Assembly: GCA_958510825.1 (NCBI GenBank)
Contig: OY294048.1
Location: 19,733,589-19,797,588 of the forward strand
Direction: 5' to 3'
From: Brachypterus glaber
Taxonomy: Eukaryota; Arthropoda; Insecta; Coleoptera; Kateretidae
DNA: 64,000 nt
The position numbers were made by a program, and so were the translations under genes. Every line of letters begins with the position of its first letter. The first letter of the stretch is position 1. The notes beneath the pieces were generated by a model. The model was given only the letters and a program-made list of their open reading frames with translations, searched no databases and was not told the origin of the DNA. Below, one piece after another: positions 1 to 64,000 of this stretch.

Positions 1-59
1 CTTGGGATTGTTTTTGGTGAACATTGGGTTGCGGAAAAAATTATTTTTTTTGCAAAAAT

Positions 60-550
60 TTGAAAATTGCTATTAGGGGTTTTTATGGTTTCTCAAGTTG
101 GATCTTATAATAAAAAATTTCTAACTCAACCCCCGCAGGGGTGAGGGGGTAAATATTTTCGTCAAAATTGGTATATATGTGTTTTTGGGGTCGACGAATA
201 TGAATCTGATAATAGTTTTTTTCTAATTTGACCCCCTGAGGGGTGGGGGGTAGTTTTCGTGAAAACTGGTATATTAAGGTTTTTGAGGTTGCTGAAAGTG
301 AATCTGATAATATAAAAATTCTAACTTCACCCCCAAAGGGGCGCTGGGTAGCTTTTGTGAAAATTGGTATATTGGGGTTTTTCAGGTTGCTGAAAGTGAA
401 ACTGATAATATAACAAATCTTACTCCACCCCCTGAGGGGTAGGTAGTAGTTTTCTTGAAAATTGGTCAATTTTTAAGGTTGATTATAGTGAATCTGATAA
501 AAAAATCCATTTTACTCGCGGAGGTGAAAAATGGGAGAGCTCTTTTACTG
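60..550 (+). repeat. ~98-bp tandem repeat array, copy A, ending in hairpin
   Basis: About five degenerate units spaced close to 98 bases. Each has a G- or C-run block (CACCCC..GGGGTGGGGGGTAG), then GAAAATTGGTATATT, then a block reading GGTTGCTGAAAGTGAATCTGATAA. The array ends in a short hairpin at 507-534 and then GGGCAGTGTATTTT. The same array type and the same terminal hairpin recur at 3480-4200 and 38110-38255, so the end looks like a defined element boundary. Short open frames in the array have no codon character and are not called genes. Confidence 0.75.
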
Positions 551-559
551 GGCAGTGTA

Positions 560-1090
560 TTTTATAGTGAAATTAAATATTATTTTTTGCAAAACAGTTA
601 ATTAATAGAAAAATGTTAAATCTAATTAGTTTCGTGTAGTTTAATTACCAAATGAATAATAGCTAGGGATTTTGTATTCTAGTTTTTATGCGAAAATAAA
701 CGAACGCAATTACAGAAACTAATTAATCAGAACTCGACGCTTTTCACTAATGCAGCGCGAACATTGTGAAAATCTGCAATTTTCATGTCAGCTTATATGT
801 TTCATTTTATACAAATGTCACAAAATCCAATTAATTTCATGCCGGTTTTAAATAAAGGAGGAAGGAAAGCACAAGGTTGTATATTAAGGCTTCCGACAGT
901 ATAATAAAAAATACTGCTTTTGGAGAGGTTACGGATATTTCCAGTCGAGCTCGGGAGCGAGATCGACAACCGTAATCACCGTAAAAGCAGTTTTCGTCCA
1001 TATGTCATAGACTATTTTTTATTCGATTTTGGTAAACTTAAAAACTAAAATTGTACCTTTGTCAGGAAATATTATATATTCCATCAATCT
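560..1090. other. AT-rich intergenic stretch with one dispersed motif
   Basis: No gene seen. Around 905-1015 there is a structured stretch in which ACTGCTTTT is answered by AAAAGCAG. It is followed by TTTTCGTCC and a CATAGACTATTTTTTATTCGA motif. A close relative of the latter part recurs near 25820-25860, so it is probably a fragment of a dispersed repeat. Confidence 0.4.
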
Positions 1091-1107
1091 ATTTTCTAAT
1101 CATCGCA

Positions 1108-1174
1108 CAGTGATATTGGTAGACTGCAGTTTCAGGCTGCTGGCCCTCTTCAGTACCAAGAGTCAATCACACTG
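1108..1174 (-). ncRNA. Type I hammerhead ribozyme (self-cleaving RNA motif)
   Basis: Read on the minus strand, all core hammerhead elements occur in order. Stem I 5' strand is UUGGUA (1154-1159). The core CUGAAGA (1147-1153) fits the CUGANGA consensus. Stem II is GGGC/GCCU (one G-U pair) with loop CAGCA (1134-1146). GAAA lies at 1130-1133. Stem III is the self-complementary ACUGCAGU (1123-1130). The cleavage base C is at 1122, followed by UACCAA (1116-1121), which pairs perfectly with the stem I 5' strand. Outer stem I continues as GUGAU/AUCAC past an asymmetric internal loop. Very short stem III is typical of type I hammerheads in Penelope-like elements, SINEs and retrozymes, which are thought to act as dimers. 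Predicted cleavage is between 1122 and 1121. Only one copy is seen in this window. No reverse transcriptase lies next to it, so the host element is unknown. Confidence 0.85.
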
Positions 1175-1364
1175 TACAATAATAAGAATGAATGAATGAA
1201 AATTTAATATTTAATAAATATTTTTATAATTTTGATTAAGATTAAAAATTCCTGTCTTTATCCAATGTCGACTGCTTTACTTAAACTTTTTGACGACATT
1301 TTTTGTCCACGCTGATAAAAATTTTATGTAAAATTACGTTTAATAAATACGGTTATTTTGTGAC

Positions 1365-2590
1365 CATACCTCTCCTCGCCTAGTTATGCAATTAACTAAA
1401 AGGTAAAAAAACTGACCATGGATCCTCGTAGTTTAAGGTCCGGACATTATAGAACCATTCGCGGTTAAATCTCATCAGCTAGTATTTGGTAGATAATGTC
1501 AAAAGTTCATCTGCAGACTTCCTCACCATCATGAACCAATTTTCCATCTAACCAAAAGGCAATTTCTGTAGTATATTTTACAAGGAATCTAAATGCGTTT
1601 CAAAATTTTGACTATCTATTTCCGTTTTTGAGAAAAAAGCAAAAACCCGAATGTCAAAATTCGTTTTAGGGTAACTTTGGACATGCGTAAAAAATATATT
1701 AAATATCACACCATCTTCTATACAGTATTAAAGACACCTAGAATACCCAAACTTCCGTAATTTATAATACAAACATTGATGATGGCCAAATATTCTAGTT
1801 TAAAGTATGTTTCCCATAGTTAATTAAATTTAAATGTAGTCATTTTATTTTGTAGACAAGTGTATTTTTTTATTAAAACAGTAGTTCTTAAAAGGTTTAA
1901 TTTTTAATTTTTATTATAATATCAATTATTATTATTGTAGCTTATTAAAAACTTTGTAGGTTTAGATTTACCAATAAAAATTTTTCTTTCGTGTACATTT
2001 TATCTGTTTTTTTCATTGGAATTGGTATAAGACTTTATTTTGAACAAAGTGTTTGGCAAAATTAGTTTTGCGTACAGTCGAGTATATCTGGTCGAGAACC
2101 ACTGCTTCAATAAAATTGATTTAGTCAAAAAATGTGACAGATTACTTATCAACATAGTTACATTAGTATAACTGGATTTAATAAATACTGGTTGAATGAA
2201 TACTCGCTCATATAATAAAATAGAAACCTTGACAAATATTTTATTATGAATTTCGATACATTAAGAACTCAAGTTGTTTTTAATACTAAGTAGAATCTGG
2301 TAAGACGGATTTTGACGTTTTATTTTAAGCTCGACCGTTAAATTTTGCAAAAAGATTCAGAATCCTTAAAAAATATACTATAAGAATCGCCTTTTGGTTA
2401 GTTAGAAAACTGGTTGATGATGGTAAGGGAGTCTGCAGGTGAACTTTTAACATTATCTACCAAATACGAGCTGCTGAGATTTAACTGCTAATGGTTCTAT
2501 AATGTCCAGACATTGTATTACGAGGATCCATGGTCAGTTTTTCTTTACCTTTTAGTTAATATCATAACTAGTCGAGGAGAGGTGTGTGAA
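1365..2590. mobile_element. Foldback-type element with ~300-bp inverted arms
   Basis: The sequence from about 1368 to 1640 returns as its reverse complement from about 2590 back to 2310. Matches include CTCTCCTCG, ACTGACCATGGATCCTCG, TCTGCAGACT/AGTCTGCAG and AACCAAAAGGC. Arm identity is roughly 80 percent by eye. The ~650-bp loop is AT-rich with no transposase. I could not fix a target duplication. It is probably a non-autonomous DNA transposon or an inverted duplication. Confidence 0.75.
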
Positions 2591-2619
2591 AGGAATGAAT
2601 TTGATAAAAGTATTTTTAC

Positions 2620-3100
2620 ATATCCGATGTAACAGAAAATTTACATTTACCGGATATTTACAAGAAAAAGTGTAAATTACGTGTTACATACCTAAAAATT
2701 ACATAAAATGTGTAAATGTTTAGTATTTATTATATTATTTTCATCAAAATTGGTAGCTAGGGGTTCTGGCTAAAAAAGAACACAACAATTAAAAGTTATA
2801 AGTTTAAACATAATTAATATTTAAAAAAAAGAAAATTATAAAATAACGACTTACAATAGTTTTAATATTAATCTATTGTATGACAAATTAAAAGACAAAA
2901 CACCACATTTTTTAAAATTTAATTTAATTTATAAAATTAACTGTAAAAACTGTAATAATATATTACAGAATAATTTCCGTAAAATTTAATTTCACATAAC
3001 TTATTGAAGTTATACAGAATATGTTCTGGAAAACTCACATAACCTAACGTTGGCAATATTCTTACAAACATTTGTATTAGTGTAGAAAAAACATGACATT
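2620..3100. repeat. Fragment of TTCTGTAAAA/TTACATAA repeat family
   Basis: AT-rich sequence with repeated TTACAT, TGTAAA and TTCTGTAA words. It includes a block near 3018-3080 (ATATGTTCTGG..ACTCACATAAC..AACGTTGGCAATATTC) that also occurs at 39755-39800 (reverse) and 40505-40560. It is a piece of the same foldback family. Confidence 0.5.
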
Positions 3101-3279
3101 AGACAGACGGAGAGACTGACATTTGCATAGTTTTTATTTTTTTTATAAAACACATTTTTATCTATTGCTTTTCCCATTTTGAAAATTTTCAAAATTTCGG
3201 AAGGCCTTGTATTCGTGCAAAAATTTTCAATTTTTTTTTTTTGCGTATTTATATCGATATAAATCAATTTCGAGCAAAA

Positions 3280-4200
3280 AAGAATTGTCAGTCGATCGGT
3301 CGATCGGTCTGTCCGGGAAATTTTGTGTGCACGATAACTTAAGAACGCTTTAAGCTAGAGACTAGAAATTTTGCATACAGGTATGTTACCAAAAGTTCTC
3401 GCTCGGGATTGTTTTTTTGTGAACATTGGGTAGCAGCAAGGGGGAGGGGCAAATGGGAAAAAATACATTTTTTTATAAGATTTGAAAATTGCTATATGTA
3501 TAGAGGTTTTTGAGGTTGCTAAAATTGAATCTGATAATAAGAATTTTCTAACCCCACCCCCGAGGGGGTGAGGGGGTAAATATTTTTAAATATTTTCAAT
3601 ATTTTCTTCAAAATTGGTATATATGGATTTTTGGTGGCGACGAATATGCTGATAATAATTTTTTTTAATTTCACCCCCTGAGGGGTGGGGGGTAGTTTTT
3701 GTGAAAACTGGTATATTGGGGTTTTTGAGGTTGCTGAAAGTAAATCTGATTATAAAAAAAATCTAACTCCACCTAAAAGGGGCGGAGGGTAGTTTTCGTG
3801 AAAATTTATATATTGGGGGTTTTCAGGTTACTAAAAGTGAATTTGATAATAAAAAAATCTTACTCTACCCCTGAGGCGGCCGGGGGTAGTTTTCTTGAAA
3901 ATTTATATATTGGGGTCGCTAAAACTGAATCTTATAATAAATTTTTTCAAATTTCACCCCCTGAGGGATGGGGGGTAATTTTGTGAAAATTAGTACATTA
4001 GGCTTTTTAAGGTCGCTGAAAGAGAATCTGACAATAAAAAAACTCTAACTCCACCCCTAAGAGGCGTCGGGTAGTTTTCGTGAAAATTAGTATATTTTTA
4101 AGGTTGCTAAAAGTAAATCTGATAATAAAAAATCCATTTTATGCGAGGAGGTTAGAAATGGGAAAGCTCTTTTACTGGGAATTGTATTTTTCGTTGTCTA
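3280..4200 (+). repeat. ~98-bp tandem repeat array, copy B, ending in hairpin
   Basis: A leader with GATCGGTCGATCGGTCTGTCCG and a TTCTCGCTCGGGATTG block precedes at least six units spaced 86-98 bases, of the same type as at 60-550. It ends with hairpin 4134-4161 and CTCTTTTACTGGG. The leader block TTGGGATTGTTTTT..GTGAACATTGGGT also starts copy A at base 1, so the two arrays share both ends. Confidence 0.7.
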
Positions 4201-4778
4201 CAACGTTTTTTGGCGATTTTGGGAAATTCGTAACTACCATACTATACTTTTCTAGCGCTTAAGCGCGCGTGCTGTGAAGAGTATGGTAAGGGGAAAGAGG
4301 CTTACAGGAAATGTTTAAGAGAGCATTTTAAAAGAAAGCCGGCTAAAAATACAGCTTGGAGAGAAATGAAACGAAAATACAAGGGTTTACAGTAAAGTAT
4401 AGCAACTATAGTATTTATAAGTTTTGGGATTTCAGTCGTTCATTTAAAAACAATTCAAGTATTTCCCGATTTGTTATGGATACAAAAAGAAACAATACTG
4501 CTCAGCAAAAAACGCAGCATGCAAAAAGTGTATTCGTAAAAAAAAATAAAATTTACTACGCAGTGTACACACAGATATACCCCCATTCTTTTCTTTAATT
4601 AAAAGTTAAAAAGTTAGAGATTTAGAATTTGGAGCATCTCTTATTCGCATAAATTTTCACTTTTTAACCTAAAAAGTGACTTCTGTTTTAACAGGAAATT
4701 AGAACAACGTTGCGTTTACCTGCTTATAGATACATATTTACATTGTTTGGGCCCGTAGTATTTGCTTATAGGTATATA

Positions 4779-4962
4779 CAGTGCGATTATAAAGTGCCGA
4801 ACAGTTTGAAAAGAAAATACTCTTCGTTTGAAGCCACGCCTCTGTTAGAGTTGTGCGCGAAAAGCTCGGTGGCTAGTAAAACGCCCTCAGCTTTTTTGCA
4901 TTTTACGCATCGCTAATGCCAGTTTTGCATTAAAAAGTTTTCGGCACTTTATAATCGCACGG
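4779..4962. mobile_element. 184-bp TA-flanked MITE
   Basis: Near-perfect terminal inverted repeats begin CAGTGCGATTATAAAGTGCC and end with the complement ..GGCACTTTATAATCGCACGG. TA lies on both sides (4777-4778 and 4963-4964). The flanking host sequence TACATTGTTTGGGCCC is present on both sides (about 4738 and 4964), so the MITE sits in or beside a small direct repeat. Tc1/mariner-type target choice is inferred from TA. Confidence 0.8.
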
Positions 4963-4992
4963 TATTTACATTGTTTGGGCCCTTAGTATTTG

Positions 4993-5639
4993 AATGCACA
5001 TTACTGTATCCCCTAAATTGTGACGATATGCGTCTTGGAAAAAAGTGTAACTAATAACACATCAATAAATGACACCAATTCAATGCTGATGAATGCCAAA
5101 AAGGATGAAATGGTACTATGACTGTTTCCTGTGCATTCGATTTTAGCGCTAGATAGATAATTATAATTATAATTAGTTAGTTACTAATAATGAGAAGAAA
5201 TAGAGTATATAAGTTACTAATAATGAAATGAAATATACTCTATCATCATTAAATTCTTTTTATTTTTACGATTGGTGCTAATATTAGTTGTTTTGACTAA
5301 GGTTGCAAACATGCTATCAATTTTGAAGTTTTCTAAAATGATTTTTTACTTCTCATTTTTTTTTGAAAATGCCTCCATAAATTTTATATAAGCAAACAAA
5401 GTGATATAATTCAGTGATAAAATCAATAAGTGTATAATAAATAAGTAATAAATAAGTGATAATTAATTGTGGTAGATATTTAATATTAGATATTGCTTTT
5501 ATATTATAAAGACTTCTAAGGTATTTTCCAATCATGTTTTAAAATACAGTTCTAAAATTTTTGCATATATACATTTTATCATATTTTTATTAATAATTAT
5601 AAAAAAATTGCAAAAGTTTATATTCTATCAGAATTATAT
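4993..5639. other. AT-rich sequence, nothing recognised
   Basis: Very AT-rich with runs such as TTACTAATAATGA that also appear in the duplication that follows. No coding sequence, RNA gene or inverted repeat that I can support. Confidence 0.4.
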
Positions 5640-6579
5640 GAATAAAAATATAACCTAATTTTTCAAGATATATCTATATGATACAAATTTACGAAATGCC
5701 TAGTAAACTAGTAACTTTTTTAGTTACTAATAATGAAATGAAAAATGGTATATATTTTTTTCGGTTATTAACCGACAACGTACATTATTCGTATATTTTT
5801 AGACTACATTTTTAATTTATTTATATTTCTCGCAAACGACTTCTCTGATTTTTTTTCTTTTTACCAGGAAAATTGTACTTTGACTTCAACCTATTCGTAA
5901 ATATATTTTGCAACCTTTTCTGAAACACCCTGTATGATACCCAATTTGTTGGATTTTTTTTTATAAAAACTTTATTATTGATTTTTTTGGAAAACATATA
6001 CTTGGACTAGATTCTCGTTAAGGCAATCTACCTCTAAACGGCTGTAATAGACTGACGGACGGGAGAGCGTTCCTATAACGGTATCGTTTTAAATTGTATG
6101 CAAACTGAATAAAAATATAACCTAATTTTTCAAGATATATCTATATGATACAAATTTACGCAAATGCCTAGTAAACTAGTAACTTTTTTAGTTACTAATA
6201 ATGAAATGAAATATGGTATATATTTTTTTCGGTTATTAGCCGACAAACGTACATTATTCGTATATTTTTAGACTACATTTTTAATTTATTTATATTTCTC
6301 GCAAACAACTTCTCTGATTTTTTTCTTTTTACCAGGAAAATTGTACTTTAACTTCAACCTATTCGTAAATATTTTTTGCAACCTTTTCTGAAACACCCTG
6401 TATACCCCATTCGTTGGATTTTTTTTATAAAAACTTTATTATTGATTTTTTTGGAAAACATATACTTGGACTAGATTCTCGTTAAGGCAATCTACCTCTA
6501 GAGCTTTATGCCAAATTTCAGAAAAACACGTTAAACGGCTGTAATAGACTGACGGACGGAAGAGCGATATGCAAACTGA
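5640..6579 (+). repeat. Tandem duplication, period ~467 bp
   Basis: Sequence from GAATAAAAATATAACC at 5640 is repeated from 6107, and both copies end in ATGCAAACTGAA (6098 and 6569). Shared content includes TTTTCGGTTATTA, TTTCTCGCAAAC and GAAACACCCTGTAT. The second copy has a short extra block near 6505. The direct repeat abuts the (AAT)n tail of the LINE starting at 6580. Confidence 0.8.
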
Positions 6580-6731
6580 ATAATAATAATAATAGTATTT
6601 ATTTGTGCTATATAGATTACACTTGTCAATTTACAGTAAAAGATCAAAATACATACAATAAATATACACTCAAATATAATAGCATAATATAACATAAAGG
6701 TAGTAGTACTATATAACATTACGTAACATGT
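6580..6731 (-). mobile_element. LINE 3' tail, separated from its body by an LTR insertion
   Basis: An (AAT)n run at 6580-6596 on the plus strand reads as an (ATT)n tail on the minus strand, the usual end of a non-LTR retrotransposon. The rest of the 3' untranslated region runs to 6731. There an LTR retrotransposon interrupts it. The LINE resumes at 12652, where the reverse-transcriptase C-terminus is found. The target duplication ATGT (6728-6731 and 12652-12655) ties the halves together. Confidence 0.7.
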
Positions 6732-8842
6732 TGTAACGATATAAATCGTCACTTTGTAATATAGCAAGGGTTAATTAAACTATTCGTTTACTTACGTTAT
6801 AATTTATGTTTATTTTGTATATAAATAGTTACGTACGTACAGAACTATTTTGTATCTGGGACTATTTAGTAGCAGGAACTGAATTCTAACCATATAAGTC
6901 TCTATTCCATAGTTCTACCTGAAAATAACATAAAGAAAACATAATTAGAATATGATTTTTAATAATAAAGAATCATATGACTTATTTCTCTATAATACAT
7001 TTGTCTATGGACTTACCTGGTTTTTATATGTTTCAGAGTCTATTGAGGGTTGGATTTCACTGGCTTTCACCTGTAGCTTGTCTCTCCTGGAAAGTTTCGT
7101 ATGCTTATTCCTTCGGGATAATCTAGAATTTGTTGAAAATAGTTTGCTGGAACTGCTCACTTAGATTCAGTATTTTGTTTATACTTAGTTCACAGGGCAC
7201 TTAGTATTCTGTTCGTATTTTTATTAGTTTTGCTGATAAACAATAAGTATTGTTTATATTTGTTTCTTAGAGTAATATTTTGAGGTTAGATATCACTAAT
7301 ACGGATTTATTAGGAAATATTCTTTTTGGTTATTATTTTTGGTGTCGTTGCCGTTACCTTTATTAGGAATCCTATACGGTAAAACTGTAGTTGATAATGA
7401 CTTGCATAGATGTCGCTAATAGTTCAGAAATAGTATTTTATTTACCTGAAGGGTTCATACCGGTTAATAAGGTCGATTTTCCTTCTTCTTGAAGCAACTC
7501 TGTTACAAAATGGTGGTGTCATTTTGACGAGTGTTTATTTTCTGTAATCATCGAAGTAATCCTTCATGTATTTTTATTTAAAGTTAGTGAAAATTAATAT
7601 TTAAACAATGCGGAAGATATTGTAACTGTTATTTTCTACAATAACGCATTTATAACGTTTCGATGGACATCGAAGACTTAGTATGACACGTAAGTTAAGT
7701 TTTTCTGTTTCTTAGAATATTTCTGAGATATAATTATTGTTTTAGCACCATTATTACTACATTACTAGACCATTAATTAAGCACCATTAATTAATTAATT
7801 AATTAATTACTATTTCTATACCATTAATATGGAATTACATTAATTTAAGTTGAAGTTTATTTTGGTATATTTGATATACAAGTTCTCCGCATGGAGTGAT
7901 GTTCTGTTGGAACATGGTTCTGTAATTTTCGGCATAGATAAATTCTATATGACCGTCTAGCAGACAATTTTACATTGAACATAATTTTCAAAAGCATATT
8001 TTATCCCGGACAACATTTTCAATTGTACATTTTATCCTGGAAGATGATTTTTCCATAGTAGATGGGACAGCCTATATTTTTTTTCTTTCATTTGAGAAAT
8101 GAATTCATCAGCATAGGGGAGACTTGTACAGATGGAGACGATGGAATTCATACCTCATGGATTTTGCAGAAACCAGCTAAGTACTCATTCTGAAAACTTT
8201 TGAAAGCAATATTTCATATTTTTAAATTCTTTTATTTCAATATTCTTATAACTGTAAACTTTATCAGATCTGATATAGTATTGTTTAATACTATATGCCC
8301 TTCTGGCTTTTGTTCATTTTTAGGTACTTATTTTTTTTAAAACATTTAATCTCATTTATTAATTATTAAATATCATACTTTGATTAAATGATTTCTAATT
8401 TAAGCATGACTTTTATACACTGCAAGAAATGATTGCTGTTTACATACATTTCTTGGTGCTTGCTGAACTTCATGTTTTCTTTATACATTTAAGTCGAATG
8501 ATTTCTGAATTTAGTAATTTTTATTAAGATTTCTTTAATTATATCTTAATATAATTACACATATTTTTTATATATATTAATACATTACTTGATGTGCTTT
8601 CATTAAGTTTATTTATAATAAATTTCTCAAATGAATTATCTTATTTTATTTAGGAGTTATATTTTCTCAAACTGAAAAGCTTAAGTATTTACACTAGGTT
8701 GTTACTTACCTAAAGGAGTAAAAGCTAAAGTAACTGGCGCCCCTAACAACATTAATCAATTCTTTCTATTTTTCCCTTGCCCATACCCATTGCTCCGCTG
8801 TCAAAACTAGCCGTTGGCAGTGAACGTATTAATTACGGTACA
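6732..8842 (+). repeat. 5' LTR (2111 bp)
   Basis: Starts TGTAACG and ends GGTACA, with canonical TG..CA ends. It is unusually long for an insect Gypsy LTR. A 70-codon open frame at 6952-7164 occurs identically in the 3' LTR at 10761-10973. It has no recognisable domain and is probably not a gene. Confidence 0.9.
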
Positions 8843-8849
8843 CTAATAT

Positions 8850-8860
8850 TGGCGCCCAAG
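8850..8860 (+). other. Putative primer-binding site
   Basis: TGGCGCCCAAG starts 7 bases after the 5' LTR. TGGCGCC-type sites pair with the 3' end of tRNA-Lys in gypsy-like and lentiviral elements. Assignment is by similarity only. Confidence 0.6.
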
Positions 8861-9488
8861 AACGTGGTATTTGGATAGATAGAACACTTGTTTTTTTAAT
8901 TTTACTCCATTTTTCTCAGTGTATTTTTTATAAAAATCTAAAGCTTTTTTTTTTTCAGTGTAACTTAATGTTCATTTTGAGAAAAACTACATATAACTGT
9001 TGAATAAAATATTTTTTGTTGAAAATTAAGTCAAATTAGAGTTAATCTGATAAGATATATCAGATATGTGTTTTTTATGTTTTTTCTGAATTTTATGGAA
9101 TAACATGGAATAGAGAAATTTTGGCGTTGGTTCAGTTTTTCTAGAAATTATCGTTTATTCAATAGAAATAAATGGATAATAGGGTATTTATTTATGCGAA
9201 GGATATGAATAAATATTAGCTAATTTTGTAGTTTTGGAGACTATTTATAATTATTAATTTGTCCAATTGAGATAAATAATAATTTAGTATTTTTTTTGAC
9301 ATATTTGGGAAATTTTCCAAAGTATGCAAAAACTTTGTTGAGCAGTGTACACAAAAAAATAAAAAATAATTTGTGGTACAGTATAAATATTTTATTATAA
9401 AATAAATATTTTGAGTAAATTGAATTTAAATTTTGAAAATAAATATTCAAAATGGAAGATTTAGATAAAATGGAAATTCGATTTTTGA

Positions 9489-10007
9489 CTGCAAAAATGG
9501 TGTAAAAATTTAGCAAAAATAGGTCTAGCTTTACGAACGTCTGTAAATGAAGTTACGGGGTATACGCCGGCATTTCTTAATTTTGGAAGGAATGTACCTA
9601 TCACAGGAACTTATTATGGCAAAATGACATCAACTGATGGTGTTAAATTAGAACCTTGTGACAGAGACTCGTATAGCCAAGACTTGGGAAATCTTAAAGA
9701 GATTTTTGTTGATGTAAAGAAATATTTACATAAAGCTTATGAACGTAATAAGCGTACTTATGATTTGCGCAAGCGTGAAGTAAATTTTGAGATAGGTGAA
9801 AAAGTTTGGAGACGAAACAAAGTACTCTCAGATGCTAGTAAAAGTTTTGCTGCAAAACTTGCTCCAAAGTACATACTTTGCAAAGTTGTTGCGAAAAAGT
9901 CAAAGTTAGTGTATATTTTGGAAAATGCAGATGGTCATAGAGGCGACTGGCATGTTAAAGATCTAAAGAAATATTTTGGATCGAATAGTGACATTTCAGT
10001 TGGCTAG
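9489..10007 (+). pseudogene. Integrase C-terminal fragment (Ty3/Gypsy)
   Basis: An open frame of 172 codons follows a TGA at 9486. It has no proper start, because a deletion joined it to 5' leader sequence. Near residues 17-34 the motif TSVNEVTGYTPAFLNFGR matches the post-catalytic part of Gypsy integrases. Next come a basic helical stretch (YLHKAYERNKRTYDLRKREVNFEIGEKV pattern) and a final KYILCKVVAKKSK..YILENADG barrel that ends HVKDLKKYF, the usual end of Gypsy Pol. The zinc-binding HHCC and the D,D,E residues are missing, so it cannot catalyse integration. The remaining frame has no stops, consistent with a recent deletion. A methionine at 9624 gives a 127-residue product if it were translated, which I do not assume. 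Confidence 0.85.
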
Positions 10008-10528
10008 CTTTTATTAAATAAGAATATATTCTTAGTATGATTCGGATTGATATTTAAAAAATATCAATGTATTGAAAATATTTAAAGGGTACCCAAAACT
10101 TTTGTATATAGTAAAAAAAAAAAATATATATAAATATATTTTTTGTAGAAGAGAATTCTGGTGTACACAGTCAAGTCTTATTTCTATTTTTTTATCTTGA
10201 TAAAACTTAGCTAAAAAGAAAAACAAAATTAATTATGACAATAACCTGATTATGACAATTACCTAATTATGACAATTACCTGTTTATGACACACACCGAT
10301 AAAGTCCCAAAATTATGTTCTACATAAGAGTAGGCGAATGATACACGTAGTTATCAAGCTTAGCTATTGTTAATTATCAAGTAGTATTTCAAATGATTTA
10401 CATAAAGTATTGTATTTTTTGTTGATTTATTAAATAAAATATAGTATATATTTTAGCTATTTAAGTTAAATAGTTATAGAGTTTGGTATAAAAATATTTT
10501 TTGTATATTAAATATTTTTATTATTTTT

Positions 10529-10538
10529 GGAGGGGGCA
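10529..10538 (+). other. Polypurine tract
   Basis: GGAGGGGGCA directly precedes the 3' LTR (10541). This is the expected site of plus-strand priming in reverse transcription. Confidence 0.75.
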
Positions 10539-10540
10539 TG

Positions 10541-12651
10541 TGTAACGATATAAATCGTCACTTTGTAATATAGCAAGGGTTAATTAAACTATTCGTTTAC
10601 TTACGTTATAATTTATGTTTATTTTGTATATAAATAGTTACGTACGTACAGAACTATTTTGTATCTGGGACTATTTAGTAGCAGGAACTGAATTCTAACC
10701 ATATAAGTCTCTATTCCATAGTTCTACCTGAAAATAACATAAAGAAAACATAATTAGAATATGATTTTTAATAATAAAGAATCATATGACTTATTTCTCT
10801 ATAATACATTTGTCTATGGACTTACCTGGTTTTTATATGTTTCAGAGTCTATTGAGGGTTGGATTTCACTGGCTTTCACCTGTAGCTTGTCTCTCCTGGA
10901 AAGTTTCGTATGCTTATTCCTTCGGGATAATCTAGAATTTGTTGAAAATAGTTTGCTGGAACTGCTCACTTAGATTCAGTATTTTGTTTATACTTAGTTC
11001 ACAGGGCACTTAGTATTCTGTTCGTATTTTTATTAGATTTGCTGATAAACAATAAGTATTGTTTATATTTGTTTCTTAGAGTAATATTTTGAGGTTAGAT
11101 ATCACTAATACGGATTTATTAGGAAATGTTCTTTTTGGTTATTATTTTTGGTGTCGTTGCCGTTACCTTTATTAGGAATCCTATACGGTAAAACTGTAGT
11201 TGATAATGACTTGCATAGATGTCGCTAATAGTTCAGAAATAGTATTTTATTTACCTGAAGGGTTCATACCGGTTAATAAGGTCGATTTTCCTTCTTCTTG
11301 AAGCAACTCTGTTACAAAATGGTGGTGTCATTTTGACGAGTGTTTATTTTCTGTAATCATCGAAGTAATCCTTCATGTATTTTTATTTAAAGTTAGTGAA
11401 AATGAATATTTAAACAATGCGGAAGATATTGTAACTGTTATTTTCTACAATAACGCATTTATAACGTTTCGATGGACATCGAAGACTTAGTATGACACGT
11501 AAGTTAAGTTTTTCTGTTTCTTAGAATATTTCTGAGATATAATTATTGTTTTAGCACCATTATTACTACATTACTAGACCATTAATTAAGCACCATTAAT
11601 TAATTAATTAATTAATTACTATTTCTATACCATTAATATGGAATTACATTAATTTAAGTTGAAGTTTATTTTGGTATATTTGATATACAAGTTCTTCGCA
11701 TGGAGTGATGTTCTGTTGGAACATGGTTCTGTAATTTTCGGCATAGATAAGTTCTATATGACCGTCTAGCAGACAATTTTACATTGGACATAATTTTCAA
11801 AAGCATATTTTATCCCGGACAACATTTTCAATCGTACATTTTATCCTGGAAGATGATTTTTCCAAAGTAGATGGGACAGCCTATATTTTTTTTCTTTCAT
11901 TTGAGAAATGAATTCATCAGCATAGGGGAGACTTGTACAGATGGAGACGATGGAATTCATACCTCATGGATTTTGCAGAAACCAGCTAAGTACTCATTCT
12001 GAAAACTTTTGAAAGCAATATTTCATATTTTTAAATTCTTTTATTTCAATATTCTTATAACTGTAAACTTTATCAGATCTGATATAGTATTGTTTAATAC
12101 TATATGCCCTTCTGGCTTTTGTTCATTTTTAGGTACTTATTTTTTTTAAAACATTTAATCTCATTTATTAATTATTAAATATCATACTTTGATTAAATGA
12201 TTTCTAATTTAAGCATGACTTTTATACACTGCAAGAAATGATTGCTGTTTACATACATTTCTTGGTGCTTGCTGAACTTCATGTTTTCTTTATACATTTA
12301 AGTCGAATGATTTCTGAATTTAGTAATTTTTATTAAGATTTCTTTAATTATATCTTAATATAATTACACATATTTTTTATATATATTAATACATTACTTG
12401 ATGTGCTTTCATTAAGTTTATTTATAATAAATTTCTCAAATGAATTATCTTATTTTATTTAGGAGTTATATTTTCTCAAACTGAAAAGCTTAAGTATTTA
12501 CACTAGGTTGTTACTTACCTAAAGGAGTAAAAGCTAAAGTAACTGGCGCCCCTAACAACATTAATCAATTCTTTCTATTTTTCCCTTGCCCATACCCATT
12601 GCTCCGCTGTCAAAACTAGCCGTTGGCAGTGAACGTATTAATTACGGTACA
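10541..12651 (+). repeat. 3' LTR (2111 bp)
   Basis: Same length as the 5' LTR, with only scattered single-base differences (for example near 11037, 11400 and 11695). It is followed by the target duplication ATGT and the continuation of the interrupted LINE. Confidence 0.9.
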
Positions 12652-13047
12652 ATGTCGTATATAAAAATAAGTATGAAACAGTAACAAAACAATATCGATA
12701 AAAAAACTAAATATCACTAAAATTATTGTTTAGGTAGTATTCGAATTTTAAAAAGGCCTTCATTATTAAATAACGTTTTATAGTTAATTTAAATGAATTG
12801 TCCTTTAATTGTCTTACTTTTTGAGGAAGAACATTGCAGAACCTTATGGCATGATAATTGATACTGGTTTGGTTTCTACATAATCTTGTGAATTCAATAC
12901 GTATATTTGCACCATTACGTGTATTGTTGTTGTGTATCGTATCTTGCGTTTTATATTTGTGTTCATTAGATTTAATATAGACTAAACTTTCCAGTATATA
13001 TAGACATGGTAATGTTAGAATGTTGTATATTGTAAATTGTATAACTT
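12652..13047 (-). pseudogene. LINE reverse transcriptase C-terminus (Jockey/CR1-like), 5'-truncated
   Basis: The minus strand is open from about 13047 down to a TAG at 12707-12709. It reads LTLPCLYILESLVY, then HNNNTRNGANI, TSINYHAIRFCNVLP and KDNSFKLTIKRYL. This is the characteristic tail that follows the RT domain in CR1/Jockey-group ORF2 proteins (LPSLYIYE..HNYNTR..YYGxKIYNxLP..FKxxLK). Upstream an in-frame stop and loss of similarity mark 5' truncation or decay. Downstream the 3' untranslated region runs into the LTR insertion and resumes at 6731-6580. The fragment lacks all catalytic residues. Confidence 0.8.
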
Positions 13048-14339
13048 CTACCCTTTAGAAGAAAGTAAAAACTTCCTGTATTTTTGAGTGGCCAGCCGAA
13101 AGGGAATTAATGTGTGAAAAACGTTGCATTAAATCAAAATGAAACAGCAATGAAACGTTCACTATTCCTTAAAGCGGAAAAATAAACGGTTCAAAGCATT
13201 TCCACTGAGTTATTTTCTCCCGGTTGAATTTCACATTCCATGTAAGTTATTTCCAAATCGCCGGTTCTGGATCCGGTTCCTTTGGGTGTCCAAAAATGGT
13301 GCTAGAAATAGATACCTTGAAACTCATTTTATTCACGAGCATAGAGAAAAACGTTTTTTCAAGTATCATTTTTGTCTGTTTCTTTAAAAGTTAAAAAAGC
13401 TTTTCTTTTTTAACCTAGGTTTTGGCTTTTGGTTATACCTCGTAGATGGCGAAACTATCGCCTTGTCTGTAAACAGTTGTGGTTTGCGAATAAAATAACC
13501 TAACTTCTTTTTGTTTATTTCTACGAAAAACAATAAGGAATAATATTTATTTATATATTATATGGTTCATACCGAGACTAATAATAGAAAATAACAACGA
13601 GCCACTTATTTAAATTATTATTTAAGTTGAAATTTACAGTGACGTTAGAAATCTGCAAAATTTCTGTAGATCATTTAAAATGGCAAATTTTACGAGGTAA
13701 TGTGTTATTTATTTATGCTTCTGAGTAAAATTCTGTTCTAACCACATAAGAAAATGATATTTTCAACTCTTGATATGCTAATTTGGCCTATGCTGCGCCT
13801 CGGCCAAATAGCATCTCTCAAGTTGGAAATGTTTCATTTTCTTATTAGGTTAGAAATATACTATTAACTTTGACGAGTTATATACATTACATTTATTACA
13901 TTCGGTTACACACAATCATTCTGGGACCAGTCCTTAAAAAGTGCCGTTGACAAAATATGTTATATTATTACCGGAGTTGATACATTCATTACAATAACAG
14001 GGACGTATTCAGGGTTTTACTTATTTTGCATTCACATTGTTAAATTTTTAAATTTTACGTGTTAATTGGTATATAGGTGTTCTTAAGGAAATTGAAACTA
14101 ATTTTTTTATCACCACGCAGGGTCTGCGCTAGGGAAAGGGCAATAATTTTTTAATGTTTAAAATAATTACACAACCCTGAAGAAAAAATGATCACACAAT
14201 ACTCTCTTAATGATCTTGAGAAGAATTATTTTTAATTTTTCAAAAGAGACTTGAAATTTGGCATATAGGTTTGTTACCAAAACCCGGTTCTTCGTTATTC
14301 CCTTTTAGTTCGACTTTGGAAAACACTCAGTTTTCTTGT
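13048..14339. other. Intergenic stretch with one small palindromic element
   Basis: No coding sequence recognised. GC content is slightly higher around 13260-13300 and 13430-13490. The only clear structure is the hairpin element at 13736-13855, listed separately. Confidence 0.4.
13736..13855. mobile_element. 120-bp palindromic MITE-like hairpin
   Basis: TTCTAACCACATAAGAAAATG at the left is answered by CATTTTCTTATTAGGTTAGAA at the right. The pairing continues inward to AATTTGGCC/GGCCAAAT around a ~12-nt loop. It is almost wholly self-complementary with no coding capacity. A target duplication is not evident. Confidence 0.7.
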
Positions 14340-14945
14340 ACACGCTTTCTTGTCCTGATTGGAGTCATATGTTTTTTTAACTAATTTTGAGTCGCTGAGT
14401 CCGAATTTGTCATCAGATTTTTCTATTACCCCAAGTTTCTGAGAAAATGAGATAAAAGTGGCAAAATATCATTATTTTAGCCGTTTTTTAAAAGCATGGA
14501 AAATAAAAATATTGTGAGTACTTTGGATTGGGCGACTCCAGATTTGTTAAAAAATACCGAACTTAGATTATGAAAACTTTAAATTTATAGGTAAAATAAA
14601 TAGGGATACTAGGGAAAAAACATTAAAAAGAAGTAGATCCTGTCACACATCTAAGTAGGGAGCGGGGTGAGGAGATGGGTGCATAAGGGAACAACCTTAG
14701 CGCAACCTACTTGCTAAAAAACTTCAAAAAGCATCCAGTTGGTCAAAAATGAACTAGAAATATGTTACGTAATACGGTCCTTATGTAATGAAGTAACATT
14801 TTTATGAAGACATTTAAATATATTTTTATTGGTAACAGAATAGTAAATTCTACCAAGAATATTACTTTTATCCTTGTTTACTTAATAGGAATAATAAATC
14901 TGCCTTAACTACGCAATTACTCAATAGAATGAACACCAGGGTTAT

Positions 14946-14947
14946 AT

Positions 14948-15023
<76 letters not shown>

Positions 15024-15160
15024 TTTTGGTGTAGTTACATAGTCATGAAGAGCCCCAAATAAGCTTTTGGCTTGTGCTAGGGGCTCTCCATTGATTTTTA
15101 TGAGAATACAAAGTTATAAAAAGTTGTCCAAACGAAAATATTAACTCCAGTCCATTAAAA
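14946..15160 (-). repeat. LINE 3' UTR with (TAAA)n tail and stem-loop, left arm copy
   Basis: On the plus strand a long (TTTA)n run (14946-15022) is followed by GAAGAGCCCC AAATAAGC..GCTTGTGCTAGGGGCTCTCC, which folds into a stem. Read on the minus strand this is a structured 3' end followed by a (TAAA)n tail, as in non-LTR retrotransposons. Related copies lie at 23720-23875 (plus strand) and 28404-28545 (minus strand). Confidence 0.65.
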
Positions 15161-15692
15161 GTAATTCTTTTTTATCCATGCCTAATTTTTCTTAACTTCC
15201 AAGCTGCATAAACCATAAATTTTTATAAAAAAAAGTTTAAAAGTAAATTTCAAGGAATGACTTTGACAGGTCAAAATTACTAAAATGTTCCAAAAGGTAC
15301 ATCGCTGCAGCCATAAAAAGTTACCATAATCCCACTTTAAAGTAACCATTCCTATTTGGTTATAATATAGGTAACAACTTCGTTTTTAAAACTTTATACA
15401 TTACTAAACAGTAACAGATTACTTTTTAGTTACAATTACAGGGTGGCCCAAAAAAAACCGGACACTTTTTAAACCATTATAACTTTGTTGCTGTTTGAGC
15501 GATCTTTACTTACTTTAAAATAAATAGGCTCAAAACATGTAAGATTCGGTGAATAATTTTATTTATTTAAAATATTATTATATATTTTAGTAAGAAAGCT
15601 TTTTCTGAAGGCGTTATTTTAGACCCATGGGGATTAGAGCAACATGTAAAAAATGATAACTTTTCGTCTGTATTATGTTAAATGGTCTATCT

Positions 15693-16188
15693 TGTGGTAA
15701 AACAATATTTTCACACTGTTCTTTAACTTTGGTTATGTTTACATTCTGTCAAATTACCCTAATTTAGGTGACCTTGACCATTTAGGGATATTTAATTAAT
15801 AAGGAAATTAGGTTACCAATATATTTTGCTGGAACTACCTGTTCACCTGTTGTATTGTATCTTTGACATTCTAACCGATTCATACAGTTCTATTTTTATA
15901 ACAGTCATCCTTAGGGATAAAATATTTATCTATTAATAAATATTATCCTGGTGATTAGGTAAGTCTTATTTAATTTATATTTTTATTAAATCCTAATTAT
16001 TTATATTAGTTTTAGTTTGGAACTTATTTATGTTCATACATAACATCGGTCACCTAACTCTGGGTATTTTGAAATTGCTTCCTACAATAAATGAACTCTG
16101 ATCTACATTACTGATTTTCTTATACGAAACCACGACCCCCATTTGAACTATACGGCGCCCGGCATTCCTTTTTTCCCAGTTCAACATA
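15693..16188 (+). repeat. 5' LTR (496 bp)
   Basis: Begins TGTGGTAAAACAATATT. The target duplication ATCT fits an end at ..CAACATA rather than the canonical ..CAACA two bases earlier. The same ambiguity exists at the 3' LTR. Confidence 0.9.
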
Positions 16189-16289
16189 TCTGGCACTCAC
16201 CGTGAGGCATAGAGACATACTGTAGATACGTCCAAAGCTAGGGTATAAAAGAAAACAGTGGTAGTATTAGAGTATACAGTGAAAACAAA

Positions 16290-17558
16290 ATGCCTATCGA
16301 CCATTCACCAACCAATGGCAAGACGAGAAGTGGAAATTCATACAGAGGTCCTCGTAGAGAGCAATCACTCGACTTCTTGGGTTTTGAAGGTGGTTCAGAA
16401 GCATTGGCTTCTGCATTACCAACAACTACTGCAGTATCAACAACTTCCAGCCATGTCACCAGAGTACAACCCGTACTTACTGCTGGGATGTCAACAACTT
16501 CACTACAAGAGCAGCCGCCACCATTATCACCACAGGTTACACAACACCAACAAAATAATCAAGGTATTTATATTCCAATTTCACATTCACCTCCAACAAT
16601 GGCAACTTTACCATCCAATGCAAGTGGCGTTGGGCCACAGAGATTTGAGCATACTACAAGTACTGGGGCAGTCCCTAGAAGAAATTATTCAGGAGCTAGT
16701 AGTAATTTAAGTTATAATTTACCTTATTATCATGTAGATTTGCCACATAGACCTCCTCCAGCTTATAGTAGCTTAAACGTAAACAACAATTTCCCTAGTT
16801 TACCTCCACAGGGTTATAACACAAATTCATATGTACAGGTACCACAAAATGCACAGCCCTGTATACCGGTACAAATCCCAAGTGCCGAAACACTTTCTAG
16901 CATTAAAAAATTGTTACCAGTGTTTTCTGAAAACGGTGAAATTCACCCTTGTGACTTTATAAATAGACTGGAAAAAACACTACAAAATTACAATATTCCA
17001 TTTCATATGTTTTCACCAGAATTACCAGACCTATTTATCGGGCCTTCAAAGCACTGGATACAAGCACTATTATATAATTTTAATGATTTTAACGCATTTA
17101 AAAACAGTTTTATTGATAATTTTTGGGGATTTTCTCAACAAAACAAGGTTAAACTCCAACTTGATTTGGGAAAGTACAATAGAACTACCAGCTATTCGAA
17201 CTACTTTTTGGGCCAAGTGTCAAAAGCTAGATTTTTAAACCCTCCATATTTAGAACGGGAACTTATAGCAATAATTAGTAGACACTTTCCTCCAACCATA
17301 AGTTGTTCTTTAATAGGAAGTAGATGTATAGCGGAAGTTTTAGAAAGGCTTCGTTTAGCGGATTCATTTGAAACGGTAAACATGAGACATCCCTCTTCTT
17401 CTTCTTCTTCTGCGCAACCTTCTTCGCAACCGGCAGTCGTTCCACATAGGAATTTCTCAAATAAAAATTTCAATAAAAATATTTCTCACATTCAAATCGA
17501 TAATATCGATAACATTAGCGATAATATCGATAATTTAGAACAGAATGAGGGAAACTAA
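16290..17558 (+). CDS. Gag polyprotein of Ty3/Gypsy element
   Basis: The 422-residue product would form the cytoplasmic particle and package element RNA. The first ~200 residues are low-complexity and rich in Pro, Ser, Thr and Gln (several PPP, QQ and SS runs). Residues ~200-365, beginning SIKKLLPVFSENGEIHPCDF and including KHWIQALLYNFNDF, look like a Gypsy capsid domain. A Ser run (SSSSSSSAQPSSQP) and an Asn/Ile/Asp-rich tail (HIQIDNIDNISDN) follow. No CCHC zinc knuckle is present, so RNA binding must use other basic residues. The ATG at 16290 is the first good start, about 100 nt after the LTR. The frame stops at TAA 17556-17558, inside a -1 frameshift cassette. Recognition rests on position and capsid-like pattern. 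Confidence 0.85.
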   Translation: MPIDHSPTNGKTRSGNSYRGPRREQSLDFLGFEGGSEALASALPTTTAVSTTSSHVTRVQPVLTAGMSTTSLQEQPPPLSPQVTQHQQNNQGIYIPISHSPPTMATLPSNASGVGPQRFEHTTSTGAVPRRNYSGASSNLSYNLPYYHVDLPHRPPPAYSSLNVNNNFPSLPPQGYNTNSYVQVPQNAQPCIPVQIPSAETLSSIKKLLPVFSENGEIHPCDFINRLEKTLQNYNIPFHMFSPELPDLFIGPSKHWIQALLYNFNDFNAFKNSFIDNFWGFSQQNKVKLQLDLGKYNRTTSYSNYFLGQVSKARFLNPPYLERELIAIISRHFPPTISCSLIGSRCIAEVLERLRLADSFETVNMRHPSSSSSSAQPSSQPAVVPHRNFSNKNFNKNISHIQIDNIDNISDNIDNLEQNEGN

Positions 17559-17595
17559 TTTTACCTAAAGATATAAGCAGTGTATCTTTAGGTAA
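17549..17595 (+). promoter_or_regulatory. Programmed -1 ribosomal frameshift signal (gag to pol)
   Basis: In the gag frame the last sense codons read as the slippery heptamer G GGA AAC (17549-17555), followed at once by the TAA stop. Five bases further on (17561) a perfect 13-bp stem begins: TTACCTAAAGATA (17561-17573) pairs with TATCTTTAGGTAA (17583-17595) around a 9-nt loop. Shifting back one base enters the pol frame, which is open from 17549. G GGA AAC is an established -1 slippery site in some retroviruses. Confidence 0.9.
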
Positions 17596-19273
17596 CATTT
17601 CCACAACTGCAAAACCTAACCTCACAAATTTTGTAAACAATCCCAAGAGTGAGTTACAAAAATGTGATTTTAACCATCAACCAATTTTAAGTGATATAAG
17701 TCGAACCCCTGTAATTACCATCAACATAAATCACACCAACTATCCTTGCTTAGTTGACAGCGGTAGCGAGTGTTGTGCTTTTTCTACAGTGGTAGAAAAT
17801 TCTGTCACATCCATGTCTATTCCTATGTTTCCAGTAAATGGTATTAGGGTTTCTGGAGCTTTTAGGAATAAAAACCGAAAAGTCACCCATCAGGCCCTAG
17901 TTTCATTTTCTTTAGAAGATGAGGTTTTTGATTTCGAGATGCTTTACATCCCAGACTTAGTCTTTCCAGTTATCCTGGGTTGTGATTTTCTAAGAACTTT
18001 TAAGGTAAGCATAAGTTTAGAACAAGAATGCATTTTTATAAAACATAATAATAAAGTATTAACCATCCCTGAAACTAAAACATTGCACACTTATACTGCC
18101 CTTGAAGATTCCCCTTTAACAAAAGTATGTGCTATATCAAAGTCCCCTCCTATTATGCAACCTGATCATTACTATCAAGTAAGTGATGAGGATATTGATG
18201 CTGTGGTTAGAGAGACTCCACTTTCTCCTGAACAAAAAGCTAAATTTAGACACTTACTTTGTAAGCATAAAAGTGTTTTTTCAGAAAAACCTGGTCTTAC
18301 GTCTGAGTATGTCCATTCAATAACCCTTTTTGATTACACACCCTTTAATCAAAAGAGTTATCCCATTCCCATTGCACACAGGCCTGCTGTAGATGCTGAA
18401 ATTCAGCGTATGCTGGACTTCAACATAATTGAACGTACTTCTTCATCTGCTTTTAGCAGCCCCCTATGTACCGCGGTCCGCAAAAACGGAACGGTAAGAG
18501 TTTGCCTTGATGCAAGGAAGCTTAACAGTGTAATGGAACCCGATACAGAACTCCCAAACAAAATTCAAGAGCTTTTGCAAACTTTACCTCCTGAAGTTCG
18601 TACTATTTCGAGTTTGGACATGACCAATGGCTACTGGCAAGTTCAGCTAAGGCCTGAGGACAGAAAATATACTGGATTTCTATATAATGGTAAATCGTAT
18701 CATTTTAAAGTACTCCCTTTTGGTCTAAAGACCGCAGTTAGTAGTTTCACTCGGGCTATGTCCGTTATTTTAGGTCCAGAATTTTCCGAATTCATCCGTA
18801 TTTACATAGATGATGTCCTTGTACTGAGCTCTGGGGTAGATGCGCACCTGCAACACTTAGATAGTGTGCTATCCAGATTTGCACAAACCGGATTTACACT
18901 ACGGTTAAATAAGTGTAAATTTTTTAGGAAGGAAATTCAATTTTTAGGCTACATCCTTTCTGAAAGTGGCCTTCAAAGTGATTCTTCCAGGGTATCTGCT
19001 GTAGTCAACTACCCAGTTCCACAAAATGTAAAACAATTACAGGCGTGGCTAGGGTTGACCAACTATGACAGGGTATTCTGTGAAAATTATGCTACTGTGG
19101 CAGAGCCCTTATTTTCCCTCCTGAGAAAAAAAACTAAATGGACTTGGGGTCCTGCTCAAGCCCAATCATTTAATAACCTGAAAGAGCTGATTAAACAAGA
19201 AGTACTTTTGTTTCATCCAATATTCTCTCTCCCTTTCTGGGTACAATGTGACAGTTGGCTGATGTTGGCTTAG
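17549..19273 (+). CDS. Pol part 1: protease, reverse transcriptase, start of RNase H
   Basis: Open for 574 codons in the -1 frame relative to gag, expressed only by frameshifting. The aspartic protease has LVDSGSECCAFS (catalytic Asp codon 70; DSGS instead of the usual DTGA/DSGA) and the closing ILGCDFL (codon ~142). The reverse transcriptase follows. VRVCLDARKLN holds an RT motif (codon ~321), SSLDMTNGYWQV the first catalytic Asp (~357), and YIDD (codons 419-422) the metal-binding pair. The thumb and connection (FLGYILSESG, AWLGLTNYDRVF) lead to WVQCDS (codon ~568), the start of RNase H. There the frame is lost and a stop comes at 19271-19273. Function known from the family: synthesis of element cDNA in cytoplasmic particles. 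Confidence 0.92.
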   Translation, partial: GKLILPKDISSVSLGNISTTAKPNLTNFVNNPKSELQKCDFNHQPILSDISRTPVITININHTNYPCLVDSGSECCAFSTVVENSVTSMSIPMFPVNGIRVSGAFRNKNRKVTHQALVSFSLEDEVFDFEMLYIPDLVFPVILGCDFLRTFKVSISLEQECIFIKHNNKVLTIPETKTLHTYTALEDSPLTKVCAISKSPPIMQPDHYYQVSDEDIDAVVRETPLSPEQKAKFRHLLCKHKSVFSEKPGLTSEYVHSITLFDYTPFNQKSYPIPIAHRPAVDAEIQRMLDFNIIERTSSSAFSSPLCTAVRKNGTVRVCLDARKLNSVMEPDTELPNKIQELLQTLPPEVRTISSLDMTNGYWQVQLRPEDRKYTGFLYNGKSYHFKVLPFGLKTAVSSFTRAMSVILGPEFSEFIRIYIDDVLVLSSGVDAHLQHLDSVLSRFAQTGFTLRLNKCKFFRKEIQFLGYILSESGLQSDSSRVSAVVNYPVPQNVKQLQAWLGLTNYDRVFCENYATVAEPLFSLLRKKTKWTWGPAQAQSFNNLKELIKQEVLLFHPIFSLPFWVQCDSWLMLA

Positions 19274-20883
19274 GTGCTCAGCTTTTTCAGATTGTTAATG
19301 GTCATAAAAAAGTAGTGGCATATGCCAGTAGAGTTCTTCTCCCCAGGGAGCGTGCCTATTGTTCCTCAGAAAAGGAGGCCCTCAGTGTAGTCTGGGCGCT
19401 CGAAAAATGGCGAGTTTTTTTAATCGGCCGTCATTTTTATTGCCTCAGCGACAACAGGGCATTAAGTTATCTTAATACCTGTCGTCTCCTCACACCTAGA
19501 CTATCCCGTTGGTGCTTATCACTACAGGATTTTGATTTTACTATCAAGCATGTAGCCGGTAAAGACAATATTGTAGCCGATACTTTATCCAGGTATCCTA
19601 GTTCTAGGCTACCAACCCCTTATGATCGCTGCTTTAAAATATTAGGCCAAACCATACAGCTCGATAGTGTTTTCTGTAGAAATCTGAACTCCCTACCTGA
19701 AGACCAACGAAATGATCCCAAGCTTTTTCAAATTCGTGAAAAAGTCCAACAGGACCCAGAAGCTCACCCCAGATTTGTGATGCATGAAGATATACTTTAC
19801 ATCAGACAATCCGAAGGTGAGCCTTACCTACTTTGCGTTCCAAAAAATCGTATACCCGATTTTATTAGAGCCTATCATGCAGGCATGGGTCATTTTGGGG
19901 TTTTTAAGACCCATGCTGGAATTAAGCGAGAGGTATGGTGGCAAAATATGGCGCGAGATATTAAGCAAGAGCTAAAAGCATGCCAAATTTGCCAACTGGT
20001 AAAATCTGGTCCTTTGCCGAACCCACCGTTGAAAGCAATTATTCCAGAAGCTCCAGGAGAGCTTGTGGCACTCGATTTTTACGGGCCCTTGCCCCGATCA
20101 CGTGGGTCCGTCGAATACATTTGCGTTGTACTCGACGTTTTTTCAAAATTTGTCACTCTTTACCCTCTGAAAAATGCAACTTGCAAAAATACGCTCAAAA
20201 AGCTTCAGGAGGATTATTTTATTAAATACTCAATCCCGAAAGCAATTTTGACGGACCACGGGACCCAATTCACGGCCGACCTTTGGTCCGCAACCCTCGA
20301 GCCTCTGGGCATAAAAGTCATAAAGTCTTCGGTGCGCCATCCGTGTAGTAATCCATCCGAACGTATAATGAAAGAGCTCTCTAGGCTCTTCCGAACATTT
20401 TGCCACGACCGACACACCAGGTGGGCCCTAGAAATTGATAAATTTGCGAATTTTCTCAATAACATAACGCACCTGTCCACCGGGTATTCCCCCAAAGAAT
20501 TGCACCTGGGTGAATCCCCTGACTTACCACTTAGAGAAATATTAAATTTTCCGGTTGATACAAAAAACCTAGATAATCACGTAAAATTATATTTTGCAAA
20601 GGAGAGTTTGTTAAGTAGTGCCTTACGTCGAAACGCACACACCCATTCTAGGAAATTAGCTACATTTCATGTAGGTGATAAGGTATTACTTAGGGCAAAC
20701 CCTACTTCGTCTGCAATAGAGGGACGAATAAAAAAATGGATGCTCCTCTATGAGGGCCCATATAAAATAAAAAAGATCATTGATCTATCCACATATATTT
20801 TAAGTAATCCTGAAGATGAAAATGAAAGAGGAATGTTTCATGCATGCCATTTGAAAAAGTATAACCCGGAGTCTGAACTTTGA
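19255..20883 (+). CDS. Pol part 2: RNase H remainder and integrase
   Basis: Continues Pol in the next -1 frame. Residues 1-~110 are RNase H (VGLGAQLFQ, VAYASRVL, SSEKEALSVVWALEKWR, SDNRALSYL, GKDNIVADTLSR). The integrase zinc domain follows as HAGMGH..H and CQICQ (residues ~208-245). The catalytic core has Asp 274 (VALDFYGPL), Asp 334 (LTDHGTQFT) and Glu 369 (HPCSNPSERI). The last spacing is 34 residues, one less than the usual 35. The C-terminus (KVLLRANP..EGPYKIKKII..HACHLKKY) is the barrel that ends Gypsy Pol. No chromodomain is seen. The GTG/ATG near 19255 is not a true start. The frame begins by loss of one base within RNase H near 19253-19258, so this copy probably makes no full Pol unless the base is a sequencing error. 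Confidence 0.9.
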   Translation: MADVGLGAQLFQIVNGHKKVVAYASRVLLPRERAYCSSEKEALSVVWALEKWRVFLIGRHFYCLSDNRALSYLNTCRLLTPRLSRWCLSLQDFDFTIKHVAGKDNIVADTLSRYPSSRLPTPYDRCFKILGQTIQLDSVFCRNLNSLPEDQRNDPKLFQIREKVQQDPEAHPRFVMHEDILYIRQSEGEPYLLCVPKNRIPDFIRAYHAGMGHFGVFKTHAGIKREVWWQNMARDIKQELKACQICQLVKSGPLPNPPLKAIIPEAPGELVALDFYGPLPRSRGSVEYICVVLDVFSKFVTLYPLKNATCKNTLKKLQEDYFIKYSIPKAILTDHGTQFTADLWSATLEPLGIKVIKSSVRHPCSNPSERIMKELSRLFRTFCHDRHTRWALEIDKFANFLNNITHLSTGYSPKELHLGESPDLPLREILNFPVDTKNLDNHVKLYFAKESLLSSALRRNAHTHSRKLATFHVGDKVLLRANPTSSAIEGRIKKWMLLYEGPYKIKKIIDLSTYILSNPEDENERGMFHACHLKKYNPESEL

Positions 20884-20977
20884 AACAAACCTTCTACCTT
20901 ACTTTTATAACCTTTTCTGTTTTGAGTTTATCCCGTACAGTTTTTTTTTAGTAAAAAAAAAAAAGCGTTAACGAGCT

Positions 20978-20990
20978 AAGGGGGGGTAGA
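20978..20990 (+). other. Polypurine tract
   Basis: A purine run AAGGGGGGG followed by TAGA directly precedes the 3' LTR at 20991. Confidence 0.75.
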
Positions 20991-21486
20991 TGTGGTAAAA
21001 CAATATTTTCACACTGTTCTTTAACTTTGGTTATGTTTACATTCTGTCAAATTACCCTAATTTAGGTGACCTTGACCATTTAGGGATATTTAATTAATAA
21101 GGAAATTAGGTTACCAATATATTTTGCTGGAACTACCTGTTCACCTGTTGTATTGTATCTTTGACATTCTAACCGATTCATACAGTTCTATTTTTATAAC
21201 AGTCATCCTTAGGGATAAAATATTTATCTATTAATAAATATTATCCTGGTGATTAGGTAAGTCTTATTTAATTTATATTTTTATTAAATCCTAATTATTT
21301 ATATTAGTTTTAGTTTGGAACTTATTTATGTTCATACATAACATCGGTCACCTAACTCTGGGTATTTTGAAATTGCTTCCTACAATAAATGAACTCTGAT
21401 CTACATTACTGATTTTCTTATACGAAACCACGACCCCCATTTGAACTATACGGCGCCCGGCATTCCTTTTTTCCCAGTTCAACATA
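20991..21486 (+). repeat. 3' LTR (496 bp)
   Basis: No difference from the 5' LTR seen by eye. Followed by target duplication ATCT. Confidence 0.9.
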
Positions 21487-21490
21487 ATCT

Positions 21491-22206
21491 TCAATAGTTT
21501 TGTGTGTTTACCTTTTAATTTAAAATTGTAATTTATTTTTTATAATTATTTTTCCGAAAGGCTACAGATAGCGTTAAATGGATATTTTAGCTTAAAAAAA
21601 TGATTAAGTAGGCGGTTATCTAAAAGTAATTTTGACATGTCTCAAAAAATAGTATGTCAAATTAAAAATATTGAAAATCACCGATCAAAAAAATAAGAAA
21701 AACGTATTAAAACTGCATTGTGGTGGAATAAGAAAGAATGAATATATGTAAAAACAAAATTGAGTAGAAATTGTGTAGAAAAAATAAGAAATAAGTCTAG
21801 TTTTTGTCAAAACGAAAAAAAGTGCTTAACTTAAAATAAAGGATGATGGGAATTTTTGTAAACCAATATGGAATTATTACTACAAATAACCAACCAAGAT
21901 CCTGTACCATAATGTGCTTTTATATTATTGTTAAAAAATAAGACAGTGTTTAATATAATTTAATTCATTTGTAATAAAAATATATTACTTCTAAAAAGTA
22001 TTTCTTCGTTTAGCAAATCTTGTTTTATTTTAGCAATTTATTATTTCTCATGTTAATGTAGTAAAATTTTCAAATTTCCATACGCCATTTAAAATTTTTG
22101 TATTATTTAATACCCATATTTCTTAAAATATACATCTAGAATTCAGCTTTCACATTTTCTTCTTGATTTTTAAAGTAATTCGACATTTTTTCAGTTTTTT
22201 TGCTCA
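21491..22206. other. Interior of the TIR element, no gene
   Basis: AT-rich, non-coding interior of the 15439-22906 element, right of the LTR insertion. No transposase motif was recognised in any frame. Confidence 0.5.
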
Positions 22207-22214
22207 TTTTAAAT

Positions 22215-22490
22215 GGGAGATTTAGCTCAGCGGTCAATGCCATCGATATAGCCTGACACTGATCTAATGATCGTGAGTTCAAACCTCACTGGCGCCGATT
22301 GCCTTTTTCAGTTAATTAATAATTGAAATTTGGCGAAGGCGTACTCCCTAGATATATTGGTTCGAAAGTCAATTAAAGCCGGTGGTTCCCTCTACTACTA
22401 GCCCACACAAGTCCTGGACTTAGGGGATGCTTAATTAAGTAGAATAGTACGAGGTTAAAAACAAACAAAAAAACAAACAAACAAAATACT
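22215..22490 (+). mobile_element. Complete tRNA-derived SINE
   Basis: The head GGGAGATTTAGCTCAGCGG has a pol III A-box-like TAGCTCAGCGG and later a B-box/T-arm GTGAG TTCAAAC CTCAC, so it derives from a tRNA. The body includes TTGAAATTTGGCGAAGGCG, GCCGGTGGTTCCCTCTAC and GTCCTGGACTTAGGGGATGC. The tail is AAAC-rich. An 8-bp duplication TTTTAAAT lies at 22207-22214 and 22491-22498. Relatives occur at 34378-34510 and in the 54.6-56.2 kb array. Confidence 0.9.
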
Positions 22491-22908
22491 TTTTAAATTA
22501 AGAGATTATTTTTTTAGAGATGTCGGATAAATAACACACCTACTGAATCGTTTTTTTACGTTTAAAAATCAATTTACTGCAATATGTAACCATTCGGAAA
22601 AATATGAATAAAAAATAAACTACAATTTTTAATTAAAATTTAAACATACTCATCTATTGAAGAAAGATCACTAAACATAGTTAGGTCAGAAAGTTTCATA
22701 TTATACCTTTTGCTCTAATCCCCAACGCTTTAAAACAAACCCTTCGGAAAAAGCTTAATTACTGAGCAATATAAAAATATTTTAAGTAAATAACATTATC
22801 TTCCAAATCTTACATGTTCTGAGTATATTCATTTCAAATTTGGTATAAATCGGTAAAAAGGCAAAAGAGGTTTAAAAAGTGTCCGGTTTTTTTTTGGGCC
22901 ACTCTGTA

Positions 22909-23412
22909 CTGTATCGCGCGGTTATAGCTACTCATTAAAAATACATATAGTTTTAATTTTATCGCCATATTTTATTTTAAATAGTAATAGGTAGTATTGG
23001 AAAAATATTTAATTAAGTATAATTTCACTACAAAGTAACTAAATAATGACCAATGTTTTATTCCCAAATGATAACAATACATTATAACACATTCATCACA
23101 ATCAAACTACATAATTTTCTTGTCCCGTTAGTTTTTTTTTAATTATTTTTATTAATATTCACTAAAAAAATTCGGTCGTTACTATCTTCATACCAGAAGA
23201 TTGTTTTACTTCCAAACCGAAATGGATGATGTGCATAATAAGTTAATATTTACAACGCACTTTCGACAAAAAAGCTAAACTATTTCGACAAATGCTAGTT
23301 GGGCGTTTACGTAAGATTTGATGGGAACGATGTTACGGGGTACACTTATTGCATTCAGAGTAAGCTAATTTTATAGTTATGCACAATTGTCCTGCGGGCC
23401 AACGGGTAAAAA
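22909..23412. other. Loop of the inverted-arm structure
   Basis: About 500 bp of single-copy AT-rich sequence between the TIR element and the right arm. No gene seen. Confidence 0.4.
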
Positions 23413-23719
23413 TAGTAACTAAAAAGTAATCAGTTGCTGTTTAGTAATGTATAAAGTTTTAAAAACGTAGTTGTTACCTATATTATAACCAAATAGGAAT
23501 GGTTACTTTAAAGTGGGATTATGGTAACTTTTTATGGCTGCAGCGATGTACCTTTTGGAATATTTTAGTAATTTTGACCTGTCAAAGCCATTCCTTGAAA
23601 TTTACTTTTAAACTTTTTTTATCAAACTTTATGGTTTATGCAGCTTGGAATTTAAGAAAAATTAGGCATGGATAGAAAAGACTTACTTTTAATGAACTGG
23701 AGTTAATATTTTCAAGAAT

Positions 23720-23875
23720 TTGGAACTATAAAATTAACTGAGTAGTTACAACTTTTTATAACTTTGTATTCTCATCAAAATCAATGGAGAGCCCCTAGCA
23801 CAAGCCAAAAGCTTATTTGGGGCTCTCCATGACTATGAACCTACACCAAAAATAAATAAATAAATAAATATAACC
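23720..23875 (+). repeat. LINE 3' UTR stem-loop with (TAAA)n tail, right arm copy
   Basis: The stem GGAGAGCCCC/GGGGCTCTCC is perfect in this copy, with an inner AAGC/GCTT pairing. It is followed by a short (TAAA)n. This is the inverted partner of 14946-15160. Confidence 0.65.
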
Positions 23876-24535
23876 CTGGTGGTCATTCTATTGAGTAATT
23901 GCGTAGTTAAGGCAGATTTATTATTCCTATTAAGTAAACAAGGATAAAAGTAATATTCTTGGTAGAATTTACTATTCTGTTACCAATAAAAATATATTTG
24001 TGTTCATAAAAATGTTACTTCATTACATAAGGACCGTATTACGTAACATATTTCTAGTTCATTTTTGACCAACTAGTGATGCTTTTTGAAGTTTTTTAGC
24101 AAGTAGGTGACGCTAAGCTTGTTCCCTTATGCACCCATCTCCTCACCCCGCTCCCTACTTAGATGTGTGACAGGATCTACTTCTTTTTAATGTTTTTTCC
24201 CTAGTATCCCTATTTATTTTACCTATAAATTTAAAGTTTTCATAATCTAAGTTCGGTATTTTTTAACAAATCTGGAGTCGCCCAATCCAAAGTACTCACA
24301 ATATTTTTATTTTCCATGCTTTTAAAAAAGGGCTAAAATAATGATATTTTGCCACTTTTATCTCATTTTTCTCAAAAACTTGAGGTAATAGAAAAATCTG
24401 AGGACAGATTCGGACTCATCGACTCAAAATTAGTTAAAAAACATATGATTCCAATCAGGACAAGAAACCGTGTTGCCTAGTGTAAGTATATAATATTAAC
24501 ATTATAATGTAATAATTATAAACACAGCCCGGATC

Positions 24536-24988
24536 GAAGTAGCCATTTACCGGGGGCATGCAAAAATTATTATTGTAAAAAACTCTTTTTTCAAGTAAAT
24601 AGACACTTTAAACTACTATTCACCAAGCGGAATGTAATGTCAACGCTGTTAATACTTGGTCAGTAAATCCATTACTCATGGAGAAAGACTTTTTTTTTTT
24701 TTTTGAAAATTGTTTCCCTTTTCAAGAAACGAATAATTAATAGAAAAAAAAATACAATATGTTTGTTTTAACTATTCGTTTTTTGAAAAGAGAAACAATT
24801 TTCAAAAAAAGTCCTTCTCCAGGAGTCATGAACCATGACCAAGTGACTCACTGAGCATTAACAGCGTCGACATGACATTCCGCTTGGTGAACAATAGTTT
24901 AAAGTGTATATTTACTTGAAAAAAGAGTTTTTTTTTTTACATTCTAATTTTTTCATGCCCCTGGTAAATTACTACTTTGATCCCGGCT
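24536..24988. mobile_element. ~450-bp long hairpin element
   Basis: AGCCCGGATCGAAGTAG at the left pairs with ..CTACTTTGATCCCGGCT at the right. Pairing continues through CACCAAGCGGAATGT/ACATTCCGCTTGGTG and the GAAAATTGTTTC/GAAACAATTTTC block to a ~40-nt loop. It is almost entirely self-complementary. Flanking ATAATTATA/TATAATTAT may extend it. Confidence 0.8.
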
Positions 24989-26760
24989 ATAATTATAAAT
25001 CACCCTATAGTATATTTAGTCGTTTTTTCTCAGTGTAATACTAAAACAAAATTTTACCTACAATACAATAGAAAATTAAATTTTAAGTTGATTTCAATAA
25101 TAACGGGTGCAGCCACCCCTAAAAATGCTTTGTATTTTTATTTCCTATTTAAAAACCCGATGATAATTAATAACTTGTTCGTGACACTAAGCATTTTAAG
25201 CTGCCCGGGTCAATATTAATTAATCAAATTTTAGATTTCCAGTATCACTAAGTAATTTATCATTATCCAGACAAATGGGCGCTTACAATTTTCTTAAAAT
25301 GAAATAAAAGTAAAAACGTGGTTTTATCTTCTTTTAGCTTTAATTGTACTAAATCAGCAGAGTTTTATGTTCGCTGCAATTTTTTTATAGTATATTAAAG
25401 TACTACACCTTTTCCAGGTGAAAATCAAAATATATTACTGTTTATAATTATTGTTAAATTACCTCAAAATATTCTTTTTATAAAATCTAATGACAGTTTT
25501 TATATATCATTTTGCGAAGAAAAAAATATAAAAGTAGGTTCGACATATTATAAATCGTTAAAAAATAATCTTTCGAATAACGCATGATTCATCCAATTAT
25601 CGGGAAAAATTCACAGTTTTCATTCAAAGCTATCAAAGAAAATAATTACTCCAAGGGCATCGCCCCTGCAGGTCGTAATTATTTCCAGACAGCGAATTTT
25701 TTCCGCATAATTCTCAGCCTCTTGTGTAATTATATACGTAAGCAAGCTATCGATAAAAAAAGAGATTGCCATCCAAGCTCAGAGAGCGAGGTTAGCAACC
25801 GGAATCGCCCTAAAAAATCTTTTCGTCCGTGTATCATACACTATTTTTTATTCGATTGTAATATATTAATAAATACATTTCTATTTTTGACAACAAATTT
25901 GAGGTTAAAATTCAAATGTCAACAGTTTTAATATCAATCTCACAACCAACGTCGACTATTTTATTTTTCGGCCTAGGCCGAAAAATTAGACTTTTCGTAC
26001 AGGTTTATCATAAAAAAAGTGGCGCTTATAGATAAAATCGAACAAAAAGAAGTTTCCATTCCGTCTGTAAATTTTTTTCAGAAACTTATCCATCTTAGTT
26101 TTTGAAATAGAGCCTCCACGGTAAATATCCTGGAAACAAAATATAAAAAACCCTGAGTATGAATATACATTTTTGTTCTATTTTTTTAGTTTATTACATT
26201 CATTTGATTGACTTTTGCTAATAATTTATACGAATATTTGTGATTAACAATCTAAGGCCTGTTTTGGGTTTGTTTTAAACCATCCGAACCAATAAAGGTT
26301 AACATTTTATTCATGTGGTATACAGATTTGAAGATCTATTGGTTAGAACTGATTTAAATGGTTTAGAACTTGAAACTTTGAAGAGCCAATATTGGCTAAA
26401 GTTTCAACTTTACGTTAGCGTTTCGAGATAAATTGGGCCTAATCGTCTCGCTAGGTTTGGACTTTTTAAAATTTGTAAAAAACGTAGTTGGAATTAAAAA
26501 AAACGCTAATTTCAATTTTTGAAGTATTCGTGTTTATGAAATACTCCTATCTTGAATTATCGTTGCCACAAAACATCTACGGATATAAGGCCCTCTACAT
26601 AAGAACGGATGAATAATGAAAGTTTTTTAGAATTCAAATTAATTTTCAAGAAACTTCTTTCGTTTTAATATGACTCAAACAAAGGTATTTTATTTCTATA
26701 GCATATAAAAGTGTTTTTCAATGGATAAAAGAATTTTATTAATCAAATCACTTCCTACTA
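24989..26760. other. AT-rich intergenic stretch
   Basis: No gene that I can support. A 115-codon open frame at 25584-25931 spans a palindrome-rich block (GTAATTATTTCC, GAGAGCGAGG, CATACACTATTTTTTATTCGA) shared in part with 905-1015, so it is repeat sequence. From 26240 to 26440 there is a slightly less AT-rich block with no recognised content. Confidence 0.4.
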
Positions 26761-26762
26761 TA

Positions 26763-27224
26763 CAGGGCTATTCAGAAATTTAAGAAGTGATTCTACGTTA
26801 AAAAATATGAAAAAAAACTTCCTATAAAGGTTTGGACTTTTTGGTCCGGAAATGAGCCCTAAGAGAGCTGCGGCTTTTCATACATATTGAATGGAAAAAA
26901 AAAGCACCAATAAAATTTTAATGCTGCTGGGCGATCCTTTATTTAAAACTAAGCAAAAAAGTATTCTTCACCAAAACACCTAAATTTAATATTAAAGGAG
27001 TAATAGCCTTTTAAAAAGTAACATTTTTAGTGGCACATGCAAAAGCTCGTCGCTCTAGCTTAAAGGGTACAAAAGTTAATAATTAAAAACCTTGTTTTTA
27101 TTGCAATTTTAAAGAGCCGTAGCTCCCTTAAGACTCATTCTGGATCAACCTTTAAAGGATTTTTTTTTCATATTTTTTAACGTAGTATCACCTCTTAAAT
27201 TTCTCGAACTTATTTCTGAATATA
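26763..27224. mobile_element. Palindromic TA element, CAGGG(C/T)TATTCAG family, copy 1
   Basis: Starts CAGGGCTATTCAGAAATTTAAG after TA. The right half returns CTTAAATTTCTCGAACTTATTTCTGAATA. Shared inner modules include GTGATTCTACGTT, TATAAAGG and GAGCTGCGGC. The right terminal CCCTG is missing. The next element starts at 27227. Confidence 0.65.
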
Positions 27225-27226
27225 TA

Positions 27227-28268
27227 CCGGATATTTCAGGAAGGTGGTTCACCCCCTTACCTTTTTTATTTTTTTAGGTAGGTTCGTGAAATTTGCATTT
27301 AAGCTATATTATGTATAATTTAGGATTCTTTGACGTAGTTGAAATTTTTTTAACACTTTCGGTTTCGCCGGAAATGAATCGAACTTGGAAATGGAACACC
27401 CTGTATATTTTTAAATATTTTGATTCAGAAATCAATTCTGAGAACAAGCATTTGTCACTTGTTAATTTTTGACAGGTCATGGAATTTTTAATTTAAATTT
27501 TTATTTTAAATCTAGAGTGCCTTGAATTAGCTTATTCCCTTAATTTTTGGTCTAGTACCTTAAGAAAAATACTATTTTGACTTTTTCCCAAAACTCTAAA
27601 TTTGGTGGGCTCTTAAAAGTTCCAAAATCATACTTTGGTTTGAAACACCCTGTATATTTTTACATATTTCGATTCAGAAATCAATTCTGAGAACAAACAT
27701 TTTTCACTTGTCAATTTTTGACAAGTCATGTAATTTTTAATTTAAATTTTTATTTTAAATCTAGAGTGCCTTGAATTAGCTTATTCGCTTAATTTTTGGT
27801 CTAGTACCTTAAGAAAAATACTATTTTGACTTTTTCCCAAAACTATAAATTTGGTGGGCTCTTAAAAGTTCCAAAATCATACTTTGGTCCATAACTTATT
27901 TTTTTTTTCATACGGAAAGAGGGTGGCTCAGGTTAAAATAAATAGTTTATTTGGAAAAATTTGGCATTAAAACACTAGATTTAAAATAAAAATTTAAATA
28001 AAAAATGACATGACCTGTCAAAAAGTGACAAGTGACACATTCTTGTTCTCAGAATTGATTTCTGAATCAAAATATGTAAATATATACGGAGTGTTTCATT
28101 TAAAAATCAAAAGTTTGATTCATTTTCGGCGAAACCGGAAGCGCCAAAAAAATTCTACTATGTCAAAAAATCCAAAATTATATATAATCTAGTTTCTGAA
28201 AATTGCAAGATCCTATCTAAAAAAATAAAAAAGTTAAGCGGGGTAAACCACCTTCCTGAAACACCCGG
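27227..28268. mobile_element. 1042-bp TA-flanked palindromic element with internal duplication
   Basis: CCGGATATTTCAGGAAGGTGG at the left matches CCACCTTCCTGAAACACCCGG at the right. TA lies at 27225-27226 and 28269-28270. Inside, a ~245-bp block (ATTCAGAAATCAATTCTGAG..GGGCTCTTAAAAGTTCC) is present twice in tandem (about 27415-27640 and 27665-27890) and once partly inverted (about 27960-28085). No coding sequence seen. Confidence 0.8.
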
Positions 28269-28403
28269 TATATATACATATAAGTCACTTTAAAAATCGA
28301 ATAACTTTTATGTTTGTCAATTTTTTTTATTTATTTCTTTTACAATATAAAGTACAGAAAATGGAAAATTTTTTGAACTATGTATGAAAAATCAAGTGTT
28401 TTA

Positions 28404-28406
28404 AAT

Positions 28407-28437
<31 letters not shown>

Positions 28438-28545
28438 TTAAGCAATATATTACAAAGTCATGGGGAGTCCCAAATAAGCTTTAAGCTTGTTCTGGCTACT
28501 CCCCATTAATTTAGGCATACAAAATTAACCAAAATTATAATTATT
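28404..28545 (-). repeat. LINE 3' UTR stem-loop with (TAAA)n tail, diverged copy
   Basis: (TTTA)n is followed by CATGGGGAGTCCCAAATAAGC..GGCTACTCCCCAT. The stem is kept although bases differ from the copies near 15040 and 23800. Confidence 0.65.
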
Positions 28546-28800
28546 ATGTTTCTGACAGTAAATTTTAAATTTTCTTCTTTTTTCTTTAGTTCTTAATAAA
28601 TCATTATGTTTCCCATATTATTTATCTTCGTATTAAGCAACTGCACTCATTTTCTTTATTTATTGTTCTTTTATTCATTAAAAAACTTTACAGAAAAATT
28701 TTGATGAAAAAAATATTGACATTGACAGCATGACGTCCATTTTCGGCTTTGAAAGCACGGGCCCTTTTTACAACATTTTCCATGACGGCTCTGAACATGT

Positions 28801-29250
28801 ATGGCTCCAACTAGGGTCATGCACCCCCTCAAGGTCACGGTTTGGTGCGGTGTAACTTTCCAAATGGTAATCGGGCTTTACTTCTGCTAGGAAAATGGCA
28901 ATACAGTTACAGTCAACGGCGACCGATATCACGCAATTCTGGAAAATTTTGTGCGCCCTGCAGTGGAGAACATGCCAAAAACATGGTGGCAGCAAGATGG
29001 GGCGAATGCCCATGCGGCCAGAGTCACAATGCAGCTTTTAAGGCAGATTTTCGAAGAGCGAATAATTTCGCGAAATTCGGATTTTCATTTTCCTTCACCA
29101 TCGCCCGATTTGACAGCACCGTATTTTTTTTTCTTTAGGGCTACCTGAAAGATCCGGTGTATGTCAACAAGCCCAGGAATATTCAACAGCTTAGGAGCCG
29201 TCATGGAAAATGTCGTGAAAAGAGCCCGTGCTTGTAAAGCGGAAAATGGA
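28801..29250 (+). pseudogene. Broken Tc1/mariner-superfamily transposase fragment
   Basis: In one frame 28831-29148 reads KVTVWCGVTFQMVIGLYF, a stop (28888-28890), then VTVNGDRYHAILENF, WWQQDGANAHAARVTMQLL and SPDLTAP. This is the catalytic core pattern of IS630/Tc1/mariner DDE transposases: the W-QQDG-A-H block holds the second Asp and the SPDLTAPDF block precedes the last acidic residue. After 29135 the frame shifts and continues as a KDPVYVNKPRNIQQL-like segment. The N-terminal DNA-binding domain and first catalytic Asp are missing. With a stop and a frameshift it is inactive. GC content is higher than in its surroundings, as expected for a former coding region. Confidence 0.85.
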
Positions 29251-29419
29251 CGTCATTAAAAAGACCTGATTTATCACGCATAGTTAAAAAAAAATCCATT
29301 TCCTGTACTCTATATTATAAAAGAAATAAATAAAAAGAATTGACAACCAAAAAAGTTATTCAATTTTTAAATGGTAAAGTGACTTATCGGCCATGCTGTA
29401 TATAAAGTCAGTGGAAATA

Positions 29420-30146
29420 CAGAGCGGTCCAAAAGTCACCCCCCGCTTCTTAACTTTTAAACACGTTGAGATATCGACTTTAAATTTGGAACTTTTAAAT
29501 AAGCCAACTTAAACTATCTTTTAGCATATATTTAATACTTTCAGTTCTTAAAATGTGGGCAGGGGGGCATGGGGGCACATTTTTTTTTAAATGGAAAGGG
29601 GGGTCGTGTAATACATCATTTTAAAGCTTATAAAATTCTCCATTTAACTCCATATTTTTAAATTAAAAAAAAATAATTTTCGGGTTTAAAATGGGTTTGA
29701 AAATGGGTATTAATGTCAAAATTCTTCTAAAAAAAAACAAATAATTTTTTTAAAATGCCTAATTTCATCATAAAAAAATGTTAATTATACTTTTAAACTA
29801 ATTTTAGTTGACATAAATAAAAATTTATAAAAAAAAAACTTTAAAAATCGAATGTTTTAGCACAAAAAATTGAAAAATCAAAACCTTAAAAAACATTTTT
29901 AAAAAATTTAAAAATGTTAGTTTAAATAGAGAATTTTATAAGCTTTAAAATGATGTATCACACGACCTCCCTTTCCCTTTAAAAAAATGTCCCCCCATGC
30001 CCCCCTGCCCACATTTTAAGAGCTGAAAATATCAAATATATGCTAAAAGATAGTTTAAGTTGTCTTATTAAGGAGTTCTAAATTTTAAATCGATATCTAA
30101 ACTCGCTCAAAAGTTAAAAGGGGGGGGTGACTTTTGGACCGCACTG
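29420..30146. mobile_element. 727-bp TA-flanked element, CAGAGCGGTCCAAAAGTCACC family
   Basis: Left end CAGAGCGGTCCAAAAGTCACC, right end GGTGACTTTTGGACCGCACTG, TA on both sides (29418-29419, 30147-30148). Interior arms share CTTAAACTATCTTTTAGCATATATTT and AAAATGTGGGCAGGGGGGCATG. No coding capacity. A half copy lies at 52357-52465. Confidence 0.85.
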
Positions 30147-30654
30147 TATGTATAAAATAGTGTTAAGGATATTTGAAATTGAAATCGTTAGTTCACTTGA
30201 CTGCTTTCGATTCTAAAGTTTAAGAATGTTGTGACATAAATAAAAATTTATAAAAAAAAACTTTAAAAATAGAATGTTTTAGCACAAACAATTGAAAAAT
30301 CAAAACCTTAAGAAACATTTTTAAAAAATTTAAAAATGTTAGTTTAAATAGAGAATTTTATAAGCTTTAAAATGATGTATCACACGACCTCCCTTTCCGT
30401 TTAAAAAAATGTCCCCCCATGCCCCCCTGCCCACATTTTAAGAGCTGAAAATATCAAATATATGCTAAAAGATAGTTTAAGTTGTCTTATTTAAGAGTTC
30501 TAAATTTTAAATCGATATCTAAACTCGCTCAAAAGTTAAAAGGGGGGGGGTGACTTTTGGACCGCACTGTATGTATAAAATAGTGTTAAGGATATTTGAA
30601 ATTGAAATCGTTAGTTCACTTGACTGTTTTCGATTCTAAAGTTTAAGAATGTTG
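29811..30654 (+). repeat. Tandem duplication, period ~422 bp
   Basis: The right half of the preceding element plus ~85 bp of flank (29811-30232) is repeated nearly exactly at 30233-30654, including a second GGTGACTTTTGGACCGCACTG end. It arose after the element inserted, because flank is included. Confidence 0.85.
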
Positions 30655-31470
30655 TGAATACTCAGGAAACGTAAGTGTACTACACCAAAAGGGCCACTTC
30701 AGTTTGTGTAGAATTTTTTATAAGCATAGTTATGCTTATAACTTTAGTCATATCATGATCTTTAGGAATACTGATATCAGTATTTCTGAAAGGCACCTAT
30801 GAATCAAATATCATCAAAAAATGATTAAAAAATATGACGATGAAACATTTAGGTAAAAGGTATATTAATATAATGTATTAACAGGTAATTCGTAAGTATA
30901 CTTACTACTTGTTTTTTGAAAATATTTCTTTTGAGATTTGATTTTTGTCCGTGATAATCAGTCATCGGCGAATTTCCAGTGCTCGCATAGGCGCCGCGTC
31001 GATTGTAGCGATGACGCGAGGTTTTAAATATTTACATTTTTATTTCTTGTTATCTTGATTTTTTTTAATGATTCCATTTAAACGAGTTAGGTGGGAAAAA
31101 AAGTTATCAATAAATAAAAATTAAAAACTTTCGTATTCTTAAAAGATAAAAATCGATTATCGGATTCTTCTTCGAAAAACACCGGTATATATACATTTAT
31201 AGTTAATATGTATAGTCAATATTGTTGTCTGCAACAAATTAGCATTTTACAATTTTCCAAATCTTCACACAGCAAATAACACACAGTAGATCTTTGATTT
31301 AATAGTTCTATTGTAATATTTAATGTTTGTTAGGTAATTGTATTGTATGCAATTATAATTGCAATTCATTGTATATTTTGTGTTTTTTAAATTCCTATTT
31401 TTATATATTTTGTGTATTATTTCATATAATTATTTAACTAAATCACTAATACTTAATTTAAAACATAACT
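30655..31470. other. AT-rich intergenic stretch
   Basis: No gene seen. A small GC-richer patch near 30960-31020 (GCGAATTTCCAGTGCTCGCATAG and GCGCCGCGTCGATTG) has no recognisable content. Confidence 0.4.
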
Positions 31471-31607
31471 AAATATGTCTGAAATATTTCAGACATATTT
31501 CGTTGTTATATATTAGACATATTTAATTTAAAATATTACAAACGAAATATGTATGAAATATTTCGTTTCTAATATTTCAAATGAAAGAGGTCTGAAATAT
31601 TTCAGAC
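31471..31607. repeat. Cluster of perfect palindromes (TCTGAAATATTTCAGA type)
   Basis: 31471-31500 is a perfect 30-base palindrome centred on GAAATATTTC. 31590-31607 repeats its central 18 bases as a perfect palindrome. Between them 31540-31567 holds AAACGAAATAT..ATATTTCGTTT. See findings. Confidence 0.75.
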
Positions 31608-31693
31608 ATATTACAACATTTCCGTAATATTACATGCCGAGTGGGATGTTTACAAACTTCTTTTCGTATTTATTTCATACAAAATCTCTTTAA

Positions 31694-32081
31694 GGGGTCT
31701 TTCTACCTTCAAATTATAAAAATATTTTGTTTTTAAACATTTTTTTTATATAGAAAGAAAAAAGAAACATTGTGAAATTTTGCTGCTATATTTATTTATA
31801 TTTAATGATTACATTTTTTTTTAGATTTTTAAAATGCCATTTTTTTGCCATAATTTTTTTTTGAAAAAAATATCAAAAAACGGTGGTCGCCATGATTCCG
31901 GCCGATTGGATCGACTGGAAAAAAATGATGGCAACAAATGGCATTTTAGAAGTCTAAAAAAAATGTATTTTTAAATATAAATAAACATACCTACAAAATT
32001 TCCTTTGGACTTTTTTTTTCTATATAAAAAAAATTTTAAAAACATTTTTTTTTTTTAAATTTTTTAAGGTAGAAAGACCCC
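31694..32081. mobile_element. 388-bp TTAA-flanked MITE (piggyBac-like target)
   Basis: Ends are GGGGTCTTTCTACCTT and AAGGTAGAAAGACCCC, with TTAA on both sides (31690-31693, 32082-32085). Inverted arms run ~180 bp to a loop containing CGGTGGTCGCCATGATTCCGG. TTAA duplication is the hallmark of piggyBac elements. No transposase is present, so it is non-autonomous. Confidence 0.8.
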
Positions 32082-32570
32082 TTAAATTTATTTTATAAAA
32101 TGAATGCATCTTCTTAAGAATCATCCTGTTTGAAAAGGAACAAGAAAAAAGATGGAAAAGTATCTAAAGCAGTATAGGCGCATTTGTGAACGGTTCGTTA
32201 AATGATCCCTAAGGCCTGTGTGTCACAGAATATCTTTACAGGGTGCTGCCCTATTAATAGAGGAACAATTCACATCAAAAAAAGTTTATTGTTTTTATTA
32301 CTACAACTATAGGCACAAAAAAACACTGTGTGCTATACCTCATAAAAACGAGCTGATCGAGAAAAACGAAACAAGGTTACGAATACAGCGAATTAAACAG
32401 GTCTAGAATCAATTAAAATGGTGGAAAATTTTTGAGTGTAGAAAAGTGTTTTCAATCGAAGAGACCAGACGATATTTTCGCATGTTTTCTATTTCTAATA
32501 CTTGATTTTTTGTAGAAATCCGATACTGATTTTTACTAAATTGTTCGTCCACTTACGGGCCTTACCTATA

Positions 32571-33217
32571 CAGGGTTATTCAGAAATAAGTTCGAGAAAT
32601 TTAAGAGGTGATTCTACGTTAAATAATATGAAAAAAAGATCCTATAAAGGTTGGTCCGGAAATGAGCCTTAACAGAGCTGCGGCCCTTCGAAGATGGGCA
32701 TATTGAATGGGGAACAAAAAAAGCACCAATAAAATTTTGATGCTGCAGGGTGATTCTTCATTTAAAACTAAGCAAAAAAATATTCTTCACCAAAACACCT
32801 AAATTTAATATTAAAGGAGTTTGGACTTTTAAAAAGTAACATTTTTAGTGGCACAAAATGTTACTTCCCCTTAAGGAATCTAAATTTTTTACAAAAAATC
32901 CAAAAAAATATACATAAAAAGTTTGGGGCAAAAATATGTTAAGCCTCAAATATTTTGTCCGTCTAGGTACGCCTCTGGAAAAATTCAAAAAAATAAATTG
33001 ATATAAACTTATTGCCCTTATTAATACTAGTATACATGCAAAAGTTCGTCGCTCTAGCTTAAAGGATACAAGAGTTATTAATTAAAAACCTTATTGTTAT
33101 TACAATTTTAAAGAGCTCCCTTGGGACTCATATCGGGACCTTTATAGGAACTGTTTTCATATTTTTTAACGTAGAATCACCTCTTAAATTTCTCGAACTT
33201 ATTTCTGAATAACCATG
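32571..33217. mobile_element. 647-bp palindromic TA element, CAGGGTTATTCAG family, copy 2
   Basis: CAGGGTTATTCAGAAATAAG at the left, CTTATTTCTGAATAACCATG at the right, TA at 32569-32570 and 33218-33219. Subterminal AGGTGATTCTACGTTAAA is mirrored. The inner modules match 26763-27224. Confidence 0.8.
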
Positions 33218-33219
33218 TA

Positions 33220-33713
33220 TATTACGGGTGTCTTAAAATTGTGACGGGATAGGAGGATTTTCGCTTTGTAGCTTGCTGCATAACTTCGTTATAACTTAGA
33301 ATAAAGAAAAAGTGATGAAATACAAATTACAAAAAAAAAAACTGTAAAAATGTAATTATCTAAACTTAAAAACCGTTTATTAAAGATTTACGTCGAATTC
33401 TCGAAGTAATCACGTCGTGAAAAATGGAATAGCTACTCCATTTGTAATGGTTAGGGTTACTCTATCCGGCGGTGGTTCTAGGGAATCGCCACTTTTACCC
33501 TGACCACACCCCTACTGAATTAAACTTTAGATTAAAAAGTTTATCAAAGAAATTTGATGGTTGATCTTCTAAGCTGAAGCTGGGCGCTTTACATAAATAT
33601 AATGAGTAAAATACTAGTTGCTCAGGTTATCTAGATGATGGTAAAAGTTCTTCCGGACAGTCATCCGTCATTATAAATAATATTTTGTAGGTCAAATGAG
33701 ACATTTCTTGTAG
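33220..33713. other. Intergenic stretch
   Basis: No gene or repeat structure recognised. A short GC-richer patch lies at 33445-33520. Confidence 0.35.
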
Positions 33714-33715
33714 TA

Positions 33716-34329
33716 CAGTTGGTACCAACAAAACTGGAAAAGTGGGGTTAAGTAAAATTTCATGTTTTCCATAAAATTTAGTTGTGTGAATGTGGATTAT
33801 TTAAATGGGGTTATGCCTGTTTGAAAAATAAGGTTAGTTTAACCATGTCAAAAATCATATGTTATTCTATGCATTTGTGTTTAGTAAATACTATTTGGAT
33901 TTTGAAGCGTATCTCTATTGTTAATTACTGTATTTCTGCTCTAAAATATCCCTATTCTAAAATGTCTATTATTAAATCCCCTTATCAATATATTTTGTAT
34001 CTAATAAACTTGTTTTAAATACCTTTATTTTTAAAAAACACTACTAGTATATTGGTCTCCTACAACTAGGTATTCCTCATAGTTTCTTAATTTAAAAATT
34101 ATAATTATGGGTTTTACACCAGTATTCTTTGAGTATTTTTGTTTTTCTGCTTTATCTCTCCCAATTTTAAAAAAATACACCAACATTTTTTGACTTTGAC
34201 ATTGATGTGGCAATAACAATATTGACACTAATTTATTAACAAGTAAACAAATATTTGTCAAATAAAAGATAGTTCACAATGTACTTTTTTTTTATAACCC
34301 CACCTTTCCAGTTTTGTTGGTACCAACTG
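33716..34329. mobile_element. 614-bp TA-flanked MITE
   Basis: CAGTTGGTACCAACAAAACTGG at the left and CCAGTTTTGTTGGTACCAACTG at the right form a near-perfect TIR of ~36 bp. TA lies at 33714-33715 and 34330-34331. The interior shows no coding domain. The 78- and 76-codon frames there look random. Confidence 0.85.
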
Positions 34330-34377
34330 TACTTTTTGCATACATTCTAAATATATCAGAAAAATATCATACTTTCC

Positions 34378-34510
34378 TAGGCGTACTCCCTAGATATATT
34401 GGTTCGAAAGTCAATTAAAGCCGGTGGTTCCCTCTACTACTAGCCCACACAAGTCCTGGACTTAGGGGATGCTTAATTAAGTAGAATAGTACGAGGTTAA
34501 AAACAAACAT
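34378..34510 (+). mobile_element. 5'-truncated SINE, same family as 22215-22490
   Basis: Begins inside the body at GGCGTACTCCCTAGATATATTGG and continues through GCCGGTGGTTCCC, GTCCTGGACTTAGGGG and GTAGAATAGTACGAGG to an AAAC/AAACATAAAC tail. The tRNA head is missing. Confidence 0.85.
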
Positions 34511-34934
34511 AAACATAAACTTTTCTAAAAAAACACTAGGTCAAGATTACGCAAAAACTACAAAAGTCAACTAAATTTTAAAAGTATATATGAATTTAGC
34601 AGCTTAAAATCTATAAGGAAACCTATTTTTTTAGGTCAAGGATAATTACTGATCCTTGATTATAGTGTTAAGTTAAAAAAAAAGCCAGTCAACGATTTTT
34701 TTTTATGTTTTCATAGAATGCGTGCCGCAGCATGCCGTTTATTTTAGACTTTAAACAGTATCAACAAGCTGCCGCTGGATGGAGTGATCCTAGTAATGCA
34801 AAAAAAAATAGATAAAATCTAACGACCGCAATTGATTATCTTTTCCATTTTAAATTGTTTCCGGACTTGGTAATTGTCAATCGAGCTTCGTGACTTATTC
34901 TTAGTAGTTTATCTGGCGCCATTAACAGAACATA

Positions 34935-35636
34935 CAGGATAATCAGTAACTGGCATTCTAAAATTTAAGAGGTGATTCTACATCCAAAAATATAAAAAAG
35001 TTCCAAGGAGAGCTACGGCTCTTTAAAATTGTACTAAAATTTTTTAGTTTTTAATTAATAACTCTGGTACCCTACAGCGACGAGTTTTTGCATGTTAACT
35101 AGTGTTAATAAGGGCAATTTGTTAATGTTAATTTGTTTTTGAATTAATCCAAAGGCGTGCCTAGACGGACAAATGTGTAAGGCTTAACACATTTTTGCCC
35201 CAAACATTTTTATGTGTATTTTTTTTGATTTTTTTGTGTAAAAAATATAGATTCCTTGAGTAAAAATACATAAAAAATGTCTTATAGTGTAACGATATAT
35301 ATAGGAACAACCGTTTTTTAAAAAAATGCAATTAAGTAGAAGTAACATTTTGTGCCACCAAAAATGTTACTTTTTAAAAGGCTATTACTCCTTTGATATT
35401 AAATTTAGGTGTTTCGGTAAAGAATACTTTTTTGCTTAGTAGTAAATAAAGAATCACCCTGCAGCATTAAAATTTTATTGGTGCTTTTTTTTTGTTCCCC
35501 ATATGCCCATCTTCGAAGTGCCGTAGCTCTCTTAGGGCTCATTTTCGGATCAACCTTTATAGGAACTTTTTTTTTATATTTTCGGATGTAGAAAATCACC
35601 TCTTAAATTTTGGCTTGTCAGTTACTGATCACCCTG
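34935..35636. mobile_element. 702-bp palindromic TA element, CAGGATAATCAGTAAC family
   Basis: CAGGATAATCAGTAACTGGC at the left and TTGTCAGTTACTGATCACCCTG at the right. TA lies at 34933-34934 and 35637-35638. Subterminal AAGAGGTGATTCTACATCC, GTTCC and GAGCTACGGC modules match the other CAGGG elements. A right-half copy lies at 44870-45076. Confidence 0.8.
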
Positions 35637-35639
35637 TAT

Positions 35640-36845
35640 ACATAAAGAAAATTCAGAAATAATACTGCTCACAAAAAATACTTTTCCTTATATGTATTAT
35701 AAAGTAAAAAAAAGCAAAAAACTAAATTAAAAAAAAAAGAGTTTATTTTTTCGAAAAACGAATTAATTTTATAGTTTTTTTGTAGTTTTACTACCTTTGA
35801 CCCACTTACTACACTCTGATTTAAGCAAAAAAAAAAATGTGTATTTCAATACTTTTAATTTTAGAATTCTAAAATATAAAAGTAAACATAAAAAAGTCGA
35901 GAACAGGGATGACGCTAAGGGGGGGAGTATGGGGGGCGCCACCCCCTCCTCTGTCAAGGTATGTAAAATTGAGTGGCAGACTTTGGTAATTGGTGGTAAA
36001 GTAGGTAATATTTACTGGTAGAGTTGGAAAATTTGTAGAGAGTTGGAAAAATTGACGGAGCAGTTGGGAAAATTGAGTGGTAAAGTTGGGAAATGTATTT
36101 TTATTGTTTTTTCTTTTGTGAGGGTTTTTTTTTTAGTCATCAAAATTTTTTATTTTTCTGTGGTAAGTTTTTCCGGTTTTTCAAAATAGTTGGAAAAAAC
36201 CCTTACCATTTGGTTGGGAAATGTAATGTAAATGACTCGAAAAGTTAAAAAAATATTTTTAGTGTACCTCATTTCCATAACGTTTTGAGCTTTTAGAACA
36301 CAACACCGGATCCAGAACATAGTAAGTTGGAAATAGCTTAATTTGAATGTACTTTAAGGATAGCCGGGAATATAATGAAATGAAATTTGTCACCAGCTTC
36401 CCAACTATATTAAGAATACTCTGTATACAGTTACATAAAACTGAAAGTGTCATTAAAAGTAAGTTCGCTTACGGCACCAGTAATTACGATTATAATCGAT
36501 AATAATTAACTAAAATATTAAAATCTGGAGAACTTTTCGTAATAACATAAAAGAATACTTGGTATAGGGCCTGTTACATAAAACTAAAACTGTGCCATAA
36601 TCGATAAAAAAAAACTACAAAAACATCATATTCTGGAAAGCTTTTCGGAATAGCTTAACCCTCTCCTGCGTTCCTTCGAATCAAAAAGATTTTATAACAG
36701 AATACTCTGTATACACTGATCAAACACTAGCTTAATAACGTAATTAGATTATAGTATACAACAATAAAAAAGTGTATATGCGCCAACCACTATAAATTGA
36801 ATACAACAACAAAAACGTCTTCGGTATTTACAAACTAATGCAGTT
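35640..36845. other. AT-rich intergenic stretch
   Basis: No gene recognised. 35990-36210 contains repeated AGTTGGAAAAATTGA / AGTTGGGAAA words (four to five times), a weak degenerate tandem repeat. Confidence 0.4.
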
Positions 36846-36847
36846 GT

Positions 36848-37069
36848 TTGATTTACGACAACAAACTGTTAAGGGATCAGATTTTTGTTTGCCTCGCAAA
36901 GAGCGGGGCGTTCACTTGCAAATCTGCAGGGTCGGATTGCCGTTACTTCCTACGTCACGATCCTCGCTTCAAAACGCAGGCAATTCAGCTGACCCAAAAG
37001 TCCGGCTGGCTAGCAGAGATCCTGGCCGACTATCTACTGCATTTACAAATTTGGTTTACTGTATTTTAA
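36848..37069 (+). other. GC-richer island with overlapping open frames, origin unknown
   Basis: About 220 bp with clearly higher GC than its flanks and many CpGs. A 73-codon frame (36848-37069) and a 79-codon frame (36838-37077) overlap. The first reads DQIFVCLAKSGAFTCKSAGS and then RHDPRFKTQAIQL, which I do not recognise. No start context, splice signal or polyadenylation signal that I can defend. It could be an exon or a decayed element fragment. Confidence 0.3.
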
Positions 37070-37380
37070 ATATTTAGCACATAGAAACTACATATCACAT
37101 GTAATTACATGTACATGTACATGCTTATTGTTGGGTATACTTATGCACATAAAAATTTTAGCCCAAAATGCCTACTTTCAATATTTTGGTAAAACATTTA
37201 TTAGAATCAGCTGATTGTAGCCATCTTTATTAATCATCCTTCCTCAAAAAACTATTATTTTTACAACAACGTTGTTGTATTATTAAATAATATGAATCTA
37301 CAATTTTGATAGTGTATTTAATATTTATATATAATATTATAATGTTTTAGAATAATCGTAAAAATGGTATTATATTATAT

Positions 37381-37660
37381 CGTCGGCTTACAAGTAGAGA
37401 GCACTAAGTCCAAAAACATGGTTTTGAGATATTGACAAATTCAACTTTCATTGTTGTTTTTTAATTTTTATAATAATTGTTTTTGGAACAAAAATACCGC
37501 AAATTTCAATGACATGTTTGGACATAATGATGTCCCATTTGCAGTTAAATAAAAAAAAAATGAAGTAGTTTAATTCAACTAAATTTGAAAAAAGACATGA
37601 CTTAGTACCTTTTACTCGTAGGCCCACGACGTCGGCTTACAAGTAAAGAGCACTAAGTCA
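37381..37660. mobile_element. MITE fragment, CGTCGGCTTACAAGTA family
   Basis: CGTCGGCTTACAAGTAGAGAGC at the left and CTTTTACTCGTAGGCCCACGAC near 37630 form imperfect TIRs. A further direct end GTCGGCTTACAAGTAAAGAGC follows at once (37631), so two copies abut. The complete relative is at 60153-60539. Confidence 0.7.
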
Positions 37661-38100
37661 ATAAAATAATATAAAAAACAACTATTTAAAATTAAAACCC
37701 TTCTATTAATTAAACGTATAACTATAAAGTAGAAAACAAGATGTTTACATACCTTTTCAAAAACTAGATTTTTAAAATAAAGGTTTGGACTTGTTTATTG
37801 TTTAAAGAAAGTTTCCATTTTGGACTTTAATAAAATTAGTATTAATTATATGAAACTGCTTACTATGCCAGAATTAAGACAGTTTTCAGAGGCCATCGGA
37901 TGTGCCGGCAAAGAAGCATCTCCTAAAGTCAATAATTATAATGAATTATTAATGATAAAACACTTCACGGTGCAATTCTAAGGGCTGTTTTCCGAACTTG
38001 CCGCGAACTTTAGTTTTTTTCTTATATTCTTGTTATTTATGTAGTAACCAAGGATTTAAGAGCAAAATTAAAATAATCTATCAGTTAAAATTTATAATAT
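37661..38100. other. Intergenic stretch
   Basis: AT-rich, no gene seen. A 40-codon-scale patch at 37850-37930 (TATGCCAGAATTAAGACAG..) has coding-like composition, but I cannot assign it. Confidence 0.35.
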
Positions 38101-38109
38101 TTTTTTTCT

Positions 38110-38255
38110 AATTTCACCCGCCTGGTGGTAGTTTTCGTGAAAATTGGTATATTTTTAAAGTTGCAAAAGTAAATCTAATAATAAAAATCCATTTTACGCG
38201 CGGAGGTGTAAAATGGGAAAGCTCTTTTACTGGGCAGTGTATTTTTTATTGCTTT
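38110..38255 (+). repeat. 98-bp repeat family, copy C, with perfect terminal hairpin
   Basis: One and a half units, then a perfect 9-bp hairpin CCATTTTAC (38189-38197)/GTAAAATGG (38208-38216), then CTCTTTTACTGGGCAGTG. Same end as at 507-534 and 4134-4161. Confidence 0.75.
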
Positions 38256-38890
38256 AAGACCAGAAAAGTCCCAGAAAAAAAGTGACAAAAGTCTGCTTTT
38301 TTGCATAGGGCTCTTTTTTTTACTGCTGATTACGAAAAAAATAGTGAAAAAATTGGAAAAAATTTGATACATTAGGGTGGTTCAATTTTTTTAAATATCC
38401 GATTTAGGTGAAACTTTGCATAATAATATGGACCAATACCCAAAAACTCAATATTCAAAATGCGGAATAAACATGGCCGATTTATTTTTTTTAATTTTGC
38501 CAAAATTAAGGAAAATATGGCACAAAACAAACAAAAGTTAAGAGAAAAATCAACCATAACAGAATGGGTTGAATCTCTCAATTTTTGTTAGTTTTGTGCC
38601 ATATTTTCGTTAATTTTGGCTACATTTTAAAAATAAATCGGCCATATTCATTCCGAAATTTTGAATTTTGAGCTTTTGGGTATTGGTCCATATTAATATT
38701 ACTAAAAGAAGCCCGTGTGCCAAATTTCACCTAAATCGGACATTTTTCAAAAATTTTGAACCACCCTAATACCGCAATTTTCTTTTCAATTTTGTCACTA
38801 TTTTTTTTTCTTTGTCATCAGCGGTGCTTAAAATAGCCCTATGAAAAAAAAATGATGTGTCACTTTTTTCTGAGACGAATTTGGATTTTC
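38256..38890. mobile_element. Long inverted repeat, TTAGGGTGGTTCAA family
   Basis: ATTAGGGTGGTTCAATTTTT (38371) pairs with AAAATTTTGAACCACCCTAAT (about 38752-38770). The pairing runs inward through GGACCAATACCCAAAA/TTTTGGGTATTGGTCC and ATAAATCGGCCAT. Outside this, AAAAAAAGTGACAAAAGTC / GTGTCACTTTTTTCTGAGAC extend the hairpin. Half copies occur at 39130-39430, 47590-47760, 48130-48370 and 49720-49900. Confidence 0.75.
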
Positions 38891-39099
38891 TATAACGATT
38901 TTCCTTTCTTAAATATTCAAAATAAATTATGTATGGGACTAAATAGTTTTTCTTCCTAAATCTTTGATTATTTTAGGGTAATTTTGTTTAATATTTGGAT
39001 AGAATAGAAAAATTACTCATATTTTTTAATATGTTTTTTTTCATAATTAAATAAAAATAACGAGCCGGTAGAAAATTAGTAATTAGTATGATAGTATAT

Positions 39100-39430
39100 A
39101 TAAGGAAAATAACCCATAACAGATTGGGTTGAATCTCTCAATTTTTGTTTGTTTTGTGCTTTATTTTCGTAAATTTTGGCAAAATTCTAAAAAGAAATCG
39201 GCCATATTTATTCCGCTATTTTTATTTTTGGGTATTGGTTCGTATTAATATTACCAAAAGAAGCCTTTTTGCCAAATTTTAGCTAAAGCGGACATTTTTA
39301 AAAAAATTTGAACCACCTTAATATCACAATTTTTTTGTTCAATTTTTTCAATATTTTTTCATAATCAGCGCTGCAAAAAATAACCCTATGCAAAAAATCA
39401 GACTTTTGTCACTTTTTTTTTCTCTCCACT
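39100..39430. repeat. Half copy of the TTAGGGTGGTTCAA element
   Basis: CCCATAACAGATTGGGTTGAATCTC, ATCGGCCATATTTATTCCG and TTGAACCACCTTAAT follow the order of the right half of 38256-38890. Confidence 0.65.
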
Positions 39431-39749
39431 CTTGTTCTTAGACCAATCAAATGCTTTGATGTAGAAACTTAAAATTAGGTATAATAAACATTTTCTCCGA
39501 ACCAAGTCACGTGACCATACGTCCTTCCCACTTTGCCGTTCATAATCATAGAGTGGGAGAGAGCGCACGATATATCGATATATCGATAGTAACGTGACTT
39601 GGTTTCGAGAATATGTTCACTATATGGGTGCTTTTTGCAAGAAAACCAATCAACTTACTGTCAAAATAACAGTTCAATGTTATATTTTGTCAACTTTTAA
39701 ACATGAAATTTGGTATGGGTGATCTTTGCAACAACACTGATAAAAATAT

Positions 39750-40750
39750 TTGTAAGAATATTGACAACGTTATGTGAGTTTTCCAGAACATATTCTGTTA
39801 AATTTCATAATAAGTAATGTGAAATAAAATTTTACGGAATATATTCTGTAAAAAATTATGTGAAATAAAATTTTACAAAACATATTCTGTAAAAAATTAT
39901 GTGAAATAAAATTTTACGAAACATACAGCCTGTTCCAGAACTCGCGTACATAAGTTTGAGGGTATATTAAAAACCCTCTGGAAAATATGAAAAAAATTAA
40001 AAAAAAAAATCGTTCAATTCAAAAATAAGAACGCTTTAAGTGGACTAATTCTGTTGCTGATGTTAAATTACTTTTAAAAGTTGAATTTGTAGCTATGGAA
40101 GCAAATTTAATTATTGCAGGTACATATTCTATAGGTTGACATGGTGATTAATGTGACATAAATATTTATTAATGTCAAAAAACCACCGCCTATAATTTGA
40201 TAGCCTCTGTCGGTTTTGTTAAAATATAATAACCTAAAAAGATTCTAAAGTTGAAAGTCTCAAACAATGCACACGTCAACAATTAAAATGCAACTAAGTT
40301 ACTAATAAAAACTAATTTGTAGGTAATTTAACATCCGCAACAGGATTGATCAGATTATATAGCTTCCTTTTTAATTAGTATTAAAGAGGGATCTTTCTGA
40401 ATTTTTTTTAATATTTTCTAGAGGGTTTTTAATATACCCAATTTCTGTACGCGAGTTCTAGAACAGGCTGTATTCTGTAAAAATTTGTTTAAAATAAAAT
40501 TTTACAGAAAATGTTCTGTAAAAATCACATAACTTAACGTTGGCAATATCCTTAACAACGTTATGTTCTGTGAATAAAATGCGCCAAAAATTACATAAGA
40601 TATGTGAAAATACATAATATATTATGTGAAACCTAAAAATTACATTATGTGAAGATACATAATATATTATGTAAATTTTAAAAATATGGCAATAAGTTCT
40701 GTAAAATTTTACATAACTTATTGTGTGATTGTCTGATTTTTTTTCTGTGA
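39750..40750. mobile_element. TTCTGTAAAATTTTAC foldback, interrupted by a nested MITE
   Basis: AATATTGACAACGTTATGTGAG and ATTCTGTAAAATT words on the left return inverted at 40490-40570 and beyond. Three near-identical ~55-bp direct units TTCTGTAAAAAATTATGTGAAAT stand at 39845-39925. The MITE 39926-40470 splits it. Confidence 0.65.
39926..40470. mobile_element. 545-bp TA-flanked MITE
   Basis: CAGCCTGTTCCAGAACTCGC at the left, GCGAGTTCTAGAACAGGCTG at the right, TA at 39924-39925 and 40471-40472. TIRs of about 65 bp include AATATACCCTCAAA/TTAAAAACCCTCTGGAAAATA-type blocks. A second inner inverted pair flanks TAGTTACTAATAAAAACTAATTTG. No coding sequence. Removing it restores CGAAACATA-TTCTGTAAAA, the local repeat unit. 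Confidence 0.85.
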
Positions 40751-41498
40751 AGATCAATTAACATGTCAAAATGACATTTTAAGGACATATTTGGCCTAGT
40801 TAAAACGCCTTAACGTAGAATATAAAATTTGGAACCTATTTACCCAACTGTCAAAATGACAGTTCAAGGTCATATTTTGACAACTTTTAAATACCTTGGT
40901 CGAGACACATTGAAGAAAGAAAACGTAATATTATCGACCAAAAGGTAAACTGTCCACAGGTCGCCAATGCCACAATCTCTCATGCTGCCAGGAAAATATC
41001 CACGATTTGACATATTATTGAAATGACTTGGGGACGGGTCATTTTATCTTTTTGTCGACGATATACTATTCACAGTGAAGAGTATACTATGGAATATGAA
41101 GCATTACAAATCTTCGCGGCTTGTTTTTAAATAAAATTTAATTCTTGGCGTCTAAGCGCATTTTTCTATTAGACTGCAGTCGACATGCTGTCAGTCGAAC
41201 AGCAGTACGTGATGGAAATGGTAAACTTCGTGCATATATGTAATAGTTGACACTAAGCTACATTTTCATAAATTATAGAGTTAAAATAAATAATGTGCTA
41301 AGTACCAAAAAATTAGGAATTTGAGTAAATACCTGTTTAGTGTTCAGTAACTGTTACTGCACACTAAATAATATTTATTCAAATTTCTGATTTTTTGGCA
41401 CTTAGCACATTATTTATTTCAACTCTACAATTATCTCACTATGCAGACGTAAAAGGAAATATAATGTAATCATTTAAAATAAATATTATCGATGTCTG
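40751..41498. other. Intergenic stretch with a small hairpin
   Basis: No gene seen. 41280-41430 holds TAAATAATGTGCTAAGTACCAAAAA, mirrored as TTTTTTGGCACTTAGCACATTATTTA around ACTGTTACTG, a ~140-bp palindromic element. Confidence 0.5.
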
Positions 41499-41500
41499 TA

Positions 41501-42504
41501 CAGGGTGTATTTAAAATAGCGTAGGAAATTTTAACAGGTGATTCTACATGATAAAATATGACAAAAAGTTCCTATAAACATATGTCTAAAAATGCGTCAT
41601 AAGGGAGCTACGCCCCAAACTTTTTTCTGTGTAACTTTTTTGCAATTTTATTTTTGAAATATGATTCCTCGGGTCAAAATACATAAAAAAGGTACTCTTG
41701 TTTTAATACTGTAGGATTAACCGTTTTCGAAAAAGTTTATTTGAAGGTGAAATTTCACGGTTCGAGGACGAAAAATTAAATACTAAAATGTCGAAAACCA
41801 AAATTTTAATGATGCAATGTTATTCTACATCAAAAACTAAGAAAAGTTTCCATACACGTAGGTCGAAAAAACGCTTTTAAAGCTACCATAGCCCTTTAAA
41901 AATGGTGCATATTTAGGAAACCATAGCTCCATTAGGATTGATTTTTGGAAGTACCTGTATATGAGGTTTTTTTTCTTATTTTTTAATGTACATTCGCCCT
42001 GCATCATTAAAATTTTGGTTTTCAACATTTTAGTATTTAATTTTTCGTCCTCGAACCGTGGAATTTCACCTTCAAATGAATTTTTCTCGAAAACGGTTAA
42101 TCCTACAGTATTACAACAAGAGTACCTTTTTTATGTATTTTGACCTGAGGAATCATATTTCAAAAATAAAATTGCAAAAAAGTTACACAGAAAAAAGTTT
42201 GGGACAAAAAACTGATAAGCCCCCCCCCCGTTTCGCACACCCCTGGTTGAAATAAGTACATGAAAATAACACATAAAAACGGGCCTTGGTAGGATTAGTT
42301 GACGTGCAAAACCTCGTTGATATATTGATATATCTCAAAGGGTTCCTGAGTTATTAAATAAAAACCGATTTTTTTAGCCACTTTCAAAGGGGCGTAGCTC
42401 CCTTATGACGCATTTTTAGACATATGTTTATAGGAACTTTTTTTCATATTTTATGATGTGGAATCATCTGTTAAAATTTCCGACGCTATTTCAAATACAC
42501 CGTG
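41501..42504. mobile_element. 1004-bp palindromic TA element, CAGGGTGTATTTAAAATAGC family, copy 1
   Basis: CAGGGTGTATTTAAAATAGCG at the left, CGCTATTTCAAATACACCGTG at the right, TA at 41499-41500 and 42505-42506. Nearly the whole element is self-complementary, including CACGGTTCGAGGACGAAAAAT and its inverse around 42045. Inner modules TTCCTATAAACATATG and GGGAGCTACGCC are mirrored. Open frames inside are repeat sequence. Confidence 0.85.
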
Positions 42505-42891
42505 TATAGGGTTGTGGCGGAATGCTCAGCGGGGAGATGTGGGTTTTCCGAAGAATTAGAACCTTGGTTTGGTGTTAAAATTGTATTTTCCAATCCGAAA
42601 TTTATAATAAAGACCTACAAGAGATTCATTTTATTTAGATACTTATAGTAAACACACTAAGAGTTAAAATTACTAAAAAGTTACGAGCAGTTAAAAGTTA
42701 AAAGTTAAAAGTTGAAAAGTTAACTTTTTAAATAAAATATAATAATAAAAATTATGCTATTATTTGAACTGTATAAAAAAATATATTGAACATTAAAAAA
42801 CTAAATTAAGTAAATTTAAAAAAGGATGAACATCGTCCGATTTTGATCAAATTTGTCATGCAAGTTTTTTTTGGGGACATACCGGGTGTCC

Positions 42892-43597
42892 CAACTCTAT
42901 TTACCCAGCGATTTCCTCAAAAACTAAAAGAGATAATCAAGTTCTGCGAAAACCATTTTAAATTAGACAGCTTAAACTATCTTTTAGCATATGTTTGATA
43001 CTTTCAGCTCTCAAAATGTGGTTACGGGAGGGAGTTTTTTTAAATGGAAAGGGGGTTGTGTGATACATAATTTTAAAGCAAATAAAATTCTCTATTCGAC
43101 TGTATATTTTTTAATTTTTTAAACAATTTTTTTATGGTTTTGATTCTTTAATTTTTGTGCTAAAAAATGCGATTTTTTAAGTGTTTTTTGCAAATTTTTA
43201 ATAATGTCAATTAAAATTAGTTTAAAAGTATAATTTACGTTTTTTCATCATAAAATTAGTTACTTTTAAAAAATTGTTTGATTTTTTTAGAGTAATTTTG
43301 ACAAAAACACCCATTTTCAACCCTATTTTAAAGCCAAAAAAAAATGTTTAAAAAAAATTAAAAATATATAGTTAAATGAAGAATTAAATAAGCTTTAAAA
43401 TTATGTATCACACGACCCCCCTTCCATTTAAAAAAATGTCCCCATATGCCCACCTGCCCATATTTTAAAAGCTGAAAGTATCAAATATACGCTAAAAGAT
43501 AGTTTAAGTTGTCTTATTTAAGATGTTTTTCGCAAAATTTGATTAACTTTTTAAGTTTTCGAGAAAATCGTTGGGTAAATAGAGTTGGGTCACCCGG
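42892..43597. mobile_element. 706-bp TA element, CCGGGTGTCCCAACTC family
   Basis: CCGGGTGTCCCAACTCTATTT at the left, AAATAGAGTTGGGTCACCCGG at the right, TA at 42890-42891 and 43598-43599. The interior arms share the CTTAAACTATCTTTTAGCATA and TGATACTTTCAGCTC modules with 29420-30146, although the ends are unrelated. Confidence 0.8.
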
Positions 43598-43599
43598 TA

Positions 43600-44190
43600 T
43601 GTATGAGATATAATTTTTCCAGAGATAACTTATCCTTGATAGTTTTATTATATCGTATGGAATTTTTAAAAATGATAATTTCGATTCTGTAAATGTTTTT
43701 TAACATTCCTTGAACAGGTCGACTTTTATTTTGAGCAGGAAACACAGATTTGAAATATGTGAAATCTGTGGCAGGAAATCTTTTGATTTAACTAATACGA
43801 GTGACATCATAACCTTTTGTCTTCAAGGGTAAGGACACTAGATCAGACAATTCTAGATTACTTTCTACTTAACTAATCTATTGTCCTGTTTTTTTTATTA
43901 TAGGAACCTGCTTAGTTTCAACAGTATATCGTTTTTAAAAATTCGATGAGTTGTTCTCGAGTTAGTGGACATTCATATGTTTCAAATTGATATATTTAAA
44001 GAACTAAAGCTCTCTTGGGAAACCATAAATGACACTTGACGAAAAGAACTGTTTTTATTACCTTATGACGTAAAAGTAACTTTTAATATTCTTATTAAAA
44101 AAATATATTACGAACAGAAATGCTTTTGCTTAATAATAAAAAGTTGGAAAAATAACTGAAGTTTGATAGAACGTCAAATAGAGTTGACAT
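43600..44190. other. Intergenic stretch
   Basis: No gene or structured element recognised. Confidence 0.35.
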
Positions 44191-44194
44191 AATA

Positions 44195-44398
44195 ATTAAA
44201 ATTATGTATCACGACCCCACTTTCCATTAAAAACCAAACCTCACCCCATGCCCCCCTGCCCACATTTTAATAGCTGAAATGATCAAATATATGCTAAAAA
44301 AGTTTAAGTTGTCTTATTTAAGATGGTTTTCGCAGAACTTGATTATCTTTTTAGGTTTTCGAGAAAATCGTTGGGTAAATAGAGTTGGGTCACCCGGT
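44195..44398. repeat. Right-half copy of the CCGGGTGTCCCAACTC element
   Basis: ATTATGTATCACGACCCCACTTTCC through TAGAGTTGGGTCACCCGG follows the right half of 42892-43597. Confidence 0.75.
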
Positions 44399-44702
44399 AT
44401 GTGTGGATCCATACCCAAAAGTTTATAATTCAAACAGACGTATGAATATGACAAAAGAAGTTTATTAAACAAACCAAGGTGCCAAAATACCTGACAAAAA
44501 AAAACAAAACTAAAATTTGTTATTGCCTATGTCACTCGCGTAATCAAGACGAATCTCTTGGTGTCCAAAATAAGACCGTAATTTTGGTTATTAACAAAGT
44601 AGGCGTGTGAATGGTCGTGATTATATTGGGTATCATGGGTAGTACCTATGTTATAGGGTGTGTCATAGAAAAAACTGCGTATTGTGAAGTCAGAAAAAAC
44701 TT

Positions 44703-44750
44703 GAAGAAGAAGAAGAAGAAGAAGAAGAAGAATGACTTTATTTAAAAAGG
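44703..44750 (-). repeat. (GAA)n microsatellite, possible LINE tail
   Basis: Ten or so GAA units followed by TGACTTTATT. On the minus strand this reads AATAAAGTCATT(CTT)n, which resembles a polyadenylation signal and simple-repeat tail of a LINE. No RT sequence is recognised upstream on that strand. Confidence 0.4.
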
Positions 44751-44869
44751 TTTCGTGAGTGATTTTAATTTTTGTCAAAAACTGTTTGGAAATGTCCCAA
44801 AAACAACCTAAAATCTAAAAATCCGGGGTTGTTTGACTTTCCATTTAACTTTGTTTAAGGCTAACCGTG

Positions 44870-45076
44870 TACTAGTAAACATGCAAAACCTTGTCGCTCT
44901 AGCTTAAAGGGTACCAGGGTTATTAATTAAAAATCTTATGTTTAGTAAAATTTTAAAGGGCCGTAGCTCCTTTGGGGCTTATTTCCGGACCAAACTTTAT
45001 AGGAACTTATTTTAATATTTTTGGATGTAGAATCACCTCTTAAATTTTGGCATGCCAGTTACTGATCACCCTGTAT
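44870..45076. repeat. Right-half copy of the CAGGATAATCAGTAAC element
   Basis: GTCGCTCTAGCTTAAAGGGTAC, GGCCGTAGCTCC, GATGTAGAATCACCTCTTAAATT and CAGTTACTGATCACCCTG match the right half of 34935-35636. The left half is missing. Confidence 0.7.
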
Positions 45077-45218
45077 AAATATTTTTTTTTGTTTGTTTTA
45101 GGTAAGAACCAAATATAATATTACTTCAAAGGATATCGAGTAAGTACTTTTATTCAACATTATCTAAAATTATCTAAAATTTCAAAAATGAGAAAACCAG
45201 TATGTTTATGTTGGTATA

Positions 45219-45425
45219 GTAAAATTAAAGTCGCAAACAAGTTGCAAAACAACTTTACACTACGATATTTTGAGAAGGCTTTGACCCAGAGACTTGAATT
45301 TTGAAACAAAGATTTTCTAAGTAATAGAGAAAACGTGTTCAAAATTTCAAGTTTCTATGTCAAAGCCTTCTTGAAATATCATAGTGTAAAATTGTTTTGC
45401 AACTTGCTTGCGACTTTAATTTGAC
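45219..45425. mobile_element. ~207-bp hairpin element
   Basis: AAATTAAAGTCGCAAACAAG at the left pairs with CTTGCTTGCGACTTTAATTT at the right. The pairing continues through TTTACACTACGATATTTTGAGAAGGC to a ~35-nt loop. No TIR-adjacent target duplication is certain. Confidence 0.75.
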
Positions 45426-45429
45426 TACA

Positions 45430-46205
45430 TGTATATTCGACAGTGTTTTTTGTTAAATTAAAAATATATTTTTTGTACGACCGGCACTAAAACGCTATTT
45501 TTACTCCCTCTTTTGCGAAACTAAACCTACTGTTTTACTCCCGCATCTGTATCATGTTATCCACGATAGCTGTAGGTACACTTTTAAATAAAGATGGCGC
45601 AAGAAATGCTATTTTTTCTACGACTGCTTTAGAATGTAAATACACACACTTTTCAAACACAGAATTAATCCATTCTAGCTCTATATACGGTATGAATATT
45701 CCGTATCAAATGTTAGAATGACCACATGTAGTGCCATCCCTTGTCCATAAAAGTAAAGAAAACTGTAGCAAAATTAGCAAAAATATATATATATATATTA
45801 CCATGAAATATTAAATAATTTAATGCAATTTAAAGTTTTGCATTAAAATTACATAAAGTTTATTAGTTTTTCTTAATATTTGACCAGGTTTTTATCAATT
45901 TAGTTTAAAAAATTAAAACTGCTTCATCTACTGTTAAATATTTAAACCTGATATCTATCACAAAAATCTGACATAACCATTAATTTTTGCATTATAATTT
46001 GTAAATATGTGCTAAAATTAAATAAAAATCTTTTTTAAGTACTGATTTGATAAAATTATTAAATAACATTAATTGCTTTATTTAAAAATATGAGTTTTGT
46101 TGCATTTACAATGTCGAGTCACAAAAAACATTGTTTTTAACCTTGTCCGCAGTTTAAAGCCATACAGTGTTTCATATTTGCAATCGAAGAAAAACTATAG
46201 TCTAC
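45430..46205. other. AT-rich intergenic stretch
   Basis: Includes a short (AT)n at 45783-45800. No gene seen. Confidence 0.4.
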
Positions 46206-46210
46206 AACAC

Positions 46211-46308
46211 GTATGGAATGGTCATTCCGCGCTCGCGGGACCGTAATACTCGCCTACCGGCTCGTATGACAAACTTTCCGCTCACGCGGAATATTGTCTA
46301 TTCCATAC
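46211..46308. mobile_element. 98-bp MITE with GC-rich core
   Basis: GTATGGAATGGTCATTCCGCG at the left and CGCGGAATATTGTCTATTCCATAC at the right pair. The core GCTCGCGGGACCG..CCTACCGGCTCG is strikingly CpG-rich in this AT-rich window. Confidence 0.65.
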
Positions 46309-47004
46309 TAGTTAGTATATACTATTCTATTTTAGGCTTTAAGGCAGATTCCAATGATTTAGAGTCCGATTTCTTGATAATTATAATTAGCGCTGAAAGT
46401 AGATTTCTGGATTCTTAACATCGGGAAATATACTTTCAGTTGGAAACAGAAATGTGTATTTACGTAAATAAGAAATTATAACCTCACTTTTGTCATTTTC
46501 TGTGATTTTTGTAAACGTTGATGATATCAACTTGATATATTGACGCGCTGGTACCCTTTAAACAAAGTTTTTACTTTTAAAAAGCATTTTTTTAATTCAA
46601 TTGATTTCAGATGATATTTGTGATCGCACCTTAGCTTCGCTAAATTATTGAAAATGAAAAAACTTACGCCTATAATACGAAAAATTTAAAAGTTAATTTA
46701 AATATTTATATAGCTTAATTTATATTGTATTTGACAGGTTGAGCGCGGAGAAAATTTTTGAATTTTTGCCTACTGGGCCAAGACCGTGGTACCATTTTCA
46801 GTTTTCTAAATTTCAGGGTGTTTTCTTTAATTATTTTTTTTTTAGTTATGTGAAAATGGCATCCAAAATGTTATGAAAATTATCTATTTTTGAATATAAA
46901 AATAATAACAATCTAAAGGCTGTGGATCCAGCGAAATAGCTGGAATACATGTATTGACGGTTACAAGTCTACCACACTAACACAGTTTATTTGTGTGTAC
47001 AAAA

Positions 47005-47197
47005 CATTTGGTTGGATATGGACTTTTTAATCATTTGGTTGTAACAAATAAATTTTATTTGTATGAAATAAACTATTTTGTTCCCCTTAATAAATGATTT
47101 TGAAATTAAAATATTTATATGCGTGAACTAAATATTTATTGGAATCAAATAAAATTTCTTACTCACAACCAAATAATTTAATTGGCCATATCCAAAT
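47005..47197. mobile_element. ~190-bp palindromic element
   Basis: GGTTGGATATGGAC..ATTTGGTTGTAACAAATAAA at the left pairs with ..CAAATAAAATTTCTTACTCACAACCAAATAATTTAATTGGCCATATCCAA at the right. Confidence 0.6.
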
Positions 47198-47589
47198 TAA
47201 TATAATTATCAGTGCAGATCGTATGTACTCCAGGGGACCCGGTTTTCGCAGTGGCCTGAAGAGAAATTACATAATAGTCACCGGTGTCCGCTGTGACACT
47301 TTGTATAATTCTCTTGCATATAAAAATTAGTTTAGATAATTAAATTTAGGAAATTTAGCGGGAAATTTTTGAATAATTATTTTTAGTTATTTTTCTTGCA
47401 AAAAAGTTGGTAACACGGCAGTTACAAAAATGACTTCACGCGCGTAAGACGCCATTATTGTCGATAGAAGTTTATTGTCGGTTTATCGTGCCAAAAAGAA
47501 CATTTAGTCTCTTTAAGATGCCAAACTTTTATGAATAAGTGTCAATGCTACCGAATATCCTTTAGAGATCTTCTACCAAGGGCCTCATC

Positions 47590-48370
47590 GCAAAATGTTT
47601 GATTTAGCTGAAATTTGGTATAAAGGCTTCTTCTGTTAATCCTAATGCGGACCAGTAGCCAAAAATCTAAAATTCAAATTAGCGGAATAAATATGGCCCA
47701 TTTATTTTTAAAATTTTTCCAAAATTAATGAAAAAATATGAAAACTTCAGCCCATTCTTATATGGGTTATTTTCCTTATATGTGCTATTAATTGCTGTAA
47801 AAAATTCAAGCTTTTGTACCTGCCCGTTTTTTTTAGATTTAATTTTTAAAAAAGAATTATTTAAAATTTGGCAAAATATGAGAAATTTTTCTATTCTATT
47901 CATATATTAAACAAAATTAGCCTAAAATAATAAATGATTTATGGAGAAAAACTGCTTAGTTCCAAATATAATTTATTTGTAATATTTAAGGCAGAAAAGT
48001 CGTATTAAAAAACATCTAAATTGGGAACAGAAAAAAAAAGTGACAAAATTTTGTTTTTCTTTTGCATATAGCCATTTTTTGCACCGCTGATTACGAAAAA
48101 AATACTAAAAAATCTAAAAAAAAATATTTTGTCATTAGGGTGGTTCAAAATTGGCCAAAAATTTCCGATTTTGCTGAAGTTTGGTATAAAGGCTTTTTTT
48201 TTTGTTAATTTTAATGCAGACCAATACCCAAAAACGTGAAATTCAAAATAGTGGAATTAATATGGCCGATTTATTTTTTAAATTTCACCAAAATTAACAA
48301 AAATATGGCACAAAACAAACAATTATGAAAACCCATATTTTATGGGTTTGGACTTTTCCTTTTCCTTATA
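47590..48370. repeat. Two partial copies of the TTAGGGTGGTTCAA family
   Basis: 47590-47950 and 48130-48368 each contain TTTGGTATAAAGGCTT, ACCAATACCCAAAA-like and GGCCGATTTATTTTT blocks. The second copy is interrupted at 48369 by the element 48371-49455 and continues at 49458. Confidence 0.65.
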
Positions 48371-49455
48371 CAGGGTGTATTTGAAATAGCATAGTAAATT
48401 TTAACAGGTGATTCTACATGATAAAATATGACAAAAAGTTCCTATAAACATATGTCTAAAAATGCGTCATAAGGGAGCTACGCCTGTTTGAAATTGGCTA
48501 AAAAAATCGGTTTTTATTTAATAAATCAGGAACTCTTTGAGATATATTAACGAGGTTTTGCACGTGAATTAATCCTAATAAGGCCCATCTTTGTATGTTA
48601 TTTTCACAAACTTATTTAAACCAGGGGTGTGCGAAACGGGGGGGCCTTATCAGTTTTTTGTCTCAAACTTTTTTCTGTGTAACTTTTTTGAAATTTTATT
48701 TTTGAAATATGATTCCTCAGGTCAAAATACATAAAAAAAGGTACTTGTTGTAATACTGTAGGATTAACCGTTTTCGAGAAAAGTTCATTTGAAGGTGAAA
48801 TTTCACGGTTCGAGGACGAAAAATTAAATACTAAAATGTCGAAAACCTAAATTTTAATGATGCAATGTTATTCTACATCAAAAACTTAGAAAAAAAGTTT
48901 CCATACATGTAGGTCGAAAAAACGCTTTTAAAGCTACCATAGCCCTTTAAAAATGGTGAATATTTAGGAGACCATAGCTCCATTAGGATTGATTTTTGGA
49001 AGTACCTGTATATGAGGTTTTTTTCTTAGTTTTTAATGTACATTCGCCCTGCATAATTAAAATTTTGGTTTTCAACATTTTAGTATTTAATTTTTCGTCC
49101 TCGAACCGTGGAATTTCACCTTCAAATGAATTTTTCTCGAAAACGGTTAATCCTACAGTATTACAACAAGAGTACCTTTTTTATGTATTTTGACCTGAGA
49201 AATCATATTTCAAAAATAAAATTGCAAAAAAGTTACACAGAAAAAAGTTTGGGACAAAAAACTGATAAGCCCCCCCCGTTTCGCACACCCCTGGTTGAAA
49301 TAGGTACATGAAAATAACACATAAAAACGGGCCTTGGTAGGATTAGTTGACGTGCAAAACCTCGTTGATATATCTCAAAGGGTCATGAGTTCTGTCATAT
49401 TTTATCATGTAGAATCACCTGTTAAAATTTCCTACGCTATTTCAAATACACCGTG
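48371..49455. mobile_element. 1085-bp palindromic TA element, CAGGGTGTATTTAAAATAGC family, copy 2
   Basis: Close relative of 41501-42504 over its whole length. TA at 48369-48370 and 49456-49457. The insertion site TTCCTTATA|TGT is visible as an empty paralogous site at 47771-47783, which confirms the ends and the TA duplication. Confidence 0.85.
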
Positions 49456-49457
49456 TA

Positions 49458-49910
49458 TGTACTAGTAATTAATGTAAAAAATTCATGCATTTTTACCTGC
49501 CTGTTTCTTTATTTAATTTAAAAAAAAAAAATATATTAAAAACTTGGTAAAATATCATATATTAAACAAAATTACCCTAAAATAATTACAGATTTACAAA
49601 GTACAACTTTTTAGGCCCATACATTAAAAAAATGACTCATATTTTACCAAATATTTATTTTTTTTAAATAAAAAAGAACAGGCTGGCAAAAATCATTAAT
49701 TTTTTACAGTAACTATTACATATAAGAAAAATAACCCATAAAAATGGGCTGAAGTTTTCATAATTTTTTGTTTTATGTCATATTTTCGTTAATTTTGGCA
49801 AAATTTAAAAAATAAATCGGTCATAGTTATTCCGCCAATTTGAATTTTAAGTTTTTGTTTTTTTCGCGATTTTTTTCAATTTTTGTTCCCGACTCCTCTT
49901 TTTTTTTTCA
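49458..49910. repeat. Continuation of the TTAGGGTGGTTCAA family copy
   Basis: TACTAGTAATTAATGTAAAAAATTC, ACAAAATTACCCTAAAATAATTA and AAATAAATCGGTCATAGTTATTCCG follow the order seen at 47780-47950 and 38630-38660. Confidence 0.6.
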
Positions 49911-50242
49911 TAATTTATTTAAACACACCATATATATATAAAAAAATCATTAGGGCCGATCGTTTTTTTATCAAGTATTTTTCTAATTTATTATAATATG
50001 CTCGTATGACGTAATTAAACCAATATAATATACTATAATGTAGATTATTATTTATAATAACTACATTAAAAAAATACGTATCTCCAACGCCAAAGTGCGC
50101 ATCTCTTTTTTCCAGCGCGTTATTGTTTGATGGCCCATGAATGATGGGCAAGCTTGACCGAAAAATCAAATTGTTTTTTGCATAGTCGGACTTAAGAGAT
50201 GAAATATGATATTCCTTGTAAGTATAATAGTAGGCTATTATA

Positions 50243-51242
50243 CAGGGTGTTCCGTGAGGAAAGGGAAATATTTAAAGGATGTGTTCTAGAGGTCAAAATA
50301 AGAAAAAACGTCGCCATAAACATATCTCCAAAAACCAATCGTAAGGGAGCTACGCCCGTTCAAATGGGGTTCCATAAATTTGATTTTTAATTAATAACTT
50401 AGGAACCCTTTTTGTTATTGCAACAAGATTTAAATTTAAGCTATTCTTAATAAGGCCTATCATCCAATGGTATTTGTATGCACTTGCCTCAACCAGGGGC
50501 TTGTGAAATGAGGGTTCTTTACAATTGAAGGTAAAATTTTCGGGAACCAAAAACTAAACACTAAAATGTTAAAAACCAAAATTTCAATAGTGTTGAGTTA
50601 CTGTACACCAAAAACTAAGAAAAAAAGTTTTCATACACGAAATTCCAAAAATCAATGTTACGGTCTCCAAAATTTTAAAGGGTCATGGTACCTTTAAAAT
50701 CGTTTTTTGGACCTACATGTATAAAAACTTTTCTTCTTAGCTTTTGATTTGGAATCAACCTGCATTATTGAAATTTTGATTTTTAACATTTCAGTGTTTA
50801 ATTTTTGGTTCTAGGAAGGTGTAATTTTGCCTTTAATTGTATTTTTATAGAAAACGGTTAATCCTATCGTATTACAACAAGAGTACCTTTTTTACCTTGG
50901 TAATACTATTCTAAAAATAAATCTACAAAAAAGTTAATCAGAAAAAAGTTTGGGGAAAAAAGTGATAAGACCCCCGTTACGGACGCCCCTGGTTGAACTA
51001 ACTACATGCATACACCATTGGCTGATATGTCCTATAAAGTATAGATTACATGCTAAATCTCGGTGCCATAACACAAAGGGTTACTAAATTATTAATAAAA
51101 AATCGAAATTTTGGAACCCCTTTTGAAGAGGCGTAGCTCCCTTACGAGTCGTTTTTGAACTATGTTCATGGGAACTTTTTTTCTTATTTTGACCTCTAGA
51201 AAACATCCTTTAAATATTTCCCTTTCCTCAAGGAACACCCCG
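50243..51242. mobile_element. 1000-bp palindromic TA element, CAGGGTGTTCCGTGAGG family
   Basis: CAGGGTGTTCCGTGAGGAAAGG at the left, CCTTTCCTCAAGGAACACCCCG at the right, TA at 50241-50242 and 51243-51244. Arms run inward through ACATCCTTTAAATATTTCCC and GGGAGCTACGCC. Module order is like 41501-42504, but the termini differ. Confidence 0.85.
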
Positions 51243-51244
51243 TA

Positions 51245-51940
51245 TTATGCTAAATTAAATAATTGTTCTAAAAAGTCCAAACTTAATAAAAGTCAATAAT
51301 CTCGTAGAAAATTCTAATTTACTGACCTAGTTGAGAAATTAAAATATTCGATTTCATATAATTCTTTAAAGATTTAATACTTATGCTAAAGTTTGCGAAG
51401 TTCATTGTTCAAAAGGAGAAGTTCATTTGAGACGATATGTAATGCCACGCATTTCTTTAGTTACTATTCGCATATACCATATTGCATTTTTTCAAATACC
51501 TGAACGCAAGTTAAAATTATTTAAAATACAAAATAAAATTTCGATGTCAACAAAATAATACTTTCCCTGTAGGCCTATGTTCATTAAAACAAAAAATCAA
51601 GTTTATTTTTTTTTCTTCGAAAAACTAAAAAAATTTAAAAAAATATATATTTTTTTTAGATTTTTTTTTTGAAAAACGAAAAATTTTTGAAAAAAAAAAT
51701 TGAGAAAACGTTTCTTCGTTTTTTTTTTTTTAATAACTCATAACTTTTTTGTTTTTTTGGGGAATTATTTTCAAAAATAATTTGGATCTTTCTTTCATAG
51801 AACTGGATTTTTGCCTTAAATTTCGGGTCAAACGGATAATTCGTTCTTGAGTTATTGTGAACGCAAAAAACGTCACATTTTACGGTCGTAAATTTTAAAG
51901 GTTCTTATTTTTTCATGAAACATATTTGTATCCAAGATTT
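51245..51940. other. AT-rich and T-rich low-complexity stretch
   Basis: 51590-51760 is dominated by T and A runs with GAAAAACGAAAA words. 51740-51800 (CATAACTTTTTTGTTTTTTGGG) resembles 63590-63620. No gene seen. Confidence 0.5.
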
Positions 51941-51944
51941 TTTG

Positions 51945-52260
51945 TCTAGGACGTTTTTTGGCGATTTTGGGAAATTGGAAACAGCAATTTTAGGGAGCTT
52001 TAGTCGAAAAATTTACCGTGAAAAAAAATATCGCGAAAATATTTCCGCGAAAAAATTACCGCGAAATGTTGTTTTTCCGCGCATTAACAGTGATAAAAAT
52101 TTAACGCGAAAATATATTAAAGCGAAATAAAAATAGCGAAAACTATATCCGCGCAAAGTTTTAATAGCGAAATGCAATTACTGCAAAAAATATATAGCGA
52201 AAAAAAAAGCCGCGAAAATATTTAACTCGCAAAAGCAAATTCCGCGTCTAATTTTAAATT
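51945..52260 (+). repeat. CGCGAAAA micro-repeat cluster
   Basis: After GACGTTTTTTGGCGATTTTGGGAAATT (also at 4205), about fifteen words of the form (C)GCGAAA/CCGCGAAAA stand at irregular 10-20-base spacing. The inverse type (TTTCGCGGTAA) makes up part of each unit of the 54.6-56.6 kb array. The shared edge TTAG(T/C)CGAAA is seen in both. Confidence 0.6.
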
Positions 52261-52356
52261 CTAAAAATATGTTTTTTTATATTGCTTTTTTGTTAGCTAT
52301 AGAAAGAACTTAAAAAATATAACTAAATTATTTGGTTTGGTTCTTAAAAAACTATA

Positions 52357-52465
52357 CAGAGCGGTCCAAAAGTCACCCCCCCCTCTTAACTTTTGAACGA
52401 GTTTAGATATCGCCTTAAATAAGGCAACTTAAACTATCTTTAAGCATATATTTGATACTTTTTAG
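52357..52465 (+). repeat. Left-end copy of the CAGAGCGGTCCAAAAGTCACC element
   Basis: CAGAGCGGTCCAAAAGTCACC through TTGATACTTT matches 29420-29540. The right end is missing. Confidence 0.75.
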
Positions 52466-53006
52466 TATTCAGTTTTATAATTGCAGAATTAACAGAATTT
52501 TAATATAACTAAATTGTTTGGTTTGGTTTTTAATAAAATATATAAATAACATTATGATTCTATTACTAATAAATATAATATACAGGGTTATTCACGGAAG
52601 TGGCCTATTAAACGTTTATGGAGAACCAACAACTTTGAAAGTCTGCTAATTTGCACTTTGGGGTTTTTGAATATGGGCAATCGATTAAAAATGTTTTCAT
52701 GCTTGTGCCACTTCCGGTTGTACCGGAAGTGGCACTCAACTTTAATTTTTTAAATGGAACACCCCATATATTTTTTAATTTTTAAAATTTGCATAAAATT
52801 TGCTTTATTTTAATGTATAACACGTTATGTCTATCTCCAGTAGTTTTTGAGTTATTCAAGTTTTTAGCGAAAAATAAGCAAATTCAAGCACCCCTAAAAA
52901 CAATAATTTCTCCTTGATTTTTTAAATTGAAGAAAAGTTGTTTTGTATTTTGCTCAATGATGGTTAAGCGAATCATTCTAAGCTAAAATGGAATCCAAAA
53001 TTTATA

Positions 53007-54135
53007 CAGGGTGTCTGAAAAAGCAGGTCAAACTTAACAAAATTAAAATAGCCATAACTCTTTTTTTTTAAATGACACCCTACATTTTTTTTTGTTTAAA
53101 TAGAGAATTCAATTTTCTTTAAAATAAGTATAGGATACCCTATACCTAACTTTAACCGTTTTCGAGCTATTTGCAAATTAATGTGAAAAAGAAGTATTTT
53201 GCAGTATTTCTGCAATTACGTAAATTTTTAAAATTGTATTGTATTTTTATTTCTTTTAACCTAAATGTTATTGTTCTTATCGTGATAAATTAGTGTAAAA
53301 TAATGGCAGAGGCTTATTCTTACCCTGTTATTTTGGATTTATTTTCTATTTTTGGTGAAAATGATAAAATAATTAGTAGAACCTGCAGAAACTTTAATAC
53401 AAAATATCCTGATTTACCAAGAATGTCATGTAAAAAATTTAGAAGAATACACAAAAATTTTTCGCAATTTGGAAAAGAAAATGCAGTGAAATCTCTTACG
53501 AAACCAATTACAAACAACGAAGATAACGAAGTCAATGTTTTGGGTTACTTTTATGCATATCCACATGCCTCAATTCCTGCAGCTAGTTACGACTTGGGAA
53601 TTTCCTATTCAAGCATCCAAAGAATTTTAAAAAACCACAAGATGCACGATTACAAAAAGCAAAAAATACAGGCCTTAAAACCTAATGATTTTCAAAATAG
53701 AGTGGACTTTTGTGAAAATCTTTTGATAAATATTCAAGAAAAACAAAACTTTTTAAAAAGAATAATTTGGACGGACGAGGCTAAATTTTCTCAACAGGGT
53801 ATTTTTAACAGAAGAAATGTACACTACTGGGCGCATGAAAATCCAGTTTTAAGGTAAATATAATGATCTTTGAGGTAAATAAATAAAAATCGATTAATTT
53901 TTCTGGCCTATTTTATAAAATATAACAAATTTTAACAGAAATACGGCTTTTTCACAATAATTTGCAAATAGCTCAAAAACGGTTAAAGTTAGGTATAGGG
54001 TATCCTATACTTATTTTAAAGCAAATTTAATTCTCTATTTAACCAAATAAAAAAAAATGTAGGGTGCCATTTAAAAAAAATGAGTTATGGCTATATTAAA
54101 TTTGTTAGATTTGACCTGCTTTTTCAGACACCCTG
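53007..54135 (+). mobile_element. Inner 1129-bp TA-flanked Tc1/mariner-type element
   Basis: CAGGGTGTCTGAAAAAGCAGG at the left, CCTGCTTTTTCAGACACCCTG (with one difference) at the right, TA at 53005-53006 and 54136-54137. TIRs are ~200 bp. It contains the truncated transposase frame 53303-53857 in sense orientation. Confidence 0.85.
53303..53857 (+). pseudogene. Truncated Tc1/mariner-type transposase, N-terminal part
   Basis: Open for 184 codons from an ATG at 53303. Residues 1-45 hold FGENDKIISRTCRNFNTKYPDLPRMS, the DUF4817-like helical start common in insect mariner-type proteins. Residues ~60-130 are a helix-turn-helix region (ASIPAASYDLGISYSSIQRILKNH) that would bind the TIR. Residues ~155-182 carry IIWTDEAKFSQQGIFNRRNVHYWAHENP, with the first catalytic Asp (TDEAKF). 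The frame ends at TAA 53855-53857 with no second Asp or last acidic residue, and only ~80 bp remain before the right TIR. The catalytic half has been deleted, so it cannot cut DNA. It might still bind TIRs if expressed. Confidence 0.88.
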
Positions 54136-54634
54136 TATAATTTTTGGGTTCCATTTTAGCATAGGATAATTCGTTTAAGCATCATTGAGCAAAACACAAA
54201 ACATCTTTTCTCCAATTGAAAAAATCAAGGAGAAATTATTGTTTTTAGGGGTGCTTGAATTTACTTATTTTTCGCTAAAAACTTGAATAACTCAAAAACT
54301 ACTGAAGATAGACATGAAGTATTATACATCAAAATAAAGCAAATTTAATGCAAATTTTAAAAATTAAAAAATATATGAGGTGTTCCATTTAAAAACTCAA
54401 AGTTAAGTGCCACTTCCGGTACAACCGGAAGTGGCACAAGCATGAAAATATTTTTAATCGATAGGCCATATTCAAAAACCCCAAAGTGCAAATTAGCAGA
54501 CTTTTAAAGTTATTGGTTCTCCATAAACGTTTAATAGGCCACTTCCGTGAATAACCCTGTATAACCAATTTCTTTGTATTGGTTTTATAAGTTTAGTATT
54601 AAAAAAAAAACATAAATATTTTTTTTTTGTTTAA

Positions 54635-54881
54635 CCTGTTCTAATTAATTAAGCATCCCCTAAGTCCAGGACTTGTGTGGGCTAGTAGTAGAGGGAACCA
54701 CCGGCTTTAACTGACTTACGAACCAATTTATAGGGAGTGTCCGCTTCACTTACGCCTTCGCCAAATTTCAATTATTAGTTAACTGAAAAAGGCAAATCGG
54801 AGCCGGTGAGAATTGAACTCACGCTATTTGTGTAGTAAACTCGTCAAATACGACGCGGTAGTCCACTACACTAATCGTCCC
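54635..54881 (-). mobile_element. SINE copy in array unit 1
   Basis: On the minus strand it begins GGGACGATTAGTGTAGTGG, with T-arm/B-box GTGAG TTCAATT CTCAC, body GGCGAAGGCGTAAG and end GTCCTGGACTTAGGGGATGC. The body is the same as the SINE at 22215, but the tRNA head differs in its D- and anticodon-arm. Confidence 0.85.
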
Positions 54882-55290
54882 ATCATATATATGATTAAAT
54901 TTTTTGTTTGGCTTGTTTGTTTTTGTTTTTGATAAAAAATAAAAATAGAATTATGATTATAAAATAAGCGTTTCATTCAAAAAATTATAATATATATTTT
55001 ACGGTTATTTTTTTAAATTAAAATTAAAGACGATTATATTATTGCAAATGTATGCGCGATTATATTATTGCGAGGTAAAAGTATGCGCGATTTTTATTGT
55101 CGCGATAATACTTTTCGCCGTAAATGTTTTCTCGGTAATAATTTTTCGCGGTAATTACTTTTTTCGCGGTGAAACCTTTCGCGGTAAAAATTTCGCGGTA
55201 AAAATTTCGGCTAAGTCTCCTAGATCCGCCGTATTATACTATTCTAGCGCTTACGCACTGTGTATAGTATTTGTTTGTTTATTTGTTTAA

Positions 55291-55543
55291 CCTCGTACTA
55301 TTCTACTTAATTAAGCATCCCCTAAGTCCAGGACTTGTGTGGGCTAGTAATAGAGGGAACCACCGGCTATAACTGACTTACGAACCAATTTATAGGGAGT
55401 GTCCGCTTCACTTACGCCTTCGCCAAATTTCAATTATTAGTTAACTGAAAAAGGCAAATCGGAGCCGGTGAGAATTGAACTCACGCTATTTGTGTAGTAA
55501 ACTCGTCAAATACGACGCGGTAGTCCACTACACTAATCGCCCC
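55291..55543 (-). mobile_element. SINE copy in array unit 2
   Basis: Same as unit 1 with few substitutions. Ends in the CCTCGTACTATTCTACTTAA form also seen at 22440. Confidence 0.85.
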
Positions 55544-55968
55544 ATCATATATATGATTAAATTTTTTGTTTGGCTTGTTTGTTTTTGTTTTTGATAAAAA
55601 ATAAAAATAGAATTATGATTATAAAATAAGCGTTTCATTCAAAAAATTATAATATATATTTTACGGTTATTTTTTTAAATTAAAATTAAAGACGATTATA
55701 TTATTACAAATGTATGCGCGATTATATTATTGCGAGGTAAAAGTATGCGCGTTTTTTATTGTCGCGATAATAGTTTTCGCGGTAAGTGTTTTCTCGGTAA
55801 TAATTTTTCGCGGTAATTACTTTTTTCGCGGTGAAACCTTTCGCGGTAAATGTTTTCGCGGTAAAAATTTCGCGGTAATTTTTTCGGCTAAGTCTCCTAG
55901 ATCCGCCGTATTATACTATTCTAGCGCTTACGCACTGTGTATAGTATTTGTTTGTTTATTTGTTTAAC

Positions 55969-56220
55969 CTCGTACTATTCTACTTAATTAAGCATCCCCT
56001 AAGTCCAGGACTTGTGTGGGCTAGTAGTAGAGGGAACCACCGGCTATAACTGACTTACGAACCAATTTATAGGGAGTGTCCGCTTCACTTACGCCTTCGC
56101 CAAATTTCAATTATTAGTTAACTGAAAAAGGCAAATCTGAGCCGGTGAGAATTGAACTCACGCTATTTGTGTAGTAAACTCGTCAAATACGATGCGGTAG
56201 TCCACTACACTAATTGCCCC
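55969..56220 (-). mobile_element. SINE copy in array unit 3
   Basis: Same as unit 2. The head has minor changes (CAATTAGTG instead of CGATTAGTG). Confidence 0.85.
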
Positions 56221-56699
56221 ATCATATATATGATTAAATTTTTTGTTTGGCTTGTTTGTTTTTGTTTTTGATAAAAAATAAAAATAGAACTATGATTATA
56301 AAATAACCGTTTCATTCAAAAAATTATAATATATATTTTACGGTTATTTTTTTAAATTAAAATTAAAGATTATATTATTGCAAATGTATGCGCGATTATA
56401 TTATTTCGAGGTAAAAGTATGCGCGATTTTTATTGTCGCGATAATAGTTTTCGCGGTAAATGTTTTCTCGGTAATAATTTTTCGCGGTAATTACTTTTTT
56501 CGCGGTGAAACCTTTCGCTGTAAATGTTTTCGCGGTAAAAATTTCGCGGTAATTTATTCGGCTAAGTCTCCTAGATCCGCCGTATAATACTATTCTAGCG
56601 CTTACGCACTGTGTATAGTATAATAACAATCTTCTACGTCCTCGCTTCTCTAACAAAGATTGTATTTAAATTCGTAATGACTTATCAACAGTACCCGGC

Positions 56700-57490
56700 G
56701 TATTTCTAGTTATAGTCCAGTCTTCAAGTTAATAAAAGAGGCTTTATCTGGAAATAATTCAGGGAGTTTAGATTTTTGTTTATTAGGTAGGGTTTAAGCC
56801 CGCAAATAAATAATTTTGCGACATTGAACTCGATTTGGAACTGTCATTTTTTTATTTTTCACAAAAAACAGACTTTTTAAAATATCTCAAGATCGGTGCA
56901 TGCTAGAACAAAAAACTTTTGGTATGAAAATAAAGAGGACCAAATCTCCAACATTTTTTGTGTCATATATTTTTTTGTACGACTTAGCTAATTCACGGCA
57001 CCGCCTTAAACGTTACACAGTAGGGTTTTAGATTTTCTTTTATGACTCGGTTAGGAAGTTTTTTTTAATACAATAGTGATTCAATCGAAAATCGGTTTAC
57101 TCGAAATAATGGGGCACAAATGTGTAAATTATTAAAAAAAAAATAAATAGTTTTACGTAAATTAAAAAGAAAGTGCCAGATAGATTTTTTTCATTTTCAC
57201 CCAAAATGTTCTCAGGGGCGTGCCCAACCGACGATAAAGAATAATTTTGGTTTTTCGAAAAAAACATTAAAAATCTAAAAACGTATAGTGTTATGTTTAA
57301 GAGATATTTTAAAACGCCATTTTTTGTGAAAAACACGTTGAAAAAATGACAGTTCCAAATCGAGTTCAACGTCGCAAAATTGTTTTTTTATTTGCCTACC
57401 TACCCAATAAACCAAAAATCAAAAGTCCCTGAATTATTTCCAGCTAAAGCCTCTTTTATTGACCTGAAGACTGGACTACTACTGCTTATC
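56700..57490. mobile_element. ~780-bp inverted-repeat element
   Basis: TAGTCCAGTCTTCAAGTTAATAAAAGAGGCTTTA at the left returns as TAAAGCCTCTTTTATTGACCTGAAGACTGGACTA at the right. The arms continue through GAAATAATTCAGGGA, GCGACATTGAACTCG and TTTTTTATTTTTCACAAAAA to about 56890 and 57300. The interior has no coding domain. Confidence 0.75.
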
Positions 57491-57499
57491 AACTAGGTT

Positions 57500-58625
57500 T
57501 ACCTTCAGTATTATAAATGTATGCTGGCAGTATTTTCGCTTTAAAATTGTTTATTAAAAATGTTACTAAAACTAAACAATTTAGACATACATATAAATCA
57601 TAGACCCATAAAACCCCTTTATTTTAGGTTTCTTTCAGTCGAATAAAAACGTACTTTTTATTTTTTCTTTTCCAAAATAAAAATATACGATATGATAGCT
57701 AAAAAGATTATTTTATATTTTTTATTGCATCTACAATAAAAGCGCGTGTATTTAAAACCTTTTTTTTTAATAATTTTTATTTGGTTTGGAAAATATGAAA
57801 TTGTGTTCATTCATTATAAATTTTATGTTATGTTTCCCACTATACGCTAGAATATTAAAGTTTAATGAAAAACCAAATGACTTCCATAAAAGTTTGGTTA
57901 ATGGTTTCATTAAACTTGATTGACTTCATTATCATAAATATATAATATAGTAAAAGGATTAAAACTTTATAATACTTTTGTAAATAGTTTATTCAAATTA
58001 GGTGAAAAAACATATCTTAACCCTCCGGTGAGCGCGCCCGCGGGACGTTGCCGCATAATTTAATTTAGGGCTTTGTACCGTAATATTTGAGCAGCCCCAA
58101 CTTTGAAGTGTATTGTTTCCTGGAATATGCTCGCAAGTCAGTCAAAATTATACCGTTAAAATGAAAACAAATATTTCTTAAAATATATTAAAAATTATTA
58201 TTAAAGTAACGCTTGTTACCAGTTAAAGTTACATTAGTTATGTAGTTACTTAGTCTATTAGGAAGAACATTATTTACTGTTGATGAAAATAAAGATGGAT
58301 TTTATTAAGAATTTACCAACATTTCTTTGCCGACCATTACTACACCCCGAGAGAACAAAACAGGCTCCCAATACAAAAAATGTTTTGAACAGCTTGTATC
58401 AGAATTGATGATCAAATTACACTTACCTTTACTTCATTACTTTGTTTTCATTGCACCAACCACCAACCACCCCCCCCCCCCCCACGAAATGACCCAGTCG
58501 GGAAATTCAGCAGATGAGTAGCTTTGAGAGGAGTCACCGTTTTTCTTTGTTATTTTTTTTTTGGTTATCATATTTTTTTTGGAGGCAAAAAAATTTTGAG
58601 TCGGCAAAATTATTTTACTCAACAG
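57500..58625. other. Intergenic stretch with poly-C run
   Basis: No gene recognised. 58469-58484 is a poly-C tract within CCACC repeats. 58020-58050 is a short CpG-rich patch (GCGCGCCCGCGGGACG). Confidence 0.4.
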
Positions 58626-58631
58626 GGCAAT

Positions 58632-58818
58632 TCTATGGTAACTTACGTTACAGCCGCAGAAAAAATGACACGTTCTTTTAGATATTTTATTATATTATTA
58701 TTAAAGATTGTTTGTTATTTATTATTTTTAAAGACTGTTTCTGAAAAAATGATAATATAATAAAATATTTAAATGAAAGTGTAATTTTTTATGCGGCTGT
58801 AACGTCAGTTACCATGGA
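58632..58818. mobile_element. ~190-bp MITE
   Basis: CTATGGTAACTTACGTTACAGCCGCA at the left pairs with TGCGGCTGTAACGTCAGTTACCATGG at the right around an AT-rich interior. Confidence 0.7.
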
Positions 58819-58819
58819 A

Positions 58820-60150
58820 TGGACAGCAGTCCAATATGTTAGGCAACATAAATTTAGGTCTTCAATACCAACCCAAAAAGAAAATTCCCTAATAATATTA
58901 TATTTGGACTTTATCACAGTGCAACAAAAAATGTGCATTATATGCAAAATTATTAAAGAATACATAAAACACCTTATTAAACACAAAAACAAGTACAAAA
59001 TCTTTACACACAACGGGGTATTTATTATTACTTTAATTAAGGAGTAGGTCATAAGTTATCTAGGAAACTTTAGACCTACTGTACTGTAGCTGTGTAAAAA
59101 TTAAAAAAAAAATAGTTTTTTACTTAAAAAAAAACGAATATCTTACATTAATGTAATTTAAAATATAATCTAAAATGTTATTTTTACCTAAAATATGCAT
59201 AATTTTATTTTAAAACGATAATAATTACACTTTTATCTCTTTCTGTAGAACTTCTCTCTTTATCTAATCTAAATAGACGGCAGTCCATTACCCAACAACA
59301 TTTCTGTCAGGGGTAAAGCTTTGTTCTTGGAAGTGAAAAAAAAAAAATTTTGGATCCGCAAATTTTAGGCTTCGGCAAAATTTTGAAGGTGAGGGCATTT
59401 TTTTAGCCAACAAAATTTTTGCTAGGGGAATTTTTTTTTTTTTTGAGAAAAAAATTGTGGTAGTCGGCAAATCTTACCCTCACACCCCCTCACGACAATA
59501 AGCTCGGATCGTCCCTGAGTATACTGTAGAATGAGAAGCTTCACGGCTTGTCTTACCCAATATTATTTCATAACATCATCCATCTAAAACATTAATCTAA
59601 CTTTTTAAACCCTTTGTTCAGGGTATATTTTTATCTGGCAAACATCATACCATGAATTGTAATGTATAAAAACGAGACGGTCGTAATAAAAGTAGGATTA
59701 AAAATAAAATAAATCACGCCTCCATTATACATTTTTCTCATATTCCTACGGCACCAACTAATCAAAATGTTGTCTTGAATTTAGTCAAAGAAATACATAA
59801 AGGGATACTTAATAAATATTTCACAAATACAACAAATTACACTAATTTCAACTTTTTTCTTGCGTTCATGAAATTTTTCACATTTTCTTGTAATTTTGTC
59901 TCCTGAATCCAAATCCGTCAAGAAAATATATTTAGTTGACCGTCTTAAAGTTAATCCGCCTTTAATGCGGAAAATAAAAAAAAACATACCGGAATATGGT
60001 GTTAAGTTTAAGCAATAAAATTTTTGATACCACAGGGTATTCTGCATGAAAAAATAAGAAAAAGGTTTATATGAACATACACTGTAAAAAATTGCTGTAA
60101 TTTAATTAACCTGGTACCAATATTTAAAAAGCAAATTTTAAAGTACATTA
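58820..60150. other. AT-rich intergenic stretch
   Basis: No gene seen. The 87- and 88-codon minus-strand frames at 58789-59052 and 59781-60047 have no domain and no codon character. 59330-59480 is T- and A-rich, with GGCAAAATTTTG words repeated. Confidence 0.4.
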
Positions 60151-60152
60151 TA

Positions 60153-60539
60153 TCGTCGGCTTACAAGTAAAGAGCAAAAAATCCAAAAACATGGTTTTGA
60201 GATATTGACAAATTTAACTTTCACTGTGTTTTTTAATTTTTGTAATAATTGTTACAAAAATGCACGTTTCGCTAAACAAACACTCAGTCGCTTAGTGCAG
60301 AAACATTTGAAATAATCTACAAGTAAAACGCACTAAATGCACTAAGTGACTTAGTGCCTATTGCCAGATAAAATTTTATTCAAAATCAAACTGGTGCGTT
60401 TTGTATAGTGGGTAACTCTCTCCACCTAGAAATTAGTTCGGTTTACCTGTACATAGATCATCAAAAATTAATTACAGTACCCTAAAAATCCCATTTTTGC
60501 AAAAAAGTGACTTAGTGCCTTTTACTTGTAAGCCGACGA
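60153..60539. mobile_element. 387-bp MITE, TCGTCGGCTTACAAGTAA family
   Basis: TCGTCGGCTTACAAGTAAAG at the left and CTTTTACTTGTAAGCCGACGA at the right, with TA on both sides (60151-60152, 60540-60541). The interior holds repeated TTAGTGC words, among them the palindrome GCACTAAGTGACTTAGTGC (about 60338-60356). Confidence 0.85.
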
Positions 60540-60541
60540 TA

Positions 60542-62490
60542 TTGTAGTTTTAAAACTTGATTTTAGGATATCACGTCATCATAGTAAAGAAGGATATCGT
60601 TTTAAAGGGGATTTTTGGGCTAAATGAGAATGTTTTTTTTTTTTGTAAAGTGCAAACTGATGAAAAGAAATGATGAAAAACTGTTTAATGAGTTTATTTG
60701 TTAATTTTGATCAAAATAATTTTTTCCTTAACAATTTTTGTGATATCGTAAACGTGACAACAATCTTTACTTGCTAAATGCCTATATCTTATCTTAAAAA
60801 ATAAAAAAAAGTGACATTTTTTTTTGTGTACCTGAACATCAACATTTGGAATGTATAATAAAAACACTGTATAATATTAATTAAATGTAACACTACAGCT
60901 TAAAAGTGTCTTAAAAATTTTCATGCAAATAAAGGTATTTAACACGTTGAAAGCCACATTAAATTACTAGTCTGGGTTCACACTGTCTCATTGGACTCGA
61001 TTGCTTTACACTATTGTTAGTATAAATACATACCTCAAAAAAAAAACGGAAAAAATTAACAATAATAAAATATTTTAATTTTACAGTCAAGCTCAGTCAA
61101 CACATCACAATACACAGCCCTTGGTCCCACAGAAAAAGTTATTTTTATTTTAACATGACACGACACATCACACGAACCATCTTTAGGTGCAATGTTACCA
61201 AATCGTCCATTGACATATGTTAAAAATCGTAATTAAAATAATTAATTAAAGTATGTTCCGGGATGTAAAAAGGGCTGAAATGTTGGCTAAGTAATTATTT
61301 TTTATGTATCTATAAGCATCTAAAGCCTTATCATTTCAGGCGATTAGCCCAAAATTCGATACCCTCATAAAAGGGCAAATTTAAAAATTTAGTTAAATTT
61401 CCTATTTATAAAACAGTAAAAAAGTCGGTTTAGATCACATGGATTTTATAATTTAATCTTTATATTTAATCTTTATATTACCCCGATTTTTTTACAGTGT
61501 ACGTTGTCAAATGCTTACTAGCGTAACTAAAAAGAAACGAATTTTAGTCTATTTTTCTAAAAATAAACAGAATCATATTATGTAGCTAGGCTGGAAATAA
61601 TTTACGGACATATTATATACATTGGAGCACTTTTTTTATGTAGAATAACCCAGTAATGTCAAAAATTTGAGTAATTGAACCTAACAGTGTGTTTTAGTAC
61701 GTTCTATGTGGGTTTAAAAGGCGCTTATCTTTAGACGGATTTAAATTTATAGGATAACAATATGCAAGGAAAAAAACTTGGACGCAAAACCCCTATAATC
61801 TAGTGTTAGTGTAATTCATACTTGTGGAAGATGTAGATATTTTATCATTGTATTTTGGTTTTCATAAAAATAGTTATTTTCTTAACTAATGTATTAAGTG
61901 GATAAAATCACTTAATACACGAGTTGAGAATTAATTTTATCCAACACCTTTTATTTTTAAATAAAAATCTATAATTTTGCGAAAAATTATGTCAAAAATA
62001 TTAAGATTAAGTTTTCTTAATACTAAAATAATAGGTAGCCATGGCCTAAGTATGCCTATTAAAAATAAACAATTGCTAGTTTTACATTTCTTACAAACGT
62101 CAAAATGGACGCGGTGATGACAGAATTTTTAATAAAAACAGTATTTTATTCAAAAACTAAAGAATAATTTGGGGTTTTCTTTAATTTTTATGGTTTAAAC
62201 GTGCTTCTATTTATAGAATAGTTATAATACTTAATTAATAGGGTATGTAACTAATTTTGGGTGAGATCAAAAGCTGTACGTAAAAGAGTGGGTGAAAAAT
62301 TTTTTAGTCACTAGTGGAAAAAAACTCACTTTTGACATTTAAAATAGTGCTCAAAACAAGTGTTTCTGGTGGTGTTTTTTATGTATGATTTAAACTGACA
62401 TTTACTATTTTTACATTTTGAATACCTTTAAAGGTGTTCCGAATAGAAGACACTTTATTAATTATGTAATACATTTTTAAACATACCTAG
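60542..62490. other. AT-rich intergenic stretch, no feature seen
   Basis: No gene, RNA or structured repeat that I can support in about 1.9 kb. Confidence 0.4.
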
Positions 62491-62491
62491 C

Positions 62492-63193
62492 ATAGAATAG
62501 AATAGAATAGAATAGAATAGAATTTTATTGCCACTTAAATCTACATAAGCAAATTACAGGCAGACGTCAAAAATAATTACATAATTTTAAACGAGTTTTC
62601 ATAATTTCAATCCACATTATACCACTACACTAAGTTAACATTACATAATTACATAACACTAAGTTAACATTACATATTAAAAAATGGCATAATTTAAAGT
62701 TACATTTGATTTAAAATTAAAATTTAAAATTTCCCTCGAGAAATTCAGATTTAGAATAGAAAGGGTTGGCTAGAAAGAAACATTTAAGTTTTAACTTAAA
62801 GCTACGAAATGTTAACGTTTTAATTGAAACAGGTAGCTTATTAAAAGCTTTAATTCCTAAATACCTCGTGCTTCTTTCAAAGCTTGCCGTTCTATGTCTG
62901 GGAGTACATAGGGAGTGGGTTTGCCTTGTACCAATATCATGTAAATCCCCATTTGCTATAAATTTAGATTTATTTTTATACACAAAAACTAAAAGATTGT
63001 AAAAAAATAATGAGTATACTGTCATAATTTTGCTTTGAATAAAAAGTGGTTTGCAATGATCGATTCTGTTTGCATTGCACAATGTACGTAAAATCTTTTT
63101 TTGTATTTTTAAAATTCTATCACATATTTGTCGCTGTAAATTAAATTGGCTGACAGAGTGAAAATAAGTTGTTTTGAATGATTTAAGAACAAA
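62492..63193 (-). mobile_element. 5'-truncated LINE, 3' end
   Basis: On the minus strand: RT C-terminal coding (63193-62717), ~200 bp of 3' untranslated region and a (TATTC)n tail (seen as GAATA repeats at 62492-62523). The tail differs from those at 6580 and 14946, so this is another LINE family. Confidence 0.8.
62717..63193 (-). pseudogene. LINE reverse transcriptase C-terminal fragment
   Basis: Open for 158 codons up to the stop at 62717, without a natural start. An in-frame TGA lies at 63194-63196, just beyond the truncation point. It reads SVSQFNLQRQICDRILKIQK, then MTVYSLFFYNLLVFVYKNKS, NGDLHDIGTRQTHSLCTPRHR, YLGIKAFNKLPVSIKTL and SFKLKLKCFFLANPFYSKSEFL. This is the conserved tail of Jockey/CR1-type ORF2 proteins. 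A start at TTG 63082 would give 121 residues but has no support. The catalytic FADD region lay upstream and is missing. No stops or frameshifts within the fragment suggest a fairly recent insertion. Confidence 0.85.
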
Positions 63194-63234
63194 TCAAACG
63201 AATCCGTAAAGATATGTAATTACCTTTAAAATAT

Positions 63235-64000
63235 AATATTTTTTTTTTATTTTTTTTTTTTTTGAAAAACGAAAAATAAAAAAAAAATAATTTCCCTTTC
63301 GTGAAAAACGAAAATGTTTAAAAAACATTTCAACATTTTTCAATTTTCTTTTTTTTTATTTTCTTTTTTCGAAAATCGAAATAAAAAAAAAGTTTTTGAA
63401 AATTAAGTTATAGTTTTTTTTGTTTATTTTTTTAAGTTTAAGTTTAAAAAGTTATGGGGACTTTTTTTTAGGGGGATTAATTTTAAAATTGGTAGAATTA
63501 ATCCCTATAATAGAAGTAATTTTTCCTGAAAAAGTTACGTTAATAGGAAATTCCTTTCAGCTTTTTTCAATTTTTTAAGTTTAACCCCCCATAACTTTTT
63601 TGTTTTTGGGAGGATTACTTTCAAAAACAAAACAGATCTTCCCCTCGTAGAAATTTATTTTTCCTGAAAATTAATTCCAACCGATTTCGCCATAAAAAAA
63701 GATTTATGACGCAGTTTTTTCGCAAATCATAGTGTATAATTTTTAATAATTATAATTATTGAAATTTATACACTTTATAACGTATACAGATTGTCCGTTT
63801 TCCGACCTCAAGCATGGGTATCTCGGTTTTTATAAGAGATACAAGATCAGTTAATTTAGAAAAAAGTTGCGCATTTTTATGCTGAGCAATAGTCTGAAAG
63901 AAAATTTAACCTGACATTTTTTTTTAATTATTGAAAAAAAATTAAAAATACCGAGTTTCGTTTTTATTTTTTTGAGCGAAAACCGACAAAGCTAGACGTT
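63235..64000. repeat. Low-complexity T/A stretch and dispersed repeat
   Basis: 63240-63420 alternates long T and A runs with GAAAAACGAAAA words. 63580-63620 (CCCATAACTTTTTTGTTTTTGGG) matches 51735-51765, which is followed in both by TTTCAAAAA and a TAGAA/CATAGAA block. No gene seen. Confidence 0.5.

Follow-up and report, generated by a model that had tools for sequence, protein, structure and literature searches.

The window analysed here, a 64,000-nt stretch of contig OY294048.1 from the beetle Brachypterus glaber, carries a type I hammerhead ribozyme motif on its minus strand (Table 1). All core positions are present when the motif is read from the sequence: the strand runs UUGGUA-CUGAAGA-GGGC(CAGCA)GCCU-GAA-ACUGCAGU-C and, across the predicted cut, UACCAA. 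The original prediction for this DNA had described a complete type I hammerhead at this place, with a cut between 1122 and 1121 and a minimal, self-complementary helix III, and the core, its position, the cut site and the helix were all confirmed. A generic pattern for type I hammerheads (CUGANGA, helix II of at least 4 bp, GAA, A15.1-U16.1, H17 and helix I of 5 bp), drafted after the site was known, matched the two strands of the window once, at this site, and gave no match on either strand of 300 simulated windows with the same nearest-neighbour composition (Markov-1). The exact 27-base ribozyme core had no match in a viral contig collection. Judged by its sequence, the hammerhead motif in the window is real.

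Table 1 Features of the putative ribozyme and of the insert that carries it, in window coordinates
Feature	Position	Strand	Basis
Type I hammerhead ribozyme motif	1108..1174	-	Sequence; pattern and simulation; conservation over 83 regions
Core CUGAAGA (C3 to A9)	1147..1153	-	Sequence
Helix II GGGC/GCCU, loop CAGCA	1134..1146	-	Sequence
Core GAA and A15.1	1130..1133 (GAA, 1133-1131)	-	Sequence
Helix III, self-complementary ACUGCAGU	1123..1130	-	Sequence
Predicted cut between C17 (1122) and U1.1 (1121)	1121..1122	-	Core position
Proximal helix I, 5′ strand UUGGUA, pairs with 1121-1116	1154..1159	-	Sequence
Proximal helix I, 3′ strand UACCAA	1116..1121	-	Sequence
Distal helix I	1174-1170 with 1112-1108	-	Sequence
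Whole insert, solitary head-to-head copy; long end 1260 (unit 98), short end 1067 (unit 61)	1067..1260	-	Family match; mapped as L001 1668-1861
Inverted piece, unit positions 8-98, reads as unit on +	1167..1260	+	79% identity to L021 unit
Direct piece spanning the ribozyme cut, unit positions 309 to 61	1067..1166	-	91.5% identity to L021 unit
Short AATG/TTCA repeat inside the inverted piece	about 1186..1205	+	Alignment with solo copy

Several other repeats share the window. Diverged tandem repeats of ~98 bp with a GC-rich palindromic core, ACCCCC...GGGGGT, flank the insert on both sides (74-507 and 3455-4190). A long inverted repeat adjoins it (1365-1612 and 2337-2586, with arms of ~206 and 47 nt that are 84% and 89% complementary) and resembles the termini of a further element ~1.2 kb long. 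A Ty3-type LTR retrotransposon occupies 15693-21290, with frames containing reverse transcriptase, RNase H and integrase domains and 300-base direct repeats (15693-15992 and 20991-21290) that are 100% identical; it is a recent insertion. There are also two-copy tandem duplications of 249 bp (27395-27888, 96% matches) and 422 bp (29809-30657, 97% matches), and a 184-aa frame (53303-53857) with weak likeness to a Tc3-type transposase helix-turn-helix (24.8 bits; Pfam cut-off 31.5).

The carrier of the motif was defined by searching the genome that contains the window (648,179,424 bases in 842 contigs) at the DNA level, with window positions 900-1400 as the query. The best 40 of 1567 first-look candidates were scored and contained 126 matches; these loci, the window copy and 39 others, were all retrieved and form the family sample used below. 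Ribozyme regions could be aligned at 83 places in 38 of the 40 loci (best of 1567), as expected from the claim that the motif sits in a dispersed repeat with further conserved-core copies in the genome. Across these regions, the 12 core positions were 1.5% divergent from the reference, versus 4.0% at neighbouring positions. A stricter core string was intact at 75 places in 35 of the 40 sampled loci and absent from the other five (L014, L029, L030, L032 and L048). Two frequent variants preserve pairing, with U or C facing G in helix I and C or U facing G at the base of helix II, and helix III is mainly ACUGCAGU or ACUGUCAGU.

From cut to cut, the carrier unit measures 353 nt and has a GC content of 35%. 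TRF, run on three loci, reported head-to-tail arrays of 5.4 (L022), 2.7 (L023) and 4.0 (L016) copies, and array L022 has no listed frame longer than 59 aa. Among 24 units taken from 11 of 14 loci tried, identity was 99.0% for the 24 pairs within an array and 98.0% for the 252 pairs from different arrays. Complete tandem units have the potential to form a stem I of ~22 bp, interrupted by one bulge and one mismatch.

These features resemble those that Cervera and de la Pena (2020) gave for metazoan non-LTR retrozymes: non-coding, low-GC units of 170-400 nt in tandem, a type I hammerhead and target duplications longer than 4 bp, with insects among the named carriers (PMC7229834). The present family has a complete type I core in its sequence, low-GC tandem units within the ~170-400 nt range, no coding capacity and, as set out below, duplications longer than 4 bp. 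Since unit size, GC content, tandem form and ribozyme type all agree, this is a known kind of element, and the suggestion that the carrier was undescribed does not hold. On these sequence characters we assign the carrier to the metazoan non-LTR retrozymes, as a non-coding, non-autonomous retroelement with a unit of ~353 nt. Two differences from the published elements concern kind of evidence and insert form: expression, circles and cleavage are shown in PMC7229834, whereas the family here is defined by sequence, and the available part of that paper does not mention the head-to-head pieces or the pairing of long and short ends described below. The hammerhead satellites of newt and axolotl are similar by description only, as type I tandem repeats of 330-353 nt with a weak helix III; their sequence is reported as species-specific and their cleavage as dimeric (PMC7229834). 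Plant LTR retrozymes, according to the same source, are likewise non-autonomous, carry hammerheads and have a proposed circular RNA stage, but differ in their type III hammerheads, LTRs and 4-bp duplications.

A covariance-model search had been put forward as a check on the ribozyme. In the window, no Rfam hammerhead family was found at the gathering score, nor with E relaxed to 10 over positions 800-1500 or to 5 over its full length, a background-level outcome of the kind that the original prediction had listed as refuting. Loci with well-kept tandem copies behaved alike, none of L021, L022 and L009 giving a hammerhead match at E up to 10, so decay alone does not account for the missing match, and the curated Rfam models appear insensitive to the hammerhead form found here. 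All remaining Rfam matches (RgsA, several microRNA families, tmRNA and others) fell under their gathering scores. Among these, we rejected the L022 match to MIR2599 (56.9 bits, E 2.9e-9; its gathering score is 120), which falls on the long hairpin that this head-to-head insert makes. Minimum-energy folds predicted for the motif differ from the active hammerhead fold, both for a 67-nt stretch (-17.3 kcal/mol for another fold, versus -5.6 for the hammerhead helices, the distal one left out) and for a 78-nt stretch (-25.5, z -2.38, with 8 of 200 shuffles equally good). Energy models of this sort leave out the tertiary contacts of hammerheads.

Mapping the unit onto the 40 loci (best of 1567) gave 43 clusters of hits, 35 head-to-head, eight one-directional and none tail-to-tail, in a sample that leans towards head-to-head inserts because the query is itself head-to-head and includes both arms. 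In the head-to-head clusters the inverted piece comes first and the direct piece last. Ends were counted in 38 inserts, leaving out four clusters shorter than 150 bp and one insert at the edge of its locus (L036). Outer ends at unit positions 44-78 (short) or 85-117 (long) account for 69 of the 76 counted, the long end lying ~45 nt beyond the short one; L020 and L031 are near the border between the two classes. Head-to-head inserts number 34 of the 38, and 31 of these 34 have both ends within the classes. Their ends are paired as one short and one long in 28 cases and as two short in three, with no insert having two long ends. When ends were shuffled, 28 mixed inserts were reached in 1 of 200,000 trials. 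The head-to-head query may disfavour inserts with two short ends; it supplies no reason for the absence of inserts with two long ends.

Flanking sequences point to target site duplication. Exact words of at least 10 bp were common to both sides of 18 of the 38 inserts, versus 9 of 1406 cross-pairs, and were missing in the other 20, the window copy included. As exact words, the duplications measure 10-15 bp; those of L021 and L022, judged by eye, are longer and extend to about 16-19 bp, and one of the two includes a mismatch. Inverted arms with flanking duplications might be taken for a DNA transposon or MITE bounded by terminal inverted repeats, in which the hammerhead is incidental. The inserts have neither the fixed terminal inverted repeats nor the constant duplication length of such elements: their ends spread over two classes, their duplications are unequal, the joint between the arms differs from insert to insert and the arrays vary in unit number. 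We consider this reading very improbable.

The window insert is a solitary copy whose inverted and direct pieces meet at about 1166, a poorly scored junction. Its anatomy revises two further claims of the original prediction. Stem I had been given as 6 bp plus 5 bp; both segments do pair, but the distal one is created by the head-to-head inverted piece. There is a short repeat where the (TTCA)n-like tail was proposed, but it has expanded locally within the inverted arm and does not form a 3′ tail. Helix II base pair 10.1-11.1 is G-U in the window copy and G-C in most copies among the best 40 of 1567 candidates. With this G-U closing and no second ribozyme beside it, the window copy would be unable to release a monomer by itself, and from its sequence it is best seen as an old, diverged, palindromic relic insertion.

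Joints between inverted and direct pieces share 2.75 nt on average, versus 0.75 nt at random joints in the same unit, a figure based on the 28 well-scored joints of 35 (the seven poorly scored ones, including the window joint, were left out) and inflated because many joints fall in the palindromic stem I. At least 2 nt are shared by 22 of the 28, versus 18% of random joints. Joints near the ribozyme cut in L009, L011 and L021 raised the idea that reverse transcription stops there, which was dropped as the other joints are scattered over the unit.

Short matching words at the joints would also suit mobilisation by a LINE-type reverse transcriptase, with the inverted pieces arising by twin priming. 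LINE twin priming likewise gives microhomology-joined inverted pieces together with target duplications. LINEs are, moreover, named among the possible movers of retrozymes (PMC7229834). Under twin priming, however, the inverted piece would be expected to start at arbitrary internal positions. Here, nearly all outer ends are confined to two short intervals of the unit, and the displayed insert flanks showed neither a poly(A)-like nor a LINE-like 3′ end. Because LINE twin priming does not predict two fixed outer ends, it is a weaker rival than a Penelope-type mover, and we regard it as decidedly unlikely.

Two arrays are informative about the template. In L022 (308-2409), the inverted piece and the first two direct units carry one ribozyme variant and the last four units another. 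In L024 (553-2131), units alternate in the order A-B-A-B, with 2-3 differences between like units and 17-22 between unlike ones. These patterns suggest template jumps, and L024 suggests a dimeric, possibly circular template, although DNA duplication could be the source of its alternation. Tandem arrays, and an L024 derived in that way, would fit plain satellite DNA spread by unequal crossing-over, and the lack of an Rfam match would fit a motif that arose by chance. A satellite does not account for short inserts that are dispersed, flanked by duplications and bounded within constant regions of the unit, while the empty simulated windows and a core better kept than its neighbours speak against chance. 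Either version of this explanation is scarcely credible.

The closest parallel to the insert layout is found in Penelope-like elements. An inserted Penelope consists of direct pLTRs plus an inverted pLTR, with a target duplication and an optional 31-bp tail at one end (PMC3846280), and a purified Penelope protein acts on both target strands, cutting and extending them, and starts at two adjacent internal positions that account for the tail (PMC11167929). The present inserts likewise combine direct repeats with a 5′ inverted repeat, a target duplication and a hammerhead in the repeat (PMC3846280, PMC11167929 for the Penelope side). The extra stretch at one end, about 31 bp in Penelope, is about 45 nt here, and the two end classes match the two nearby internal starts of reverse transcription described in PMC11167929. 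Duplications differ in length, 8-10 bp in the published account versus 10-15 bp here, and the likeness to Penelope is one of layout, including the one-end tail. Units here have no coding region, and in their ribozyme stem I is long and interrupted by an internal loop. A GIY-YIG motif had no match in 196,612 bases of retrieved sequence, overlapping loci included; given this result and the lack of any frame longer than 59 aa in L022, we did not file the family as a Penelope element.

The units could nevertheless be the pseudo-LTRs of an autonomous Penelope-like element that multiplied without its coding part, in which case there would be no separate retrozyme family. Hammerheads are present in Penelope pLTRs (PMC11167929), and pLTRs in direct and inverted orientation, a tail at one end, duplications and solo pLTRs are all on record (PMC3846280), a layout like the one seen here. 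The published Penelope hammerheads are minimal, whereas in complete tandem units here stem I is long and contains an internal loop, and the arrays inspected among the best 40 of 1567 candidates consist of near-uniform 353-nt tandem units with no coding part. We therefore think this origin unlikely.

Penelope-like elements have already been proposed as movers of retrozymes on the grounds of shared features and co-occurrence (PMC7229834). Since the inserts share the Penelope layout, with a strict rule of one long and one short end, we take a Penelope-type enzyme as the likely mover of this retrozyme, by analogy with that layout. The window finding is probably explained by a metazoan-type non-LTR retrozyme that passes through cleavage, circle formation and copying in trans, most likely by a Penelope-type enzyme. 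In such a cycle, tandem units would be transcribed and the hammerhead would cut the transcript into 353-nt monomers, sometimes dimers. These would be closed into circles, which a reverse transcriptase acting in trans, most likely of Penelope type, would copy. Copying would begin inside the unit at two alternative sites, roughly 57 and roughly 104 nt past the ribozyme cut, with as a rule one start site used at each cut target strand. The two cDNAs would then be united head-to-head at short matching words, and the staggered target cuts would give rise to the 10-15 bp duplication. That the inserts record retrozyme integration in this particular form, with Penelope-type priming at both cut strands from a proximal and a distal start and cDNAs joined by microhomology, is a reading towards which we lean only slightly.

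We found no description of head-to-head inserts of hammerhead retrotransposons in the open-access literature. Animal retrozymes produce abundant small circular RNAs (PMC7229834), and the enzyme that returns them to the genome has so far only been proposed. In this beetle, near-identical units with readable ends make start sites, strand use and the joining step legible from sequence, and the anatomy of the insert ends makes the question of mobilisation testable. If the proposed integration route is true, the inserts would provide genomic evidence for the mobilisation of retrozymes by Penelope-type enzymes, hitherto argued from co-occurrence, and the rule of exactly one tail would have to be explained by any model of Penelope integration.
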